Positions 1 to 64,000 of a DNA stretch of 64,000 nucleotides are shown in pieces; position 1 is the first letter of the stretch; each line of letters starts with the position of its first letter. A program made the position numbers and the translations under genes. Origin of the DNA: Pseudaquabacterium pictum (GTDB lineage: Bacteria > Pseudomonadota > Gammaproteobacteria > Burkholderiales > Burkholderiaceae_C); assembly GCF_005403045.1 (NCBI RefSeq), contig NZ_BJCL01000016.1, positions 1 through 64,000 of the forward strand, read 5' to 3'. Under the pieces are notes generated by a model. The model was not told the origin of the DNA, ran no database searches, and saw only the letters and a program-made list of their open reading frames with translations.

Positions 1-58
1 GCCATGGCAGCGGGTGGATCAGCGGAGGGTCTCGGCGGTGGCCAGTGCCTTCGCCGCC
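1..58. repeat. 58-bp inverted copy of bases 355-412 at the left edge
   Basis: Bases 1-58 are the exact reverse complement of bases 355-412, which hold the 3' end of bchD and the start of the next gene. The match stops sharply at base 59, and true BchD protein similarity resumes there. A perfect fold-back exactly at a sequence end is typical of an assembly or amplification artefact, so bases 1-58 should not be read as native bchD. Confidence 0.85.
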
Positions 59-394
59 GCGCTGGCCGCCACCCTGCTGCGCCGCGGCGGCACGCCGGTG
101 CTGGTGCTGCTGACCGATGCCCGCGCCAACATCGCCCGCAACGGCGCGCCGGGACGCGACCTGGCCACCGCCGACGCGCTGGCCAGCGCCCGCCAGCTGC
201 GCGCGCTGGGCCTGGGCATGCTGGTGGTCGACACCGCGCCGGGCGCCAGCCGCAGCACCAACGGCGCCGCGCCCAGCGTGGCGCGGCAACTCTCCGACGC
301 GCTGGCCGCGCGCTATCTGCCGCTGCCGCAGATGGATGCGGCCGGGCTGTCGCGGGCGGCGAAGGCACTGGCCACCGCCGAGACCCTCCGCTGA
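59..394 (+). CDS. bchD: Magnesium chelatase subunit D, C-terminal fragment
   Basis: This is the last ~111 codons of the BchD subunit of Mg-chelatase, which inserts Mg2+ into protoporphyrin IX together with BchH and BchI. The frame encodes the C-terminal part of the integrin-I-like (VWA) domain, with the strand VLVLLTDARANIARNG, then a LVVDTAP strand and the ending ARYLPLPQMDA, all typical of BchD. The gene is cut by the left edge. The ATG in frame at base 14 lies inside the artefactual inverted segment and is not a real start. bchO, the usual partner gene, lies downstream on the other strand after a small ORF. Confidence 0.85.
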   Translation, partial: ALAATLLRRGGTPVLVLLTDARANIARNGAPGRDLATADALASARQLRALGLGMLVVDTAPGASRSTNGAAPSVARQLSDALAARYLPLPQMDAAGLSRAAKALATAETLR

Positions 395-407
395 TCCACC
401 CGCTGCC

Positions 408-713
408 ATGGCCCTGCAATCCACCTCCAAGCTGCGCTGGTCGGTCTTCGGCGGCATGACCGCCACGATGCTGGGTGGCGTGGCGCTGGCGTTCTGGCCG
501 TTCTTCTCGGCCGACCGCCAGCTGCAGGCCTTCTGCGCTGCCCAGGCCGCCGGCACGCCGCTGGCCCGGGTGCAGGCCCAGGCCGCGGCGCATGGTTATG
601 CGGTGGCCGCTGCCGCCTCGGGCGCGGTGGTGGTCGATGATCCGGCGGGCTTCGGCCGCCGGCAGTGCATGCTGGCGCTGGACGCGCAGGGCCGGGTGGC
701 ACCGCCCCGCTGA
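408..713 (+). CDS. Small membrane protein of unknown function
   Basis: This is a 101-residue ORF starting 14 bases after the bchD stop, so it is probably co-transcribed with bchD. Residues ~13-33 form one hydrophobic segment ending in FWPFF. A ~65-residue Ala-rich domain with two cysteines follows (FCAAQAAG and RRQCML). The protein is likely anchored in the inner membrane with the domain on one face. It converges on bchO, whose stop is at 714. I do not recognise a family; coding is supported by the ORF filling the gap exactly and by its regular codon use. Confidence 0.6.
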   Translation: MALQSTSKLRWSVFGGMTATMLGGVALAFWPFFSADRQLQAFCAAQAAGTPLARVQAQAAAHGYAVAAAASGAVVVDDPAGFGRRQCMLALDAQGRVAPPR

Positions 714-1619
714 TCAGGCCGCCTGGCGCGGCGGCCGCCGGTGCAGGCCGGCCACGCCCAGCACCGCCAGTGCATCGGCCACCCGCTGCGGCGCCTCTTC
801 ATGCGCCAGGTGGCCCAGGCCGTCGAGCAGCTGCACCCGGGTGGGCGGCAGCTTCAGCCGCACCCGTTGCGCCTGGGCCGGCGGCACGGTGCCGTCCTGC
901 CCGCCGGCCAACAGCAGCAGCGGCGCCGGCAGCCGGGGCAGCTCTTGCCAGAGGCTGTCCAGGTCCCAGTCGGCCATCATCGCCAGCGCACCGGCCACAT
1001 GGGCCGGGCTGCGCATCAGCCGGGCGTACAAGGCCAGGCCCTGGGCATCCAGCGTGGAGCCGGTGGCGGCCACCAGGCGCTGCACCGCCGCCGCATCGCC
1101 GGCACGGCGGGCGAACAGCCACGGCACCCAGGCCTGGCGGGCCATCAGCCGCGCCATCGGCGCGAACACCCGGCCGGCCAGCCCTTCGAACGGCAGCAGC
1201 GCCGCATTGATGCCGACCAGCTGCTGCGGCGCCAGGTGGCCATCGAGCACGGCGCGCACGGCCAGCGCGCAGCCGGCCGAATGGCCCAGCACGGCCGTCG
1301 GCGGCAAGGCCAGGGCATCGGCCAGCGCCGCAAGCGACCGCGCCATCGTCGGCAGCGATGCACCACGCAGCGGCCCGCTGAAGCCATGGCCCGGCAGATC
1401 GGGCACCACCAGCGTGGCATGCGGCGCCAGCAGGGCCATCAGCGCGCGCCAGGAATGGCTGGCCGCGCCGGTGCCGTGCAGCAGCCACAGCACCGGCTGG
1501 CCCGGCGCGCCGCGCAGCACCTGCACATGCCAGGCACAGCCGCCGGCCTCGACGAACCGGCTGGCGCCACGGTGCGGCCAGTGCGCGCCATCGCGCGACC
1601 AGTCGAGCGCGCCGGTCAT
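714..1619 (-). CDS. bchO: BchO, alpha/beta-hydrolase accessory protein of Mg-chelatase
   Basis: BchO is an alpha/beta-hydrolase found in purple bacterial clusters beside bchD/bchI and thought to assist Mg chelation; its substrate is not known. The 301-residue protein shows an oxyanion-hole motif (LLHGTGAASHSW), a nucleophile elbow (GHSAG), an acidic loop (GGQDGTVP) and a late histidine (GLGHLAHEE), which together form a plausible Ser-Asp-His triad. The start MTGALDW is preferred over the longer frame opening at 1685 because the extension would enter the divergent bphO gene. It converges on the bchD-side ORF. Confidence 0.85.
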   Translation of the reverse strand: MTGALDWSRDGAHWPHRGASRFVEAGGCAWHVQVLRGAPGQPVLWLLHGTGAASHSWRALMALLAPHATLVVPDLPGHGFSGPLRGASLPTMARSLAALADALALPPTAVLGHSAGCALAVRAVLDGHLAPQQLVGINAALLPFEGLAGRVFAPMARLMARQAWVPWLFARRAGDAAAVQRLVAATGSTLDAQGLALYARLMRSPAHVAGALAMMADWDLDSLWQELPRLPAPLLLLAGGQDGTVPPAQAQRVRLKLPPTRVQLLDGLGHLAHEEAPQRVADALAVLGVAGLHRRPPRQAA

Positions 1620-1687
1620 GGTGCGGCCGCTATCATCGGCCGATGGGGCCGCCAACCGGGCCGCCCTCCGGCAGCGCGAAGGCATGC

Positions 1688-2335
1688 ATGAACCTGGGTC
1701 TGGCGCAGCGCCTGCGTGATGGCACCTCGGCCTGGCACGCCGCCGCCGAGCGGGCGGGCGTGATGCCGGCCCTGCTGCGCGGCACCCTGCCGGCGGCCGG
1801 TTTCTGGCAGCTGCAGCGCAACCTGCTGCTGGTCTACCAGGCGCTGGAAGCCGGTCTGGAGCAGCATGCCGCCCACCCGCAGCTGGCCCCGCTGCAGCTC
1901 GGCCCGCTGGCCCGCAGCGCGGCCCTGCAGACCGACCTGGCCGACCTGGCGCCGCTGGCCGCCACCGCCGACACCGCCGTGTTGCTGCACGCCGACGCGG
2001 CCACCGTCTATGTGCAACGGCTGCAGACGCTGGCGGACCAGCAGCCGCCGGTGCTGGCCGCCCATGCCTATGTGCGCTATCTGGGCGATCTGGCCGGCGG
2101 CCAGGCGCTGCGCCGGGTGGCCCAGCGGGCCTACGGCCTGCAAGGTGACACCGGCACCCGCTTTTTCGACTTCGGCCCGCCAGCGCAGGTGGCGCAGCGG
2201 GGCCAGGCCCTGCGCCGGGCGCTGGACGGCCTGGTGCTGGACGAGGCGACAGCGCAGGCCCTGGTGGCCGAGGCGCAGTGGGCGTTCGCGCAGCATGTGC
2301 GGCTGTTCGAGGAGCTGGCCGGGCCGGTGCACTAG
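1688..2335 (+). CDS. bphO: Heme oxygenase supplying biliverdin
   Basis: This 215-residue heme oxygenase would open heme to biliverdin IXalpha, the chromophore of the bacteriophytochrome encoded next door. The proximal heme ligand is His17 in TSAWHAAAE. The distal helix signature is YLGDLAGGQAL, matching the YLGDLSGGQ type of bacterial heme oxygenases. The start MNLGLAQRL at 1688 puts the histidine at the usual distance from the N-terminus; an upstream in-frame ATG at 1643 is less likely. The gene is divergent from bchO and convergent with bphP. The symbol bphO follows from this context; hmuO is the alternative name. Confidence 0.88.
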   Translation: MNLGLAQRLRDGTSAWHAAAERAGVMPALLRGTLPAAGFWQLQRNLLLVYQALEAGLEQHAAHPQLAPLQLGPLARSAALQTDLADLAPLAATADTAVLLHADAATVYVQRLQTLADQQPPVLAAHAYVRYLGDLAGGQALRRVAQRAYGLQGDTGTRFFDFGPPAQVAQRGQALRRALDGLVLDEATAQALVAEAQWAFAQHVRLFEELAGPVH

Positions 2336-2368
2336 CGCAACGCGTCCGGGCTGCCCCACGGCCTCGCA

Positions 2369-2428
2369 GAGCTCGGCCGCTTCGCCAGGCGCATGACAGG
2401 ACGCAGGTCCTGTCCCGCGTCCGGGCTC
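2369..2428. terminator. Hairpin repeat, copy 1, between bphO and bphP
   Basis: This ~60-bp element closes the convergent gap between bphO and bphP. It starts GAGCTCGG and ends CCGGGCTC. Its core is a perfect 8-bp stem (2395-2402 with 2407-2414) around the tetraloop GCAG. A near-identical element lies at 9179-9238. The site and structure suggest a bidirectional terminator, but there is no T-tract, so the mechanism is uncertain. Confidence 0.6.
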
Positions 2429-4637
2429 AGACCAGCTGACGGATGCGGCCATAGAGCACCGCGGCGCGGCGCGCCGAGGCCTCCACCTCTTCCAGCAGCG
2501 GCGCCACGCCGGGGCCGCCGGCGCTGTCGGCGATGTCCATTGCCGCCAGGCTGGCATTGGTGAGGATGGCGCTGATGACCTGGTCGGCCGGGCTGCCAGG
2601 GACCTCGGCGGCGGCATCGTTGCGGCCGCCGCGGCCAGCCTGCTGCAGCGCGTCTTCCAGGTGGCGGCGGGCGGCGTCGGCGCGGTGGCTGTCGCGCAGG
2701 TCGCTCAGCACCAGGATGTAGCCCAGCACCTGGCCGTCACGGCCGGGCACCAGCTCGATGCGCAAGCCCACCGGCAGCGCCTCGCCGCCGTCGCCGTCGC
2801 CGCTGCGGCGCAGGCCCAGCTCGCCGCGCCAGGCCTGGTGCAGGCTGCGCACCGAGTCCAGCCCGGCCTGCAGCTGGGCGGGGTCGGTGAAGGCGGCGGC
2901 CAGCGCATCCAGCGTGGCCAGGCTGTCGGGCGCGCGGCCCATCAGCGCGGCGAAGGCCGGGTTGGCGAACAGCAGGTGGCCGTTGCCGTCGGCGATGGCC
3001 ACCGGCTCGCGCGAGCTCTGCACCGTGGCGCGCACACCAGCCAGCTGGTGCTCGGCCACCAGCAGCCGCACGGCATTGACCTGCACGATGATGTCGACCA
3101 GCGAGGCGCCGATGGCCCGGCCCAGCGCCAGCTCGGCCGCGCTCCAGGGCAGCGCGGTGCCGCGCACGATCTCGCTCCAGGCGGCGAACGAGCGCCGTGG
3201 CGACAGCGTCAGCGGGTCATCGTCGACCGTCGGCTTGGCCGGGTCACCGGCCCAGGTGACGGTGCGCAGCTGCTCCTTGCGGAACCACAGCAGGTAGTCG
3301 GGCCGCTGGTTCGACAGCTTGACCGCCAGCACGCCGCTGGCCACCGGCGTCAGCGATTCCAGCAACGGCTCGTCGCGCCCCACCGAGGCGGTGGCGAACG
3401 GCGCCTCGGCATAGCGTTCATCCACCCACAGCAGCAGCTGGCGCAGCTCGGGCGTGGACGGCACCTCGCCGGTGGTCAGCCATTCGCCGTCATGGAACAG
3501 CGCGGCGCCGGTGGCCTCCAGCGGCTGCAGCAGGGTGCGCGGGTTGCGGAACAGCGCCAGCCGCCAGTCGCCCTCGGTGGACGTGGCCTCGACCAGGCGC
3601 TGCTCCAGCCGCCGCACCAGGATGGCCACCTGGGCATGCGCATAGTTCTCGATCGCGGCGATGCGGGTGGCCGCCACCTCGGCCAGCAGGTCGCAGGCGG
3701 CGCGCAGTGCCGGCGAGATCGCCCGGGGCGTGTCATGGTGGGCGGCGATCAGGCCCCACAACCGACCCTCGCGCACCAGCGACACCACCAGCGTGCCGGT
3801 GACGCCCATGTTCTTCAGGTACTGCAGATGCAGCGGCGACATGCTGCGCAGCGCGCACATCGACATGTCGAGTTCCTCGGCCTGCGGCCGGCCGCCGTCC
3901 GGGTCGGCCGGCAGCTGCACCGGCACCAGCGGCACCGGCTGGTAGTGCACGTCGACCAGCACCCGCACCCGGTTGGCCAGGTACAGCGCGCGGGCGCGCT
4001 GCGGGATGTCGGTGGACGGGTACTGGTGGCCCAGCAGCGTCTCCAGCCGGGGATGGCGGGCCTCGGCAATGATCTTGCCGTGGCCGTCGGGGTCGAACTT
4101 GTAGACCATCACCCGGTCGTAGCCGGTCAGGTCGCGCACGCAGCGGGTGATGCCGTCACACAGCGCCGGGATGGTGGCGGCCTGGCCGAAGCGCTGCACC
4201 GCCTCCGACAGACGCGCCATCAGGGACGGCGTCTCGGCCACCAGCACTTCCGGTGCACTGCCGCCGGCGGCCTCGAACTCCAGCGCCAGCACACCCTGCT
4301 GCGGCACCCGGTGCAGCACCAGCAGCCATTCCCGGGCCTTGCCAGCCACCACGGTGTGGGCCTGCAGCGGCCGCGGCTCGGCCAGGTCGGGCGCCGCCGA
4401 CAGCAGCCGCACCCGGGCGTCCAGGTCGCCACCCAGCACCGACAAGGGGCGCATCAGCAGGCGGTCGGCGGGCAGGCCCAACAGATCACCGCAGTTGGCG
4501 GAGGCTTGCACCACCAGGCCGTCACGCTCGCGCAGCACCAGCAGCGCACCGTGCGGCTGGATCGAGCCGGCGAGGTGGATGAGCTCGCGCTCGCAGTTGC
4601 TGAGGTCGGCCTGGCCGAAGGCGGGGCTGTGGTCCAC
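2427..4637 (-). CDS. bphP: Bacteriophytochrome, PAS-GAF-PHY-PAS type without kinase domain
   Basis: This red/far-red photoreceptor has 736 residues if it starts at the GTG at 4637. The biliverdin-binding cysteine is Cys15 in LSNCERELIH, followed by SIQPHG. The GAF domain (~140-320) carries the PSTDIP motif with Asp210, His270 (MSPLHLQYL) and the His300-His301 pair. The PHY domain has its tongue motif PRRSF at 480-484. A PAS domain follows (~535-655), then a short helical end resembling a dimerisation/H-box helix but with no ATPase domain. This layout matches the BphP1 group of Bradyrhizobium and Rhodopseudomonas, which antagonises PpsR instead of phosphorylating. It lies just downstream of ppsR on the same strand. 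The open frame extends to 5015, but that part overlaps ppsR and is not phytochrome-like. Confidence 0.88.
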   Translation of the reverse strand: MDHSPAFGQADLSNCERELIHLAGSIQPHGALLVLRERDGLVVQASANCGDLLGLPADRLLMRPLSVLGGDLDARVRLLSAAPDLAEPRPLQAHTVVAGKAREWLLVLHRVPQQGVLALEFEAAGGSAPEVLVAETPSLMARLSEAVQRFGQAATIPALCDGITRCVRDLTGYDRVMVYKFDPDGHGKIIAEARHPRLETLLGHQYPSTDIPQRARALYLANRVRVLVDVHYQPVPLVPVQLPADPDGGRPQAEELDMSMCALRSMSPLHLQYLKNMGVTGTLVVSLVREGRLWGLIAAHHDTPRAISPALRAACDLLAEVAATRIAAIENYAHAQVAILVRRLEQRLVEATSTEGDWRLALFRNPRTLLQPLEATGAALFHDGEWLTTGEVPSTPELRQLLLWVDERYAEAPFATASVGRDEPLLESLTPVASGVLAVKLSNQRPDYLLWFRKEQLRTVTWAGDPAKPTVDDDPLTLSPRRSFAAWSEIVRGTALPWSAAELALGRAIGASLVDIIVQVNAVRLLVAEHQLAGVRATVQSSREPVAIADGNGHLLFANPAFAALMGRAPDSLATLDALAAAFTDPAQLQAGLDSVRSLHQAWRGELGLRRSGDGDGGEALPVGLRIELVPGRDGQVLGYILVLSDLRDSHRADAARRHLEDALQQAGRGGRNDAAAEVPGSPADQVISAILTNASLAAMDIADSAGGPGVAPLLEEVEASARRAAVLYGRIRQLV

Positions 4638-4711
4638 GGGCGCGAGGTTAACCCAGCCCGCAGCGGCCGCGCCGGCGGCAATCCCGGGCTTGCGCTGGGC
4701 GCCGCCTGGTG

Positions 4712-6172
4712 TCAGTTCAGCAGCGGCGGGGTCTCGCCGTCGGCAACCAGGCCATGCCGCATCAGCCGCAGCGACAGGCTCTCGGGCGTGATGCCCAGCC
4801 ATTCGGCCGCGGTGGCGGCGTGGCCGCGCGAACGCTCCAGCGCGCTGCGGATCAGGTGGCGCTCGGCCAGGTGGGTGGCCTCCTGCATCAGCTCGGGCAA
4901 GGAGACGCGCCCCAGCTGCGCGGCCAGGTTCTCGATGGCCATCGCCAGGCCGTCCACCGGCTGCAGCGGCAGGTCGGAGCGCGGCGACTGGCGGCGCAGG
5001 ATGAAGCCGATGCACTCCTGGTCACCCTCGGCCAGCAGGGCGGCCGAGACCTCGACCTCGTCGGTGCGCACGCCCATCCAGGGGCCGCGCAGCCCGCCGA
5101 TGGGCGCGCGCACCTGGCTGGCGATGCCGTTGCGACGCACCTCGGCCACCAGGGCGGCCAGGCGGTGGCCGGGATCGCCCAGCAGATCGCCCAGGTTGCG
5201 GCCCTTGACGGTGCTGTCGGTGGCGCCGGCGGCACACAGCGCCAGGAAGGCCGGGTTGGCGCTCTGCAGGCGGCCATGGCTGTCGGTGATGACCACCGCA
5301 TCGGGCGTGTGCTCGACGAAGTCGGCCAGCCGGCGGGCGGCATCGCTGCCGCGGCGCTCGGTGCTGCGCACCCGCACCAGCAGCAGCAGCTGGCTGGTGC
5401 CGTCGGCAGTGGCGCGGAACGGCGTCGCCGACACATCCACCAGCGCCAGGCTGGTGGTGCCGCCCGGGCCGGCCAGGCGGGCGCGGATCTCGGCCGGCTT
5501 GCCGCTGGCGCGGGCGGCGCTGAGCAGTTCCTCCACCGCCGGGCGCGAACCGGCATCGATGCCGGCGGCCGCCTGCTGGCCGGCCATCTGCGCCGGCGCG
5601 CTGCCGAACAGCTCGGCCGCGGCGCGGTTGGCCTCGATGATGGTCAGCGTGGCGGCATCGACCACCAGCACCGCATCGGTGGCCACCTGGAACAGCAGGC
5701 GGTAGCGAGCTTCGGTCTGGCGCTGGCGCCAGTAGTCGCGCTCCAGCTCCTGCTGGGCGTCGAGGAAGCGCTGCTGGATCGCGGCGATGGCCCGCAGGTC
5801 GCGGCCCACGGCCAGCACCGGGCCGTCGGCGCCCAGGCGGATGGCGGCAAAGGCCACCGGAATGCTGGTGCCGCCCACGCCGGGCACGTTGACTTCGCGG
5901 CGGCGCGAGACGCCGGTGCGCTGCACCTCCTGCAGCAGCTGCTCGATCTTGCTGCGGGTGTCCTGGGTGACGGTGTCGGTGAAATGGCAGCCGATCCATT
6001 GGTCGGCACGGCGGCCGATGCCGGCATCGCCCAGGGCCACGTTGCGGATCACGCCGGCAGCGTCGATCACCAGCGCGATGTCGCTGGCGATGGAGGCGAA
6101 GGTGTTCGCCAGCTCGGGCGCCAGCCCGGCCAATGCGCCCAGATCCGCCACTTCAGGAGGGCTTGGACTCAT
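4712..6172 (-). CDS. ppsR: PpsR/CrtJ-family repressor, bphP-linked copy
   Basis: This is a 486-residue transcription regulator of photosynthesis genes. It has an N-terminal PAS-like domain (~20-140), a Q-linker helix (FLDAQQELERDYWRQRQTE), two further PAS domains (~170-285 and ~290-405) and a C-terminal FIS-type helix-turn-helix (~438-478). The HTH lacks the redox-active cysteine found in CrtJ/PpsR and present in the second copy at 43024, and it is more divergent (ATAAEWLGITPESLSLRLMRHGL). Its position immediately upstream of bphP suggests it is the partner of the phytochrome, as PpsR2 is of BphP1. It may act as an activator or a light-released repressor; that part is inference. Confidence 0.88.
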   Translation of the reverse strand: MSPSPPEVADLGALAGLAPELANTFASIASDIALVIDAAGVIRNVALGDAGIGRRADQWIGCHFTDTVTQDTRSKIEQLLQEVQRTGVSRRREVNVPGVGGTSIPVAFAAIRLGADGPVLAVGRDLRAIAAIQQRFLDAQQELERDYWRQRQTEARYRLLFQVATDAVLVVDAATLTIIEANRAAAELFGSAPAQMAGQQAAAGIDAGSRPAVEELLSAARASGKPAEIRARLAGPGGTTSLALVDVSATPFRATADGTSQLLLLVRVRSTERRGSDAARRLADFVEHTPDAVVITDSHGRLQSANPAFLALCAAGATDSTVKGRNLGDLLGDPGHRLAALVAEVRRNGIASQVRAPIGGLRGPWMGVRTDEVEVSAALLAEGDQECIGFILRRQSPRSDLPLQPVDGLAMAIENLAAQLGRVSLPELMQEATHLAERHLIRSALERSRGHAATAAEWLGITPESLSLRLMRHGLVADGETPPLLN

Positions 6173-6309
6173 GCCAGTGTCCCTTCTCTACGGTTCGCTG
6201 CCACCAGACTCCTTTGGATGGCGCCGTCGAAATGGGCACACCTGGAGAATGGACTTTACCGCATCACCACCGCGCGGAACAAGCCAGCGGAGAAGGAGGG
6301 CAACCCTAT

Positions 6310-6327
6310 TGTCAATCAAACTAGACA
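6310..6327. promoter_or_regulatory. Predicted PpsR operator between ppsR and crtI
   Basis: TGTCAATCAAACTAGACA matches TGT-N12-ACA exactly. It lies 17 bp before the crtI start and 138 bp before the divergent ppsR start, so it may control crtIB and also autoregulate ppsR. On the minus strand its end reads TTGACA, a -35-like sequence. Confidence 0.75.
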
Positions 6328-6343
6328 CAAATACCATCAAGAA

Positions 6344-7918
6344 ATGTTGACACATGCACTGCCGGCCCACGGGGCCCCGACCCACCCTGCCACCACGGCC
6401 GGCACGGCCCGGGGCAAGGCCCCTCCCCACGCGGTGGTGATCGGCAGCGGCTTCGGCGGCCTGGCCGCCGCAGTGCGGCTGGGCGCCCGCGGCTGGCGCG
6501 TCACCGTGCTGGAACAGCTGGACGCCCCGGGCGGCCGCGCCTATGTCTACAAGCAGGACGGCTTCACCTTCGACGCCGGCCCCACGGTGATCACCGCGCC
6601 CTTCCTGCTGGAGGAGCTGTGGGCCCTGTGCGGCAAGCGCCTGGCCGACGACGTCCAGGTCGTCCCGGTGAGCCCGTTCTACCGCGTGCGCTTCGACAGC
6701 GGCGAAGAGTTCAACTACACCGGCGATCCGGCCCAGATGCGTGCCGAGATCGGCCGGTTCGCGCCCGGCGACGTGCAGGGCTACGAGAACTTCCTGAAGG
6801 CCAGCGAGGCCATCTACAAGGTGGGCTTCGAGCAGCTCGGCGACAAGCCCTTCAGCCACTGGACCGACATGGCCAAGGTGGTGCCGCAGATGGTCAAGCT
6901 GGAGGCCTGGCGTACCGTGTGGCAGCTGGCCTGCAAGCATGTGCAGGACCCGCGGCTGCGCGTGGTGCTGACCTTCCAGTCGCTGCTGGTGGGCGGCAAC
7001 CCGTTCGCCACCACCTCGGTGTACTGCCTGATCGCCTTCCTGGAGCGGCGCTTCGGCGTGCACTTCGCCATCGGCGGCACCGGCGCGCTGGTCACCGGCC
7101 TGGTCAAGCTGATCGAGGGCCAGGGCAATGTGGTGCGCTGCAACACCAGCGTGGCGCAGATCCTGGTGAAGGACGGCCAGGCCTGCGGCGTGCAGCTGGC
7201 CAATGGGGAGCGCCTGGCGGCGGACGCGGTGGTTTCCAACGCGGATTCAGCCACCACCTACCGCAAGCTGATCGCGCCCGAGCACCGCAAGCGCTGGACC
7301 GACGCCAAGATCGAGCGCGCCAAGTACTCGATGAGCCTGTTCGTCTGGTACTTCGGCACCAAGCGCCAGTACCACGACGTGGCCCACCACACCATCGCCC
7401 TGGGCCCGCGCTACCAGGGCCTGCTGACCGACATCTTCGACCGCAAGCACCTGGCCGACGACTTCAGCCTCTACCTGCACCGGCCCACGGCGACGGACAC
7501 CTCGCTGGCGCCGCCCGGCTGCGACGCGTTCTACGTGCTGTCGCCGGTGCCACACCTGCAGGGCGATGCCGACTGGACCAAGGCCGCCGAGCCCTACCGC
7601 CAGAAGATCGAGCGCCGGCTGGAGAGCACGCTGCTGCCCGGGCTGTCGAAGGCCGTGGTCAGCTCGCACATGATCACGCCGCTGGACTTCCAGGACCGGC
7701 TGTCGTCCTTCCGCGGCGCGGCCTTCGGCCTGGAGCCGGTGCTGCTGCAGAGCGCCTGGTTCCGTCCGCACAACCAGAGCGAAGACATCGCCCGGCTGTA
7801 CCTGGTGGGTGCCGGCACCCACCCGGGCGCCGGCCTGCCCGGGGTGCTGTCCTCGGCGCGCATTCTTGACACGGTGGTTCCGCATGGCGATGAAGTTGCA
7901 GCCGCAGCACGGGCCTGA
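6344..7918 (+). CDS. crtI: Phytoene desaturase
   Basis: CrtI introduces double bonds into phytoene to give neurosporene or lycopene. The 524-residue protein has an FAD-binding Rossmann motif near the N-terminus (VVIGSGFGGLAAA), the GPTVITAP segment and the C-terminal bacterial-type signature GAGTHPGAGLPGVL. The chosen start MLTHALPAHG at 6344 follows the PpsR site; the frame is open far upstream but there it is antisense to ppsR. crtB begins inside its 3' end, so the two genes are translationally coupled. Confidence 0.95.
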   Translation: MLTHALPAHGAPTHPATTAGTARGKAPPHAVVIGSGFGGLAAAVRLGARGWRVTVLEQLDAPGGRAYVYKQDGFTFDAGPTVITAPFLLEELWALCGKRLADDVQVVPVSPFYRVRFDSGEEFNYTGDPAQMRAEIGRFAPGDVQGYENFLKASEAIYKVGFEQLGDKPFSHWTDMAKVVPQMVKLEAWRTVWQLACKHVQDPRLRVVLTFQSLLVGGNPFATTSVYCLIAFLERRFGVHFAIGGTGALVTGLVKLIEGQGNVVRCNTSVAQILVKDGQACGVQLANGERLAADAVVSNADSATTYRKLIAPEHRKRWTDAKIERAKYSMSLFVWYFGTKRQYHDVAHHTIALGPRYQGLLTDIFDRKHLADDFSLYLHRPTATDTSLAPPGCDAFYVLSPVPHLQGDADWTKAAEPYRQKIERRLESTLLPGLSKAVVSSHMITPLDFQDRLSSFRGAAFGLEPVLLQSAWFRPHNQSEDIARLYLVGAGTHPGAGLPGVLSSARILDTVVPHGDEVAAAARA

Positions 7919-9020
7919 GGCCCCGGGCATGGACGAGGCCCGCGATCTCGCGGCCTGCAAGCAGCTGCTGGCCAATGGCTCGCGCACCTTCCTGGCCGCC
8001 AGCAAGCTGCTGCCGGCCGCAGTGCGGGACCCGGCCTGCGCGCTGTATGCCTTCTGCCGCCTGGCCGATGACGAGGTCGACGGCCAGACCGGCGGCGGCA
8101 CACCGCATGCGGCCGACGATGCCGCGGCCCGCATCGCCGCCAGCCAGGCGGTCGGACGGCTGCGCAAGCGCCTGGACAGCATCTACGCCGGCCGCCCCGG
8201 CCCCGAGGCGGCCGACCGCGCGCTGGCCGCGGTGGTGCGGCGCTTCGACATCCCGGCGGTGCTGCCGCATGCACTGATCGAAGGCTTCGAGTGGGATGCC
8301 GCCGGCCGCCGCTATGAGACGCTGCACGAGGTGCAGGCCTATGCCGCGCGTGTGGCCGGCACGGTGGGCGCGATGATGGCCCTGCTGATGGGCGTGCGCA
8401 GCGCCGCCGGCCTGGCCCGCGCCTGCGACCTGGGCGTGGCCATGCAGCTCTCCAACATTGCCCGCGACGTGGGCGAGGATGCCCGCCTGGGCCGGCTGTA
8501 CCTGCCGCGCCAGTGGCTGCGCGAGGCCGGCCTCTGCCCTGACCGCTGGCTGGCCGAGCCGCGGCACAGCCCGGCGCTCGGCGCGGTGGTGCAGCGCCTG
8601 CTGCGCGAAGCCGATGCGCTCTACACCCGGGTGGACGCCGGTGTGGCTGCGCTGCCGCTGGGCTGCCGCCCGGGCATCAACGCGGCGCGCTTCCTGTATG
8701 CCCAGATCGGCCTGGAGGTGGAACGCCAGGGCCTGAATGCGGTGGACCGCCGCGCCGTCGTCAGCCGCCGGCGCAAGGCCACCAGCCTGCTGCGCGCGAT
8801 GCTGACGCTGATGCCCGACGACAGCTGGCGGCCGCAGCCGCCGCTGCCAGCCACCCGCTACCTGGTGGAGGCGGTGACCGGCCCGCTGCACGACGGCCAC
8901 TTCGTGCCGCCGGCGCCCAAGCGCCTGGCCGCGGTGGTGGCGCTGTTCGACCGGCTGGAGCGGCGCGACCGCGGCTGGAACATGGCCGAGGGCAATGCCA
9001 TGGCCGGCGGCGCCGAGTAG
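7884..9020 (+). CDS. crtB: Phytoene synthase
   Basis: CrtB condenses two geranylgeranyl diphosphates to phytoene. The 378-residue protein has the two Asp-rich regions of the squalene/phytoene synthase fold: YAFCRLADDEVD (DxxxD type) and SNIARDVGEDARLGRLYLP. The start is set at the ATG at 7884, which overlaps crtI by 35 bp; ATG 7890 is equally possible. It is followed after 25 bp by a short membrane-protein ORF. Confidence 0.95.
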   Translation: MAMKLQPQHGPEAPGMDEARDLAACKQLLANGSRTFLAASKLLPAAVRDPACALYAFCRLADDEVDGQTGGGTPHAADDAAARIAASQAVGRLRKRLDSIYAGRPGPEAADRALAAVVRRFDIPAVLPHALIEGFEWDAAGRRYETLHEVQAYAARVAGTVGAMMALLMGVRSAAGLARACDLGVAMQLSNIARDVGEDARLGRLYLPRQWLREAGLCPDRWLAEPRHSPALGAVVQRLLREADALYTRVDAGVAALPLGCRPGINAARFLYAQIGLEVERQGLNAVDRRAVVSRRRKATSLLRAMLTLMPDDSWRPQPPLPATRYLVEAVTGPLHDGHFVPPAPKRLAAVVALFDRLERRDRGWNMAEGNAMAGGAE

Positions 9021-9045
9021 GCCCGCACGCCAGCCGCGCGACGCA

Positions 9046-9180
9046 ATGATTGAATGGGAGCTGCTGCTGTTCTTCGGCGCGCCGCTGGTCTGGGGCGCCT
9101 GGCAGCTCTACAGCCTGCGGCGTGACCGCCGCGCGGCCGAGCGCGACAAACCGCCCGGGCCGCCCCCGCCCAAGCCCTGA
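9046..9180 (+). CDS. Small membrane peptide, 44 residues, downstream of crtB
   Basis: The predicted peptide begins MIEWELLLFFGAPLVWGAWQ. It has one hydrophobic helix (~4-22), a basic stretch (LRRDRRAAERDK) and a Pro-rich end. It follows crtB in the same direction and ends at the repeat hairpin at 9179. Many Burkholderiales carry similar tiny membrane proteins with this helix-then-basic pattern; the function is unknown. Confidence 0.5.
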   Translation: MIEWELLLFFGAPLVWGAWQLYSLRRDRRAAERDKPPGPPPPKP

Positions 9181-9238
9181 GCTCGGCCGATTCGCCAGAC
9201 GCATGCCAGGACGCAGGTCCAGGCATGCGTCCGGGCTC
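9179..9238. terminator. Hairpin repeat, copy 2, between the crtB operon and crtC
   Basis: This is the second copy of the element at 2369-2428, again between convergent genes. The stem pairs 9199-9207 with 9222-9230 (ACGCATGCC/GGCATGCGT) and, after an A-A mismatch, GGAC/GTCC around the same GCAG loop. The stem bases differ from copy 1 but remain paired. Confidence 0.6.
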
Positions 9239-10166
9239 AGCCGCGCCGCGGCATGCGGAACGGCAGCATCGCCTGCACGATGGGCTGGCTGAAGCGGCCC
9301 AGGTCCAGGCTCTCATGCATCGCCAGCGCCGGCTGGCCCAGCCACTGCGTGGTCACCAGGCTGCGGTTGTAGAACGGCGTGTCCTCCAGCGTGGTGTGCA
9401 CCCGCGGCGGCTGGCCGGCATCGCTGCGCTGGCTGCGCGGCACGCGGAACACCGCCGTGCGCGCCAAGGCCTGCATCGGCGGCGCAGCCACCGGCTGGCA
9501 GCGGCCCTGCGCATCGAACTGCAGGCCGATGTGGCGGGCCGTGCCGTCGCGTTCCAGCGCGTCGTAGGCCACGGCGCTGCGCTGCCCATCCAGGCTGGCG
9601 CGGGCCCACTGCCAGCTGGCGAAACTGTGCTCCAGCGGCACGCTGCCGCGGTTGCTGTCCAGGTAGGCATGGCCGCGCCAGCGCCAGCCGGGGTCGGCCA
9701 GGTCGACATCGATGCGGGCGCAGGGCGCGATCGGCCACCAGTGGTGCTGGCCGGCACTGTCGAGCTGCAGCGGCGCCGGTGCGCCCAGCGCCTGCGGATG
9801 CAGCCGCAAGGTGCCGCGCAGGCGACGCGGCAGCGGCACGCACCATTCATCCAGCGTGACGGTCAGCGCATCACCCTCCCAGCGCAGCGCGCTGGGCCCG
9901 ATGGCCAACGTGTGGGCATTGCGCTGCAGCGCGCCGGCACCCCGCTCGGTCATCGCCCAGCGGGCACCCGGCCCGCCGCCGGGGGTGTACAGCGCCACGT
10001 TGATGGCCACATGCTGCTGCGGATCGGCCAGCCCGCCCTGGCGCCGGCGGGCCCAGGCGTAGTACGGCGAGAAGACGCTGCCGACGAAGGCAATCACCAC
10101 CAGGCCGTGGCGGCCGTCGTCGCTCAGCGCGTCGAGGTACCACCAGGCATAGCCGCCGGGCGCCAC
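9237..10166 (-). CDS. crtC: Hydroxyneurosporene synthase (carotenoid 1,2-hydratase)
   Basis: CrtC adds water across the terminal C1-C2 double bond of neurosporene or lycopene and their derivatives. The protein contains the CrtC landmarks YAWWYLDALSDDG, FVGSVFSPYYA and LDSNRGSVPLEHSFASWQWAR. The best in-frame start is the GTG at 10166, giving 309 residues and a 43-bp overlap with crtD. No ATG is available nearby, and the frame upstream is only antisense-quality sequence inside crtD. It is the second gene of the crtDC operon. Confidence 0.9.
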   Translation of the reverse strand: MAPGGYAWWYLDALSDDGRHGLVVIAFVGSVFSPYYAWARRRQGGLADPQQHVAINVALYTPGGGPGARWAMTERGAGALQRNAHTLAIGPSALRWEGDALTVTLDEWCVPLPRRLRGTLRLHPQALGAPAPLQLDSAGQHHWWPIAPCARIDVDLADPGWRWRGHAYLDSNRGSVPLEHSFASWQWARASLDGQRSAVAYDALERDGTARHIGLQFDAQGRCQPVAAPPMQALARTAVFRVPRSQRSDAGQPPRVHTTLEDTPFYNRSLVTTQWLGQPALAMHESLDLGRFSQPIVQAMLPFRMPRRG

Positions 10167-11692
10167 TGCATGGTCGAAATCGGGCCAGGGCGCTCGGCCA
10201 GCACCTGCTGTGCCGCCTGCAGACCCGACAGCGCGGCCATCGGCACCCCCGCCCCGGGGTGCGTGCTGCCCCCCGCCAGGAACAGCCCCGGCACCGCCGT
10301 GGCCGCCGCCGGCCGGCTGAACGAGGCCTGCCAGCCGTGCGTGGCCTGGCCATACAGCGCCCCGCCCGTCGCCGGGAAGCGCTGTGCCCAGTGCGCCGGG
10401 CTGTGGCGCAGCCGGCCCGGGCTGTCGGGCTGCAGCTGCAGGCCCAGCCGGCGCAGATGCGCGAAGGTGCGTTGCTCGCATGCGGCGATCTCCTCGTCGG
10501 TGGGCGCGCCGCGGTCGCCGGTGGCCGGGGCGTTGACCAGGCACAGCAGGCGCTCGGGTCCGCTGTCGGTGGGCAGCGGATCGTCGGCGCGGTCCTGGGC
10601 GCAGATGTAGACGGTGGGCTCGGTGGGCAGGCGGCCCTGGGCGAACAGTTCCTGGAACTCCAGCGGATAGTCGCCCGAGAAGAACACCGTGTGCCGCAGC
10701 AGCGGGAAGCCGCGCGTCGGCGCGTGCAGGTTCCAGGTCAGCGCCGACAGCGAGCGGCCGGCCACCGGCCGCACCGGCACCGCGCGGCGCACACCGTCGC
10801 CCAGCAGGCCGGCGCCCAGCGCCGCGGCATCGCCGTTGAACACCACGCTGGCCGCGGCCACCGTCTCGCCGGGCTGGCCGTCGGGGCCGACCAGCTGCAC
10901 GCCGGCCGCCCGGCCCTGGTGCAGCAGCACCCGCGAGACCTGCTGGCCGCAGCTGAAGCGCACGCCCAGCCGCTGCGCCAGCTGCACCAGGGCTTGCGCC
11001 AGCTGGTGCATGCCGCCGTCCACGCTCCACACGCCGGCCTGTTCCACATGGGCGATCAGCATCAGCGTGGCTGGCGCGGCCAGCGGCGACGAGCCGCCGT
11101 AGGTGGCATAGCGGGCGAACAGCTGGCGCAGGCGCGGGTCGCTGAACTGGCGGCCCAGTTCACGCCACAGCGTCTGGAACGGCGAGATGCGCGCCAGCGC
11201 CAGCCACTGCGCCAGCCCGCCCTGGGCACAGCGCCAGGCCAGCGACACCGGGTTGGGCCGGCTGCGGCGCAGGTAGGGGCCGTTCAGCGTCTCGTAGATG
11301 GATTGCGAGCGGGTGCAGAAATCAGCGTACTGCCGCGCCGCCGCCGCGCCCGACAGCCGGCCGATGGCGTCCAGCGTGGCGGCGCGGTCGGCATGCAGGT
11401 CGAAGCAACTGCCGTCGGGCCAGGTGTGGCGGGCCAGCGTGCGCAGCGGGGTCAGACGCAGGTGGTCGTCCAGCCGCTCGCCGGCCAGCGCGAACAGGCC
11501 GTCGAACACATCGCGCATGGTCATCACCGTGGGGCCGGCATCCAGTGCCTGGCCGCCGATGCGCACCGGCCGCAGCTTGCCGCCGGGGGCGGCGTCGCGC
11601 TCGATCACCCGCACCGCGCGGCCCTGGGCCGCCAGCGCCACCGCAGTGGCCAGGCCACCGACACCGGCGCCGATGACGATCACCGGCAGCAT
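10124..11692 (-). CDS. crtD: Methoxy/hydroxyneurosporene 3,4-desaturase
   Basis: CrtD introduces the C3,4 double bond in 1-hydroxy-carotenoids on the way to spheroidene and spirilloxanthin. The 522-residue flavoprotein starts with MLPVIVIGAGVGGLATAVAL (FAD motif), contains LDAGPTVMTM and ends with AGGSTHPGAGVPMAALSG, as in the CrtI/CrtD family. It is distinguished from CrtI by sequence character and by its place with crtC. It is transcribed divergently from crtE across a PpsR operator. Confidence 0.92.
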   Translation of the reverse strand: MLPVIVIGAGVGGLATAVALAAQGRAVRVIERDAAPGGKLRPVRIGGQALDAGPTVMTMRDVFDGLFALAGERLDDHLRLTPLRTLARHTWPDGSCFDLHADRAATLDAIGRLSGAAAARQYADFCTRSQSIYETLNGPYLRRSRPNPVSLAWRCAQGGLAQWLALARISPFQTLWRELGRQFSDPRLRQLFARYATYGGSSPLAAPATLMLIAHVEQAGVWSVDGGMHQLAQALVQLAQRLGVRFSCGQQVSRVLLHQGRAAGVQLVGPDGQPGETVAAASVVFNGDAAALGAGLLGDGVRRAVPVRPVAGRSLSALTWNLHAPTRGFPLLRHTVFFSGDYPLEFQELFAQGRLPTEPTVYICAQDRADDPLPTDSGPERLLCLVNAPATGDRGAPTDEEIAACEQRTFAHLRRLGLQLQPDSPGRLRHSPAHWAQRFPATGGALYGQATHGWQASFSRPAAATAVPGLFLAGGSTHPGAGVPMAALSGLQAAQQVLAERPGPISTMQWRPAAMPGGTSTR

Positions 11693-11752
11693 CGCGCCCC
11701 GCCGACCGGTCTGTGGCGGAGTGACAACCAGAGTTGACGCTTCCAGCCCGTG

Positions 11753-11770
11753 TGTCTATCCTGCATGACA
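11753..11770. promoter_or_regulatory. Predicted PpsR operator between crtD and crtE
   Basis: TGTCTATCCTGCATGACA matches TGT-N12-ACA exactly. It lies 61 bp from the crtD start and 72 bp from the crtE start in the divergent promoter region. An overlapping dyad CATGAC-N10-GTCATG spans 11764-11785. Confidence 0.78.
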
Positions 11771-11841
11771 CATCATAACGTCATGTCGCGCTGACAACAG
11801 GTCCGAAACCTGGGGTTTGCCCGGCATCCGCCGGAGGATCC

Positions 11842-12735
11842 ATGGACCCCATGCAACGCATCGAGCAGGCGCTGTCGGCCGCACTTTCCAGCACCGAGGT
11901 GCCTGGCGCCCCGCCACGTCTGGCTGCTGCGATGCGGCATGCGGTGTTTCCGGGCGGCGCCCGGGTGCGGCCGCGCCTGTGCGTGGCCGTGGCCCTGGCC
12001 TGTGGCGACGACGACCCCGGATTGACCGATGCCGCCGCGGTGGCGCTGGAGCTGCTGCACTGTGCCTCGCTGGTGCATGACGACCTGCCCTGCTTCGACG
12101 ATTCACCGATGCGCCGCGGCGTGCCCTCGGTGCACAGCGCCTTCGGCGAACGGCTGGCGGTGCTGTCGGGCGACGCGCTCATCGTGCTGGCCTTCCAGGC
12201 GCTGGCCGCCGCGCCGGCGCGCCATCCACAGCGGCTGGCCAGCCTGCTGGGACTGATCGCCCGCGGCGTGGGCCAGCCCCACGGCATCGTGGCCGGCCAG
12301 GCCTGGGAATGCGAGCCGCAGGTGTCGCTGCGCGACTACCAGCGGGCCAAGACCGGCGCGCTGTTCGCTGCCGCCACCATGGCCGGCGCCGAAGCCGCCG
12401 GCGGCGCCCCGGCCACCTGGCGGGCGCTGGGCGAGTGGCTGGGCGAGGCCTACCAGGTGGCCGACGACATCCGCGACGTGGCGGCCGACCCGCTGCTGCT
12501 GGGCAAGCCGGTGGGCCGCGACCAGGCCCTGGGCCGCCCCAGCATGGCCGCCGCCCATGGCCTGCTCGGCGCGGTGGCGCATTTCCAGCAGCTGGTGGAA
12601 CGTGCCGCTGCGGCCGTGCCCGATTGCCGCGGCGCCGCCCGCCTGCGTGCCCTGGTGCGGGCCGAGTCCGAGCGCCTGGTGCCCGCCGCGCTGTGCGACC
12701 AGCTCGCCCAGACCCACGCCCGCGCGGTGGCCTGA
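11842..12735 (+). CDS. crtE: Geranylgeranyl diphosphate synthase
   Basis: CrtE makes C20 geranylgeranyl diphosphate for carotenoids and for the bacteriochlorophyll side chain. The 297-residue polyprenyl synthase has the first Asp-rich motif LVHDDLPCFDD and the second YQVADDIRD. A CGGAGG Shine-Dalgarno lies just upstream of the ATG. It is the first gene of the crtEF-bchCXYZ-puf superoperon. Confidence 0.95.
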   Translation: MDPMQRIEQALSAALSSTEVPGAPPRLAAAMRHAVFPGGARVRPRLCVAVALACGDDDPGLTDAAAVALELLHCASLVHDDLPCFDDSPMRRGVPSVHSAFGERLAVLSGDALIVLAFQALAAAPARHPQRLASLLGLIARGVGQPHGIVAGQAWECEPQVSLRDYQRAKTGALFAAATMAGAEAAGGAPATWRALGEWLGEAYQVADDIRDVAADPLLLGKPVGRDQALGRPSMAAAHGLLGAVAHFQQLVERAAAAVPDCRGAARLRALVRAESERLVPAALCDQLAQTHARAVA

Positions 12736-12750
12736 GCAGCACGCCGCCCG

Positions 12751-13944
12751 ATGGCCACCCTGCCCGCGGTGCCCGGCACCCCTGCACTGGACGACGCCCC
12801 GCCCGGCCTGTGGACACGCTGGGCTGAGGGCCTGCAGCGCTGGGCCGACCGCCAGGTGGCCAGCCCGGCCTTCCGCCGCTGGGCGGCCCGCTTCCCGCTC
12901 ACCCGGCCGATCGCCCGCCGGCGGGCCAGCCAGCTGTTCGACCTGGTGGCCGGCTTCAGCTACACCCAGGTGCTGCTGGCCTGCGTGCAGCTGAAGCTGT
13001 TCGACCGCCTGGCCCAGGGCCCGGCCAGCATCGAGACCCTGGCGCCGGCGCTGCAGCTGCCGCCCGAAGGCTGCCGCCGCCTGCTCGATGCGGCCGTGGC
13101 GCTGCGCCTGCTGGCCCGCCGCCAGCGCCGCGGTCACCCCGCGGTCTATGGCCTGGGGCCGCTGGGCGCGCCGATGGTGGGCAATGCCGCCATCGCCGCG
13201 ATGGTCGAGCACCATGTGCTGCTGTACGCCGACCTGGCCGACCCGCTGGCCATGCTGCGCGCCACACCCGGCCAGGGCGAACTGGCGCGCTACTGGGCCT
13301 ATGCCCGCAGCGCCCAGCCGCACACGCTTGCCCGTGAGCAGGTGGCCGACTACTCGGTGCTGATGGCCGCCTCGCAACCGCTGGTGGCCGACGAGATCCT
13401 CGACACCTACCCGCTGCAGCGCCACCAGTGCCTGCTGGACGTGGGCGGTGGCGAGGGCGTGTTCGTGGCCGCTGCGGCCCAGCGCTGGCCGCACCTGAAA
13501 CTGATGGTGTTCGACCTGCCCGAGGTGGCCCGCCGCGCCCAGGGCCGGCTGGCCGCCCTGGGCCTGAGCGACCGCGCCACCGCCGTGGGTGGCGACTTCA
13601 CCACCGACGCCCTGCCTGCCGGCGCCGACGTGATCAGCCTGGTGCGCGTGGTGCACGACCACGACGACCACCGCGTGATGGCCCTGCTGCATGCGGCCCG
13701 CCGCGCGCTGCCGCCGCACGGCGTGCTGCTGCTGGCCGAGCCGATGGCCGGCACCGCCGGCGCGCAGGCCATGGGCGACGCGTACTTCGGCCTGTATCTG
13801 TGGGCCATGGGCAGCGGCCGGCCACGCACCATCGCCCAGCTGGGCGCGATGCTGCAGGCCGCCGGCTTCAGCGCACCGCGCCACCTGCGCAACGCCATGC
13901 CGCTGCAGACGCAGGTGCTGGTGGCCCGGCCGGTGGCGCGATGA
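12751..13944 (+). CDS. crtF: Hydroxyneurosporene O-methyltransferase
   Basis: CrtF methylates the C1 hydroxyl of hydroxy-carotenoids with S-adenosylmethionine. The 397-residue protein has an N-terminal dimerisation/winged-helix part (LFDLVAGFSYTQVLLACVQL) and a C-terminal Rossmann methyltransferase with LLDVGGGEGVFV and VRVVHDHDD, typical of small-molecule O-methyltransferases. It starts 15 bp after crtE. The 157-bp gap after it holds the bchC promoter. Confidence 0.93.
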   Translation: MATLPAVPGTPALDDAPPGLWTRWAEGLQRWADRQVASPAFRRWAARFPLTRPIARRRASQLFDLVAGFSYTQVLLACVQLKLFDRLAQGPASIETLAPALQLPPEGCRRLLDAAVALRLLARRQRRGHPAVYGLGPLGAPMVGNAAIAAMVEHHVLLYADLADPLAMLRATPGQGELARYWAYARSAQPHTLAREQVADYSVLMAASQPLVADEILDTYPLQRHQCLLDVGGGEGVFVAAAAQRWPHLKLMVFDLPEVARRAQGRLAALGLSDRATAVGGDFTTDALPAGADVISLVRVVHDHDDHRVMALLHAARRALPPHGVLLLAEPMAGTAGAQAMGDAYFGLYLWAMGSGRPRTIAQLGAMLQAAGFSAPRHLRNAMPLQTQVLVARPVAR

Positions 13945-13986
13945 GCGTGGCGGCAGCGGGCAACCCGCAAGCTGGGACTATCCCGA

Positions 13987-14004
13987 TGTCAGCTTTGCTT
14001 GACA
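13987..14004. promoter_or_regulatory. Predicted PpsR operator upstream of bchC
   Basis: TGTCAGCTTTGCTTGACA matches TGT-N12-ACA. Its right end is the TTGACA of a good sigma70-type promoter, so bound PpsR would cover the -35 element. An overlapping dyad TGAC-N10-GTCA lies at 14000-14017. Confidence 0.82.
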
Positions 14005-14026
14005 CTTTTTCAAGTCAGCGTAAAGT
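13999..14026 (+). promoter_or_regulatory. Predicted sigma70-type promoter of bchC
   Basis: A TTGACA -35 box (13999-14004), a 16-bp spacer and TAAAGT as -10 (14021-14026) lie 76 bp before the bchC start. This would be an internal promoter of the crtEF-bch-puf superoperon. Confidence 0.65.
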
Positions 14027-14101
14027 GACAGATGACCGAGTTTCCCCACGCATGCTGACCCTGCCCTCCCCCCTCCACTGCGCCTGCGGCGCCGCCACGG
14101 C

Positions 14102-15064
14102 ATGAACACCACCGCCGTCCTGCTGGCCCGCCCCGACCAGATCCGCCTGGCGGATCTGGTGCTGGCCACACCCACCACGGAGGATGTGGTGGTCGACGTG
14201 CACTGGAGCGGCATCTCCACCGGCACCGAACGCCTGCTGTTCACCGGCGCCATGCCCAGCTTCCCCGGCATGGGTTACCCGCTGGTGCCGGGCTATGAAT
14301 CGGTGGGCCGGGTGGTCGAGGCCGGCGAGGCCAGCGGCCTGCGGGTCGGCCAGCAGGTCTTCGTGCCGGGCGCCAACTGCTTCGGTCCGCTGGACGGCCA
14401 GCCGGTGCGCGGCCTGTTCGGCGGCTCCGCCTCGCGCCTGGTGGTGCCGGGCCGGCGGGTGATCGCAGTCGACGAGGCGCTGGGTGAACAGGCCGTGCTG
14501 CTGGCGCTGGCCGCCACCGCCTACCACGCGGTGTCCGACGGCGGCCGCATCGAGCACCCCAAGGCACCGCAGCTGATCGTCGGCCACGGCGTGCTGGGCC
14601 GGCTGCTGGCACGCCTGAACGTGGCCGCCGGGTTCCCCGACACCGTGGTCTGGGAGACCAACCCAGTGCGCGCCCAGGGCGCCCAGGGCTACACCGTGCT
14701 GCACCCCGATGCCGACCCGCGGCGCAACTACGACGTCATTTGCGATGTCAGCGGCGACGCCAAGCTGCTCGACACCCTGATCAGCCGCCTCGCCCCCGGT
14801 GGCGAGGTGATCCTGGCCGGCTTCTACAGCCAGCCACTGCAGTTCAACTTTGCACCGGCCTTCATGCGTGAAGCCCGGTTGCGGGCCGCCGCCGAATGGC
14901 AGCGCCCCGACTTGCTGGCCGTGCAGGCGCTGATCGCCAACGGCCTGCTGACGCTGGACGGGCTCATCACCCACCACGCGCCCTCCGCACAGGCCGACAA
15001 CGCCTACCGCACCGCCTTCGGCGATGTGGCCTGTCTCAAGATGGTTTTGGATTGGACCCACTGA
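14102..15064 (+). CDS. bchC: Bacteriochlorophyllide a dehydrogenase
   Basis: BchC oxidises the 3-hydroxyethyl group to 3-acetyl in bacteriochlorophyllide a synthesis. The 320-residue protein is a medium-chain dehydrogenase-like enzyme with GYPLVPGYESVGRV near the N-terminus and a cofactor strand LIVGHGVLGRLLA. It is shorter than alcohol dehydrogenases and lacks their full set of structural-zinc cysteines, as is usual for BchC. It starts after the PpsR-controlled promoter and ends 1 bp before the bchX ATG. Confidence 0.95.
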   Translation: MNTTAVLLARPDQIRLADLVLATPTTEDVVVDVHWSGISTGTERLLFTGAMPSFPGMGYPLVPGYESVGRVVEAGEASGLRVGQQVFVPGANCFGPLDGQPVRGLFGGSASRLVVPGRRVIAVDEALGEQAVLLALAATAYHAVSDGGRIEHPKAPQLIVGHGVLGRLLARLNVAAGFPDTVVWETNPVRAQGAQGYTVLHPDADPRRNYDVICDVSGDAKLLDTLISRLAPGGEVILAGFYSQPLQFNFAPAFMREARLRAAAEWQRPDLLAVQALIANGLLTLDGLITHHAPSAQADNAYRTAFGDVACLKMVLDWTH

Positions 15065-15065
15065 C

Positions 15066-16094
15066 ATGACGCACAGCATCAACAGCCCGCAAGGTCCGGC
15101 CACCGCTCCGATCCAGATCCTGCGAGACCTGCAGTTGCGCGCCGAAGCCGCCATCGAGCCCGATGCCGTGGCCACCGGCCCGGTGACCAAGGAAACCCAG
15201 ATCATCGCCATCTACGGCAAGGGCGGCATCGGCAAGAGCTTCACCCTGGCCAACCTGAGCTACATGATGGCCCAGCAGGGCAAGAAGGTGCTGCTGATCG
15301 GCTGCGACCCGAAGAGCGACACCACCAGCCTGCTGTTCGGCGGCAAGGCCTGCCCCACCATCATCGAGACCAGCAGCAAGAAGAAGCTGGCCGGCGAGGC
15401 GGTGGCCATCGGCGATGTCTGCTTCAAGCGCGACGGCGTCTACGCCATGGAGCTGGGCGGGCCCGAGGTGGGCCGCGGCTGCGGCGGGCGCGGCATCATC
15501 CACGGCTTCGAGACCCTGGAGAAGCTGGGCTTCCACGACTGGGGCTTCGACTACGTGCTGCTCGACTTCCTGGGCGACGTGGTGTGCGGCGGCTTCGGCC
15601 TGCCGATCGCCCGCGACATGTGCCAGAAGGTCATCGTCGTCGCCAGCAACGACCTGCAGAGCCTGTACGTGGCCAACAACGTCTGCTCGGCGGTGGAGTA
15701 CTTCCGCAAGCTCGGCGGCAACGTCGGCGTGGCCGGCATGGTGATCAACCGCGACGACGGCACCGGCGAGGCCAAGCAGTTCGCCTCGGCCGCCGGCATC
15801 CCGGTGCTGGCCACCATCCCGGCGAACGAAGACATCCGCCGCAAGAGCGCCAGCTACGAAATCATCGGCCGCCCCGGCACCCAGTGGGCGCCGCTGTTCG
15901 AGGAACTGGCCACCAACGTCGCCATCGCCCCGCCGGTGCGGCCCAAGCCGCAGACGCAGGACCAGCTGCTGGGCCTGTTCAGCGCCGAGAGCACCGGCCG
16001 CGACTTCAAGATGGAGCCGGCCACGCTGTTCGACATGGTCGGCAAGACCGAGATCGTCAAGCCGACGCTCGAAGTCATCTACGACGAAGTCTGA
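15066..16094 (+). CDS. bchX: Chlorophyllide a reductase, iron protein
   Basis: BchX is the ATP-dependent electron donor of chlorophyllide a reductase (COR), which reduces ring B. The 342-residue NifH-like protein has a P-loop GKGGIGKS at 51-58 and the two [4Fe-4S]-ligand cysteines in GRGCGGRG and DVVCGGFG. The N-terminal extension before the P-loop is longer than in BchL, as expected for BchX. It lies directly after bchC and before bchY. Confidence 0.95.
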   Translation: MTHSINSPQGPATAPIQILRDLQLRAEAAIEPDAVATGPVTKETQIIAIYGKGGIGKSFTLANLSYMMAQQGKKVLLIGCDPKSDTTSLLFGGKACPTIIETSSKKKLAGEAVAIGDVCFKRDGVYAMELGGPEVGRGCGGRGIIHGFETLEKLGFHDWGFDYVLLDFLGDVVCGGFGLPIARDMCQKVIVVASNDLQSLYVANNVCSAVEYFRKLGGNVGVAGMVINRDDGTGEAKQFASAAGIPVLATIPANEDIRRKSASYEIIGRPGTQWAPLFEELATNVAIAPPVRPKPQTQDQLLGLFSAESTGRDFKMEPATLFDMVGKTEIVKPTLEVIYDEV

Positions 16095-16107
16095 GCACAG
16101 CGCCGCC

Positions 16108-17628
16108 ATGGACACGCCCACCCCCATCGCCAACCCGGCCGCCCTGAAAGAGGACGGTGTCGGCTGCCATTCCGGCGCCGAGACCATGCTGGCCGCGGCC
16201 AAGGCCGCCGGCAAGAGCGAGACGCTGGCGCAGTACGCGGTGGACTATCCCAAGGGCCCGCACGACCAGCCGCAGAGCATGTGTCCGGCCTTCGGCTCGC
16301 TGCGGGTGGGCCTGCGCATGAAGCGCACGGCCACGGTGCTCAGCGGCTCGGCCTGCTGTGTCTACGGCCTCACTTTCACCAGCCACTTCTACGGCGCCCG
16401 CCGCAGCGTGGGCTATGTGCCCTTCAACAGCGAGAGCCTGGTCACCGGCAAGCTGTTCGAGGACATCCGCGAGGCCACCTACAAGCTGGCCGACCCCGCC
16501 CAGTACGACAGCATCGTGCTGATCAACCTGTGCGTGCCCACCGCCAGCGGTGTGCCGCTGCAGCTGCTGCCCAAGCAGATCAACGGCGTGCGCATCATCG
16601 GCATCGACGTGCCCGGCTTCGGCGTGCCCACCCATGCCGAGGCCAAGGACGTGCTGGCCGGCGCCATGCTGAAGTACGCCCGCACCGAAGTGGAAGCCGG
16701 CCCGGTGCAGGCACCGCAGGGTGGCCGCTCCACCAAGCCGACGGTCACGCTGCTCGGCGAGATGTTCCCGGCCGATCCGGTGATCCTGGGCATGATGCTG
16801 GAGCCGATGGGCCTGGCCGCCGGGCCGGTGGTGCCCACCCGTGAATGGCGCGAGCTGTATGCCGCGCTCGATGGCAGCGTGGTCGCCGCCATCCACCCGT
16901 TCTACACCGCCAGCATCCGCGAGTTCGAAGCGGCCGGCCGGCCCATCGTCGGCTCGGCCCCGGTGGGGCATGACGGCACCGCAGCCTGGCTGCAGGGCAT
17001 CGGCCATGCCGCCAATGTGCCCCAGGCGCTGATCGACGCGGCCAAGAACCGCATCCTGCCGGCCATCCGCGGCGCGCTGGCGGCCAAGCCGATCAAGGGC
17101 CGGATCACGCTGTCGGGCTACGAGGGCAGCGAGCTGATCGTCGCCCGCCTGCTGGTGGAAAGCGGGGCCGACCTGCGCTACGTCGGCACCGCCTGCCCGC
17201 GCACCCCCTGGAGCGATGCCGACCGCCAGTGGCTGGAAGCCCGCGGCGTGCATGTGCAGTACCGCGCCAGCCTGGAGCAGGACATCGCGGCGATGCATGA
17301 ATTCAAACCCGATCTGGCCATCGGCACCACGCCGGTGGTGCAGGCGGCCAAGGAAGCCCGCATCCCCGGCCTGTACTTCACCAACCTGATCTCGGCGCGG
17401 CCGCTGATGGGCCCGGCCGGTGCCGGCTCGCTGGCGGCGGTGATCAACGCGGCCATCGCCAACAAGCACCGCTTCGACACCATGAGCGCCTTCTTCGGCG
17501 ATGCCGGCCAGGGCGACAAGGCGGGCGTGTGGACCGACACCCCGCAAGCACGGCCGGAGTTCCGCGCCGACTTCAAGCGGCAGGTGATCAAGCTGCATGC
17601 CAAGCGCAAGGCGGAGGCAATGATCTGA
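16108..17628 (+). CDS. bchY: Chlorophyllide a reductase subunit Y
   Basis: BchY is one half of the catalytic BchYZ component of COR. The 506-residue protein contains the cysteine motifs [17 protein letters not shown] and [10 protein letters not shown] expected to hold the [4Fe-4S] cluster. The reading frame ends in TGATG, where the bchZ ATG overlaps the stop by one base, which couples translation of the two subunits. Confidence 0.95.
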
Positions 17629-19109
17629 TGGCACTCGTCCTCGACCACGATCGCGCTGGCGGCTACTGGGGCGCCGTTTACGTCTTCACGGCCATCAAGG
17701 GCCTGCAGGTCGTCATCGACGGCCCGGTGGGCTGCGAGAACCTGCCGGTCACCAGCGTGCTGCACTACACCGATGCGCTGCCGCCGCATGAACTGCCCAT
17801 CGTCGTGACCGGCCTGGCCGAGGAGCAGCTGGGCCGCGAAGGCACCGAAGGCGCGATGAAGCGTGCCCACGCCGTGCTCGACCCCGACCTGCCCAGCGTG
17901 GTGGTCACCGGCAGCATCGCCGAGATGATCGGCGGCGGCGTCACACCCGAGGGCACGGCGCTGCAGCGCTTCCTGCCGCGCACCATCGACGAAGACCAGT
18001 GGCAGTGCGCCAACCGCGCGATGTTCTGGCTGTGGGCCCAGTACGGCCTGCGCCACATCCCGGCGCGCAAGCCGATGGCCGAACGGCCGGCGGGCAGCAA
18101 GCCGCGCGTCAACATCATCGGCCCCAGCTACGGCAGCTTCAATCTGCCGAGCGATCTGCACGAGATCCGCCGCCTGGTCGAAGGCATCGGCGCCGAGATC
18201 AACATGGTGTTCCCGCTCGGCAGCCACCTGGCCGATGTGCAGAAGCTGGCCGATGCCGACGCCAACATCAACCTCTACCGCGAGTACGGCACCATGCTGT
18301 GCGAGGCGCTGGAGCGGCCATGGCTGCAGGCCCCCATCGGCCTGCACAGCACCACCAAGTTCCTGCGCAGCCTGGGTGCCTTGCTGGGCCTGGACCCGGA
18401 GCCCTTCATCGAGCGCGAGAAGCACACCACGGTCAAGCCGGTGTGGGACCTGTGGCGCTCGGTCACGCAGGATTTCTTCGGCACCGCCAGCTTCGCGGTG
18501 GTGGCCGGCGAGACCTACACCCGCGGCCTGCGCCACTACCTGGAAGACGAGCTGGGCCTGCCCTGCCAGTTCGCCGTGCCGCGCATCCCCGGCGCCAAGA
18601 CCGACAACGCCGCCATCCGGCAGATGACGCACGAGAAGCCGCCGCTGGTGATGTTCGGAAGCTACAACGAGCGCATGTACCTGGCCGAAGCCGGCGGTGG
18701 CCATGGCCCACGGCCGAGCTACATCCCGGCCTCGTTCCCCGGCGCCATCATCCGCCGCGCCACCGGCACGCCGTTCATGGGTTATGCCGGCGCTACCTAC
18801 ATCCTGCAGGAGTACTGCAACGCGCTGTTCGATGCGCTGTTCCATGTGCTGCCGCTGGGCACCGACCTGGACCGCGCGCCGGCCACGCCGTCGCGGCTGG
18901 ACGAGGCCACCACCAGCCCCTGGGACGACGACGCACAACAGCTGCTGAACGATCTGGTCAGCGCCCAGCCGGTGCTGGTGCAGATCTCGGCGGCCAAGCG
19001 CCTGCGCGACCGTGCCGAGGCCGATGCGCGCCAGGCCGGCGAGGCCCGCATCACGGCCGACCGCGTGGCCCGTGCCCGCGCCGCCCTCACCACCGGAGCG
19101 CCGGCATGA
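17628..19109 (+). CDS. bchZ: Chlorophyllide a reductase subunit Z
   Basis: BchZ is the substrate-binding partner of BchY in COR. The 493-residue protein begins [20 protein letters not shown] and contains [18 protein letters not shown], with the cluster-region cysteine, and [15 protein letters not shown]. The start ATG overlaps the bchY stop. The open frame extends further upstream but only within bchY. The end overlaps by 4 bp a short ORF leading into the puf genes. Confidence 0.95.
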
Positions 19110-19276
19110 CGGCGCGCCGCAACCTTGTTCTGGCACACGGCAACGTGGGCCGGGCCAACCCAACCGCGCGGGCACAGCGCGGTAAAGGTGGCCTTGCGCG
19201 CACCGGCCTCGCGGCCGATGCGGGCCGGGCTGTCGACGGCGGCCGAAAGGCCAATCTAGGCCGCGAGGCCCATTGA
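19106..19276 (+). CDS. Short ORF between bchZ and pufB, doubtful
   Basis: A 56-codon ORF begins with an ATGA overlap on the bchZ stop and ends 15 bp before the pufB ATG. The predicted peptide is basic and Gly/Ala-rich with no hydrophobic segment, so it is not PufQ. It may be a leader peptide, an RNA segment controlling puf expression, or chance. The overlap with bchZ is the only positive sign of coding. Confidence 0.22.
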
Positions 19277-19291
19277 AAAAGGAAAGACGTC

Positions 19292-19441
19292 ATGGCAAAC
19301 GACCGACAAGGCTCGCTGTCCGGGTTGACCGAACAGGAAGCGCGGGAGTTTCACGGCATGTTCGTGAGCAGCTTCATCGGCTTCACCGTGATCGCGATCG
19401 TCGCGCACGTCCTGGTCTGGAACTGGCGCTCGTGGCTGTAA
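19292..19441 (+). CDS. pufB: Light-harvesting 1 beta chain
   Basis: This is the 49-residue LH1 beta polypeptide of the core antenna. It has the [16 protein letters not shown]-terminus, one membrane helix and the bacteriochlorophyll-binding histidine in [14 protein letters not shown]. The spacing of 18 residues between its two histidines is standard. A GGAAAG ribosome site precedes it. It is the first gene of the puf segment. Confidence 0.96.
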
Positions 19442-19484
19442 GCCGCTAGCACCTGTTTCGAACCCGCTCAACAAGGAGCAAACC

Positions 19485-19706
19485 ATGGCAGCTTCAACAC
19501 TCAAGACCGATGTGCAACACCCTGGCGGCGGCGCGCTGTCACCGGTGGTGTTTCTCGTCGGATTTGCCGTGTTTCTGGTGATCGCCCTCATCGCCCAGAT
19601 GCTGACCATGCGCTGGCGGACCTGGTTGCCAGGCGCCGAGGGTGAGGGGTCGTTGATCGCAGGCGTCAAGTCGGCGGTCTACACCTTCATGTCCTACATC
19701 CCTTAA
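19485..19706 (+). CDS. LH1 beta-like single-helix protein lacking pigment histidines
   Basis: This 73-residue protein lies between pufB and pufA. It has one membrane helix (~20-38), and its end aligns with that of Puf[15 protein letters not shown] against [14 protein letters not shown]. The bacteriochlorophyll-ligand His is replaced by Gln38, and no His occupies the second position 18 residues earlier (Pro20 there). Trp and Arg of the WRxW end are kept. A C-terminal extension [25 protein letters not shown], not seen in the beta chain here, could form an amphipathic helix. It has its own strong Shine-Dalgarno (AAGGAGC). It probably does not bind pigment as beta does; a ring-spacer or quinone-gate role like PufX or protein W is inference. 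Confidence 0.8.
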
Positions 19707-19717
19707 AGGAGTCTTCC

Positions 19718-19903
19718 ATGTGGAGATTGTGGTTGTTGTTTGATCCCCGCCGGATCCTGGTCGCGATGGGCACGTTCCTGTTCGGCCTCGCCATCCTGAT
19801 TCACTTCATCCTGCTCAGCACTGACAAGTTCAACTGGCTCGATGGCGCGAAGAAGACCAAGACGGCTGCCGTGCAGATGGAAGTGCTGCCGCCCCAGGCC
19901 TGA
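19718..19903 (+). CDS. pufA: Light-harvesting 1 alpha chain
   Basis: This is the 61-residue LH1 alpha polypeptide. It begins [18 protein letters not shown] and has the pigment-ligand histidine in [17 protein letters not shown], with Trp 11 residues further on as usual. The short C-terminal tail is Lys/Val-rich. It is preceded by AAAGGAG and followed by the stem-loop that separates the antenna genes from pufL. Confidence 0.95.
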
Positions 19904-19934
19904 CGGCCCGGCTGCAGTGCATCCATGCACACCC

Positions 19935-19968
19935 GCAGTCAGCGGGGCCTGCGGGCCCTGTTGACTGC
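19935..19968 (+). promoter_or_regulatory. pufA-pufL intercistronic stem-loop
   Basis: A 15-bp stem (19935-19949 with 19954-19968, including two or three G-U pairs) closes on a TGCG loop. A smaller hairpin GTGCA-TCCA-TGCAC lies just upstream at 19918-19931. In other purple bacteria, structures here block 3' decay and keep the pufBA message in excess over pufLM; the same role is inferred here. Confidence 0.75.
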
Positions 19969-20038
19969 CAAGAATTCGCAAGACCGGCTGCCTGCCGCCC
20001 GACCTGGGTGACAGGGGCCAGCAAACCGGGAGCCGGCG

Positions 20039-20863
20039 ATGGCCATGCTCAGCTTTGAAAAGAAATACCGGGTCCGCGGCGGCACCCTGCTCGGGGGCGA
20101 CCTGTTCGACTTCTGGGTCGGGCCGTTCTATGTCGGCTTCTTCGGTGTCACCGCGGCATTCTTCGCCATCCTCGGTACGCTGCTGATCATCTGGGGTGCC
20201 AGCATGGGCACCACCTGGAACATCTGGCAGATCAACATCGCCCCGCCCGACCTGAGCTACGGCCTGCGCATGGCGCCGATGGCCGAGGGCGGCCTGTGGC
20301 AGGTGATCACGATCTGCGCCACCGGGGCATTCGTCTCGTGGGCGCTGCGCGAGGTGGAGATCTGCCGCAAGCTGGGCATGGGCTTCCATGTGCCCATCGC
20401 CTTCGGCGTGGCCATCTTCGCCTACGTCACGCTGGTGATCTTCCGCCCGCTGCTGCTGGGTGCCTGGGGCCACGGCTTCCCGTACGGCATCCTGAGCCAC
20501 CTGGACTGGGTGTCGAACACCGGCTACCAGTACCTGCACTTCCACTACAACCCGGCGCACATGCTGGCCATCACGTTCTTCTTCACGAACGCGCTGGCCC
20601 TGTCGATGCACGGCGGCCTCATCCTGGCGATGACCAACCCGCAGAAGGGTGAGCCGGTCAAGACGCCGGAACACGAGAACACCTTCTTCCGCGACGCCAT
20701 CGGCTACTCCATCGGCTCGCTCGGCATCCACCGCCTGGGCCTGTTCCTGGCGCTGTCGGCAGGCTTCTGGAGCGCGGTGTGCATCATCATCAGCGGGCCC
20801 TTCTGGACCCGCGGCTGGCCCGAGTGGTGGGGCTGGTGGCTCAGCCTGCCGGTCTGGCGCTGA
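20039..20863 (+). CDS. pufL: Photosynthetic reaction centre L subunit
   Basis: The L subunit binds the special pair and accessory pigments with M. The 274-residue protein begins [17 protein letters not shown], has five membrane helices and contains the pigment and iron histidines in [12 protein letters not shown] and LSMHGGLIL. It starts after the intercistronic hairpin. The spacing to pufM is 48 bp. Confidence 0.97.
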
Positions 20864-20911
20864 CAGCCCGCACCGCCAAGACGCAACAAGAACCAGCCAG
20901 GAGCCCAGAAC

Positions 20912-21883
20912 ATGGCCGAGTACCAGAACATCTTCACCCGCGTGCAAGTGCACGGGCCGTCGTATCCCGGGGTGCCGCTCAGCTACCCGGGCGAGGAGCA
21001 GGAGCGCAAGGGCCCGCCCCTGCACATCCACCTGCTGGGGCGCATCGGCGATGCGCAGCTCGGCCCCATCTACCTTGGCTGGCTGGGCGTGGTGTCGCTG
21101 ATCTGCGGCTTCATCGCCTTCGAGATCATCGGCCTGAACATGCTGGCCCAGGTGAACTGGGACCCGATCCAGTTCGTGCGGCAGCTGTTCTGGCTGGCGC
21201 TGGAGCCGCCTGCGGCCGAGTACGGCCTGCGCATTCCACCGCTGGCCAAGGGCGGCTGGTGGCTGATCGCCGGCTTCTTCCTGACGCTGTCGATCCTGCT
21301 GTGGTGGCTGCGCATGTACCGCCGTGCCAAGGCGCTGGGCATCGGCACCCACATCCCCTGGGCCTTTGCGGCGGCGATCTGGCTGTACCTGGTGCTGGGT
21401 TTCATCCGCCCGGTGATGATGGGCAGCTGGAGTGAAGCGGTTCCGTTCGGGATCTTCCCCCACCTCGACTGGACGGCGGCCTTCTCGCTACGCTACGGCA
21501 ACCTGTTCTACAACCCGTTCCACATGCTGTCGATCGCCTTCCTCTACGGGTCGGCGCTGATCTTCGCGATGCACGGTGCCACCATCCTGGCGGTCACCCG
21601 CTTCGGCGGCGAGCGCGAGATCGAGCAGATCTACGACCGCGGCACCGCCAGCGAGCGGGCCGCCCTGTTCTGGCGCTGGACCATGGGCTTCAACGCCACG
21701 ATGGAATCCATCCACCGCTGGGCCTGGTGGTTCGCGGTGCTGACCCCGCTGACCGGCGGCATCGGCATCCTGCTCACCGGCACCGTGGTCGACAACTGGT
21801 ACCTGTGGGCCGTGGAGCACGGTGTGGCCCCGTCCTACCCGGCGGTCTACCCCACCGGCCCGGATCCCGCGCTGACCAAGTAA
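20912..21883 (+). CDS. pufM: Photosynthetic reaction centre M subunit
   Basis: The M subunit is the partner of PufL. The 323-residue protein has the start [16 protein letters not shown] and five helices. The histidine-bearing segments are [23 protein letters not shown] and [10 protein letters not shown], and the iron-ligand glutamate region is [15 protein letters not shown]. The C-terminal tail extends past the last helix, as in species that carry PufC. A GCCAGGAG Shine-Dalgarno precedes the ATG. Confidence 0.97.
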
Positions 21884-21981
21884 CCAGTTCCACGCGCCTG
21901 CGGGCCGGCCCAGCCGGTTCCGTGGCGCCGGTTTGGCGGCGCAGTTGCCGCCAACACCACCAACGCCAAGAGGTGATCCGC

Positions 21982-23112
21982 ATGAAGCGCATCCACACTG
22001 CCCTGCTGGCCGCACTGCTGGGCCCCCTGCTGCTCGCCGGCTGCGAACGCCCGCCGATGGAATCCACGCAGACCGGCTACCGCGGCACCGCCATGGGCGC
22101 CGTGGTCAACCCGCGCATTGCCGGGCCGATCGAAGCCGCCCAGACCCTGCCCGAGCCCATCGCCGCCATCCCGGTGGCGCCTGGCGCGCCGCTGGCGAAG
22201 GATTCGTACCAGAACGTGCAGGTGCTCGGCGACCTGCCGGCCACCGAGTTCACCCGCACCATGCTGGCCATCACCGCCTGGGTGGCGCCCAAGCAGGGCT
22301 GCGCCTACTGCCATGCACCGGGTGAGGCGCTGTCGTCGGACAAGCTCTACACCAAGGTGGTGGCGCGCAAGATGATCGCGATGACGCGGCACCTGAACGC
22401 CGACTGGAAGGCCCACGTCGCGCCCACCGGCGTCACCTGCTACACCTGCCACCGCGGCGAGCCGGTGCCGGCCCAGGTGTGGTTCACCGAGCCCGCGCCG
22501 CGCTCGTCGGGCGGGGCGACCACGGATTCCGGCGGACAGAACCATCCGTCGCTGCAGGCCGGACTGACCTCGCTGGGCATCGACCCGCTGACGCCCTACC
22601 TGCTGGGCAACGAGCGCATCCGCGTGGCCGGGCCCACCTCGCTGCCCACGGGCAACGTGGCCAGCATCCGCCAGACCGAGGGCACCTTCGGCCTGATGGT
22701 GCACATGAGCAAGTCGCTGGGCGTCAACTGCACCCATTGCCACAACACCCGCTCGCATGCCGAATGGGCCGAGAGCCCGCTGACCCGCACCAAGGCCTTC
22801 CACGGCATCAACATGGCGCGCGATCTCAACAACGCCTACATGGTGCCGCTCACGCCCACCTTCCCGGCCACCCGGCTGGGCGCGCTGGGCGATGTCGCCA
22901 AGGTCAGCTGCGCCACCTGCCACCAGGGCCTGAACAAGCCGCTGAAGGGCGCGCCGCTGCTGAAGGACCACCCGGCCCTGGCCGGCCCCTGGGGCACCGT
23001 CAGTGCCGCGACGGCGGCGGCCGCACCGGACAGCACCGCCGTGCCGGCCGACGCCGTGGCCAAGGTGGCGCAGGTGGTCAGCGCCACGGCCACCACACCG
23101 GCCAAGCGCTGA
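21982..23112 (+). CDS. pufC: Reaction-centre tetraheme cytochrome c subunit
   Basis: PufC passes electrons from soluble carriers to the special pair on the periplasmic side. The 376-residue precursor has a lipoprotein signal with lipobox LLAGC (Cys21). It has four CxxCH heme motifs (CAYCH, CYTCH, CTHCH, CATCH) with the expected Met-containing helices in front. The C-terminal ~45 residues are Ala/Thr-rich and low complexity, a tail beyond the usual cytochrome fold. It is the last puf gene. Confidence 0.96.
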   Translation: MKRIHTALLAALLGPLLLAGCERPPMESTQTGYRGTAMGAVVNPRIAGPIEAAQTLPEPIAAIPVAPGAPLAKDSYQNVQVLGDLPATEFTRTMLAITAWVAPKQGCAYCHAPGEALSSDKLYTKVVARKMIAMTRHLNADWKAHVAPTGVTCYTCHRGEPVPAQVWFTEPAPRSSGGATTDSGGQNHPSLQAGLTSLGIDPLTPYLLGNERIRVAGPTSLPTGNVASIRQTEGTFGLMVHMSKSLGVNCTHCHNTRSHAEWAESPLTRTKAFHGINMARDLNNAYMVPLTPTFPATRLGALGDVAKVSCATCHQGLNKPLKGAPLLKDHPALAGPWGTVSAATAAAAPDSTAVPADAVAKVAQVVSATATTPAKR

Positions 23113-23151
23113 GCCGGACACACCCGAGACGCACCACCGGAGCCAGCCACC

Positions 23152-24132
23152 ATGGACATGCGCGTGGCCCCCGCCGAGCTGCTGCTGGCGCAGCCGCGCG
23201 GCTTCTGCGCCGGCGTGGTGCGGGCCATCGACGTGGTGGAGCAGGCGCTGGCGCTGTTCGGTGCACCGGTCTATGTGTTCCACGAGATCGTCCACAACGG
23301 CCACGTGGTGCAGGGCCTGCAGTGCCGCGGTGCGGTCTTCGTCGACCAGATCGACCAGATCCCGCCCCGGTCGGTGACGATCTTCAGCGCCCACGGCGTG
23401 GCCCGGTCGGTGGTGGATGAGGCCCGCAGCCGCCAGCTGCGGGTGATTGACGCCACCTGCCCGCTGGTGGCCAAGGTGCAGCTGCAGGCGCAGCGCTATG
23501 CCCAGGCCGGCCGCACGGTGCTGGTGATCGGCCACCCCGGGCATGACGAAGTGGTGGCCACGCTGGGTCGCATCGATGGCCCGGCCCATGTGGTGCCGTC
23601 GGCCGAGGCGGCCCGCCAGCTCGACCTGCCGGCCGACACGCCGCTGGCCTATGTCACCCAGACCACGCTCAGCGTGGACGACACCCGCGGCATCATCGCG
23701 GTGCTGGTGGCGCGCTTCCCCGGCATCCAGGGGCCGGCACTGGCGGACATCTGCTACGCCACCCAGAACCGCCAGACCGCCGTGCGCATCATGGCCCAGC
23801 GCGTCGACCGCCTGCTGGTGGTGGGATCGCGCAACAGCAGCAATGCCTGCCGCCTGCGCGAGGTGGGCGAGCAGCAGGGCGTGCCGTCCTGGCTGGTGGA
23901 GGATGCCAGCGAGATCGACCCCGACTGGCTGCTCGGCGCCCGCTGCATCGGCGTGACGGCCGGCGCCAGCACCCCCGAGTGCCTGGTGCAGGGCGTCTGC
24001 GACCGGCTGCGCGGGCTGGGCGCGCGCCATGTGCGCCAGTTGCCGGGCAAGCCCGAGACCGTGAGCTTTCGCCTGCCCACCGATCTGACCGATGCCCGTG
24101 CCCATCTGGACGCCCCGGGCCTGCCGGCCTGA
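23152..24132 (+). CDS. ispH: 4-hydroxy-3-methylbut-2-enyl diphosphate reductase
   Basis: IspH (LytB) makes isopentenyl and dimethylallyl diphosphate in the MEP pathway. The 326-residue protein shows the three cluster cysteines in RGFCAGV, DATCPLV and ICYATQNRQ, plus the SRNSSNACRL substrate loop. Its place just after pufC suggests isoprenoid supply is linked to pigment synthesis. A second ispH elsewhere in the genome would be expected if this one is dedicated to phototrophy. ATG 23158 is an alternative start. Confidence 0.93.
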   Translation: MDMRVAPAELLLAQPRGFCAGVVRAIDVVEQALALFGAPVYVFHEIVHNGHVVQGLQCRGAVFVDQIDQIPPRSVTIFSAHGVARSVVDEARSRQLRVIDATCPLVAKVQLQAQRYAQAGRTVLVIGHPGHDEVVATLGRIDGPAHVVPSAEAARQLDLPADTPLAYVTQTTLSVDDTRGIIAVLVARFPGIQGPALADICYATQNRQTAVRIMAQRVDRLLVVGSRNSSNACRLREVGEQQGVPSWLVEDASEIDPDWLLGARCIGVTAGASTPECLVQGVCDRLRGLGARHVRQLPGKPETVSFRLPTDLTDARAHLDAPGLPA

Positions 24133-24210
24133 CACCTGCCCGCACCGGGCGCCCAGGCGGGCCCGTGGCCCCTGCCATGCCTGCCGGCGCCTGACCGCCA
24201 ACCCGCTGCC

Positions 24211-25638
24211 ATGAACCCCCTCAGCCAGAAGATGATGCGCGCGTGGGCCGACGCCGGCCCGCGGTTCCTGCCGTTTGCCGATGCCGCCACGCCCGAGTTG
24301 CCACTGGGCCGGCTGCTGCGCCTGTCGCTGTTCCAGGTGTCGGTGGGCATGGCGCTGGTGCTGCTGGTGGGCACGCTGAACCGGGTGATGATCGTGGAGC
24401 TGGGCGTGCCCGCCTCGCTGGTGGCGGTGATGATCTCGCTGCCGGTGCTGTTCGCGCCCTTCCGCGCGCTGATCGGTTACAAGTCCGACAACCACCGCTC
24501 GGCCCTGGGCTGGCGCCGCGTGCCCTTCATCTGGAAGGGCACGATGGTGCAGTTCGGCGGCCTGGCCATCATGCCGTTTGCACTGCTGGTGCTCTCCGGC
24601 GGTGGCAATGCGGCACAGTGGCCGGCCTGGATCGGCCAGGCCGGTGCCGGCATCGCGTTCCTGCTGGTGGGCGCGGGCCTGCACATCACCCAGACCGCCG
24701 GCCTCGCCCTGGCCACCGACCTGGCGCCCGAGGAATCGCACCCGCGGGTGGTGGGCCTGATGTACGTGATGCTGCTGTTCGGCAGCATCGTCAGCGCCCT
24801 GCTGTTCGGCGCCCTGCTGCACGACTTCACCCCTGGCCGCCTGATCGAGGTGATCCAGGGCTCGGCCGTGGCCACCATCGCACTGAACATGCTGGCGCTG
24901 TGGAAGCAGGAGCTGCGGCGCCCGCTGCGCGGTGCCGCGCCGCCGCCACCGCCGCCCAGCTTCCGCGAGAGCTGGGGCATGTTCGCCAGCGGTCCGGGTG
25001 CGCTGCGGCGGTTGCTGGCCGTGGGCCTGGGGACGATGGCCTTCAGCATGCAGGATGTGCTGCTGGAACCCTACGGCGGACAGATCCTGCAACTCACCGT
25101 CAGTGCGACCACTCTGCTCACCGCCACGCTGGCCATGGGCGGCCTGCTGGGCTTCTGGGTGGCCTCGCGGGTGCTGGGCAAGGGGGCCGATGCCTTCCGC
25201 ATCTCCAGCCATGGTGCGCTGTGCGGCGTGGTGGCGTTCCTGGCGGTGATCGCCGCCGCATCGCTGCAATCGACGCTGCTGTTCGGCATGGGCGTGCTGC
25301 TGATCGGCCTGGGCGGCGGCCTGTTCGGCCACGGCACGCTCACGGCCACGATGAACCATGCCCCGAAGGACCAGGCCGGCCTGGCCCTGGGCGCCTGGGG
25401 CGCGGTGCAGGCCACCGCGGCCGGTGTGGCCGTGGCGCTGGGCGGCATCGGGCGCGACTTGGTGCAAGCCCTGGCGACAGCCGAGGTGCTGCCGGCGCGC
25501 TGGACCGGGCCGGCCACCGGCTACATCGCCGTCTACAGCCTGGAGGTGCTGCTGCTGCTGGCCACGCTGGCCGCGATGGCACCGCTGATCCGCCGCCCGC
25601 GCCTGCACGGCGCGGTGGTGGGCGCCACGCCCGACTGA
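24211..25638 (+). CDS. pucC: PucC-type BCD-family membrane protein
   Basis: This is a 475-residue, ~12-helix member of the major-facilitator-related BCD family needed for LH complex assembly. It has the family start (RFLPFADAATPELPLGRLLRLSLFQVSVGM), the segment LNRVMIVELGVPASLV, the loop SALGWRRVPFIWKGT and DVLLEPYGGQIL. It converges on pucBA, so it is the likely LH2 assembly factor, although here it is on the opposite strand from pucBA. It is one of three paralogues in the window (see 31407 and 45453). Confidence 0.9.
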   Translation: MNPLSQKMMRAWADAGPRFLPFADAATPELPLGRLLRLSLFQVSVGMALVLLVGTLNRVMIVELGVPASLVAVMISLPVLFAPFRALIGYKSDNHRSALGWRRVPFIWKGTMVQFGGLAIMPFALLVLSGGGNAAQWPAWIGQAGAGIAFLLVGAGLHITQTAGLALATDLAPEESHPRVVGLMYVMLLFGSIVSALLFGALLHDFTPGRLIEVIQGSAVATIALNMLALWKQELRRPLRGAAPPPPPPSFRESWGMFASGPGALRRLLAVGLGTMAFSMQDVLLEPYGGQILQLTVSATTLLTATLAMGGLLGFWVASRVLGKGADAFRISSHGALCGVVAFLAVIAAASLQSTLLFGMGVLLIGLGGGLFGHGTLTATMNHAPKDQAGLALGAWGAVQATAAGVAVALGGIGRDLVQALATAEVLPARWTGPATGYIAVYSLEVLLLLATLAAMAPLIRRPRLHGAVVGATPD

Positions 25639-25708
25639 CCCGCGGCCGCGGCGTCGCACGCTGCGCCCAGCGCGCCTCCTGAGCGTCCAGCTCGAACCCC
25701 TGAAAAGA

Positions 25709-25742
25709 ACAGGGGCCGGGATCTTGCGATCCCGGCCCCTGT
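25709..25742. terminator. Strong terminator between pucC and pucA
   Basis: A perfect 15-bp stem (ACAGGGGCCGGGATC and its complement) closes on TTGC. On the minus strand it is followed by TTCTTTTC, so it is a rho-independent terminator for pucBA. The symmetrical stem may also stop pucC transcription from the other side. Confidence 0.9.
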
Positions 25743-25767
25743 CGGGCCTTCGACCATCCAGGCCTCA

Positions 25768-26031
25768 CTAGGGCTTGGCGGTCGTCGCCTTTGCCACCAG
25801 CGTGGACGCATCGGCCGGGGCGGCCGCCGTCGCCACGGGCGCCGGGGTGGCCGCTGCCGTCTTCGGCATCGCTGCCGACACGGCCGCCTTGCCGCTGTAG
25901 TACGCGGGGTACCAGGCGGTGGACGTGAGGATGGCGGTGTGCACCGCCAGCGCGATCACGGTCACGCCGCCCAGGAACAGCGGCAGGCCCACGGTGGGCT
26001 TGACCACGAGCCAGATCTTGCCTTGGTTCAT
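25768..26031 (-). CDS. pucA: Light-harvesting 2 alpha chain
   Basis: This is the 87-residue LH2 alpha polypeptide. It begins [20 protein letters not shown], has the pigment histidine in [10 protein letters not shown], and carries Tyr-Tyr 13 and 14 residues later, the pair linked to 850-nm absorbing complexes. The last ~35 residues form an Ala/Pro/Thr-rich tail ([19 protein letters not shown]), longer than in most LH2 alpha chains but resembling the extended alpha of Rubrivivax. It follows pucB by 11 bp. Confidence 0.95.
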
Positions 26032-26042
26032 GTTCTATCCCT

Positions 26043-26198
26043 TCAGTGGAGCCACGGCGTATAGATGTACGCCAGCAGGTGCGCCAGAGCGGCGATGAAA
26101 CCGAAGATCCGCGTGCCCTCGATGACGTGGCGGTGCAGTTCTTCGCTTTCGGCCAAGGTGAGCCCTGTGGGCCAAACCTTGTTCGGATCAATCTCCAT
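26043..26198 (-). CDS. pucB: Light-harvesting 2 beta chain
   Basis: This is the 51-residue LH2 beta polypeptide, beginning MEIDPNKVWPTGLTLAESEE. It has both pigment histidines, in ELHRHVIEG and ALAHLLAYIYTPWLH. The start at 26198 is preceded by AAGGAGAAT. The frame is open to 26285 but the extra N-terminus is not LH-like. It is transcribed with pucA from a promoter region holding two PpsR operators. Confidence 0.95.
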   Translation of the reverse strand: MEIDPNKVWPTGLTLAESEELHRHVIEGTRIFGFIAALAHLLAYIYTPWLH

Positions 26199-26292
26199 AC
26201 CGATTCTCCTTGTCAGTCCTTCGATCATTCCCGTGCTGAACCCGCACGTGGGTCCGCGGCTCTGTGGCCACGTGTTCTCCCTCACAGCCGCA

Positions 26293-26310
26293 TGTATCGC
26301 TACCTTGACA
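26293..26310. promoter_or_regulatory. Predicted PpsR operator 1 of pucBA
   Basis: TGTATCGCTACCTTGACA matches TGT-N12-ACA. It lies 94 bp upstream of the pucB start and 26 bp (centre to centre) from the second operator, about two and a half helical turns. Confidence 0.78.
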
Positions 26311-26318
26311 CGCTGTGG

Positions 26319-26336
26319 TGTGAGTCTAACTTGACA
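26319..26336. promoter_or_regulatory. Predicted PpsR operator 2 of pucBA
   Basis: TGTGAGTCTAACTTGACA matches TGT-N12-ACA, in tandem with the site at 26293. A further TGACA half-site follows at 26341, so cooperative binding over this promoter is likely. Confidence 0.78.
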
Positions 26337-27102
26337 CTCTTGACAGGGTCAACCGATCTCGGGCATGGATGCACCGGCTGTTGCGATGACGCTGACCACT
26401 GCGGGAAACCTCGCTCGACAATCGCGTCGAAGCACGGGGCAACGGCGGTGGCCCCAGGGCCCGCGCAGGCGCACCGGGACCGCACCAACGCCTGGCGCTT
26501 GCTGCCGAGGCAAGCCGACCCAGCAGGCAAGCTGAGCGACGCAAACCGGTGACTGCTGATCGGTCGGTTGCCAACGACACAGTGAGCGCTGGCGCGTCAG
26601 CGGCGCGCGGCGGGTGCGCTGGATGGACAGCAGCACCGTCGCACTGGCTGCAGGGAGCGAGCGCCAGATGCTGCTGGCGCGGCGCCACCGACGTTGCCGA
26701 TCGGCGTCGGAGGTCGCATGCTGTCCACGGCCTGCGCTGCCGCCAGGAGCCGCCACACCATGACTGCAGAACGGTCGCCGGTGCGCCACCACAGCACCAT
26801 CCGCCAGGGCTCGTGGCAGGCCTGGGCAGTAGGCAGTGCGCCCGCGCAGCCTGCCGGTGGCCGTCAGCCCGGTGCTGGTGCTGGGCTGCGCGCTGCCGAT
26901 CCAGCGTCGCCAACTGCTGGCCGCCGCCCTGCCCGCCTGGGCCGCAGCGCCGGCGCGTGCGGCGGTGGTTCCGCAGCAACCGGTGCGGCGCCGGGGCCAG
27001 CCGGTGCTGGTGGCCGTGGTAGCGGGCGGCGTGGATGTCACGCCCATCGGGCATGCACAGCGTGGCCGGCCCGATGGCCAGTGGCAAGCTGCGCCCGCTG
27101 GC
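26337..27102. other. Stretch without a recognisable gene
   Basis: Between the puc operators and the RatA-like remnant no frame gives a protein I recognise. ORFs exist on both strands but have irregular, Arg/Cys/Trp-rich composition. On + at ~26902-26964 the frame contains a signal-peptide-like run (RRQLLAAALPAWAAAPARA) with no plausible gene around it. The region may be a decayed gene or an old insertion scar. Confidence 0.5.
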
Positions 27103-27360
27103 ATGCACGCCGGCCTCGAGCTGACGCCCGCCAGCCTGCTGTTCGACATGATCGAGGCGGCCGAGCACGGTCCGCGCTTCCTGCCCTGGTACGCCGGCGC
27201 GCAGCGCCTGGCGACCGATGCCTGCAAGGTGGTGCTCCGGCTGGACGACGCCTTTGCCAGCGGCGGGATGGCGCAATTGGCCGGGACGGTGTTGCGCCAG
27301 GTGGGCAACACCCTGGTGGATGCCTTCGTGGCCCGCGCCCAGGCGCTGGCCGCGCTGGTT
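27103..27360 (+). pseudogene. Decayed RatA/COQ10-like START-domain gene
   Basis: The + frame encodes two pieces of the RatA/COQ10 (SRPBCC) family. FDMIEAAEHGPRFLPWYAGA corresponds to the N-terminal part around YPxFLPxCxG of E. coli RatA. DACKVVLRLDDAF followed by NTLVDAFVARAQAL corresponds to the C-terminal strand and helix. About 55-60 residues that normally lie between them are missing. There is no stop where the family ends; the frame runs on to 27651 antisense to puhE. The loss of the domain core and of the stop both indicate a pseudogene. The identification rests on remembered family motifs. Confidence 0.55.
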
Positions 27361-28178
27361 CAGCCCGCCTTGGTGGGCAGCGTGGCCGCTGGCACCGCCG
27401 GTGCCGCGGCGGCCGACTTGCGGTGCGACTTCATGCTCCAGCGCCACAGCGCCTCGGAGGGCAGCGGCAGCACCAGCAGCCAGTGCTCCAGCGCGCCCAG
27501 CGCCAGCATCGTGCCCACCAGCGACAGCCCGGCCGTTTCGAACGGGGTCAGCGGCCCCTCGATCAACCGCCACCAGACCAGCACCGCCGCGCCGGTGGCC
27601 AGCGTCACCGACAGCGGGAACAGCGGGTTCATCGGCGCGCGCTTGAAGTAGCTGGCCATGTAGCGCAGGTGCGGCGGCAGGAAGTTGTCGCCGATGTTGC
27701 GCACGCCCAGGAAGATGTTGAGCTTGGCGCTCTGGCGCATGCCCCACAGCGCCATGAAGGTCCACACGCCCACCCGGTTCTCGCCCGGGCCGACACAGGC
27801 CACCACGCCGATGGCCAGCACGATCAGCGCCAGCTCGTGGTACAGCACCGCCTGGATGGCGAAGCCGGTGCGGCGCCAACCGGTGGCGCCCGGCGGGCAG
27901 GCGGTGCGGCGCGGGCCGGTCACCACGCCCAGCAGGAAGGCCACCTCCTGCCAGGCCCAGACCAGCAGCGCGCAGGTGAAGGCGCAGTAGGCGCCGGCCA
28001 CCGAGGTGTCGTTGCGGGTGTGCACCAGCGCGTACAGCGCCGCACCCAGCACCAGGGTGGCGGCCTGCAGCGTCAGCGGGAAGGTGCGCGGCGGCAGGCC
28101 GTCCAGGTACAGGATCACCCCCGTGCTGAACCACCACGCGAACAGCGTGTACAGCAGCGGCAGGCCGAGCTCAGACAT
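27360..28178 (-). CDS. puhE: Photosynthetic complex assembly protein PuhE
   Basis: PuhE is a polytopic membrane protein (about seven helices) of the puh operon that affects RC-LH1 assembly and bacteriochlorophyll production. The 272-residue protein begins MSELGLPLLYTLFAWWFSTG and contains the family segment MRQSAKLNIFLGVRN followed by LPPHLRYM. It ends the long bchF-to-puhE superoperon. Its C-terminal ~25 residues are Ala/Pro-rich, next to the decayed gene on the other strand. Confidence 0.9.
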   Translation of the reverse strand: MSELGLPLLYTLFAWWFSTGVILYLDGLPPRTFPLTLQAATLVLGAALYALVHTRNDTSVAGAYCAFTCALLVWAWQEVAFLLGVVTGPRRTACPPGATGWRRTGFAIQAVLYHELALIVLAIGVVACVGPGENRVGVWTFMALWGMRQSAKLNIFLGVRNIGDNFLPPHLRYMASYFKRAPMNPLFPLSVTLATGAAVLVWWRLIEGPLTPFETAGLSLVGTMLALGALEHWLLVLPLPSEALWRWSMKSHRKSAAAAPAVPAATLPTKAG

Positions 28179-28226
28179 CGTTCACCAGCCGCAGGCGGGA
28201 GGCGGCCTCGGGCCGGCGGCCGGCAA

Positions 28227-29315
28227 TCACCACACCGGCGCCATGCGGATGGTGGCCGGCAGGCCGTGCTTGTGCACCGGCAGCAGGTACAGGCGGGCGA
28301 AGGTGCCGAAGGCCTGCACTGCGCACTTGGCCTGGGTCAGCTTGCCCAGCAGGCCGCCGCGAACCTTGGCGGCATCCACCTCGGTCTGCAGGTCGCACAG
28401 GCGGCGCAGGCCGGCGCGGAACACCGGGTTGTCGGTGTCCAGCGACAGCGGGAACACCTGCTTGGTGCATTCGGTGGTGATGCGGTAGACGTCGAAGTCG
28501 TACTGGTCGGCGTCCAGACCCATGGCGTTGTGCATCTCGGGCCGGTTGTGGTCGCGCACGTACATGGTGGCGTAGACCGCCAGCAGGAAGAAGCGGATCC
28601 ACAGCTTGTTGCCACCGGTCAGCAGGTGGGGATGGGCCCGCATGATCAGCGCGAAGGATTCGCCGTGGCGGAATTCATCGTTGCACCAGCGCTCGAACCA
28701 GCGAAAGATCGGGTGGAAGCGCAGCTCGGGGTGGCGCTCCAGCTGGCGGTAGATGGCGATGTAGCGGGCGTAGCCGATCTTCTCCGACAGGTAGGTGGCG
28801 TAGAAGATGTACTTCGGCTTGAAGTAGGTGACGGCCTTGGTGCGCTTGAGCGTGCCCAGGTCCACGCCCAGGCCGTAGTCCTTCAGCGCGCTGTTGATGA
28901 AGGCCGCATGGCGCGATTCATCGCGCGCCATGTAGGTCATCAATTGCTTGATGTCGGGGTTGTCGACGTTCTTGCGGATCTCGTTGTAGAGCACGCAGCC
29001 GCTGAACTCGGACGTCATCGAGCTGACCAGGAAGTCGAGGAACTCCTGCTTCAGCGCCGGCGGCAGTTCCTGGATCTCGCTCTTGAACTGCTCGTCGCGC
29101 TGGAAGTGGTCGTGGTTGTTGTCGCCCTCGTACTCGGCCATCATCTTGTCCCACTCGGCGCGCACCGGCGAGACATCGAGCTTGTCCATGGCCTTGAAAT
29201 CGGTGGTGTAGAAGCGCGGCGTCAGCAGCGATTCGGCACGCGCGCGGGCGATGGCGGCATCCGGGCTGTCCAGCGGTGCGGGGGCGACCAGGGTGTTGAC
29301 GGCGGTGGGGGGCAT
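28227..29315 (-). CDS. acsF: Aerobic Mg-protoporphyrin IX monomethyl ester cyclase
   Basis: AcsF is the oxygen-dependent diiron cyclase forming ring E. The 362-residue protein has two ExxH-type iron motifs, in [10 protein letters not shown] and [11 protein letters not shown], and the start region [15 protein letters not shown]. The ATG at 29315 follows a GGAGACC ribosome site; the open frame further upstream is antisense-quality. It shows that bacteriochlorophyll can be made in the presence of oxygen. No anaerobic bchE is in this window. Confidence 0.96.
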
Positions 29316-29341
29316 GGTGGGTCTCCTGAAGCAACGGGCGG

Positions 29342-29851
29342 TCAGCGCTGGGGCGCCGGCCGCGGGGCCGCCAGCAGCTGCGCGAACACCGCTGCATTGG
29401 TGGGGCCGAAGGATTCGAGGTCGACACGCTCGGTGGTGGCAGGGTCGACCAGGGTGAGGCGGCCGTCGGCGCGGGCCGTCAGCACGAAGGGCGCCTCGGC
29501 GCCCAGGCCGGCGGCGCGCCGCTGGCGCACCAGGGCACGCAGCGCGCCGCGCAGGAAGCCGCCGGCACCGGCGTCGACCACCTGCAGGGGCTGCGGCGCC
29601 TGGCCCGGCAGGGCTTCCAGCACGCGCACGCCGCCGTTGGGCATGTCTTCGAAGTGCAGCGCCCGCTGCGCCACCACCGGCGCCTGGCTGCGGGTGGACA
29701 CGTCGACGCCGGTGGCGCGGATGGTGGCCACGCCAACCAGCGTGGCGATGATCAGCGCCGCCGCCGCCAGCAGCGGGCCACGCGGCACCGGCATGTGGTG
29801 GCTGTGGATGTCGGGGGCCGACGTGGTGTGCAGCGGAGCGTGGGCGGCCAT
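29342..29851 (-). CDS. puhC: Photosynthetic complex assembly protein PuhC
   Basis: PuhC is a single-span membrane protein with a periplasmic domain that helps organise RC-LH1. The 169-residue protein has a membrane helix (~26-47, [17 protein letters not shown]) and then the domain with [18 protein letters not shown] and [15 protein letters not shown]. The ATG at 29851 is chosen; the frame reaches a TTG at 29866. It lies between puhB and acsF with short gaps. Confidence 0.88.
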
Positions 29852-29886
29852 GCGGATCTCGGGCAAAGGATGGGCGGGCGGCCCGG

Positions 29887-30582
29887 TCAGGCGGCGTTGG
29901 CCATCGGCGGGTGGCCGCTGCGGCTGTCGGCGGCCGGCTCGGCACCGGCGCGTTCACCGACGGTGCGCACCGGCGTCACCAGCGACTGCTGCAGCGCATC
30001 GGCCATCAGCTGGGCGACGTTGGCCGCATCGGGCAGGGCACGCAGCATCGGCTCGGTGCGGGTGAAGTGCCAGGGCCGGGCATGCGGCCACAGGTGGATG
30101 TAGCCGATGCGGTCGGCGGGGTTGAGCACCAGGGCGATGTCACCGGCGCCGCCGGGCAGCGCATGCAGGCGGGCCGTCTCGATGCGGCGCAGCGGCAGGT
30201 TGAAGGTGACGGTGAGCACGATGCCGATGCGCATCACCACCCGCCGGTCGGTCAGGGTGTAGACGGTGTTGCTGGCCGCCAGCCAGGACAGCAGCGCGAT
30301 CAGGCCCAGCGCCAGGCCGGCCAGCGGCACCGTCCACAGGGTGCTGGCCGCCGCCATACCCAGCGTGCCACCATCGACCAGGCCGGTGATGAAACGCCAG
30401 GCGATCAGCACGCCGAAGTACGCGGCCACCTTGCGCAGGTGGAAGCTGCGCTGCGCCAGCACCCGCCAGTCGGGCGCGCCGCGCCACAGCAGCCGCTCGC
30501 CCGGCGGCAGCGGTGCCGGCAGGCCCGGCAGGGCCTCGTCGTCATGCTCGCCGCGGAACGGCGTGTTGCGCACCGCCTTCAC
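29887..30582 (-). CDS. puhB: Photosynthetic complex assembly protein PuhB
   Basis: PuhB is a membrane protein with a bacterial PH-like domain (DUF/YdbT type) needed for reaction-centre assembly. The 231-residue protein shows [18 protein letters not shown], two or three hydrophobic segments (~50-110) and [16 protein letters not shown], typical of the family. It starts with GTG at 30582, overlapping the puhA stop by 4 bp (GTGA), which fixes the start and implies translational coupling. The frame upstream is inside puhA. Confidence 0.9.
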
Positions 30583-31355
30583 AGCAGCGGCTCCTGGCGG
30601 CCGGGCGTGGCGTACAGCGTGCCGGCGCCGTAGTAGGCCGAGACCTTCTCTTCTTCCAGCCGGGTGATGCGGCCGTCCTGGCGCAGGCCGGGCACATCGG
30701 CAAAGTGGTCGGCCAGGATGGACCGCGCCTTGACGAAGCGGCGGTTGACGCGGGCGAAGTTCATCGGCAGCAGCACACGGCGCTTGCCGGCCGGGGCGTC
30801 CACTTCCAGCTCGATGTAGCGGAAGATGGCTTCGGACTTGTCCACCCACAGGTCGACCACCGTGCCGCCGACCTTGTCATCAGCGCCCAGCACCTGCATG
30901 CCACGCGGATCCGGGTCGTGGTGGTCCACGTCGTACTCGGGCGCGTCGCGCAGCGGCACGATGCGCAGGCCGCCTTCAAACGTCATGTCCGGCACGTCGG
31001 CGCGCTCGGCATAGGCGCCCGGGCCCACGCCGGCCAGCATCGGGTTGCCGATCGGCACGATGGGCGCACCAGGCAGGCGCGACGTGGGTTCGCCGCCGAC
31101 CAGTGGCGTGATCGCCGAGTTGGGGCCGGGGGCCAGCCACACCTCGCCATTGGCCAGGGTGAAGGTCTTGGGATCGGGCGTGGCGGGGAAGCCCTCGTAG
31201 CGGTTGCGGCCCATGCCGGTGTCGCTCTCGAGCGGATAGCCCTCGCGCTTGTTCTCGCGGTGGAGGTAGTAGATGAGGCCGGCGAAGAAGGCCCAGAACA
31301 TGTAGAGCACGACCTGGGCGACGTCGATGTTGTTGGTGATGGCACCGGAGTACAT
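30579..31355 (-). CDS. puhA: Photosynthetic reaction centre H subunit
   Basis: PuhA is the H subunit, with one membrane helix and a large cytoplasmic domain that caps L and M near the quinone sites. The 258-residue protein begins MYSGAITNNIDVAQVVLYMF and contains YYLHRENKREGYPLE just after the helix and a PRC-barrel region (GTVVDLWVDKSEAIFRYIELE). GGAGAAAA precedes the ATG. Confidence 0.96.
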   Translation of the reverse strand: MYSGAITNNIDVAQVVLYMFWAFFAGLIYYLHRENKREGYPLESDTGMGRNRYEGFPATPDPKTFTLANGEVWLAPGPNSAITPLVGGEPTSRLPGAPIVPIGNPMLAGVGPGAYAERADVPDMTFEGGLRIVPLRDAPEYDVDHHDPDPRGMQVLGADDKVGGTVVDLWVDKSEAIFRYIELEVDAPAGKRRVLLPMNFARVNRRFVKARSILADHFADVPGLRQDGRITRLEEEKVSAYYGAGTLYATPGRQEPLL

Positions 31356-31406
31356 GGTTTTCTCCTTGGAGTCGTGGGAGCGGGCGCAGGCGCGTGCAGC
31401 GTCGGG

Positions 31407-32867
31407 TCAGCCGGGGAACTCGGCGAGGCCGAACTTGGGGTTGGAGCCGCGGTCAGCCGGCTCGGCCGTGCGGCTGCGCCGCACCAGCGGGCCGATGGCC
31501 ACCAGGGTGGCGAACAGCAGCAGGATCTCGAGGTGGTAGACCACGCCGTAGCCGGTGACCGGGCTGTCGAGCGCGCCGCCGAGCACGCCGTGGTCGACCA
31601 GCATGGCCACCCCGTCGCGCAGGCCACCGCCCACCGCCACCGAGACGCCCATGGCCGTGGCCTGCACCGCGCCGAAGGCGCCCAGTGCGATGCCGTGGCC
31701 CAGGCCGGTGGCGGCGCCGGTGCGCACGTCCAGGCCCATGGCCTCGGTCAGCGTGCTGACGGCGAACAGGCCGCCGCCCAGGCCGATCAGCACCGCGCCG
31801 GTGTAGAACACCAGCGGCATGCCCAGCGGGTTGGCAAAGATCACCAGCGCGAACGCCACCAGGCCGACCAGCGCGCCATGCGCCGCCAGGCGCACCGGGT
31901 CTGCACCCTGCTGCAGCCGCCGTGCGGCCAGCGCGAAGGCGGCCAGCGCACCCCAGGCGGTGAGCGCGGTCAGCGCCGAGGTGCTGCCCACAGGCAGGCC
32001 CAGGATCTGGCCGCCGTAGGGCTCGAGCAGGATGTCCTGCATGCTGAAGGCCGCGGTGCCCAGGCCCACGGCCCACATCAGCCGGCGCGCCCGCGGCAGG
32101 TTGATGAAGGCCGACCAGGCCTGGCGGAAGCTGGGGGCGGCCGGCTCGGCGGCCAGCGCACCGCGCGGACGGCGCGGCTCCTGCTTCCACAGCGCGATGG
32201 CGTTCAGCAGCATCGTGACCACGGCAGCGCCCTGCACCACCTGCACCAGCCGGGTGCCGCTGAAGTTGGCCAGCAGCCAGCTGAAGCCCAGCGAGCTGAC
32301 CACCATGCCCAGCAGCAGTGCCACGTACAGCAGCGCCACCACCCGCGGGCGGGTGGCCGGCGGCGCCAGGTCGGTGGCCAGCGCCAGGCCGGCGGTCTGC
32401 GTGGTGTGCACGCCGGCGCCCAGCAGCAGGAAGCCCAGCGCCGCACCGGCCTGGCCCACCCAGGCCGGGCCTTCGCCCTGCCCGGTGAGCACCAGCACCG
32501 CGAACGGGATGATGGCCAGCCCGCCGAACATCATCAGCGAGCCGAACCAGATGTAGGGCACCCGCTTCCAGCCCAGGGCCGAGAAGTGGTTGTCGCTCCG
32601 GTGGCCGACCAGGGCGCGCAGCGGCGCGAAGACGATGGGCAGCGCCACCATCAGGCTCACCAGCCAGGCCGGCACCGCCAGCTCGACGATCATCACCCGG
32701 TTCAGCGTGCCGTTGAGCAGCGCCAGCGCCATGCCCACCGACACCTGGAACAGCGACAGCCGCAGCAGGCGCGGCAGCGGCAGGTCGGTGCTGGCGGCAT
32801 CGGCAAAGGGCAGGAAGCGGGTCCCGACCCGCGTCCAGCCCTTGATGGCGAGCTGCTGCAGGCTCAT
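31407..32867 (-). CDS. lhaA: LH1 assembly protein LhaA, BCD family
   Basis: This is a 486-residue, ~12-helix protein close to the one at 24211. It starts MSLQQLAIKGWTRVGTRFLP, with LNRVMIVELAVPAWLV and DILLEPYGGQILGLP as family signatures. Between bchM and puhA this gene is LhaA (orf1696 of Rhodobacter), required for LH1 assembly. Its ATG overlaps the bchM stop by 4 bp. Confidence 0.92.
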   Translation of the reverse strand: MSLQQLAIKGWTRVGTRFLPFADAASTDLPLPRLLRLSLFQVSVGMALALLNGTLNRVMIVELAVPAWLVSLMVALPIVFAPLRALVGHRSDNHFSALGWKRVPYIWFGSLMMFGGLAIIPFAVLVLTGQGEGPAWVGQAGAALGFLLLGAGVHTTQTAGLALATDLAPPATRPRVVALLYVALLLGMVVSSLGFSWLLANFSGTRLVQVVQGAAVVTMLLNAIALWKQEPRRPRGALAAEPAAPSFRQAWSAFINLPRARRLMWAVGLGTAAFSMQDILLEPYGGQILGLPVGSTSALTALTAWGALAAFALAARRLQQGADPVRLAAHGALVGLVAFALVIFANPLGMPLVFYTGAVLIGLGGGLFAVSTLTEAMGLDVRTGAATGLGHGIALGAFGAVQATAMGVSVAVGGGLRDGVAMLVDHGVLGGALDSPVTGYGVVYHLEILLLFATLVAIGPLVRRSRTAEPADRGSNPKFGLAEFPG

Positions 32868-33577
32868 GCCCGGTGCCCCGGTGCCCGCCACTGCAGGGCC
32901 TGCGACTTGTAGAAGCCGCTGTTGACCCGGTGCGTGGGGCCGGCGTGCCAGTGCTGCAGCACGGCATCCTGCGCGCGCATCGCGGCCAGGCGGTCGGCGG
33001 CCATCGGGTTGAGCCAGGGCGCGCGGTCGCCGCGCGGGAACAGCCGGCCCACGCTGATCATCGCGGCCAGCAGCGGCGTGCGCGGCGCGAAGGTGAAGTT
33101 GATCGAGCCGCGGGTGCGCTCGGCCAGCTTGGACAGCGCGGCCACCGCATCCTCGGTGCCGTAGTGGATGATGGAATCCATCGCCACCACATGGTCGAAC
33201 TGGCCCAGGGCCGGATCGAGCATGTCGCCGCTGCGGAAATCGATGCTGCCGGCGCCCAGGTCGGCCGGCGCGCGTTCACGCGCCAGGTTCACCAGCGTGG
33301 GCGACAGGTCGATGGCCACCACCTCGGCGCCGCGGCGGGCGGCCTCGATGGCCAGCGCACCGGTGCCGCAACCGGCATCGAGCAGGCGCTGACCACGCAG
33401 GTCGGCCGGCAGCCACGACAACAGCGTGGCGCGCATCTGGTCGCGCCCGGCGCGCACGGTGGCGCGGATGCGGCCCACCGGCGCGTCGCTGGTCAGCTTC
33501 TCCCAGGCCGCCACGGCAGTGCGGTCGAAGTAGTGCTCGATCTCGCCGCGGCGGGTGGTGTAGGTGGTGCTGTTCAT
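32864..33577 (-). CDS. bchM: Mg-protoporphyrin IX O-methyltransferase
   Basis: BchM methylates the ring C propionate of Mg-protoporphyrin with S-adenosylmethionine, before AcsF acts. The 237-residue protein has the SAM motif LLDAGCGTGALAIEAARRG, then VVAIDLSPTLV, and the MDSIIHYG segment typical of BchM. The start at 33577 lies 20 bp after bchL. It is translationally coupled to lhaA. Confidence 0.94.
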   Translation of the reverse strand: MNSTTYTTRRGEIEHYFDRTAVAAWEKLTSDAPVGRIRATVRAGRDQMRATLLSWLPADLRGQRLLDAGCGTGALAIEAARRGAEVVAIDLSPTLVNLARERAPADLGAGSIDFRSGDMLDPALGQFDHVVAMDSIIHYGTEDAVAALSKLAERTRGSINFTFAPRTPLLAAMISVGRLFPRGDRAPWLNPMAADRLAAMRAQDAVLQHWHAGPTHRVNSGFYKSQALQWRAPGHRA

Positions 33578-33597
33578 GGCGTCAGGCAAGGGGCGGG

Positions 33598-38313
<4,716 letters not shown>

Positions 38314-38342
<29 letters not shown>

Positions 38343-39969
38343 ACAGGGTCTCGACGGTGATGGTGGCCAGGCCACGTTCCTGCGCATAGCGCTCGGTGTT
38401 GCGGCGGGCCTTGCCACGCACGAAGAACGGGATCTTCTTCAGCTCCAGTTCGGCGTCCTGTGCCCAGGTGCTGGCGGTGGGCGTGCCGTCGCGCTGGGCG
38501 GCGGTGGCCAGCACCGCGGCGGCTTCCACTGCGGCGGCGGCCTGCACCGGGTTGGTGGAGACAGCCGGCGATGGCGAGGGCATCTGCACCTGCATCGGCG
38601 TGCCGGCACGGCCCAGGTGGGACGGCGCGGCATCCTCATGGAACTCGATGTCGCCCTTGAACATGCCCAGCAGGTGCTCTTCCAGGCCCATCATCAGCGG
38701 GTGCACCCAGGTGTCGAACAGCACGTTCGCGCCTTCGATGCCCATCTGCGGCGAGTAGCGCGCCGGGAAGTCCTGCACATGCACCGGCGCGGAGATGACC
38801 GCGCAGGGCACGCCCAGGCGCTTCGCGATGTGGCGCTCCATCTGCGTGCCCAGCACCAGCTCGGGCAGGGCCTCGGCGATGGCGGCCTCGACCTGAAGGT
38901 AGTCGTCGCTGATCAGCGGCTCGACGCCATAGAGCTTGGCGGCTTCGCGGATCTCGCGGGCGAATTCGCGGCTGTAGGTGCCCAGGCCCACCACGGTGAA
39001 GCCCAGCTCGGTGGCCGCCACCCGGGCGGCGGCCACCGCATGGCTGGCGTCGCCGAAGACGAACACCCGCTTGCCGGTGAGGTAGGTGCTGTCGACCGAG
39101 CGCGCATACCAGGGCGCGCGGGTGCCGCCGGCGCCCATGTCGGCGCCGATCTCGGCCAGCAGCGGCGCGGCATCGATACCGGCCAGCTGCGCCACCTCGG
39201 CGATGAAATCCCGCGTGGCGCCCATGCCGATGGGCACGACGGTGGTGTGCGGCAGCGCATGGGTGCGCTTGAGCCACGCGGCGGCGATGCCGGCGATCTC
39301 GGGGTACAGCACCACGTTGAAGTCGGCCTCGGCCAGGCGGCGCAGGTCGGCCACGGTGGCGCCCTGCGGCGCGCAGACATGCACGTCCACGCCCAGGCGG
39401 GCCAGCAGGCGGGTGACCTCGGTCACGTCGTCGCGGTGGCGGAAGCCCAGCGCGGTGGCGCCCAGCAGGTTGCAGCGCGGGCGCTGGCCGGTGGGCCGGG
39501 GGGCGCTGCGGTCGGGCCGCTGCGCCGGCGCCGGGCACAGGTGGCGCACCAGCTGGTAGAAGGTCTCGGCGGCGCCCCAGTTTTCCTTGCGCTGGTAGCT
39601 GGGCAGCTCGAGCGGCACCACCGGCAGCGGCAGGGCCAGGGCCTGGGCGAGGCCGCCCGGGTCGTCCTGGATCAGTTCGGCAGTGCAGGACGATCCCACC
39701 AGCATCGCGGCAGGTCGGAAGCGCTCGTAGGCATCCTTGGCGGCGGTCTTGAACAGCTCGGCGGTGTCACCGCCCAGGTCGCGCGCCTGAAAGGTGGTGT
39801 AGGTGACCGGCGGGCGCTTGTCGCTGCGCTGGATCATCGTGAACAGCAGGTCGGCGTAGGTGTCGCCCTGCGGCGCATGCAGCACGTAATGCACGTCCTG
39901 CATCGCGGTGGCGATGCGCATGGCGCCGACATGCGGCGGGCCTTCATAGGTCCAGAGCGTGAGCTGCAT
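38314..39969 (-). CDS. bchB: Light-independent protochlorophyllide reductase subunit B
   Basis: BchB pairs with BchN in the catalytic component of dark protochlorophyllide reductase. The 551-residue protein begins [18 protein letters not shown]. It keeps Asp36 (in QGDTYADLL), the unusual aspartate ligand of the [4Fe-4S] cluster, and the [13 protein letters not shown] region. A ~60-residue Ala/Pro-rich linker near 450-510 precedes the C-terminal segment found in all BchB. Confidence 0.96.
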
Positions 39970-39981
39970 GTGCAGACCCTG

Positions 39982-41852
<1,871 letters not shown>

Positions 41853-41858
<6 letters not shown>

Positions 41859-41870
41859 TCCGGGTTGACG
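41853..41870. promoter_or_regulatory. Predicted PpsR operator of bchF, one mismatch
   Basis: TGTCAATCCGGGTTGACG differs from TGT-N12-ACA only at the last base. The inner dyad GTCAA-N6-TTGAC is perfect. It covers the -35 box of the bchF promoter and may also affect divergent ppaA. Confidence 0.65.
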
Positions 41871-42053
41871 TCTTTCACGCCTGACATTAACCTTGTGCTC
41901 AACTCGGCATTGCCCCCCACTTGACGGACCCTGGGGAGGAACTGACATTCGATCCGAGTTCCGAACGACAGACGCTTGACGACTGCCCGGGTGCCCGTTG
42001 AGCCTGCCGCTTTGGTGCCGGCTGCACGTGGAACCCTGGTGGAGGAGATCGCA

Positions 42054-42989
42054 GTGAGCCGCATCCAACGAGACAATACAAGCGCCTCAGACGCGCCCGC
42101 CGCCGACTGGCACAGCGCCGAGCAACCCGATTGCTGGGCAGAGATGCAGGCCGTCAATGCCGACGATGGCCCCAATGCCTGGGCCCGCCTGGCCGCACAG
42201 CGCCCCGCGGTCGAAGAGCGGCTGTCGCGGCTGGTCAGCACCATCGAGCACGACATCATCCCGCGCCTGGTGAGGGCGCATGCGCAGGCGCCCGTGGCTG
42301 CCGGCAGCGCCGAGCTGAACCTGCCGACCCGGGCCGAGGTGCTGGCCTTCACCCAGCTGGTGATGGACCGTGACGACGCCGGCATCCACGGCCACCTGGC
42401 GGCGCAGCGCGCGCGTGGCGTCAGCGTCGAATCGCTCTACGTCGGCCTGCTGGCGCCCGCCGCCCGGCACCTGGGTGAACTGTGGGACGATGACCGCTGC
42501 CACTTTGCCGACGTCACTGTCGGCATGGGGCGGCTGCAGCAGATCATGCGCGGCCTGAGCACCGCGTTCGGCACCGAGATCGATCCGCCAGCCGGTGGCC
42601 GCCGCGCGTTGTTGATGCCCGCACCCGGCGACCAGCATACTTTCGGGTTGTCGATGGTGGCCGAATTCTTCGCCCGGGCGGGCTGGGAAGTGGTGGGCGT
42701 GATGGACCCGCAGGCCACCGGGTTCGAAGACAAGGTCAAGGAAGAATGGTTCGATCTGGTGGGCATCTCCGCGGGCAGCACCACGCGCCTGGAGAGCATG
42801 CTCTCGTGCATTGCCAAGGTGCGGCGGCTGTCACACAACCGCTCGGTGGCCGTGATGGTCGGCGGGCCGCTGTTCGTCACCCACCCCGAGCTGGTGGAAC
42901 AACTGGGCGCCGACGGTGTCGTCACCGATGGCCAGCATGCGCCCGCCCTGGCCGAGCGCCTGCTCGGCCGACGCGTCAAAGGGTTCTGA
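42054..42989 (+). CDS. ppaA: PpaA/AerR cobalamin-binding antirepressor
   Basis: PpaA/AerR proteins bind cobalamin and modulate PpsR/CrtJ in response to light or oxygen. With the GTG start at 42054, after a GGAGGAG ribosome site, the protein has 311 residues. Residues ~90-175 are the B12-cap helical domain (RHLGELWDDDRCHFADVTVGMGR in part). The B12-binding Rossmann domain follows with the DxHxxG motif DQHTFG, His195, the expected axial cobalt ligand, and later SAGSTTRLESM and VGGPLF. It sits directly upstream of a ppsR gene, as in other purple bacteria. The frame is open to an ATG at 41976, but that lacks a ribosome site. Confidence 0.9.
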   Translation: MSRIQRDNTSASDAPAADWHSAEQPDCWAEMQAVNADDGPNAWARLAAQRPAVEERLSRLVSTIEHDIIPRLVRAHAQAPVAAGSAELNLPTRAEVLAFTQLVMDRDDAGIHGHLAAQRARGVSVESLYVGLLAPAARHLGELWDDDRCHFADVTVGMGRLQQIMRGLSTAFGTEIDPPAGGRRALLMPAPGDQHTFGLSMVAEFFARAGWEVVGVMDPQATGFEDKVKEEWFDLVGISAGSTTRLESMLSCIAKVRRLSHNRSVAVMVGGPLFVTHPELVEQLGADGVVTDGQHAPALAERLLGRRVKGF

Positions 42990-43023
42990 ACCGCCACGCA
43001 CTCCGGCAACAGGAATTTCCGGC

Positions 43024-44481
43024 ATGAAAAAGAAGAAGCCGGCTGTCCCCCGCGCGCTGGGGGAGTTCACGCTGGCCAGCCAGACCCTCGCGGACCTCAG
43101 TCCGCAGGCGATCTCGCTGCTGCTGTGCACCGCAGCCGACATCACCCTGGTGCTGGATGACACCGGCACGATCATCGACATCGCCTATGGCGACGAGGCC
43201 CTGGCCGCCGAGCTGGGGGACGAGTGGATCGGCCAGCGCTGGGTCGACACCGTCACCGAGGACAGCCACCCCAAGATCCGTGCGCTGCTGGCACCGCCGG
43301 CGCCCGGCGCCATGCGCTGGCGGCAGATCAACCACCCGCAGCCCGACGGCGGCACCATGGCATTGAGCTTCGCCAGCCATGCCATCCCGGCGCAGGGCCG
43401 CCACCCGGCGCGCTGGTTCGCCTTCGGCCGCGACCAGCGGGTGACCATGGCGCTGCAGCAGCGCCTGGTGGAAGCCCAGCTGTCGGTCGAGCGCGACTAC
43501 GCCCGCTTCCGGCAGGCCGAGCTGCGCTACCGCCAGCTGTTCCAGATGGCTGGCGAGGCCGTGCTGGTGATCGACGCCGGCACCGGGCGGGTGCTGGAGG
43601 CCAACCCGGCCGCCGTCACGATGATGGGCACGCCAGCAGACAAGATGGTGGGCCAGGTGTTCCCGCTGGGGCTCACCGCGCGCAGCACGAAGCTGGTGGC
43701 CGGCCTGCTGGCCACCGCACGGCGCACCGGCCGCGCCGACCCGGTCAACGCCGAGCTGGCCGAAGGCCGCAGCGCGGTGCAGGTGTCGGCCTCGCTGCTG
43801 CACCAGGACCAGTCCCACTTGCTGCTGGTGCGGCTGTCACGCATCGACAGCCAGGCCGCCCAGGCCCACGGCGCCGAATCGGCCATGCTGCTGCAGCTGG
43901 CCCAGGGCGCGCCCGACGGCCTGGTGGTGACCGACCTGGACGGCCTGGTGCAGGCCGCCAATGCCGAATTCCTGACGCTGTGCCAGGTGGCCGGTGAGGA
44001 GCAGATGCGCGGCCAGTCGCTGGAGCGCTGGCTGGGGCGCACCGACGTCGACCTGGGCGTGCTGGTCTCCAACCTGCGCCAGCGTGGCACGGTCAAGCTG
44101 TTCGCCACCACGCTGCGCGGCGAGTTCGGCGCCAACACCGAGGTCGAGATCTCGGCCGTCACCGTCACCCGGTCCGATCCGATGCTGCTGGGCTTCACCG
44201 TGCGCGATGTCGGCCGCCGGCTGCAGCCGGAGGCGGCGGCCACCCAGGCGCTGCCGCGTTCGGTCAACCAGCTCACCGAGCTGGTGGGCCGGGTGCCGAT
44301 GAAGGACATCGTCGGCGAGACGACGGACCTGATCGAGAAGCGCTGCATCGAGGCCGCGCTGGAGCTCACCCGCGACAACCGCGCCTCGGCCGCCGAGATC
44401 CTGGGCCTGTCGCGGCAAAGCCTGTACGTCAAGCTGCGGCGCTACGGGCTGGGCGACCTGGGACCGGGCGTCGACAAGTAG
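43024..44481 (+). CDS. ppsR: PpsR/CrtJ-family repressor, ppaA-linked copy
   Basis: This 485-residue regulator with three PAS-type domains, a Q-linker and a C-terminal FIS-type HTH is the canonical PpsR copy of the window. The HTH reads RCIEAALELTRDNRASAAEI and onwards LGLSRQSLYVKLRRYGLGD, nearly the family consensus. It carries the redox-active cysteine that the other copy (4712-6172) lacks. The Lys-rich N-terminus begins MKKKKPAVPRALG. It follows ppaA by 34 bp and ends before a hairpin and the bchG operator. It is expected to repress bch, crt and puc genes under oxygen. Confidence 0.93.
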   Translation: MKKKKPAVPRALGEFTLASQTLADLSPQAISLLLCTAADITLVLDDTGTIIDIAYGDEALAAELGDEWIGQRWVDTVTEDSHPKIRALLAPPAPGAMRWRQINHPQPDGGTMALSFASHAIPAQGRHPARWFAFGRDQRVTMALQQRLVEAQLSVERDYARFRQAELRYRQLFQMAGEAVLVIDAGTGRVLEANPAAVTMMGTPADKMVGQVFPLGLTARSTKLVAGLLATARRTGRADPVNAELAEGRSAVQVSASLLHQDQSHLLLVRLSRIDSQAAQAHGAESAMLLQLAQGAPDGLVVTDLDGLVQAANAEFLTLCQVAGEEQMRGQSLERWLGRTDVDLGVLVSNLRQRGTVKLFATTLRGEFGANTEVEISAVTVTRSDPMLLGFTVRDVGRRLQPEAAATQALPRSVNQLTELVGRVPMKDIVGETTDLIEKRCIEAALELTRDNRASAAEILGLSRQSLYVKLRRYGLGDLGPGVDK

Positions 44482-44490
44482 CCGGCCCCC

Positions 44491-44516
44491 GCCGGGCACC
44501 GGTTCGCATGCCCGGC
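44491..44516 (+). terminator. Hairpin after ppsR
   Basis: GCCGGGCA and TGCCCGGC pair across a 10-base loop 10 bp after the ppsR stop. There is no T-tract, so termination is uncertain; the hairpin separates ppsR from the bchG promoter. Confidence 0.4.
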
Positions 44517-44520
44517 CTCC

Positions 44521-44538
44521 TGTAAATCCCGGTTGACA
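44521..44538. promoter_or_regulatory. Predicted PpsR operator upstream of bchG
   Basis: TGTAAATCCCGGTTGACA matches TGT-N12-ACA and ends in a TTGACA -35-like box. It lies 30 bp before the bchG start. A dyad TGACAC-N6-GTGTCA (44534-44551) overlaps it. Confidence 0.8.
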
Positions 44539-44568
44539 CTTTTGCGTGTCAGGCTGAAGAATGGACGC

Positions 44569-45456
44569 ATGTCCAGGCCTGCACTGTCCACCGTCGCCGA
44601 GCTGTTCAAGCCGATCACCTGGTTCCCGCCGATGTGGGCCTTTGGCTGCGGCGTCGTGGCCTCGGGCGCGCCGGTGTCCGAGCGCTGGGGCCTGGTGCTG
44701 GTGGGCGTGCTGCTGGCCGGGCCGCTGGTCTGCGCCACCAGCCAGGCGGTGAACGACTGGTTCGACCGCCATGTCGATGCCATCAACGAGCCGAACCGGC
44801 CGATCCCGTCGGGCCGCATGCCGGGCCGCTGGGGGCTGTACATCGCGGTGCTGTGGACGTTGCTGTCGCTGGCCGTGGGCCTGGTGCTGGGGCCGGTGGG
44901 CTTTGCCGCTGCGGCCGTGGGCCTGCTGCTGGCCTGGGCCTACAGCGCGCCGCCGCTGCGCCTGAAGCGCAACGGCTGGTGGGGCAACGCGGCCTGCGGG
45001 CTGTCCTATGAAGGCCTGGCCTGGATCACCGGTGCCGCGGTGATGGCCGCCGGCGGCTGGCCCAGCGAGCGCTCGATGCTGCTGGCCCTGCTCTACAGCG
45101 TGGGCGCGCACGGCATCATGACGCTGAACGACTTCAAGTCGATCGAGGGCGACAAGCAGATGGGCATCGGCTCGCTGCCGGTGCGCCTGGGCGTGGACGG
45201 CGCCGCCCGCGCCGCCTGCTTCCTGATGGCCGGGCCGCAGGCGGTGGTGGTGGCCATGCTGATCGAGTGGGGCGCCATCGGCCATGCGCTGGGCGTGGCC
45301 GGCCTGCTGGCAGTGCAGCTGGGCCTGATGTGGCGCTTCCTGGCCGCACCGCGCGAGCGCGCCACCTGGTACAGCGCGCTGGGCATCAACTTCTTCGTGC
45401 TCGGCATGCTGGTCAGCGCCTTCGCGCTGCGCGCGACGACGGGGCAGACGGGGTGA
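44569..45456 (+). CDS. bchG: Bacteriochlorophyll synthase
   Basis: BchG attaches the geranylgeranyl or phytyl chain to bacteriochlorophyllide. The 295-residue UbiA-type prenyltransferase has the Asp-rich motifs VNDWFDRHVDAINEPNRPIP and NDFKSIEGDKQMG, and ~8 membrane helices. The start MSRPALSTVAELFKPITWF is chosen over an upstream in-frame ATG at 44533, which lies in the operator. Its stop overlaps the GTG start of the next gene. Confidence 0.95.
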   Translation: MSRPALSTVAELFKPITWFPPMWAFGCGVVASGAPVSERWGLVLVGVLLAGPLVCATSQAVNDWFDRHVDAINEPNRPIPSGRMPGRWGLYIAVLWTLLSLAVGLVLGPVGFAAAAVGLLLAWAYSAPPLRLKRNGWWGNAACGLSYEGLAWITGAAVMAAGGWPSERSMLLALLYSVGAHGIMTLNDFKSIEGDKQMGIGSLPVRLGVDGAARAACFLMAGPQAVVVAMLIEWGAIGHALGVAGLLAVQLGLMWRFLAAPRERATWYSALGINFFVLGMLVSAFALRATTGQTG

Positions 45457-46820
45457 GCACCGCGGCCGGTCAGCACTTCGGGTGGGTGCAGATCCTGCGG
45501 CTGGGCCTGGTACAGGCCTGCCTGGGTGCGGTGGTGGTCACCACCACCTCGACGCTGAACCGGGTGATGGTGGTGGAGCTGGCCCTGCCGGCGCTGCTGC
45601 CCGGCGCCCTGGTGGCGCTGCACTACCTGGTGCAGATGCTGCGGCCCAGGCTGGGCCATGGCAGCGACGTGACGGCCCGGCGCACGCCGTGGATCATCGG
45701 CGGCATGGCGGTGCTGGCGTCCGGCGGCTTCCTGGCGGCGCTGGCCACGGTGTGGATGGGCAGCGCTCCGGCGGCCGGCATCGTGCTGGCGGTGGCCGCC
45801 TTCGTGCTGATCGGCCTGGGCGTCGGCGCTGCCGGCACCTCGCTGCTGGTGCTGCTGGCCAAGCGGGTGGCGGCCGAGCGCCGCGCCGCCGCCGCCACCA
45901 CGGTGTGGCTGATGATGATCGTCGGCTTCGCCGTCACCGCCGGCATCAGCGGCAAGCTGCTGGATCCGTACACCCCGGCCCGCCTGCTGCAGGTGTGCGG
46001 CGGCGTGTGCCTGCTCGCCCTGGTGGTGGCCTTGCTGGCGGTGTGGGGCGTGGAGACGGCGCAGCGGCCTGCCCACGCCGAGGCCGAGGCCCCCAAGCCC
46101 GACTTCCGCACCGCGCTGGCCCAGGTGTGGGCCGACGCCGACGCCCGCCGCTTCACCATCTTCGTCTTCGTCTCGATGCTGGCCTACAGCGCGCAGGACC
46201 TGATCCTGGAGCCGTTCGCCGGCCTGGTGCATGGCTACACGCCCGGCGAGAGCACCCAGCTGTCCGGCGTGCAGCACGGCGGCGTGCTGCTGGGCATGCT
46301 GATGGCCGCGTTCGCCGGCCGGCGCCTGGCCGGCCGCGCACTGGGCTCGCTGCGCGGCTGGGTGGTGGGTGGCTGCATCGCCTCGGCGCTGGCCATGGCC
46401 GGCCTGGTGGCCGCCGGTCTGCTGGGCCCGGCCTGGCCGCTGCGGGCCACGGTGTTCCTGCTGGGCGTGTCCAACGGCGCGTTCTCCATCGCTGCCATCG
46501 GCGCCATGATGGCCCTGGCCACCGAGGGCAGCCCCGGCCGCGAAGGCGTGCGCATGGGCCTGTGGGGCGCGGCGCAGGCCGTGGCCTTCGGCCTCGGCGG
46601 ATTGCTGGGCGCAGCCGCCAGCGATCTGACACGCCGCCTGATCGGCAGCCCGGGCACGGCCTACGCGGCGGTGTTCGCGCTCGAAGCCCTGTTGTTCCTG
46701 GTGGCCGCCGCGCTGGCCTGGCGCGTTGCGGTACCGGCGCCTGCACCCTCCCCCAGCCCCGCCGCCGGCCCGCGGCGCGGCAGCCTCACCCACGCCAACG
46801 ATCTCGGAGCGGCGACATGA
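45453..46820 (+). CDS. BCD-family membrane protein between bchG and bchP
   Basis: This is a 455-residue, ~12-helix member of the family that also includes PucC and LhaA, and the most divergent of the three here. It lacks the RFLPFADA start but keeps TSTLNRVMVVELALPALLP, YSAQDLILEPFAG and GLWGAAQAVAFGLGG. In Rhodobacter the gene at this position (orf428, often bch2) is thought to take part in pigment delivery. It starts with GTG in a GTGA overlap with bchG and ends in an ATGA overlap with bchP, so the three proteins are made together. Confidence 0.87.
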   Translation: MSTAAGQHFGWVQILRLGLVQACLGAVVVTTTSTLNRVMVVELALPALLPGALVALHYLVQMLRPRLGHGSDVTARRTPWIIGGMAVLASGGFLAALATVWMGSAPAAGIVLAVAAFVLIGLGVGAAGTSLLVLLAKRVAAERRAAAATTVWLMMIVGFAVTAGISGKLLDPYTPARLLQVCGGVCLLALVVALLAVWGVETAQRPAHAEAEAPKPDFRTALAQVWADADARRFTIFVFVSMLAYSAQDLILEPFAGLVHGYTPGESTQLSGVQHGGVLLGMLMAAFAGRRLAGRALGSLRGWVVGGCIASALAMAGLVAAGLLGPAWPLRATVFLLGVSNGAFSIAAIGAMMALATEGSPGREGVRMGLWGAAQAVAFGLGGLLGAAASDLTRRLIGSPGTAYAAVFALEALLFLVAAALAWRVAVPAPAPSPSPAAGPRRGSLTHANDLGAAT

Positions 46821-48046
46821 CACCCAAGCCCAGCACGGCAGCGACGCCAGAGACTTTCGATGTGGTGGTGGTGGGCGGCGGACCCGCCGGCGCCACTGCG
46901 GCCGACGACCTGGCCCGCCAGGGCCGCAAGGTGCTGCTGCTCGACCGCGCCGGCCGCATCAAGCCCTGTGGCGGTGCCATCCCGCCGCGGCTGATCAAGG
47001 ACTTCGCCATCCCCGATTCGCAGCTGGCCGCGCGCGCGCACTCGGCGCGCATGGTGTCGCCGTCGGATGTGCGGGTCGACATCCCGATCGAAGGCGGCTT
47101 CGTCGGCATGGTCGACCGCGAGCACTTCGACGAATGGCTGCGCGAACGCGCCGCCAGCCACGGGGCCCAGCGCCGCAGCGGCCGCTTCGAGCGGCTGGAG
47201 CGCGACGCCGACGGCACCGCGATGATCCTCTACCGGCCCAGCGGCGGCGATGGGGCCGAGGCCGACGGCCCGCTGTGGTCGGTGCGGGCCAAGGCGGTGA
47301 TCGGGGCCGACGGCGCCCGCTCCGCGGTGGCACAGCAGGCCATCCCGGGCATCGAGAAGGTGGCCTGCGTGTTCGCGTACCACGAGATCATCGCCCTGCC
47401 CGAGCAGCAGCCCGCGGGCTACGACCCGACCCGCTGCGACGTGGTCTACCGCGGCAGCATCTCGCCCGACTTCTATGGCTGGGTGTTCCCGCACGGCAAG
47501 ACGCTGTCGATCGGCACCGGCAGCGCCGACAAGGGCTTCAGCCTGCGCAGCGCCGTGGCCACGCTGCGCGCCGACGCCGGCCTGGCCGGCGCCCGCACCA
47601 TCCGCCGCGAGGGTGCGCCACTGCCGATGAAGCCGCTCAAGCGCTGGGACAACGGCCGCGACGTGGTGGTGGTGGGCGATGCCGCCGGCGTGATCGCGCC
47701 GTCGTCGGGCGAGGGGATCTACTACGCCATGGCCAGCGGCCGGCATGCCGCCACGGCGGTGGGCGCGCTGCTGGAAGGCGCCTCGCCCCGCTGCCTGGGC
47801 CAGGCACGCAAGCTGTTCATGCGCGAGCATGGCCGCGTCTTCTGGGTGCTGGGCATCATGCAGCGCTTCTGGTATTCCAGCGACAAGCGCCGCGAGCGCT
47901 TCGTCAGCATCTGCAAGGACAAGGACGTGCAGCAGCTGACCTTCGACGCCTACATGAACAAGCGCCTGGTGCGCAAGAAGCCGATGGCCCACGTCCGCAT
48001 CTTCTTCAAGGACATGGCGCACCTGCTGGGCCTGGTGCGGGTGTGA
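46817..48046 (+). CDS. bchP: Geranylgeranyl reductase
   Basis: BchP reduces the geranylgeranyl side chain of bacteriochlorophyll to phytyl. The 409-residue flavoprotein has the FAD motif VVVVGGGPAGATAADDLA, the family signature IKPCGGAIPPRL and VVVVGDAAGVIAPSSGEGI. It starts in an ATGA overlap with the preceding transporter. The C-terminal ~60 residues are rich in Lys/Arg, as usual. Confidence 0.94.
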   Translation: MTPKPSTAATPETFDVVVVGGGPAGATAADDLARQGRKVLLLDRAGRIKPCGGAIPPRLIKDFAIPDSQLAARAHSARMVSPSDVRVDIPIEGGFVGMVDREHFDEWLRERAASHGAQRRSGRFERLERDADGTAMILYRPSGGDGAEADGPLWSVRAKAVIGADGARSAVAQQAIPGIEKVACVFAYHEIIALPEQQPAGYDPTRCDVVYRGSISPDFYGWVFPHGKTLSIGTGSADKGFSLRSAVATLRADAGLAGARTIRREGAPLPMKPLKRWDNGRDVVVVGDAAGVIAPSSGEGIYYAMASGRHAATAVGALLEGASPRCLGQARKLFMREHGRVFWVLGIMQRFWYSSDKRRERFVSICKDKDVQQLTFDAYMNKRLVRKKPMAHVRIFFKDMAHLLGLVRV

Positions 48047-48053
48047 GGCGGCG

Positions 48054-48392
48054 GTGAACGACCCCATCGTCCTGCTCTGGAGCTGGCTGGCCGTGGGCCA
48101 GCCGGAGGCACCACTGGTGCCGACCTGGTTGACGCTGACCGTGGCCCTGGCCACCGCCGCGATGCTGGTGGAGGCCGTGCTGCTGCTGGCCTGGCACCGC
48201 CGCACCGGCGGCGGCTTGCCGCCGCGCAGCCTGCTGCCCACGTTGGTGGCAGGCGGTGGCCTGATGGGCGCCCTGCTGGCGCTGCTGGCGGGCGCGCCGC
48301 TGGGCTTCCTGCTGGCGCTGCTGGCCCTGGCCGGCATCGGCCATGTGGTCGACCTGCGGCACCGTTGGCAGCCCCGCAGCCGCCAGGGCTGA
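48054..48392 (+). CDS. Small membrane protein downstream of bchP
   Basis: This 112-residue protein starts at a GTG, 7 bp after the bchP stop. It has about three hydrophobic helices (~21-48, ~60-80, ~82-100) and a basic end (LRHRWQPRSRQ). It is probably co-transcribed with bchG-bchP and marks the right edge of the photosynthesis cluster. I do not recognise its family. Confidence 0.6.
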   Translation: MNDPIVLLWSWLAVGQPEAPLVPTWLTLTVALATAAMLVEAVLLLAWHRRTGGGLPPRSLLPTLVAGGGLMGALLALLAGAPLGFLLALLALAGIGHVVDLRHRWQPRSRQG

Positions 48393-48525
48393 GCCGCCGC
48401 CGCAGCTGTCAAAGTTCAACCGGATTCCCCCGAACGAAGGGGTTGGGGTGGCTGCGCCTGGCGCCGCCGGATGCCACATTGCCGAGCAGTGCCGCCGACG
48501 CGGCGCATGACTGCGAGGTGGTCCC

Positions 48526-49518
48526 ATGGTCCTTCGTTCAACCCAACGGCTGCTGGGCGCGGCCGCCCTGGCCTCGCTGACCGCAGGCCACGCCCTGGCG
48601 CTGGACGCGCCGCTGGCCGCCGATGCCCACACCAGCACCGCCGTGCCCGCCAGCAACTTCGGCAGCGCCGCCACGCTGAACGTCGGCGGTGGCGCCACCG
48701 GCCTGCTGCGCTTCGACCTCGGCACGCTGCCCGCGGGCACCACTGCCGCCAAGCTGAGCAAGGCCACGCTGGTGCTGTACGTCAACCGCGTCGGCAGCCC
48801 CGGCGCCATCGACCTGCATCCGGTCAACGGCAACTGGACCGAGTCCGCCGTCACCGCCGCCAGCCAGCCGCCGGCCGGCGGCAGCAGCCTGTTCAGCCTG
48901 GCCCTGCCGGCAGCCGGCCAGTACATGGCGGTGGACGTGACCGCCCAGGTGAAGACCTGGATCAGCAACCCGGCCACCAACTTCGGCTGGGCCATCGCCC
49001 CGGCCCTGACCGCGCCGGCCACGGTCGCGTTCTTCGACAGCAAGGAGAACACCGCCACCGGCCATGTGGCACGCCTGGACCTGACGCTGGCCGACCAGGG
49101 CCCCAAGGGGGACCCGGGCCCGCAGGGCCTGCCCGGGCTCCCTGGCGCGCCCGGTGCGACCGGCGCCACCGGACCCACGGGCGCCACCGGGCCCCAGGGC
49201 CCACGGGGCCTGACCGGTGCCACCGGCCCGGCCGGCCCAGTGAACCTGTTCTACCGCCGCAACGACAGCAGCATGGCCGGCAATGTGCGGGCCGAGCGCA
49301 CCCTCGCCTGCCCCGCCGGCACCCGGGTCGTCGGCGGCGGCTGCGGCCACCGGGACTTCAACGACGCCGCGCCGGACATCAAGATCAACTTCAGCGGCCC
49401 CAACCCGTCGACGCCGACGACCACCTGGCGCTGTGTGATGACCAACAACAGCAGCGCGTCCCGCGCGGTGCAGATCTATGCCATCTGCGCCGAGGCCAGC
49501 AACACCAACGGCCCCTGA
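48526..49518 (+). CDS. Secreted DNRLRE-domain protein with collagen-like repeats
   Basis: This 330-residue predicted exported protein has a signal peptide (1-25, ending AGHALA), a DNRLRE-type beta-sandwich domain (~27-195) and a collagen-like Gly-X-Y run of about 15 triplets (GPKGDPGPQGLPG and onward). A ~75-residue C-terminal domain with three cysteines follows. DNRLRE domains occur in surface proteins next to repeat stalks; the role here is unknown, perhaps adhesion or matrix. Its 48592-49168 part is nearly identical in DNA to 50244-50820 in the next gene. Confidence 0.85.
   Translation: MVLRSTQRLLGAAALASLTAGHALALDAPLAADAHTSTAVPASNFGSAATLNVGGGATGLLRFDLGTLPAGTTAAKLSKATLVLYVNRVGSPGAIDLHPVNGNWTESAVTAASQPPAGGSSLFSLALPAAGQYMAVDVTAQVKTWISNPATNFGWAIAPALTAPATVAFFDSKENTATGHVARLDLTLADQGPKGDPGPQGLPGLPGAPGATGATGPTGATGPQGPRGLTGATGPAGPVNLFYRRNDSSMAGNVRAERTLACPAGTRVVGGGCGHRDFNDAAPDIKINFSGPNPSTPTTTWRCVMTNNSSASRAVQIYAICAEASNTNGP
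48592..49168. repeat. Direct repeat copy A, DNRLRE-collagen coding
   Basis: This is collinear without gaps with 50244-50820 (constant offset 1652 bp) and differs at scattered, mostly silent positions. It spans the end of the signal peptide, the whole DNRLRE domain and the start of the collagen-like run, after which length differences begin. Confidence 0.9.
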
Positions 49519-49544
49519 GCGACCAGCCCCCCACAGGAGTTCCC

Positions 49545-51149
49545 ATGTTCCTTCGGTCCACCCGGCGGTTGCTGAGCGCCGCTTTCCTGGCCATGGGCCT
49601 GGCGCAGGCCAGCACGGCTGCCGTGCAGTCCTTCCAGGGCAGCTTCCAGAACGATGACGACCTGGCGCTGTTCAGCTTCATGCTGGATGCGGCCGGGCCG
49701 CTGCGCATCAGCACCTGGTCGCACAGCGGCGGTGTCAACGCCGCAGGCACGCTGGTGGCGGCCGGCGGCTTTGCGCCGGTGGTGTCGCTGTTCGGACCGG
49801 ACGGCTTCCACGTCACCGGCCAGAGCGGCAGCGGCAACACCTGCACCGGCGTCGGCAGCTTCTGCTGGGATGTGCGCCTGGACACCGGCATCACCGCCGG
49901 CAGCTACCTGCTGGTGCTGTCGCAGGACGACAACCTGCCCGACACCAGCCTGCCCGCCAGCCTGGCCACGGTGGCCAGCCTGTACAGCCAGACCGGCCAA
50001 CCCCATTACACCGCCGCCAACCTGGGCAACCCGGCCGAACCGACCGCCCGCTTCGTGCGGGTGGACGGCAGCCAGCGCACCGGCCAGTGGGCGCTGGACA
50101 TCGATGTGGCCGCCCCCGTCACCGCCGTGCCCGAGCCCGGCACCGCGCTGCTGTGGGCCGGCGGGCTCGCGGCGCTGGCCGGCCTGCTGCGTCGGCGCCG
50201 CCGTGCGGCACCCGCGCTGCTGGCCGCCCTGGCCGCTGGCCCGGCCCTGGCGCTGGACGCGCCGCTGGCCGCCGATGCCCACACCAGCACCGCCGTGCCC
50301 GCCAGCAACTTCGGCAGCGCCGCCACGCTGAACGTGGGCGGTGGCGCCACCGGCCTGCTGCGCTTCGACCTGGGCACCCTGCCGGCCGGCACCACCGCGG
50401 CCAAGCTGGTGAAGGCCACGCTGGTGCTGTACGTCAACCGCGTCGGCAGCCCCGGCGCCATCGACCTGCATCCGGTCAACGGCAACTGGGCCGAGTCCGC
50501 CGTCACCGCCGCCAGCCAGCCACCGGCCGGCGGCAGCAGCCTGTTCAACCTGGCCCTGCCGGCAGCCGGCCAGTACATGGCGGTGGACGTGACCGCCCAG
50601 GTGAAGTCCTGGATCAGCAACCCGGCCACCAACTTCGGCTGGGCGATCGCTCCGGCGCTGACCAGCCCGGCCACGGTCGCGTTCTTCGACAGCAAGGAGA
50701 ACACCGCCACCGGCCATGTGGCGCGCCTGGACCTGACGCTGGCCGACCAGGGCCCCAAGGGCGACCGCGGCCCGCAGGGCCTGCCCGGGCTCAACGGCGC
50801 GCCGGGTGCAACTGGCGCCCCCGGGGCGACGGGTGCGCAGGGGCCGCGCGGCGAGACCGGACCGGCCGGGCCGGTCAACCTCACCTTCATCAGCAACACC
50901 TACGACATGCCGGCCGGCACCGGCGCGGCACGGGCGCTGACCTGCCCCGCCAACACCTATGCCGTGGGCGGCAGCTGCGGCTACATCGGCTTCGACGCAG
51001 GCGCCTACGACGTGCGGGTGGCCTATGCGGGCACCGACAACCCGAGCACCTGGCGCTGCATGGCGGTCAACACTGGCTCGGTCACGCGCAGGCTGACCAC
51101 CCGCGTGCACTGCGCCTCTGCCACCAACGTGAGCAGCAGCACACGCTGA
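49545..51149 (+). CDS. PEP-CTERM protein fused in frame to a DNRLRE-collagen protein
   Basis: This 534-residue ORF is built from two genes. Residues 1-221 are a complete PEP-CTERM protein of the DVUA0089 type: a signal peptide, the domain with FQGSFQNDDDLALFSF, the sorting motif VPEPGT (195-200), a hydrophobic helix and RRRRR (216-220), where such proteins normally end. Residues ~222-534 continue without a stop into a second copy of the DNRLRE-collagen protein at 48526, including the remains of its signal peptide (LLAALAAGPALA) but not its start codon. There is no in-frame start near the junction. If exosortase processing acts on residue ~200, the two halves would be separated. A CAGGAG ribosome site precedes the ATG. 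Confidence 0.85.
   Translation: MFLRSTRRLLSAAFLAMGLAQASTAAVQSFQGSFQNDDDLALFSFMLDAAGPLRISTWSHSGGVNAAGTLVAAGGFAPVVSLFGPDGFHVTGQSGSGNTCTGVGSFCWDVRLDTGITAGSYLLVLSQDDNLPDTSLPASLATVASLYSQTGQPHYTAANLGNPAEPTARFVRVDGSQRTGQWALDIDVAAPVTAVPEPGTALLWAGGLAALAGLLRRRRRAAPALLAALAAGPALALDAPLAADAHTSTAVPASNFGSAATLNVGGGATGLLRFDLGTLPAGTTAAKLVKATLVLYVNRVGSPGAIDLHPVNGNWAESAVTAASQPPAGGSSLFNLALPAAGQYMAVDVTAQVKSWISNPATNFGWAIAPALTSPATVAFFDSKENTATGHVARLDLTLADQGPKGDRGPQGLPGLNGAPGATGAPGATGAQGPRGETGPAGPVNLTFISNTYDMPAGTGAARALTCPANTYAVGGSCGYIGFDAGAYDVRVAYAGTDNPSTWRCMAVNTGSVTRRLTTRVHCASATNVSSSTR
50244..50820. repeat. Direct repeat copy B, DNRLRE-collagen coding
   Basis: This is the partner of 48592-49168. It is a tandem-type duplication lying inside the fused reading frame. 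Confidence 0.9.
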
Positions 51150-51167
51150 TGGTGGGGCGGTGGCTGC

Positions 51168-52754
51168 TCAGGGGCCGTAATGGGCCTCGAAGCGCAGCCG
51201 CAACTCGCGCTTGAGCAGCTTGCCGCTGGGGTTCTTGGGCAGGCTGTCAACGAAGACCACGCCCTTGGGCGTCTTGAAGTGCGCCAGCTGGCTGGCGCAG
51301 TGGGCGATGACCTGGGCTTCATCGAGCCGGGCATCGGGCTTCTGCACCACCACCGCGGTCACCGCCTCGATCCAGCGCGGGTGCGGCAGGCCGATCACCG
51401 CCACCTCGCTGACGCCGGCCAGGCGGTACAGCGCCTCCTCCACCTCGCGGCTGGCCACGTTCTCGCCGCCGGTCTTGATCATGTCCTTCTTGCGGTCGAC
51501 CACGCTGATGTAGCCCTCGTCGTCGACCACCGCCAGGTCGCCCGAGTGGAACCAGCCGCCGGCAAAGGCCGCGGCCGTGCGCTCGGGGTCGTGGAAGTAG
51601 CCCAGCAGCAGCTGCGGGCTGCGGTGCACGATCTCGCCGATCTCGCCCACCGCCACGTCGTTCATCTGGTCGTCGACCACCCGGGTCTCGACATTGATGG
51701 CCGGCTTGCCCGCCGAGCCGGGCTTGCGCAATTGATCTTCCGGTTTCAACACGGTGGCCAGCGGCGCGATCTCGGTCTGGCCGTAGAAGTTCCAGATGCG
51801 CATCTGCGGGATGCGTTCGATCAGCTCCTGCATCACCGCCACCGGCATGATGCTGGCACCGTAGTAGCCCTTGCGCAGGCTGGACAGGTCATGCTGGCTG
51901 AACAGCGGGCTGCGCAGCACGGCGATCCACACCGTGGGCGGCAGGAAGAACTGGCTGACGCGGTGCTTCTCGACCAGCGGCAGCAGGTTCTCGGGTGTCG
52001 GCTTGCTGGTGATGATGCTGGTGCTGCCCAGGTAGACGCTGGGGCCCAGGAAGACATCGAGCTGGGCGCAGTGGTACAGCGGCAGCGCATGCAGCACGGT
52101 GTCGCCCTCGGCCATCTCGCCTTCGATGATGCAGCTGACGTACTGGTCGATCACCGCGCCATGGGTGAGCATCGCGCCCTTGGGCAGGCTCTCGGTGCCG
52201 CTGGTGTAGACGATCTGCAGCAGGTGGTGGCTGTTGAACGTTGGCTCGGGGCAGGGGTGCGTGGCCAGGTCGGTCTGGATCAGCGCGTGGAAGTCCAGGC
52301 AGCCTTCCGGGCAGGTGCTCGGGTCTTCCGACGGCAGCCACAGGAAGCGGCTGATCTGGGTGTCCTTCGCCGCCGCGTCACGGCCCAGCGCATGCAGGCC
52401 GCTGTCGACGGCCAGCAGCTTGACGCCGGCGTGGCGCAGGATGTAGGCCGCCTCGTCGGCATTGAGCATGAAGTTCACCGGCACCATCACCGCGCCCAGC
52501 CGGGCCAGCGCGAAGCGCAGCGCCGCGAAGCCATGGCTGTTGCGCGACAGCACGCCCACATGCTCGCCCTGGGCCACGCCCTGGGCATGCAGGCCGGCGG
52601 CCAGGCGGGTGACGACGGCGTCGAACTGGCCCCAGGTCCAGGTGGTGGCGCCGCAGACGATGCCGGGCTTGTGGGGCAGGCGCTTGGCGGTGCGGTGCAG
52701 CAGGTCGGACAGGGTCTGGCGGCGCAGGGCGGGGTGTGCGAGGTCTTGGGTCAT
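51168..52754 (-). CDS. Acyl-CoA synthetase (AMP-forming)
   Basis: This 528-residue member of the ANL superfamily would activate a carboxylic acid to its CoA thioester with ATP. It has the P-loop-like YTSGTESLPKGAMLTH, the A5 region NFYGQTEIAPLATV, the hinge DRKKDMIKTGGENV and the catalytic lysine near the C-terminus in PKNPSGKLLKRELR. The overall character is medium/long-chain fatty-acyl-CoA or aryl-CoA ligase; the substrate cannot be read from sequence. The start MTQDLAHPALRRQ at 52754 is chosen over an upstream in-frame start. It converges on the secreted-protein gene. Confidence 0.88.
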   Translation of the reverse strand: MTQDLAHPALRRQTLSDLLHRTAKRLPHKPGIVCGATTWTWGQFDAVVTRLAAGLHAQGVAQGEHVGVLSRNSHGFAALRFALARLGAVMVPVNFMLNADEAAYILRHAGVKLLAVDSGLHALGRDAAAKDTQISRFLWLPSEDPSTCPEGCLDFHALIQTDLATHPCPEPTFNSHHLLQIVYTSGTESLPKGAMLTHGAVIDQYVSCIIEGEMAEGDTVLHALPLYHCAQLDVFLGPSVYLGSTSIITSKPTPENLLPLVEKHRVSQFFLPPTVWIAVLRSPLFSQHDLSSLRKGYYGASIMPVAVMQELIERIPQMRIWNFYGQTEIAPLATVLKPEDQLRKPGSAGKPAINVETRVVDDQMNDVAVGEIGEIVHRSPQLLLGYFHDPERTAAAFAGGWFHSGDLAVVDDEGYISVVDRKKDMIKTGGENVASREVEEALYRLAGVSEVAVIGLPHPRWIEAVTAVVVQKPDARLDEAQVIAHCASQLAHFKTPKGVVFVDSLPKNPSGKLLKRELRLRFEAHYGP

Positions 52755-52851
52755 GCGGCGGCTCCGTGGAAGGCTGCGGCCACCGTATCCGCTGGTGCAG
52801 CCTGCTGCCATCGGTGCATCACCGGGTGGCCCGCGGGCACGGGCCGCAGCC

Positions 52852-53268
52852 TCAGTTCATGCGCCGGAACACATGCATCAGGTCCATGCAGCGCTGCGGC
52901 GCGGGCAGGAAGGCCTCGTCGCGCAACGGCGTGTCCAGGAACTCGGTGTAGCCGGCCGGCAGGTCACCGGCCGGTGCCCGCAGGTCGTAGAAGCCCATGG
53001 TCCAGTCGCTGAACTGGCGCTGCGGCACGGTGCCGCTGTGCAGCGTCACCATGCCCTGGTGGCGGCGGTCGGCGGCGATGCGGGCCTCCAGCGCCCGCAC
53101 CGTGCGCTCCTCGCCCTCGAGCGCCTGCATGAAATTGCCGTCCTTGTAGAGCAGCATGCCGGTGATGCCGGTCTGCGCATTGCTGAGCCGGCACTGCGCC
53201 AGCAGCGCCCGCAGCTCGCGGTCAGAGAACCAGGTGACCGCCGCGCTGACATAGACCAGGGTGAACAT
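52852..53268 (-). CDS. Stand-alone BLUF photoreceptor
   Basis: This 138-residue protein consists of one BLUF (blue light using FAD) domain and a short tail. The key residues are visible: Tyr in TLVYVSAA (residue 6), Asn in LSNAQTGITGMLLY and Gln in GNFMQALEGEE, corresponding to Tyr21, Asn45 and Gln63 of AppA. No output domain is fused, so it probably works by protein contact. It lies on the minus strand between the acyl-CoA synthetase and the MmgE/PrpD gene. Blue-light control of photosynthesis genes or of attachment is a reasonable guess. Confidence 0.9.
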   Translation of the reverse strand: MFTLVYVSAAVTWFSDRELRALLAQCRLSNAQTGITGMLLYKDGNFMQALEGEERTVRALEARIAADRRHQGMVTLHSGTVPQRQFSDWTMGFYDLRAPAGDLPAGYTEFLDTPLRDEAFLPAPQRCMDLMHVFRRMN

Positions 53269-53375
53269 GCTGCATCCTCGCGCCGCGCCCGGCCAGGATG
53301 GGCACGGCTGCGACGGGCCCAGTATGGCCCGCCGTGCCGCTTGCCAGCGCCTGTTTACCCGCGTGGTGTGCGGCC

Positions 53376-54770
53376 TCAGGTCACCAGCAGTGCCGCCAGC
53401 TGGCGGGCATCGGGCAGCCCGCCCAGGTCGGCCAGCGCCGCCTGCAGCGCCTGCACCTGCGCGGCCGACAACGCCCGCGGCGCGGCGCTGGCGGCATAAG
53501 CCAGGCAGTCGGCGAACCGGGTCTGGTGCTGGGCGTCGCTGAGCGCGGCGCCCGGGTAGCCGGGCGCGGTGTCCAGGCCGGCCTGCAGCTGCCGGCCGTC
53601 GGTGGTGGTGATGGCGAGGTCCACCGCGGTGTGGCCGCGCACGTCCAGCGCCGGATCGGCCAGCACGGTGATGCGCTGGATCAGCGGCTGCAGGGCCGGA
53701 TCGGCCACCCGCGCCGGCTCGAAGTGCGCCAGCTGCGGCCGGCCGCGCAGCAGCGCGTTGGCCACGCACCAGGCCGCGCTGAACTGGGCATCGACCCGCG
53801 GGTTGGCGCCGATCTTGAACGGCTGGCCCACCAGCCGGTGGGCATAGGGCGGCAGGCGCACCGTGGCCTGGGTCACCTGGTCGGCCTGCAGCCGATGCTG
53901 TGCTGCCAGCTGCAGCACCAGCGCGGTGACACCCTGGGTGACGCCACAGCTGGGGAACTGCTTGAACATCATGCGGTCCAGCCGCCAGGTCCGCCCCAGA
54001 CCGGCCACCAGGCTGGCCGGATCCAGCGTGCCGCGGCCGTACAGATGGGCGTAGCCGCAGCTGCCGGCCAGGAAGTGCTGCGGCCCGGTGATGCCCAGCC
54101 GGGCCATCTGCGCGCATTCCACCCCGGCCTGCGCCACCCAGCCCTGGGTGATGCGCACGCCCAGCGAGCCGTCGACATGGCTCTGGAAGCTGCCGCCGCA
54201 GCGGTTGAAGGCCAGGGCCAGCGCATGCAGGGTCTGGGTCTCGGTCAGCCGCAGCAGCCGCGCCGCGGTGGCGGCGGCGCCGAAGACCACGCAGAGGCCG
54301 GTGGGGTCGAAGCCGTCGTACTGCGCCTCGCTGAGGTTGAACCGCGCCGCCAGTTCGGCGCCCACGGCCAGCGCGGCCACCAGGTCCTCGCCGGTGCAGA
54401 CCGGCGCCAGCGCGGCCGCGGCCAGCGCCGCCGGCAGCAGGGCCGCACCCAGGTGCGGGCCGGGGGCCATGGCATCGCAGTAGTCCAGCGCGCGGCACAG
54501 CGTGGCGTTGAACTGGGCGGCCGCTGCCGCAGGCAGCAGATCGCCGAAAACCAGCAGCGGCGCCTGCGGCGCGCCGCCACGCTCCAGCAGCAGCTGGCGC
54601 AGCGCGGCGATGCCGTCCTCGCCCGCGCCGGCCAGCGCGGTGCCAGCCACCGCGCGCACCATGTGCTGCACGGTGCGGCGGGCATCGGCCGGCACATCCG
54701 CTGGCGCCAGCTGGACGACGAAGCGGGCGAGCTGCTGCTCGGGGGTGGCGTCGGTGGTGGTCGGCAGCAT
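53376..54770 (-). CDS. MmgE/PrpD family protein
   Basis: This 464-residue protein belongs to the 2-methylcitrate dehydratase/cis-aconitate decarboxylase-like family. The all-helical N-terminal domain contains ALDYCDAMAPGPHLG, and the central region has KQFPSCGVTQG followed by the alpha/beta lid domain with VDAQFSAAWCVANALL. The substrate is unknown. It lies on the same strand as a 3-hydroxyisobutyrate dehydrogenase-like gene, 60 bp downstream of it, suggesting a small catabolic operon with the acyl-CoA synthetase. Confidence 0.85.
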   Translation of the reverse strand: MLPTTTDATPEQQLARFVVQLAPADVPADARRTVQHMVRAVAGTALAGAGEDGIAALRQLLLERGGAPQAPLLVFGDLLPAAAAAQFNATLCRALDYCDAMAPGPHLGAALLPAALAAAALAPVCTGEDLVAALAVGAELAARFNLSEAQYDGFDPTGLCVVFGAAATAARLLRLTETQTLHALALAFNRCGGSFQSHVDGSLGVRITQGWVAQAGVECAQMARLGITGPQHFLAGSCGYAHLYGRGTLDPASLVAGLGRTWRLDRMMFKQFPSCGVTQGVTALVLQLAAQHRLQADQVTQATVRLPPYAHRLVGQPFKIGANPRVDAQFSAAWCVANALLRGRPQLAHFEPARVADPALQPLIQRITVLADPALDVRGHTAVDLAITTTDGRQLQAGLDTAPGYPGAALSDAQHQTRFADCLAYAASAAPRALSAAQVQALQAALADLGGLPDARQLAALLVT

Positions 54771-54830
54771 CGGGCGGATGTCCCAGGTCTGGATGGTGGT
54801 GCGTGCGAGGCCGGTGGTGCCCTGCCGGGG

Positions 54831-55766
54831 TCAGCCCTGGCGTGGCCCGGCGCCGGGCGTGATGGCCGTGCCGCTGAGCTGCTCCACCCAGCGCACCAGC
54901 TCGCTGACGCTGGCCTCCGGCCCGGCGGCATGCTCGGCGGCCTGCCACAGCTGCTGGCCCAGGCCGGCCAGCGGCGCGGCGGTGCCGGTCTCGCGCGCCA
55001 GGGTGTTGGCGATGCCCACGTCCTTGCGCATCAGCGCCAGCTTGAACGGATCGTCGAAGCTGCGGCTGAGGATGCGCTGGCGGATGTGGTTCTGGGTGAT
55101 CCAGCTCTGGCCGGTGCTCTCATTGAGCACGTCGACCATGGCCGCCGGGTCCAGCCCGTAGCGCTTGCCGATCACCAGGCCCTCGGCGGTGGCGCTGAAG
55201 GTCAGCGCGGTGATCAGGTTGTTGATGCACTTCATCGCATGGCCGGCGCCCAGCGGGCCGAGGTGGAACACGGCCCGGCCCATGCGGTCGAGCAGCGGGC
55301 GCACCCGGGCCAGATCGTCGGCAGCGCCGCCGACCATGAACACCAGGTTGGCCTCGGCCGCGCCCCAGGCGGCGCCCGACACCGGCGCGTCGACCATGCG
55401 GCCGCCGCGCTCGGCCAGCGCCGCGGCGGTGGCCTCGGTCAGCCAGGGCTCGGCCGACGAGCAATCCAGCAGCAGCGCCCCCGGCCGCAGGCCGTGGATC
55501 AGACCGGCCTCGCCCAGCGCCACCTGCTGCACCACGCTGCCGTTGGGCAGCATGGTGAGGATGGTGTCGCTGTGCGCCGCCACCTCGGCCGGCGTGGCGG
55601 CCACCCGGGCGCCCGGGCCCAGGCGCTCGGCCACCTGGCGGGCGGCGGCGGCATCGGCATCCAGCAGCGTGAGGCGGTGGCCGGCGGCCGCCAGATGGCC
55701 GGCCATGGGCGCGCCCATCACGCCGAGGCCGATGAAACCGAGGGACAGGGACGGGGTGGCGGACAT
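54831..55766 (-). CDS. 3-hydroxyisobutyrate dehydrogenase-like NAD(P)-dependent reductase
   Basis: This 311-residue beta-hydroxyacid dehydrogenase has the Rossmann motif LGFIGLGVMGAPMAGHLAAA, the substrate motif VDAPVSGAAWGA, and the catalytic lysine in GHAMKCINNLI. Possible substrates include 3-hydroxyisobutyrate, tartronate semialdehyde or succinic semialdehyde. The start MSATPSLSLGF follows GGAGCCCCG. It is divergent from the DMT transporter at 55916. Confidence 0.87.
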   Translation of the reverse strand: MSATPSLSLGFIGLGVMGAPMAGHLAAAGHRLTLLDADAAAARQVAERLGPGARVAATPAEVAAHSDTILTMLPNGSVVQQVALGEAGLIHGLRPGALLLDCSSAEPWLTEATAAALAERGGRMVDAPVSGAAWGAAEANLVFMVGGAADDLARVRPLLDRMGRAVFHLGPLGAGHAMKCINNLITALTFSATAEGLVIGKRYGLDPAAMVDVLNESTGQSWITQNHIRQRILSRSFDDPFKLALMRKDVGIANTLARETGTAAPLAGLGQQLWQAAEHAAGPEASVSELVRWVEQLSGTAITPGAGPRQG

Positions 55767-55915
55767 CGGGGCTCCTGGGGCGGGTGGGCAGCGCAGCCGC
55801 AAGCGTGCACAGGTGGCGGGCATGGGGCGTGTCGCGGGCATGACAGCCGTGCCGCCCGGCGGCGGAGACGCTCCAGGGTTGCCCCTGACCGCAGCCTGCG
55901 CCGCGCCCGCTCCTG

Positions 55916-56887
55916 ATGCCCCTCATGATCTTGTCCCGCTACCAGCAGGCGCTGGCGCGGCGCAGCCAGCACTGGAGCCCGACCACCCGCGGCCTGCTGT
56001 GGACCAGCGCCGCCGGCTTCATCTTCAGCATGCTCAATGCGCTGATGCGGCTGCTGACCCAGCAGATCGACCCGTTCCAGGCGCAGTTCCTGCGGTATGC
56101 CTTCGGCCTGCTGGTGATCCTGCCGCTGGTCTGGCGCGGCGGCGTGGCCAACTTCATGCCGAAGAACATGCGCGACCAGTTCAGCCGCGGCCTGGCCCAC
56201 ACCGTGGGGCTGTGCCTGTGGTTCACCGCGCTGCCGCAGATCCCGCTGGCCGACATGACGGCCATCGGCTTCACCGGGCCGATCTTCATCATGATCGGCG
56301 CCTACCTGGCCTTCAAGGAGCCGATGCACTGGGAGCGCTGGGTGGCGGTGGCGCTGGGCTTCGGCGGCGTGCTGATCGTGGTGGGGCCGAAGCTGTCGGC
56401 CAGCGGCGGCTGGTACCACCTGATGATGCTGGCATCGGCGCCGGTGTTTGCGGTGAGCTTCCTGCTGACCAAGGCGATGACACGCTACGAGACACCGGGC
56501 GTGATCCTGGTGTGGCAGTCGATCACGGTGTCCATCATCACCCTGCCGCTGGCGCTGTGGGTGTGGGCGCCGTTGACGGGCTGGCAGTGGCTGGGCTTCC
56601 TGGTCAGCGGCTTCCTGGGCAGCGCCGGCCACTACTGCCTGACGCGCAGCTTCGCCGCGGCCGACATCTCGGCCACGCAGTCGGCCAAGTTCCTCGACCT
56701 GGTGTGGTCGGCGCTGATGGGCTTCCTGCTGTTCTCCGACATCCCCAGCCAGAGCACCATCATCGGCGGCGTGGTGATCGCCAGCGCCACGCTGTGGCTG
56801 GCGCGGCGGGAATCGGCCAAGGCGGCCGCCCGCAAGCGCAATGCCGCCGAGGTGGAAGCCGAGGCCGAGGCCAACGGCAGCCCCTGA
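55916..56887 (+). CDS. EamA/DMT-family transporter
   Basis: This 323-residue membrane protein has ten predicted helices in two EamA repeats, for example AAGFIFSMLNALMRLL and LMMLASAPVFAVSFLLTKAM. It is probably an inner-membrane exporter or importer of a small metabolite. It is divergent from the dehydrogenase at 54831. A shorter start at ATG 55925 is possible. The C-terminus is Ala/Glu-rich and cytoplasmic. Confidence 0.85.
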   Translation: MPLMILSRYQQALARRSQHWSPTTRGLLWTSAAGFIFSMLNALMRLLTQQIDPFQAQFLRYAFGLLVILPLVWRGGVANFMPKNMRDQFSRGLAHTVGLCLWFTALPQIPLADMTAIGFTGPIFIMIGAYLAFKEPMHWERWVAVALGFGGVLIVVGPKLSASGGWYHLMMLASAPVFAVSFLLTKAMTRYETPGVILVWQSITVSIITLPLALWVWAPLTGWQWLGFLVSGFLGSAGHYCLTRSFAAADISATQSAKFLDLVWSALMGFLLFSDIPSQSTIIGGVVIASATLWLARRESAKAAARKRNAAEVEAEAEANGSP

Positions 56888-56915
56888 GGGCCGGCCAATT
56901 GCCGACAATCGGGGC

Positions 56916-57152
56916 ATGAAGACCTACGACATCGAGATCCGGCGGGTGAAGTCCATGCACCAGGGCCACGGCCTGGTCTACATGCGGCTGGACGCCGCGG
57001 TGCAGCCGCAGCCCCGCCACCGCGACGACGACGGCACGCTGGAGCCGTCCACGGTGCTGAAGCTGACCGAAGAGAACGCCCGCGTGCTGTTCCTGCTGCT
57101 CAAGCAGCAACTGGCCGACTTCGACAAGAAGAAGCCCAAGAGCCGGTTCTGA
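56916..57152 (+). CDS. Small conserved-type protein, 78 residues
   Basis: The protein begins MKTYDIEIRRVKSMHQGHG, has a predicted strand-rich first half and a helix (STVLKLTEENARVLFLLLKQQLADFD), and ends with Lys-rich residues. It follows the transporter by 28 bp. It resembles small hypothetical proteins of Burkholderiales that I cannot name. The regular alpha/beta pattern supports coding. Confidence 0.7.
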   Translation: MKTYDIEIRRVKSMHQGHGLVYMRLDAAVQPQPRHRDDDGTLEPSTVLKLTEENARVLFLLLKQQLADFDKKKPKSRF

Positions 57153-57292
57153 GCCCGCCCAGGCGTGGCAAAAGCCACCGCCGCACCTGGGCCATGCAGA
57201 TTTGCCCACCCCAAGATTGCGGGTAAACCCTAGTATTGCGGCTGTGCTGGACAGGCGGCGATCCCGTTGCCCCGGCCACAGGAGCAATCACC

Positions 57293-57511
57293 ATGTCGGC
57301 ATCGATCACCAGCGGCACCTACCCCCGTGCCAACCGTTCCGCGTCCGGCGGCCTGCGCCGCACCGGCCTGGCCGTCTGGCAGGCCCTGCTGCAGGCCAGC
57401 GCCCGCCGTGCCCAGCCCGAGCTGCTGCGCATGGCCCGGCTGAAGGCCCACAGCGACCCCGCGCTGGCCCGCCAGCTGCGCGAGGCCGCGCGGGACTTGA
57501 TGCAGGGCTGA
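57293..57511 (+). CDS. Small basic helical protein, 72 residues
   Basis: The predicted protein has a flexible Ser/Gly start and then helices (LAVWQALLQASARRAQPELLRMAR and a second, LARQLREAARDLM, quoted in part). It has a good ribosome site (AGGAGC) 6 bp before the ATG. The short inverted repeat GGGT-AA-ACCC upstream at 57221-57230 may be regulatory. It resembles small stress-related proteins of betaproteobacteria; no family is assigned. Confidence 0.6.
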   Translation: MSASITSGTYPRANRSASGGLRRTGLAVWQALLQASARRAQPELLRMARLKAHSDPALARQLREAARDLMQG

Positions 57512-57651
57512 CCCGGCCTGGGCAGTGGTCAGCGCCAGCCGGCGCCAGCAAGATGAACGATGCACAGGCGGCCGCCGGTCGACACACTCGGCGCCGTCCG
57601 ACGCTGCAGCTGTTGCGCGCGGACACCAACCCGCCCCCAAGGAGCCTGCCC

Positions 57652-58020
57652 ATGCGCCGATTCATCCTGTTGCTGCTGGCGACTGCCGCCGGCAGCGCAC
57701 TCGCCCAGACCGCCCCCACCAGTTTCCCCGAAGGCGCCACGCCACTGACGGCCGAGGACCTGGGCAAGGCGCTCACCGACAAGGTGTTCCATGTGCAGCC
57801 GGCCAGCGGCGCACCCTGGCGCGTGCAGTACAACGCCAACGGCTACTGGTTCATCAATGCCGGCAGCTTCGCCGATTCGGGCAAGTGGAGCGTCAAGGAC
57901 AGCACCGTCTGCGGCGAAGGCAGGCAGCTCAAGCCCGCCTGCAACGAGATCCGGACCAAGGACGGCACGCTGTACCTGAAGCGCGAGAGCGGCGAAGTGG
58001 TGAAGTTCGAGCCGCGATGA
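57652..58020 (+). CDS. Secreted protein of unknown function, 122 residues
   Basis: The protein has a clear Sec signal (MRRFILLLLATAAGSALA, cleavage before QTAP) and a ~100-residue mature domain with the pair of cysteines CGEGRQLKPAC likely forming a disulfide, followed by NEIRTKDGTLYLKRESGEV. The pattern of strands suggests a small beta-rich periplasmic protein. AAGGAGC precedes the ATG. It converges on the AraC-type gene. Confidence 0.75.
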   Translation: MRRFILLLLATAAGSALAQTAPTSFPEGATPLTAEDLGKALTDKVFHVQPASGAPWRVQYNANGYWFINAGSFADSGKWSVKDSTVCGEGRQLKPACNEIRTKDGTLYLKRESGEVVKFEPR

Positions 58021-58030
58021 CTGCGCGGCC

Positions 58031-58987
58031 TCAGCCGCAGGCCAGGCGCCGGAAATCGCTGGGCGGCATGCCCAGGTCGGCACGCGCCACACGGCTGAAG
58101 TGGGCCATGTTCTGGAAGCCCAGCGACAGCGCGATGTCGGTCAGGCTGCGGTGCAGCTGGCTGCGGTCCTGCAGCAGGCGCCGGCAGGCCGCCAGGCGCT
58201 GCGCCAGGATGTAGCCGGCCACGCCGTCGGGCTCTTCGGCAAAGGCGTTGTAGAGCTGGCGGCGGCTGCAGTGCAACGCCGCGGCGATGCCGTCCACCGT
58301 CAGCCGCGGGTCGGCCAGGTGCAGCCCCACATGCTGCTTGATGCGGGCGCGCAGCGCCTCGCGCTGGGTCTGGGCGGTGGCCTGGCCGGCCAGGTCCAGC
58401 AGGCTCAGGTGCAGCAGCTGCACGATGGCGTCGCCCACGCCGCGGGCGGCCGCATCGGGCATGCTGGGCAGTTCGGCAAAGGCATTGCGCATGGTCTGCA
58501 GCGCCAGCGTGGAGATGCCGCCGCTGCCGCCCAGGCGGCGGGCCATCAGCGCGTCCAGGTCGAGCCCACGCTCGGCCAGCAGCGGCTTGGGCACCATCAC
58601 GATCAGGTGCTCCACCCGCTCGGGGTTGGCCACCGCATAGCTGTCGGTGGTGTCGTAGATGCACCACTGGCCCGGCGTCACCCAGGTCTCGCGGCCCATC
58701 TGCTCGACGCCGGCGCAGCCGGTCCAGGGCGCGACGATCTTCAGGAACGGCGTGTCGCCCCGGCGCGCCGCCGCCGGTGAGCGGGTGACGCGGTGGCGCG
58801 TGGCCTCCAGCCGGGTCAGCACCAGATCACCGGCCTGCAGGGTGCGGGCGCGGCCGTCGAAATCGGTGTCGCCGTACTCGTCGCTCTTCAGCCCCTGGAA
58901 CAGCCGGCCGATGAAGCCGCGCCAGTGCGCCACCCGCTCGGCGGGCGGGACGACACTGGTGTCCATGGTCTGCGGGCTTTGCGGCAT
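58031..58987 (-). CDS. AraC-family transcription regulator
   Basis: This 318-residue protein has an N-terminal AraC-binding-like (cupin) domain, with GQWCIYDTTDSYAV and PERVEHLIVMVPK, and a C-terminal double HTH (~215-315), with LTVDGIAAALHCSRRQLYNAF and the second-helix signature ITDIALSLGFQNMAHFSRVAR (partly quoted). The start MPQSPQTMDTS is chosen at 58987. It is divergent from the liv-type transporter operon, which it may control. Confidence 0.87.
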   Translation of the reverse strand: MPQSPQTMDTSVVPPAERVAHWRGFIGRLFQGLKSDEYGDTDFDGRARTLQAGDLVLTRLEATRHRVTRSPAAARRGDTPFLKIVAPWTGCAGVEQMGRETWVTPGQWCIYDTTDSYAVANPERVEHLIVMVPKPLLAERGLDLDALMARRLGGSGGISTLALQTMRNAFAELPSMPDAAARGVGDAIVQLLHLSLLDLAGQATAQTQREALRARIKQHVGLHLADPRLTVDGIAAALHCSRRQLYNAFAEEPDGVAGYILAQRLAACRRLLQDRSQLHRSLTDIALSLGFQNMAHFSRVARADLGMPPSDFRRLACG

Positions 58988-59203
58988 CGGGTGGGTGCGG
59001 CGGCGGATGGAAGGGGCAGCGGCGCGGCAATGTAGCGCCCGGTGGCCTGGCGCGGGGCCGCGATAACCCTTCCCCGGGACCGGCCTGCGGGAAAGTCCGC
59101 CCCCGGCGTGCACGCCGCGTCAAGCCCGGTGCACGGCCAGCAAAGCCGGCCGGCCCCCGGCCGCGAAGAATCCGCTGCCACACCACCACCAGGAGACAGC
59201 CCC

Positions 59204-60394
59204 ATGACCTTGCACCGCCGCACTGCCCTGCAGGCCCTGGCCGCCGCCGGCGCCAGCGCCGCCCTGCCCGCCCTGGCCCAGGCCGCGCCCGTGCGCATCG
59301 GCTACGCCATGGCCCGCACCGGCCCCTGGAGCGTGGGCGCCCAGACCAGCCAGGAACCCAACTACCTGCTTTGGGCCGAACAGGTGAATGCCGCCGGCGG
59401 GCTGGATGTGAAGGGCACCAAGCGCCCGATCGAGCTGATCAGCAGCGACGACCAGAGCAACATCGAGACCTGCGTGCGCACCTACGAGAAGCTGATGGGC
59501 AGCGACAAGGTCGACCTGATCCTGCCGCCCTGGGGCAGCAACGCCAACTTCGCCGTGGCCCCGCTGGCCAACCGCTTCCAGTACCCGTTCCTGGCGCCCA
59601 CCGCGCTGAGCCGCCGGCTGGTGGAGATGAAGCTGCCGTACTTCTTCCTGCTGCTGCAGCAGCCCAAGCCGATGATGGACGCGCTGGTCGACATGCTCAA
59701 GGCCAACGGCGCCAAGACCGCGGCCGTGGTCTATGTGGACGACCTGTTCGGCCTGGAGAACTACGCCGCACTGAAGGTGGCGCTGCAGGGCAGCGGCATC
59801 AGCCTGGTCGAAGACAAGAGCTATCCGCTGGGCGTGAAGGACCTGGGGCCCGTTCTGCGTGGCATCCAGGCCAAGAACCCCGATGCCTTCATCGGCCTGA
59901 CCTACCCGCCCGACACCATCCTGGCCAGCCGCCAGGCCAAGGAGATCGGCTTCAACCCGAAGTTCTTCTACGCCAGCGTGGGTACCGCCTTCCAGCTGTA
60001 CCGCAACGTGATGAAGGACGGCGCCGAGGGCGTGCTGGGCATGGGCAGCTGGAACGGCAAGACCAGCCCCGGCGCCAAGGCCTACTTCGATGCCCATGCG
60101 AAGAAGTTCAGCGCCCAGAAGGAACCCGACCGCTGGGCCAGCGGCCACACCTGGGCCGGGTTGGAGATCCTGACCGCCGCAGTGGCCAAGGTGGGCCTGG
60201 ACCGCAAGGCCATCCGCGACTACGTGGCCGCCGGCACCCACAAGACCATCATCGGCGACGTGAAGTTCGCCGGCAGCGAGAACGTGGGCGTGCCCGGCAC
60301 CGTCAGCCAGTGGCAGAAGGGCGAGTTCGAGGTGGTCTGGCCCAAGGCCCGTGCCACCGCGCCGCTGAACCCGGCCAAGCCGGCCTGGGTCTGA
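59204..60394 (+). CDS. ABC transporter substrate-binding protein, branched-chain type
   Basis: This 396-residue periplasmic binding protein of the LivJ/LivK type is the first gene of a five-gene transport operon. It begins MTLHRRTALQALAAAG, a signal that has the double-Arg look of Tat substrates (HRRTALQ), with cleavage near ALAQA. The mature part has RIGYAMARTGPWSVGA and ELISSDDQSN. The ligand is not known; the attached aldehyde dehydrogenase suggests aromatic or other carbon compounds and not only amino acids. A CAGGAG ribosome site is present. Confidence 0.9.
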   Translation: MTLHRRTALQALAAAGASAALPALAQAAPVRIGYAMARTGPWSVGAQTSQEPNYLLWAEQVNAAGGLDVKGTKRPIELISSDDQSNIETCVRTYEKLMGSDKVDLILPPWGSNANFAVAPLANRFQYPFLAPTALSRRLVEMKLPYFFLLLQQPKPMMDALVDMLKANGAKTAAVVYVDDLFGLENYAALKVALQGSGISLVEDKSYPLGVKDLGPVLRGIQAKNPDAFIGLTYPPDTILASRQAKEIGFNPKFFYASVGTAFQLYRNVMKDGAEGVLGMGSWNGKTSPGAKAYFDAHAKKFSAQKEPDRWASGHTWAGLEILTAAVAKVGLDRKAIRDYVAAGTHKTIIGDVKFAGSENVGVPGTVSQWQKGEFEVVWPKARATAPLNPAKPAWV

Positions 60395-60421
60395 TCCAGT
60401 CGACTGCGGGCGCCTGACGCG

Positions 60422-61303
60422 ATGACCTTCACCGCCTGGCTGGAACTGCTGGCCTCAGGCCTGATCACCGGCGCGGTGTATGCGCTGGTGGGCCTGGGGC
60501 TGAACCTGCAGTACGGGCTGATGCGCATCCTGAACATCGCCCATGGCGAGTTCCTGATGCTGGGCGCCTTCATCACCTGGATGGCGCACAGCCAGCTGGG
60601 CCTGCACCCGCTGCTGATGGTGCCGCTGAGCTTCGGCCTGCTGATGGCGGTGGGCATGGTGGTGCACCGCCTCACCTTCCGCCGGCTGGCCCGCACCAGC
60701 CCGGATGTGGACGTGTTCGAGGCGCGTGGCCTGATGGTGGCCTTCGGGCTGATGTTCCTGGTGCAGAACCTGGCGCAGAGCGTGTGGGGCGCCGACCTGC
60801 GTGGCTACGACTACCTGACCGAGCCGGTGAAGTTCGGCGGTGGCGTGCAGTTCGCCGGCAACAAGCTGCTGCTGGCGTTCTTCAGCCTGGCCTTTGCGGT
60901 GGCGCTGATCGTGGTGCTCCAGCGCACCCTGCTGGGCAAGGGCGTGCGTGCGCTGATGCAGAGCCCCACCGGCGCGCAGCTGGTGGGCATCGACACCCAG
61001 CGCCTGCACCCGCTGATGTTCGGCGTGGGGCTGGGCCTGTCGGGCGTGGCCGGCTGCCTGCTGAGCATGGCCTACACCATCACCCCGTCGATGGGCGAGC
61101 CCTACACCGTCACCGCGCTGATCGTCATCACCCTGGGCGGCTTTGGCAGCATGGGCGGCGCGCTGGCCGGCGGCCTGGCGCTGGGCGTGATCGAGGCCGT
61201 GGGCATGCACTTCACCAACCCCTCGCTGAAGAGCCTGCTGTCGTATGCGGTGTTCATCGGCGTGCTGCTGTGGAAGCCCAACGGGCTGTTCAACAAGCGA
61301 TGA
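60422..61303 (+). CDS. livH: Branched-chain-type ABC permease, LivH family
   Basis: This 293-residue membrane protein has about eight helices and LivH signatures: GAVYALVGLGLNLQYGLMRI, NIAHGEFLMLGAF and a late GGFGSMGGALAGGLALGV. It pairs with the LivM-type permease next to it. The stop codon overlaps the livM ATG by 4 bp. Confidence 0.92.
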   Translation: MTFTAWLELLASGLITGAVYALVGLGLNLQYGLMRILNIAHGEFLMLGAFITWMAHSQLGLHPLLMVPLSFGLLMAVGMVVHRLTFRRLARTSPDVDVFEARGLMVAFGLMFLVQNLAQSVWGADLRGYDYLTEPVKFGGGVQFAGNKLLLAFFSLAFAVALIVVLQRTLLGKGVRALMQSPTGAQLVGIDTQRLHPLMFGVGLGLSGVAGCLLSMAYTITPSMGEPYTVTALIVITLGGFGSMGGALAGGLALGVIEAVGMHFTNPSLKSLLSYAVFIGVLLWKPNGLFNKR

Positions 61304-62316
61304 ACTCCACCTCCTGGAATGAACGGCTCACTGGCTGGCTGCTGGACCGCCGCCTGCTCGGCCGCGACAGCCTGGTGCTGCTGGCGCTGACCGGCTGGGC
61401 CCTGGCCATCCCCCACTGGGGCAGCGAGTTCGCCGTCTCGATGGCACTCACCTGCCTGATGTACGTGGCCCTGGCCACCAGCTGGACGCTGTTCTGCGGC
61501 ACCACGCGCTATCTGTCGTTGGCCACCGCGGCCTTCTTCGGCATCGGCGCCTACTTCAGCGCCATCTTCATCGAGAACCTGGGCTGGTGGGGCGTGATCG
61601 CCGCCGGCGCCGCGGTGGCCGCCGGCGTGGCCGGCATCATGGGCGCGGCCGTGCTGCACCTGCGCGGCACCTATTTCGCGGTGCTGACCTTCGGCATGAC
61701 CGAGCTGATCCGCCATGCCGTCACCTACTGGGAGAAGCAGGTCACCGGCACCGTGGGCCGGGTGCTGACCGTGGTGCCCGAGCGCGACGTGATCTACGGC
61801 ACCGTGCTGCTGCTGGCGGTGCTGGCGGTGGCCGCCAGCATCGTGCTGCGGCGCACCCGCTTCGGCCTGGCGCTGGCCGGCATCGGCGCCGACGAGCAGC
61901 GCGCCCAGACGCTGGGCGTCAACACCCGCGTCGTCAAGGTGCTGGGCTTCATGCTGACCGCCGCCTTTGCCGGCGCGGTGGGCGCGGCGATGAGCGTGCG
62001 CTGGACCTACATCGACCCCGGCACGGTGTTCAACCCCTTCATCGGTTTCCAGACGGTGCTGATCGCGCTGATCGGCGGCGTGGCCACGCTGTGGGGCCCG
62101 CTGATCGCCGCGGTGGTGTTCAGCCTGCTGGCCGAGACGCTGCGCCTGGCCGCGCCGCAGCTCTACCTGATGACGCTGGGCCTGCTGCTGATCCTGTGCG
62201 TGTTGTACCTGCCGGGCGGCCTGGCCTCGGTGCGCGCGTCCACCTTCACCCAGTGGCGTGACGACTGGCGCGGCTGGATGACCGAGTTGCGCCGCCGCCC
62301 GGGAGCAGCGCGATGA
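61300..62316 (+). CDS. livM: Branched-chain-type ABC permease, LivM family
   Basis: This 338-residue permease has ~9 helices and LivM landmarks: SLATAAFFGIGAYF, HLRGTYFAVLTFGMTELIRH and GGVATLWGPLIAAVVF. It starts and ends with 4-bp overlaps with its neighbours, which indicates tight translational coupling in the operon. Confidence 0.92.
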   Translation: MNSTSWNERLTGWLLDRRLLGRDSLVLLALTGWALAIPHWGSEFAVSMALTCLMYVALATSWTLFCGTTRYLSLATAAFFGIGAYFSAIFIENLGWWGVIAAGAAVAAGVAGIMGAAVLHLRGTYFAVLTFGMTELIRHAVTYWEKQVTGTVGRVLTVVPERDVIYGTVLLLAVLAVAASIVLRRTRFGLALAGIGADEQRAQTLGVNTRVVKVLGFMLTAAFAGAVGAAMSVRWTYIDPGTVFNPFIGFQTVLIALIGGVATLWGPLIAAVVFSLLAETLRLAAPQLYLMTLGLLLILCVLYLPGGLASVRASTFTQWRDDWRGWMTELRRRPGAAR

Positions 62317-63079
62317 CCAACCACCCCCTGCTGGAAGCGCGGGATGTGACGGTGCGCTTCGGCGGCCTGACTGCCGTGGACGCGGTGAGCGCGGCCTTCG
62401 GCGCCGGTGAGCTGGTGGGCATCATCGGCCCCAACGGCGCGGGCAAGACCACCTTCTTCAATGCGCTGTCGGGCGTGCAGCCGCCCACCGGCGGCGAGCT
62501 GTTTGCCGGTGGCAAGCGGCTGACCGGCGCCAAGCCGCACCGCTATGCCGCCGCGGGCGTGGCCCGCACCTTCCAGACGCCGCGGGTCTTCGCGGGCCTG
62601 GGCGTGGCGGCCAACATCGACTTCGGCCTGCAGTTCGCCGGCCGGGGCCGCCAGGCCAGCTGGCTGCTGAAGGACGCGGCCAGCATCCTGAACCTGATCG
62701 GCCTGACGGCTCAGGCCAATTTGCCGGCCGCCGCCATCACGCCCAGCCAGCAGCGGCTGCTGGAGATCGGCATGGCGCTGGCCACGCGGCCACGCATCCT
62801 GCTGCTGGATGAAGTGGCCGCCGGCCTGACCGAGGCCGAGGTGGACGCGATGGCGCAGCTGATCCGCCGCCTGCGCGACGAGCTGGACCTGACGGTGATC
62901 TGGATCGAGCATGCGGTGACCACCCTGCTGCGTTATGTGGAGCGGGTGATCGTGCTGCACCAGGGCCGCAAGATCGCCGACGGCACGCCGGCCGAGGTGG
63001 TGCGCAATGCCGAGGTGGTGGAGGCCTACCTGGGCGACGAGATGAGCGACATGGCGAGCACCCAGGAAGAGGCCGCGGC

Positions 63080-63083
<4 letters not shown>
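62313..63083 (+). CDS. livG: ABC ATP-binding protein, LivG family
   Basis: This 256-residue ATPase has Walker A GPNGAGKTT, a signature-loop region around ITPSQQRLLEIGMALATRP and Walker B ILLLDEVAAGL. The C motif is SQQ-type (TPSQQRLL) in place of the usual LSGGQQ, a common variation in LivG-like proteins of this clade or a weak site. It ends in an overlap with livF. Confidence 0.9.

Positions 63084-64000
<917 letters not shown>

Follow-up and report, generated by a model that had tools for sequence, protein, structure and literature searches.

The window analysed here, a 64,000-nucleotide stretch of the Pseudaquabacterium pictum genome, carries a row of photosynthesis genes in the order bchZ (named from its place and length), pufB, a small gene that we call X, pufA, pufL, pufM and then a pufC-type cytochrome gene, all on the + strand. 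The pufB gene (19292..19441, +; NF040862, E 1.5e-22) encodes the short form of PufB, 49 residues long with the C-terminal end ...WRSWL, and pufA (19718..19903, +; NF040861, E 4.4e-21) encodes 61 residues. Between them lies X (19485..19706, +), which has an ATG start and encodes a 73-residue, single-helix LH1 beta-like protein without the ligand histidine. Downstream come pufL (20039..20863, +) and pufM (20912..21883, +), both recognised by PF00124, and after pufM the cytochrome gene (22045-22983, +; PF02276). The source genome holds a single copy of X, and pufB is the sole other clear match of the X profile.

As the original prediction had it, this third single-helix gene has a strong ribosome site of its own: AAGGAG at 19473..19478 (+), with a Shine-Dalgarno duplex energy of -7.2 kcal/mol; pufA has -7.5 and pufB -4.9, and random 18-mers average -2.98. 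Across 106 loci the mean energies were -7.05 for X, -7.19 for pufA and -7.71 for pufB. At the window locus, the one that we folded, a 15-bp hairpin is predicted in the gap between pufA and pufL (19935..19968, +; fold of 19890-20050, z -2.86), and by analogy with Rhodobacter it is a candidate protective element for the pufB-X-pufA message. Upstream of pufB, a 56-residue ORF (19106-19276, +), whose ATGA overlaps the bchZ stop, occupies the place of pufQ and, by description, that of Rubrivivax ORF1; its end, GGRKANL, resembles an RGNGRxA string that we noticed on visual inspection in front of pufB in several further genomes and that could be a leader peptide or a DNA element. The window also has an LHC (PF00556) pair at 25909-26150 (-), close to the reaction-centre genes, on the strand opposite to them, and LH2-like by place alone, and a second PufC-type cytochrome gene of this genome lies on another contig (G000:C2:613-1566).

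The gene is not new: it is ORF2 of Rubrivivax gelatinosus, equated by position, and ORF74 of Roseateles depolymerans, equated by position and length; both occupy the same place as X, and in these respects we found no difference. The available text of PMC12817894, which cites Nagashima 1994 for the R. gelatinosus puf ORFs, states that this puf operon also has two ORFs of unknown function, with ORF2 upstream of pufA, and it compares ORF2 with PufA2, noting the missing His. The available text of PMC10037100 describes ORF74 as an ORF without known function that shares the major 1-kb message with pufA and pufB, in line with the earlier proposal that X is made in the same message as the alpha and beta polypeptides. 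By locus tag, ORF74 stands between pufB and pufA, and the record L043, from strain DSM 11813 of R. depolymerans, encodes a protein of 74 residues there. The original prediction would have fallen had X proved to be an LH1 subunit already described; X corresponds instead to a frame on record to which no function has been assigned. In the open-licence PMC literature we found no paper that calls ORF2 or X a beta relative or gives it a function, and neither a peptide nor a structure of X turned up in the literature and PDB entries searched. In the PDB, the X profile matched 40 sequences below E 0.02, all of them antenna chains by name; our searches there returned no solved chain near-identical to these betaproteobacterial antenna and L proteins.

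Among 60 relatives (source genome included), X was found in 11 of the 11 with a reaction centre, called by PF00124, and in 0 of the 49 without. In those 11 it scores at least 45 bits; one match in G055 (E=0.009, 17.9 bits, inside a 511-residue frame) was left out of the count. A wider Burkholderiales sample of 399 genomes included 47 with a reaction centre, and 36 of these have pufB-X-pufA on a single contig. One more (G087, L134) carries a divergent X on the downstream side of pufB, and its pufA sits on a different contig; five (G064, G198, G211, G285 and G315) have no X and a PufB of 76-78 residues that combines the His with an X-type extension; three from one genus (G104, G220 and G251) pair a short PufB with a divergent His-less protein encoded upstream; and in two (G181 and G332), which could not be scored, the contigs stop before the pufB-pufA region. 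Over all X loci collected (from overlapping sets), pufB, X and pufA stand in order at 126 of 129, the other three being cut by contig ends. X thus recurs between pufB and pufA in Burkholderiales, a point that the original prediction proposed to check. A scan of GTDB contigs with X gave 240 relatives. The best 80 of the 240, examined by record, include Rubrivivax gelatinosus, R. benzoatilyticus, Roseateles depolymerans and Sphaerotilus mobilis; within these 80, titles giving a class, order, family or genus point to groups that we take to be betaproteobacterial, and the remaining titles read only Pseudomonadota, proteobacterium or bacterium. A plasmid search with X gave no match.

Beyond the Burkholderiales, a Pseudomonadota sample of 397 genomes contained 35 with a reaction centre, and the X profile found matches in 19 of the 31 new ones. 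In all 15 of the non-Burkholderiales puf regions examined from these 31 (L161-L175), pufA follows pufB with no X between them, and many of the PufB proteins are extended. At L161, L162, L163 and L165 the X profile weakly matches, at 14 to 30 bits, a His-less protein encoded upstream of pufB. The X frame is not a chance ORF, and because it recurs in most of the photosynthetic relatives examined, X probably has a genuine though uncharacterised place in the photosystem or in the assembly of it.

In a PufB-like register, Gln38 of X stands at the position of the bacteriochlorophyll-ligand His of PufB, and the window protein keeps W44 (+6), R45 (+7) and W47 (+9). It has Pro at the place of the second His (-18), where 5 of 109 distinct X proteins have His, and it continues for 25 residues beyond WL. 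The alignment therefore agrees with the residues named originally: Gln for the ligand His, no second His, the W/R/W set kept and a 25-residue extension. At the ligand position the 109 distinct X proteins carry Q (81), T (9), S (8), L, E or K (3 each), G (1) or A (1), and never His; together with the profile comparisons below, this bears out the initial description of X as an LH1-beta-type protein without the ligand. Other positions are close to constant: Ala(-4) in 107 of 109, Trp(+6) and Arg(+7) each in 108, and P(+11), G(+12) and V(+23) in all 109. In antenna helices, the residue corresponding to Ala(-4) is a small one that faces the pigment or a neighbouring helix. Conservation is highest at +6 to +14 and in portions of +22 to +34, and the C-terminal segment beginning PGAEG is strongly conserved.

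AlphaFold2 predicts a helix at residues 20-46 (19542..19622, +), the predicted transmembrane helix with Gln38 at the ligand position, and a less certain one at residues 57-70; the mean pLDDT is 90 for residues 21-30 and 84 for residues 31-40. The low-confidence helix lies in the segment past WRTWL (residues 49-73; 19629..19703, +), and residues 57-72 are amphipathic, with a moment of 0.352 against a mean of 0.193 for shuffles of the same residues (sd of single shuffles 0.096). Foldseek and VIA-align searches with this model (mean pLDDT 64.4, pTM 0.34) found no match, which is uninformative because the model consists of one helix plus a low-confidence one.

The closest relative of X is PufB itself. 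The best match of the X profile is to PufB proteins that have the His and the same C-terminal extension: profile comparison gave 99.65% over 70 columns for long PufB and 97.09% for short PufB, and in each case 0 of 60 segment-shuffled controls reached the score. In the C-terminal part, 16 of 30 aligned residues are identical between the window X and the long PufB of L136. LHC is the only Pfam family that the window X matches, at E 0.3 and so below the cut-off that the window PufB and PufA pass; set against the beta branch of PF00556, X has homology with PufB along the helix and lacks the ligand His. In a tree that is unrooted, is built from few columns with bootstrap values that had not settled, and kept 48 of the 109 X and 29 of the 90 short PufB sequences, 47 of the 48 X rows form one clade (99/91), next to long PufB of genus g54; the divergent X of L134 (G087) falls outside it on a long branch. 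Given the profile comparisons and the tree, X is best described as a paralogue of the extended LH1 beta polypeptide PufB, and it probably had a single origin.

The distribution of the extension is complementary. PufB is short (47-50 residues) in all 36 genomes with pufB-X-pufA and long in the five Burkholderiales without X, and both states occur within one genus: of 12 genomes of g54, five have X with a short PufB, three have a long PufB without X and four gave no match. Judging by this pattern, X appears to have taken over the C-terminal extension from PufB, and the complementarity, clearest in g54, suggests a need for the extension on one beta-type helix or the other, be it PufB or X. The split is no universal rule, since genus g84 and several non-Burkholderiales do not fit: the three g84 genomes have a short PufB, no X and another His-less protein upstream; L161, L162 and L165 have both a long PufB and an upstream His-less protein; and in some other non-Burkholderiales with a short PufB, neither X nor an upstream His-less protein was found. 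A comparison of PufA between genomes with and without X gave differences explicable by phylogeny and was set aside.

We tentatively favour, as the likeliest of the readings considered though short of an even chance, that X is a non-pigmented accessory polypeptide of RC-LH1 that arose by a split of PufB, with its helix placed within the ring or alongside it and two or more copies in each ring. The long beta polypeptide would have had two jobs, which were divided in the Burkholderiales line, presumably in that direction: PufB would have retained the His and the cytoplasmic N-terminal motif, ending at about WRPWL, and X would have lost both of these and retained the helix and the extension. Translated from the pufB-X-pufA message (co-transcription is reported for one relative), X would pack like a beta helix in or against the ring, with Ala(-4) and Trp +6/Arg +7 kept, and its amphipathic C-terminal helix would lie on the periplasmic face if X is oriented like its beta homologues. 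There it may stabilise the ring or space it for the passage of quinone, assuming that it resides in the complex and that each ring holds more than one copy. A Shine-Dalgarno about as strong as that of pufA, inside pufB-X-pufA and, in the window, with a strong hairpin after pufA, is better suited to many copies than to one per ring and suggests that X is a many-copy protein. Co-evolution did not single out LH1: in a mirror-tree comparison (86 of 126 loci usable, 82 without duplicates; pufM distances were odd, perhaps from partial hits), the partial r was 0.305 for X with pufB and 0.348 for X with bchZ, and as these are not separated they indicate no special link between X and LH1.

The main rival to this accessory polypeptide is, in our ranking, a biogenesis factor, followed in third place by a ring opener present in a single copy. 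As a Burkholderiales counterpart of PufQ, X would use its beta-like helix to handle nascent alpha and beta polypeptides or bacteriochlorophyll, which we consider rather unlikely. Of 78 reaction-centre genomes, 12 score above the cut-off for PufQ (PF05398), and these 12 include none of the 47 Burkholderiales in the set; His-less, X-like proteins stand at the pufQ place in g84 (L129-L131) and at L161, L162, L163 and L165. Profile comparison of X with these upstream proteins gave 97.13%, with 0 of 60 shuffles as good, and that with Rhodobacteraceae-type PufQ gave 38%, its score of 23.6 exceeding the maximum of 20.05 over the 60 shuffles (0/60), although other settings gave 1.78%. This similarity to PufQ is, however, far weaker than that to beta polypeptides, and for PufQ against long PufB 21 of 60 shuffles were as good, so that those two were not distinguishable from chance. 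The upstream proteins also form a clade of their own (100/99), apart from X, and all 7 of them, read by eye, show Arg in the ligand column; HMMs of X, pufB and pufA find no X or upstream homologue in the five long-PufB Burkholderiales. An assembly role over one in the finished ring would be the better fit to the longer beta polypeptide of Rps. palustris, whose last 13 residues, according to the available text of PMC7806223, are absent from the mature complex through cleavage. As a statement of family membership, that X is simply a PufQ can be rejected: the window protein has no match to PF05398 at E up to 10, and X lies downstream of pufB. The upstream proteins are a second His-less beta-like family (with C-termini such as SVFGEAKAAANKVLPFVFMS), whose L161 member matches Pfam PufQ at E 0.021, below the cut-off; the family may link PufQ to the antenna family.

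The reading given with the original prediction, that one X per ring takes a beta place and leaves a pigment-free gap for quinone in the manner of PufX or protein W, seems to us unlikely. A beta-like helix that has Ala(-4) and lacks a ligand could occupy a beta position and terminate the bacteriochlorophyll array, and odd antenna chains present once have been solved (8k5o_4, beta-like; 8k5o_3 and 7vrj_3, alpha; one chain each), but the ribosome site suggests many copies and the same extension sits on an ordinary pigment-binding PufB in the five relatives without X. Docking on the PufC cytochrome as the sole role of X is also unlikely: one genus (L141 and L126, in G335 and G363, both 85% complete) has X and a reaction centre with no match to PF02276. 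Its position between pufB and pufA might make the X frame a translation-tuning spacer with no function as a protein, a reading rendered highly improbable by protein-level conservation over the 109 distinct sequences and by dN/dS values of about 0.40, 0.36 and 0.09 in three pairs among L005, L006 and L007, these being short genes.

With a puf protein so close to constant and still unstudied, the core photosystem of this betaproteobacterial group may contain a part that has never been modelled. The natural swap of X plus short PufB for long PufB alone, also within a genus, offers a direct way of testing what the C-terminal extension of LH1 beta is for. Taken to its furthest, the accessory-polypeptide reading would give RC-LH1 a novel subunit class in X, a beta polypeptide that relinquished pigment binding, was born when long PufB split into one half that binds pigment and one that carries the extension, and serves as a structural, probably quinone-gating ring member in most phototrophic Burkholderiales; in this full form it is possible but doubtful.

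Among known systems, X resembles the extended PufB proteins (7xxf_B of Rhodopila globiformis, 8z81_B, 9m8m_B and the long PufB of L136, L137 and L144-L146), with which it shares one helix, W(+6)R(+7)xW(+9), PG..G and a C-terminal segment beyond these; unlike them, it has neither the ligand His nor the SGLTxxEAxEFH N-terminal motif with the second His. PufQ (PF05398) resembles X in being a small single-helix puf protein with a conserved C-terminus, but its gene lies upstream of pufB and the sequence link is weak. PufX and protein W (PufW) are likened to X by role alone, through a possible place at the ring gap. The LH1 gamma-like polypeptide of Rhodopila, described in the available text of PMC9640540 as 22 residues long and present in 11 copies in the opposite orientation, is like X a non-pigmented LH1 helix, as is gamma of Blastochloris. 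Gamma, however, is a short helix that lies between beta polypeptides and has a periplasmic N-terminus, whereas X is a 73-residue relative of beta that would, by homology, be oriented as beta is.
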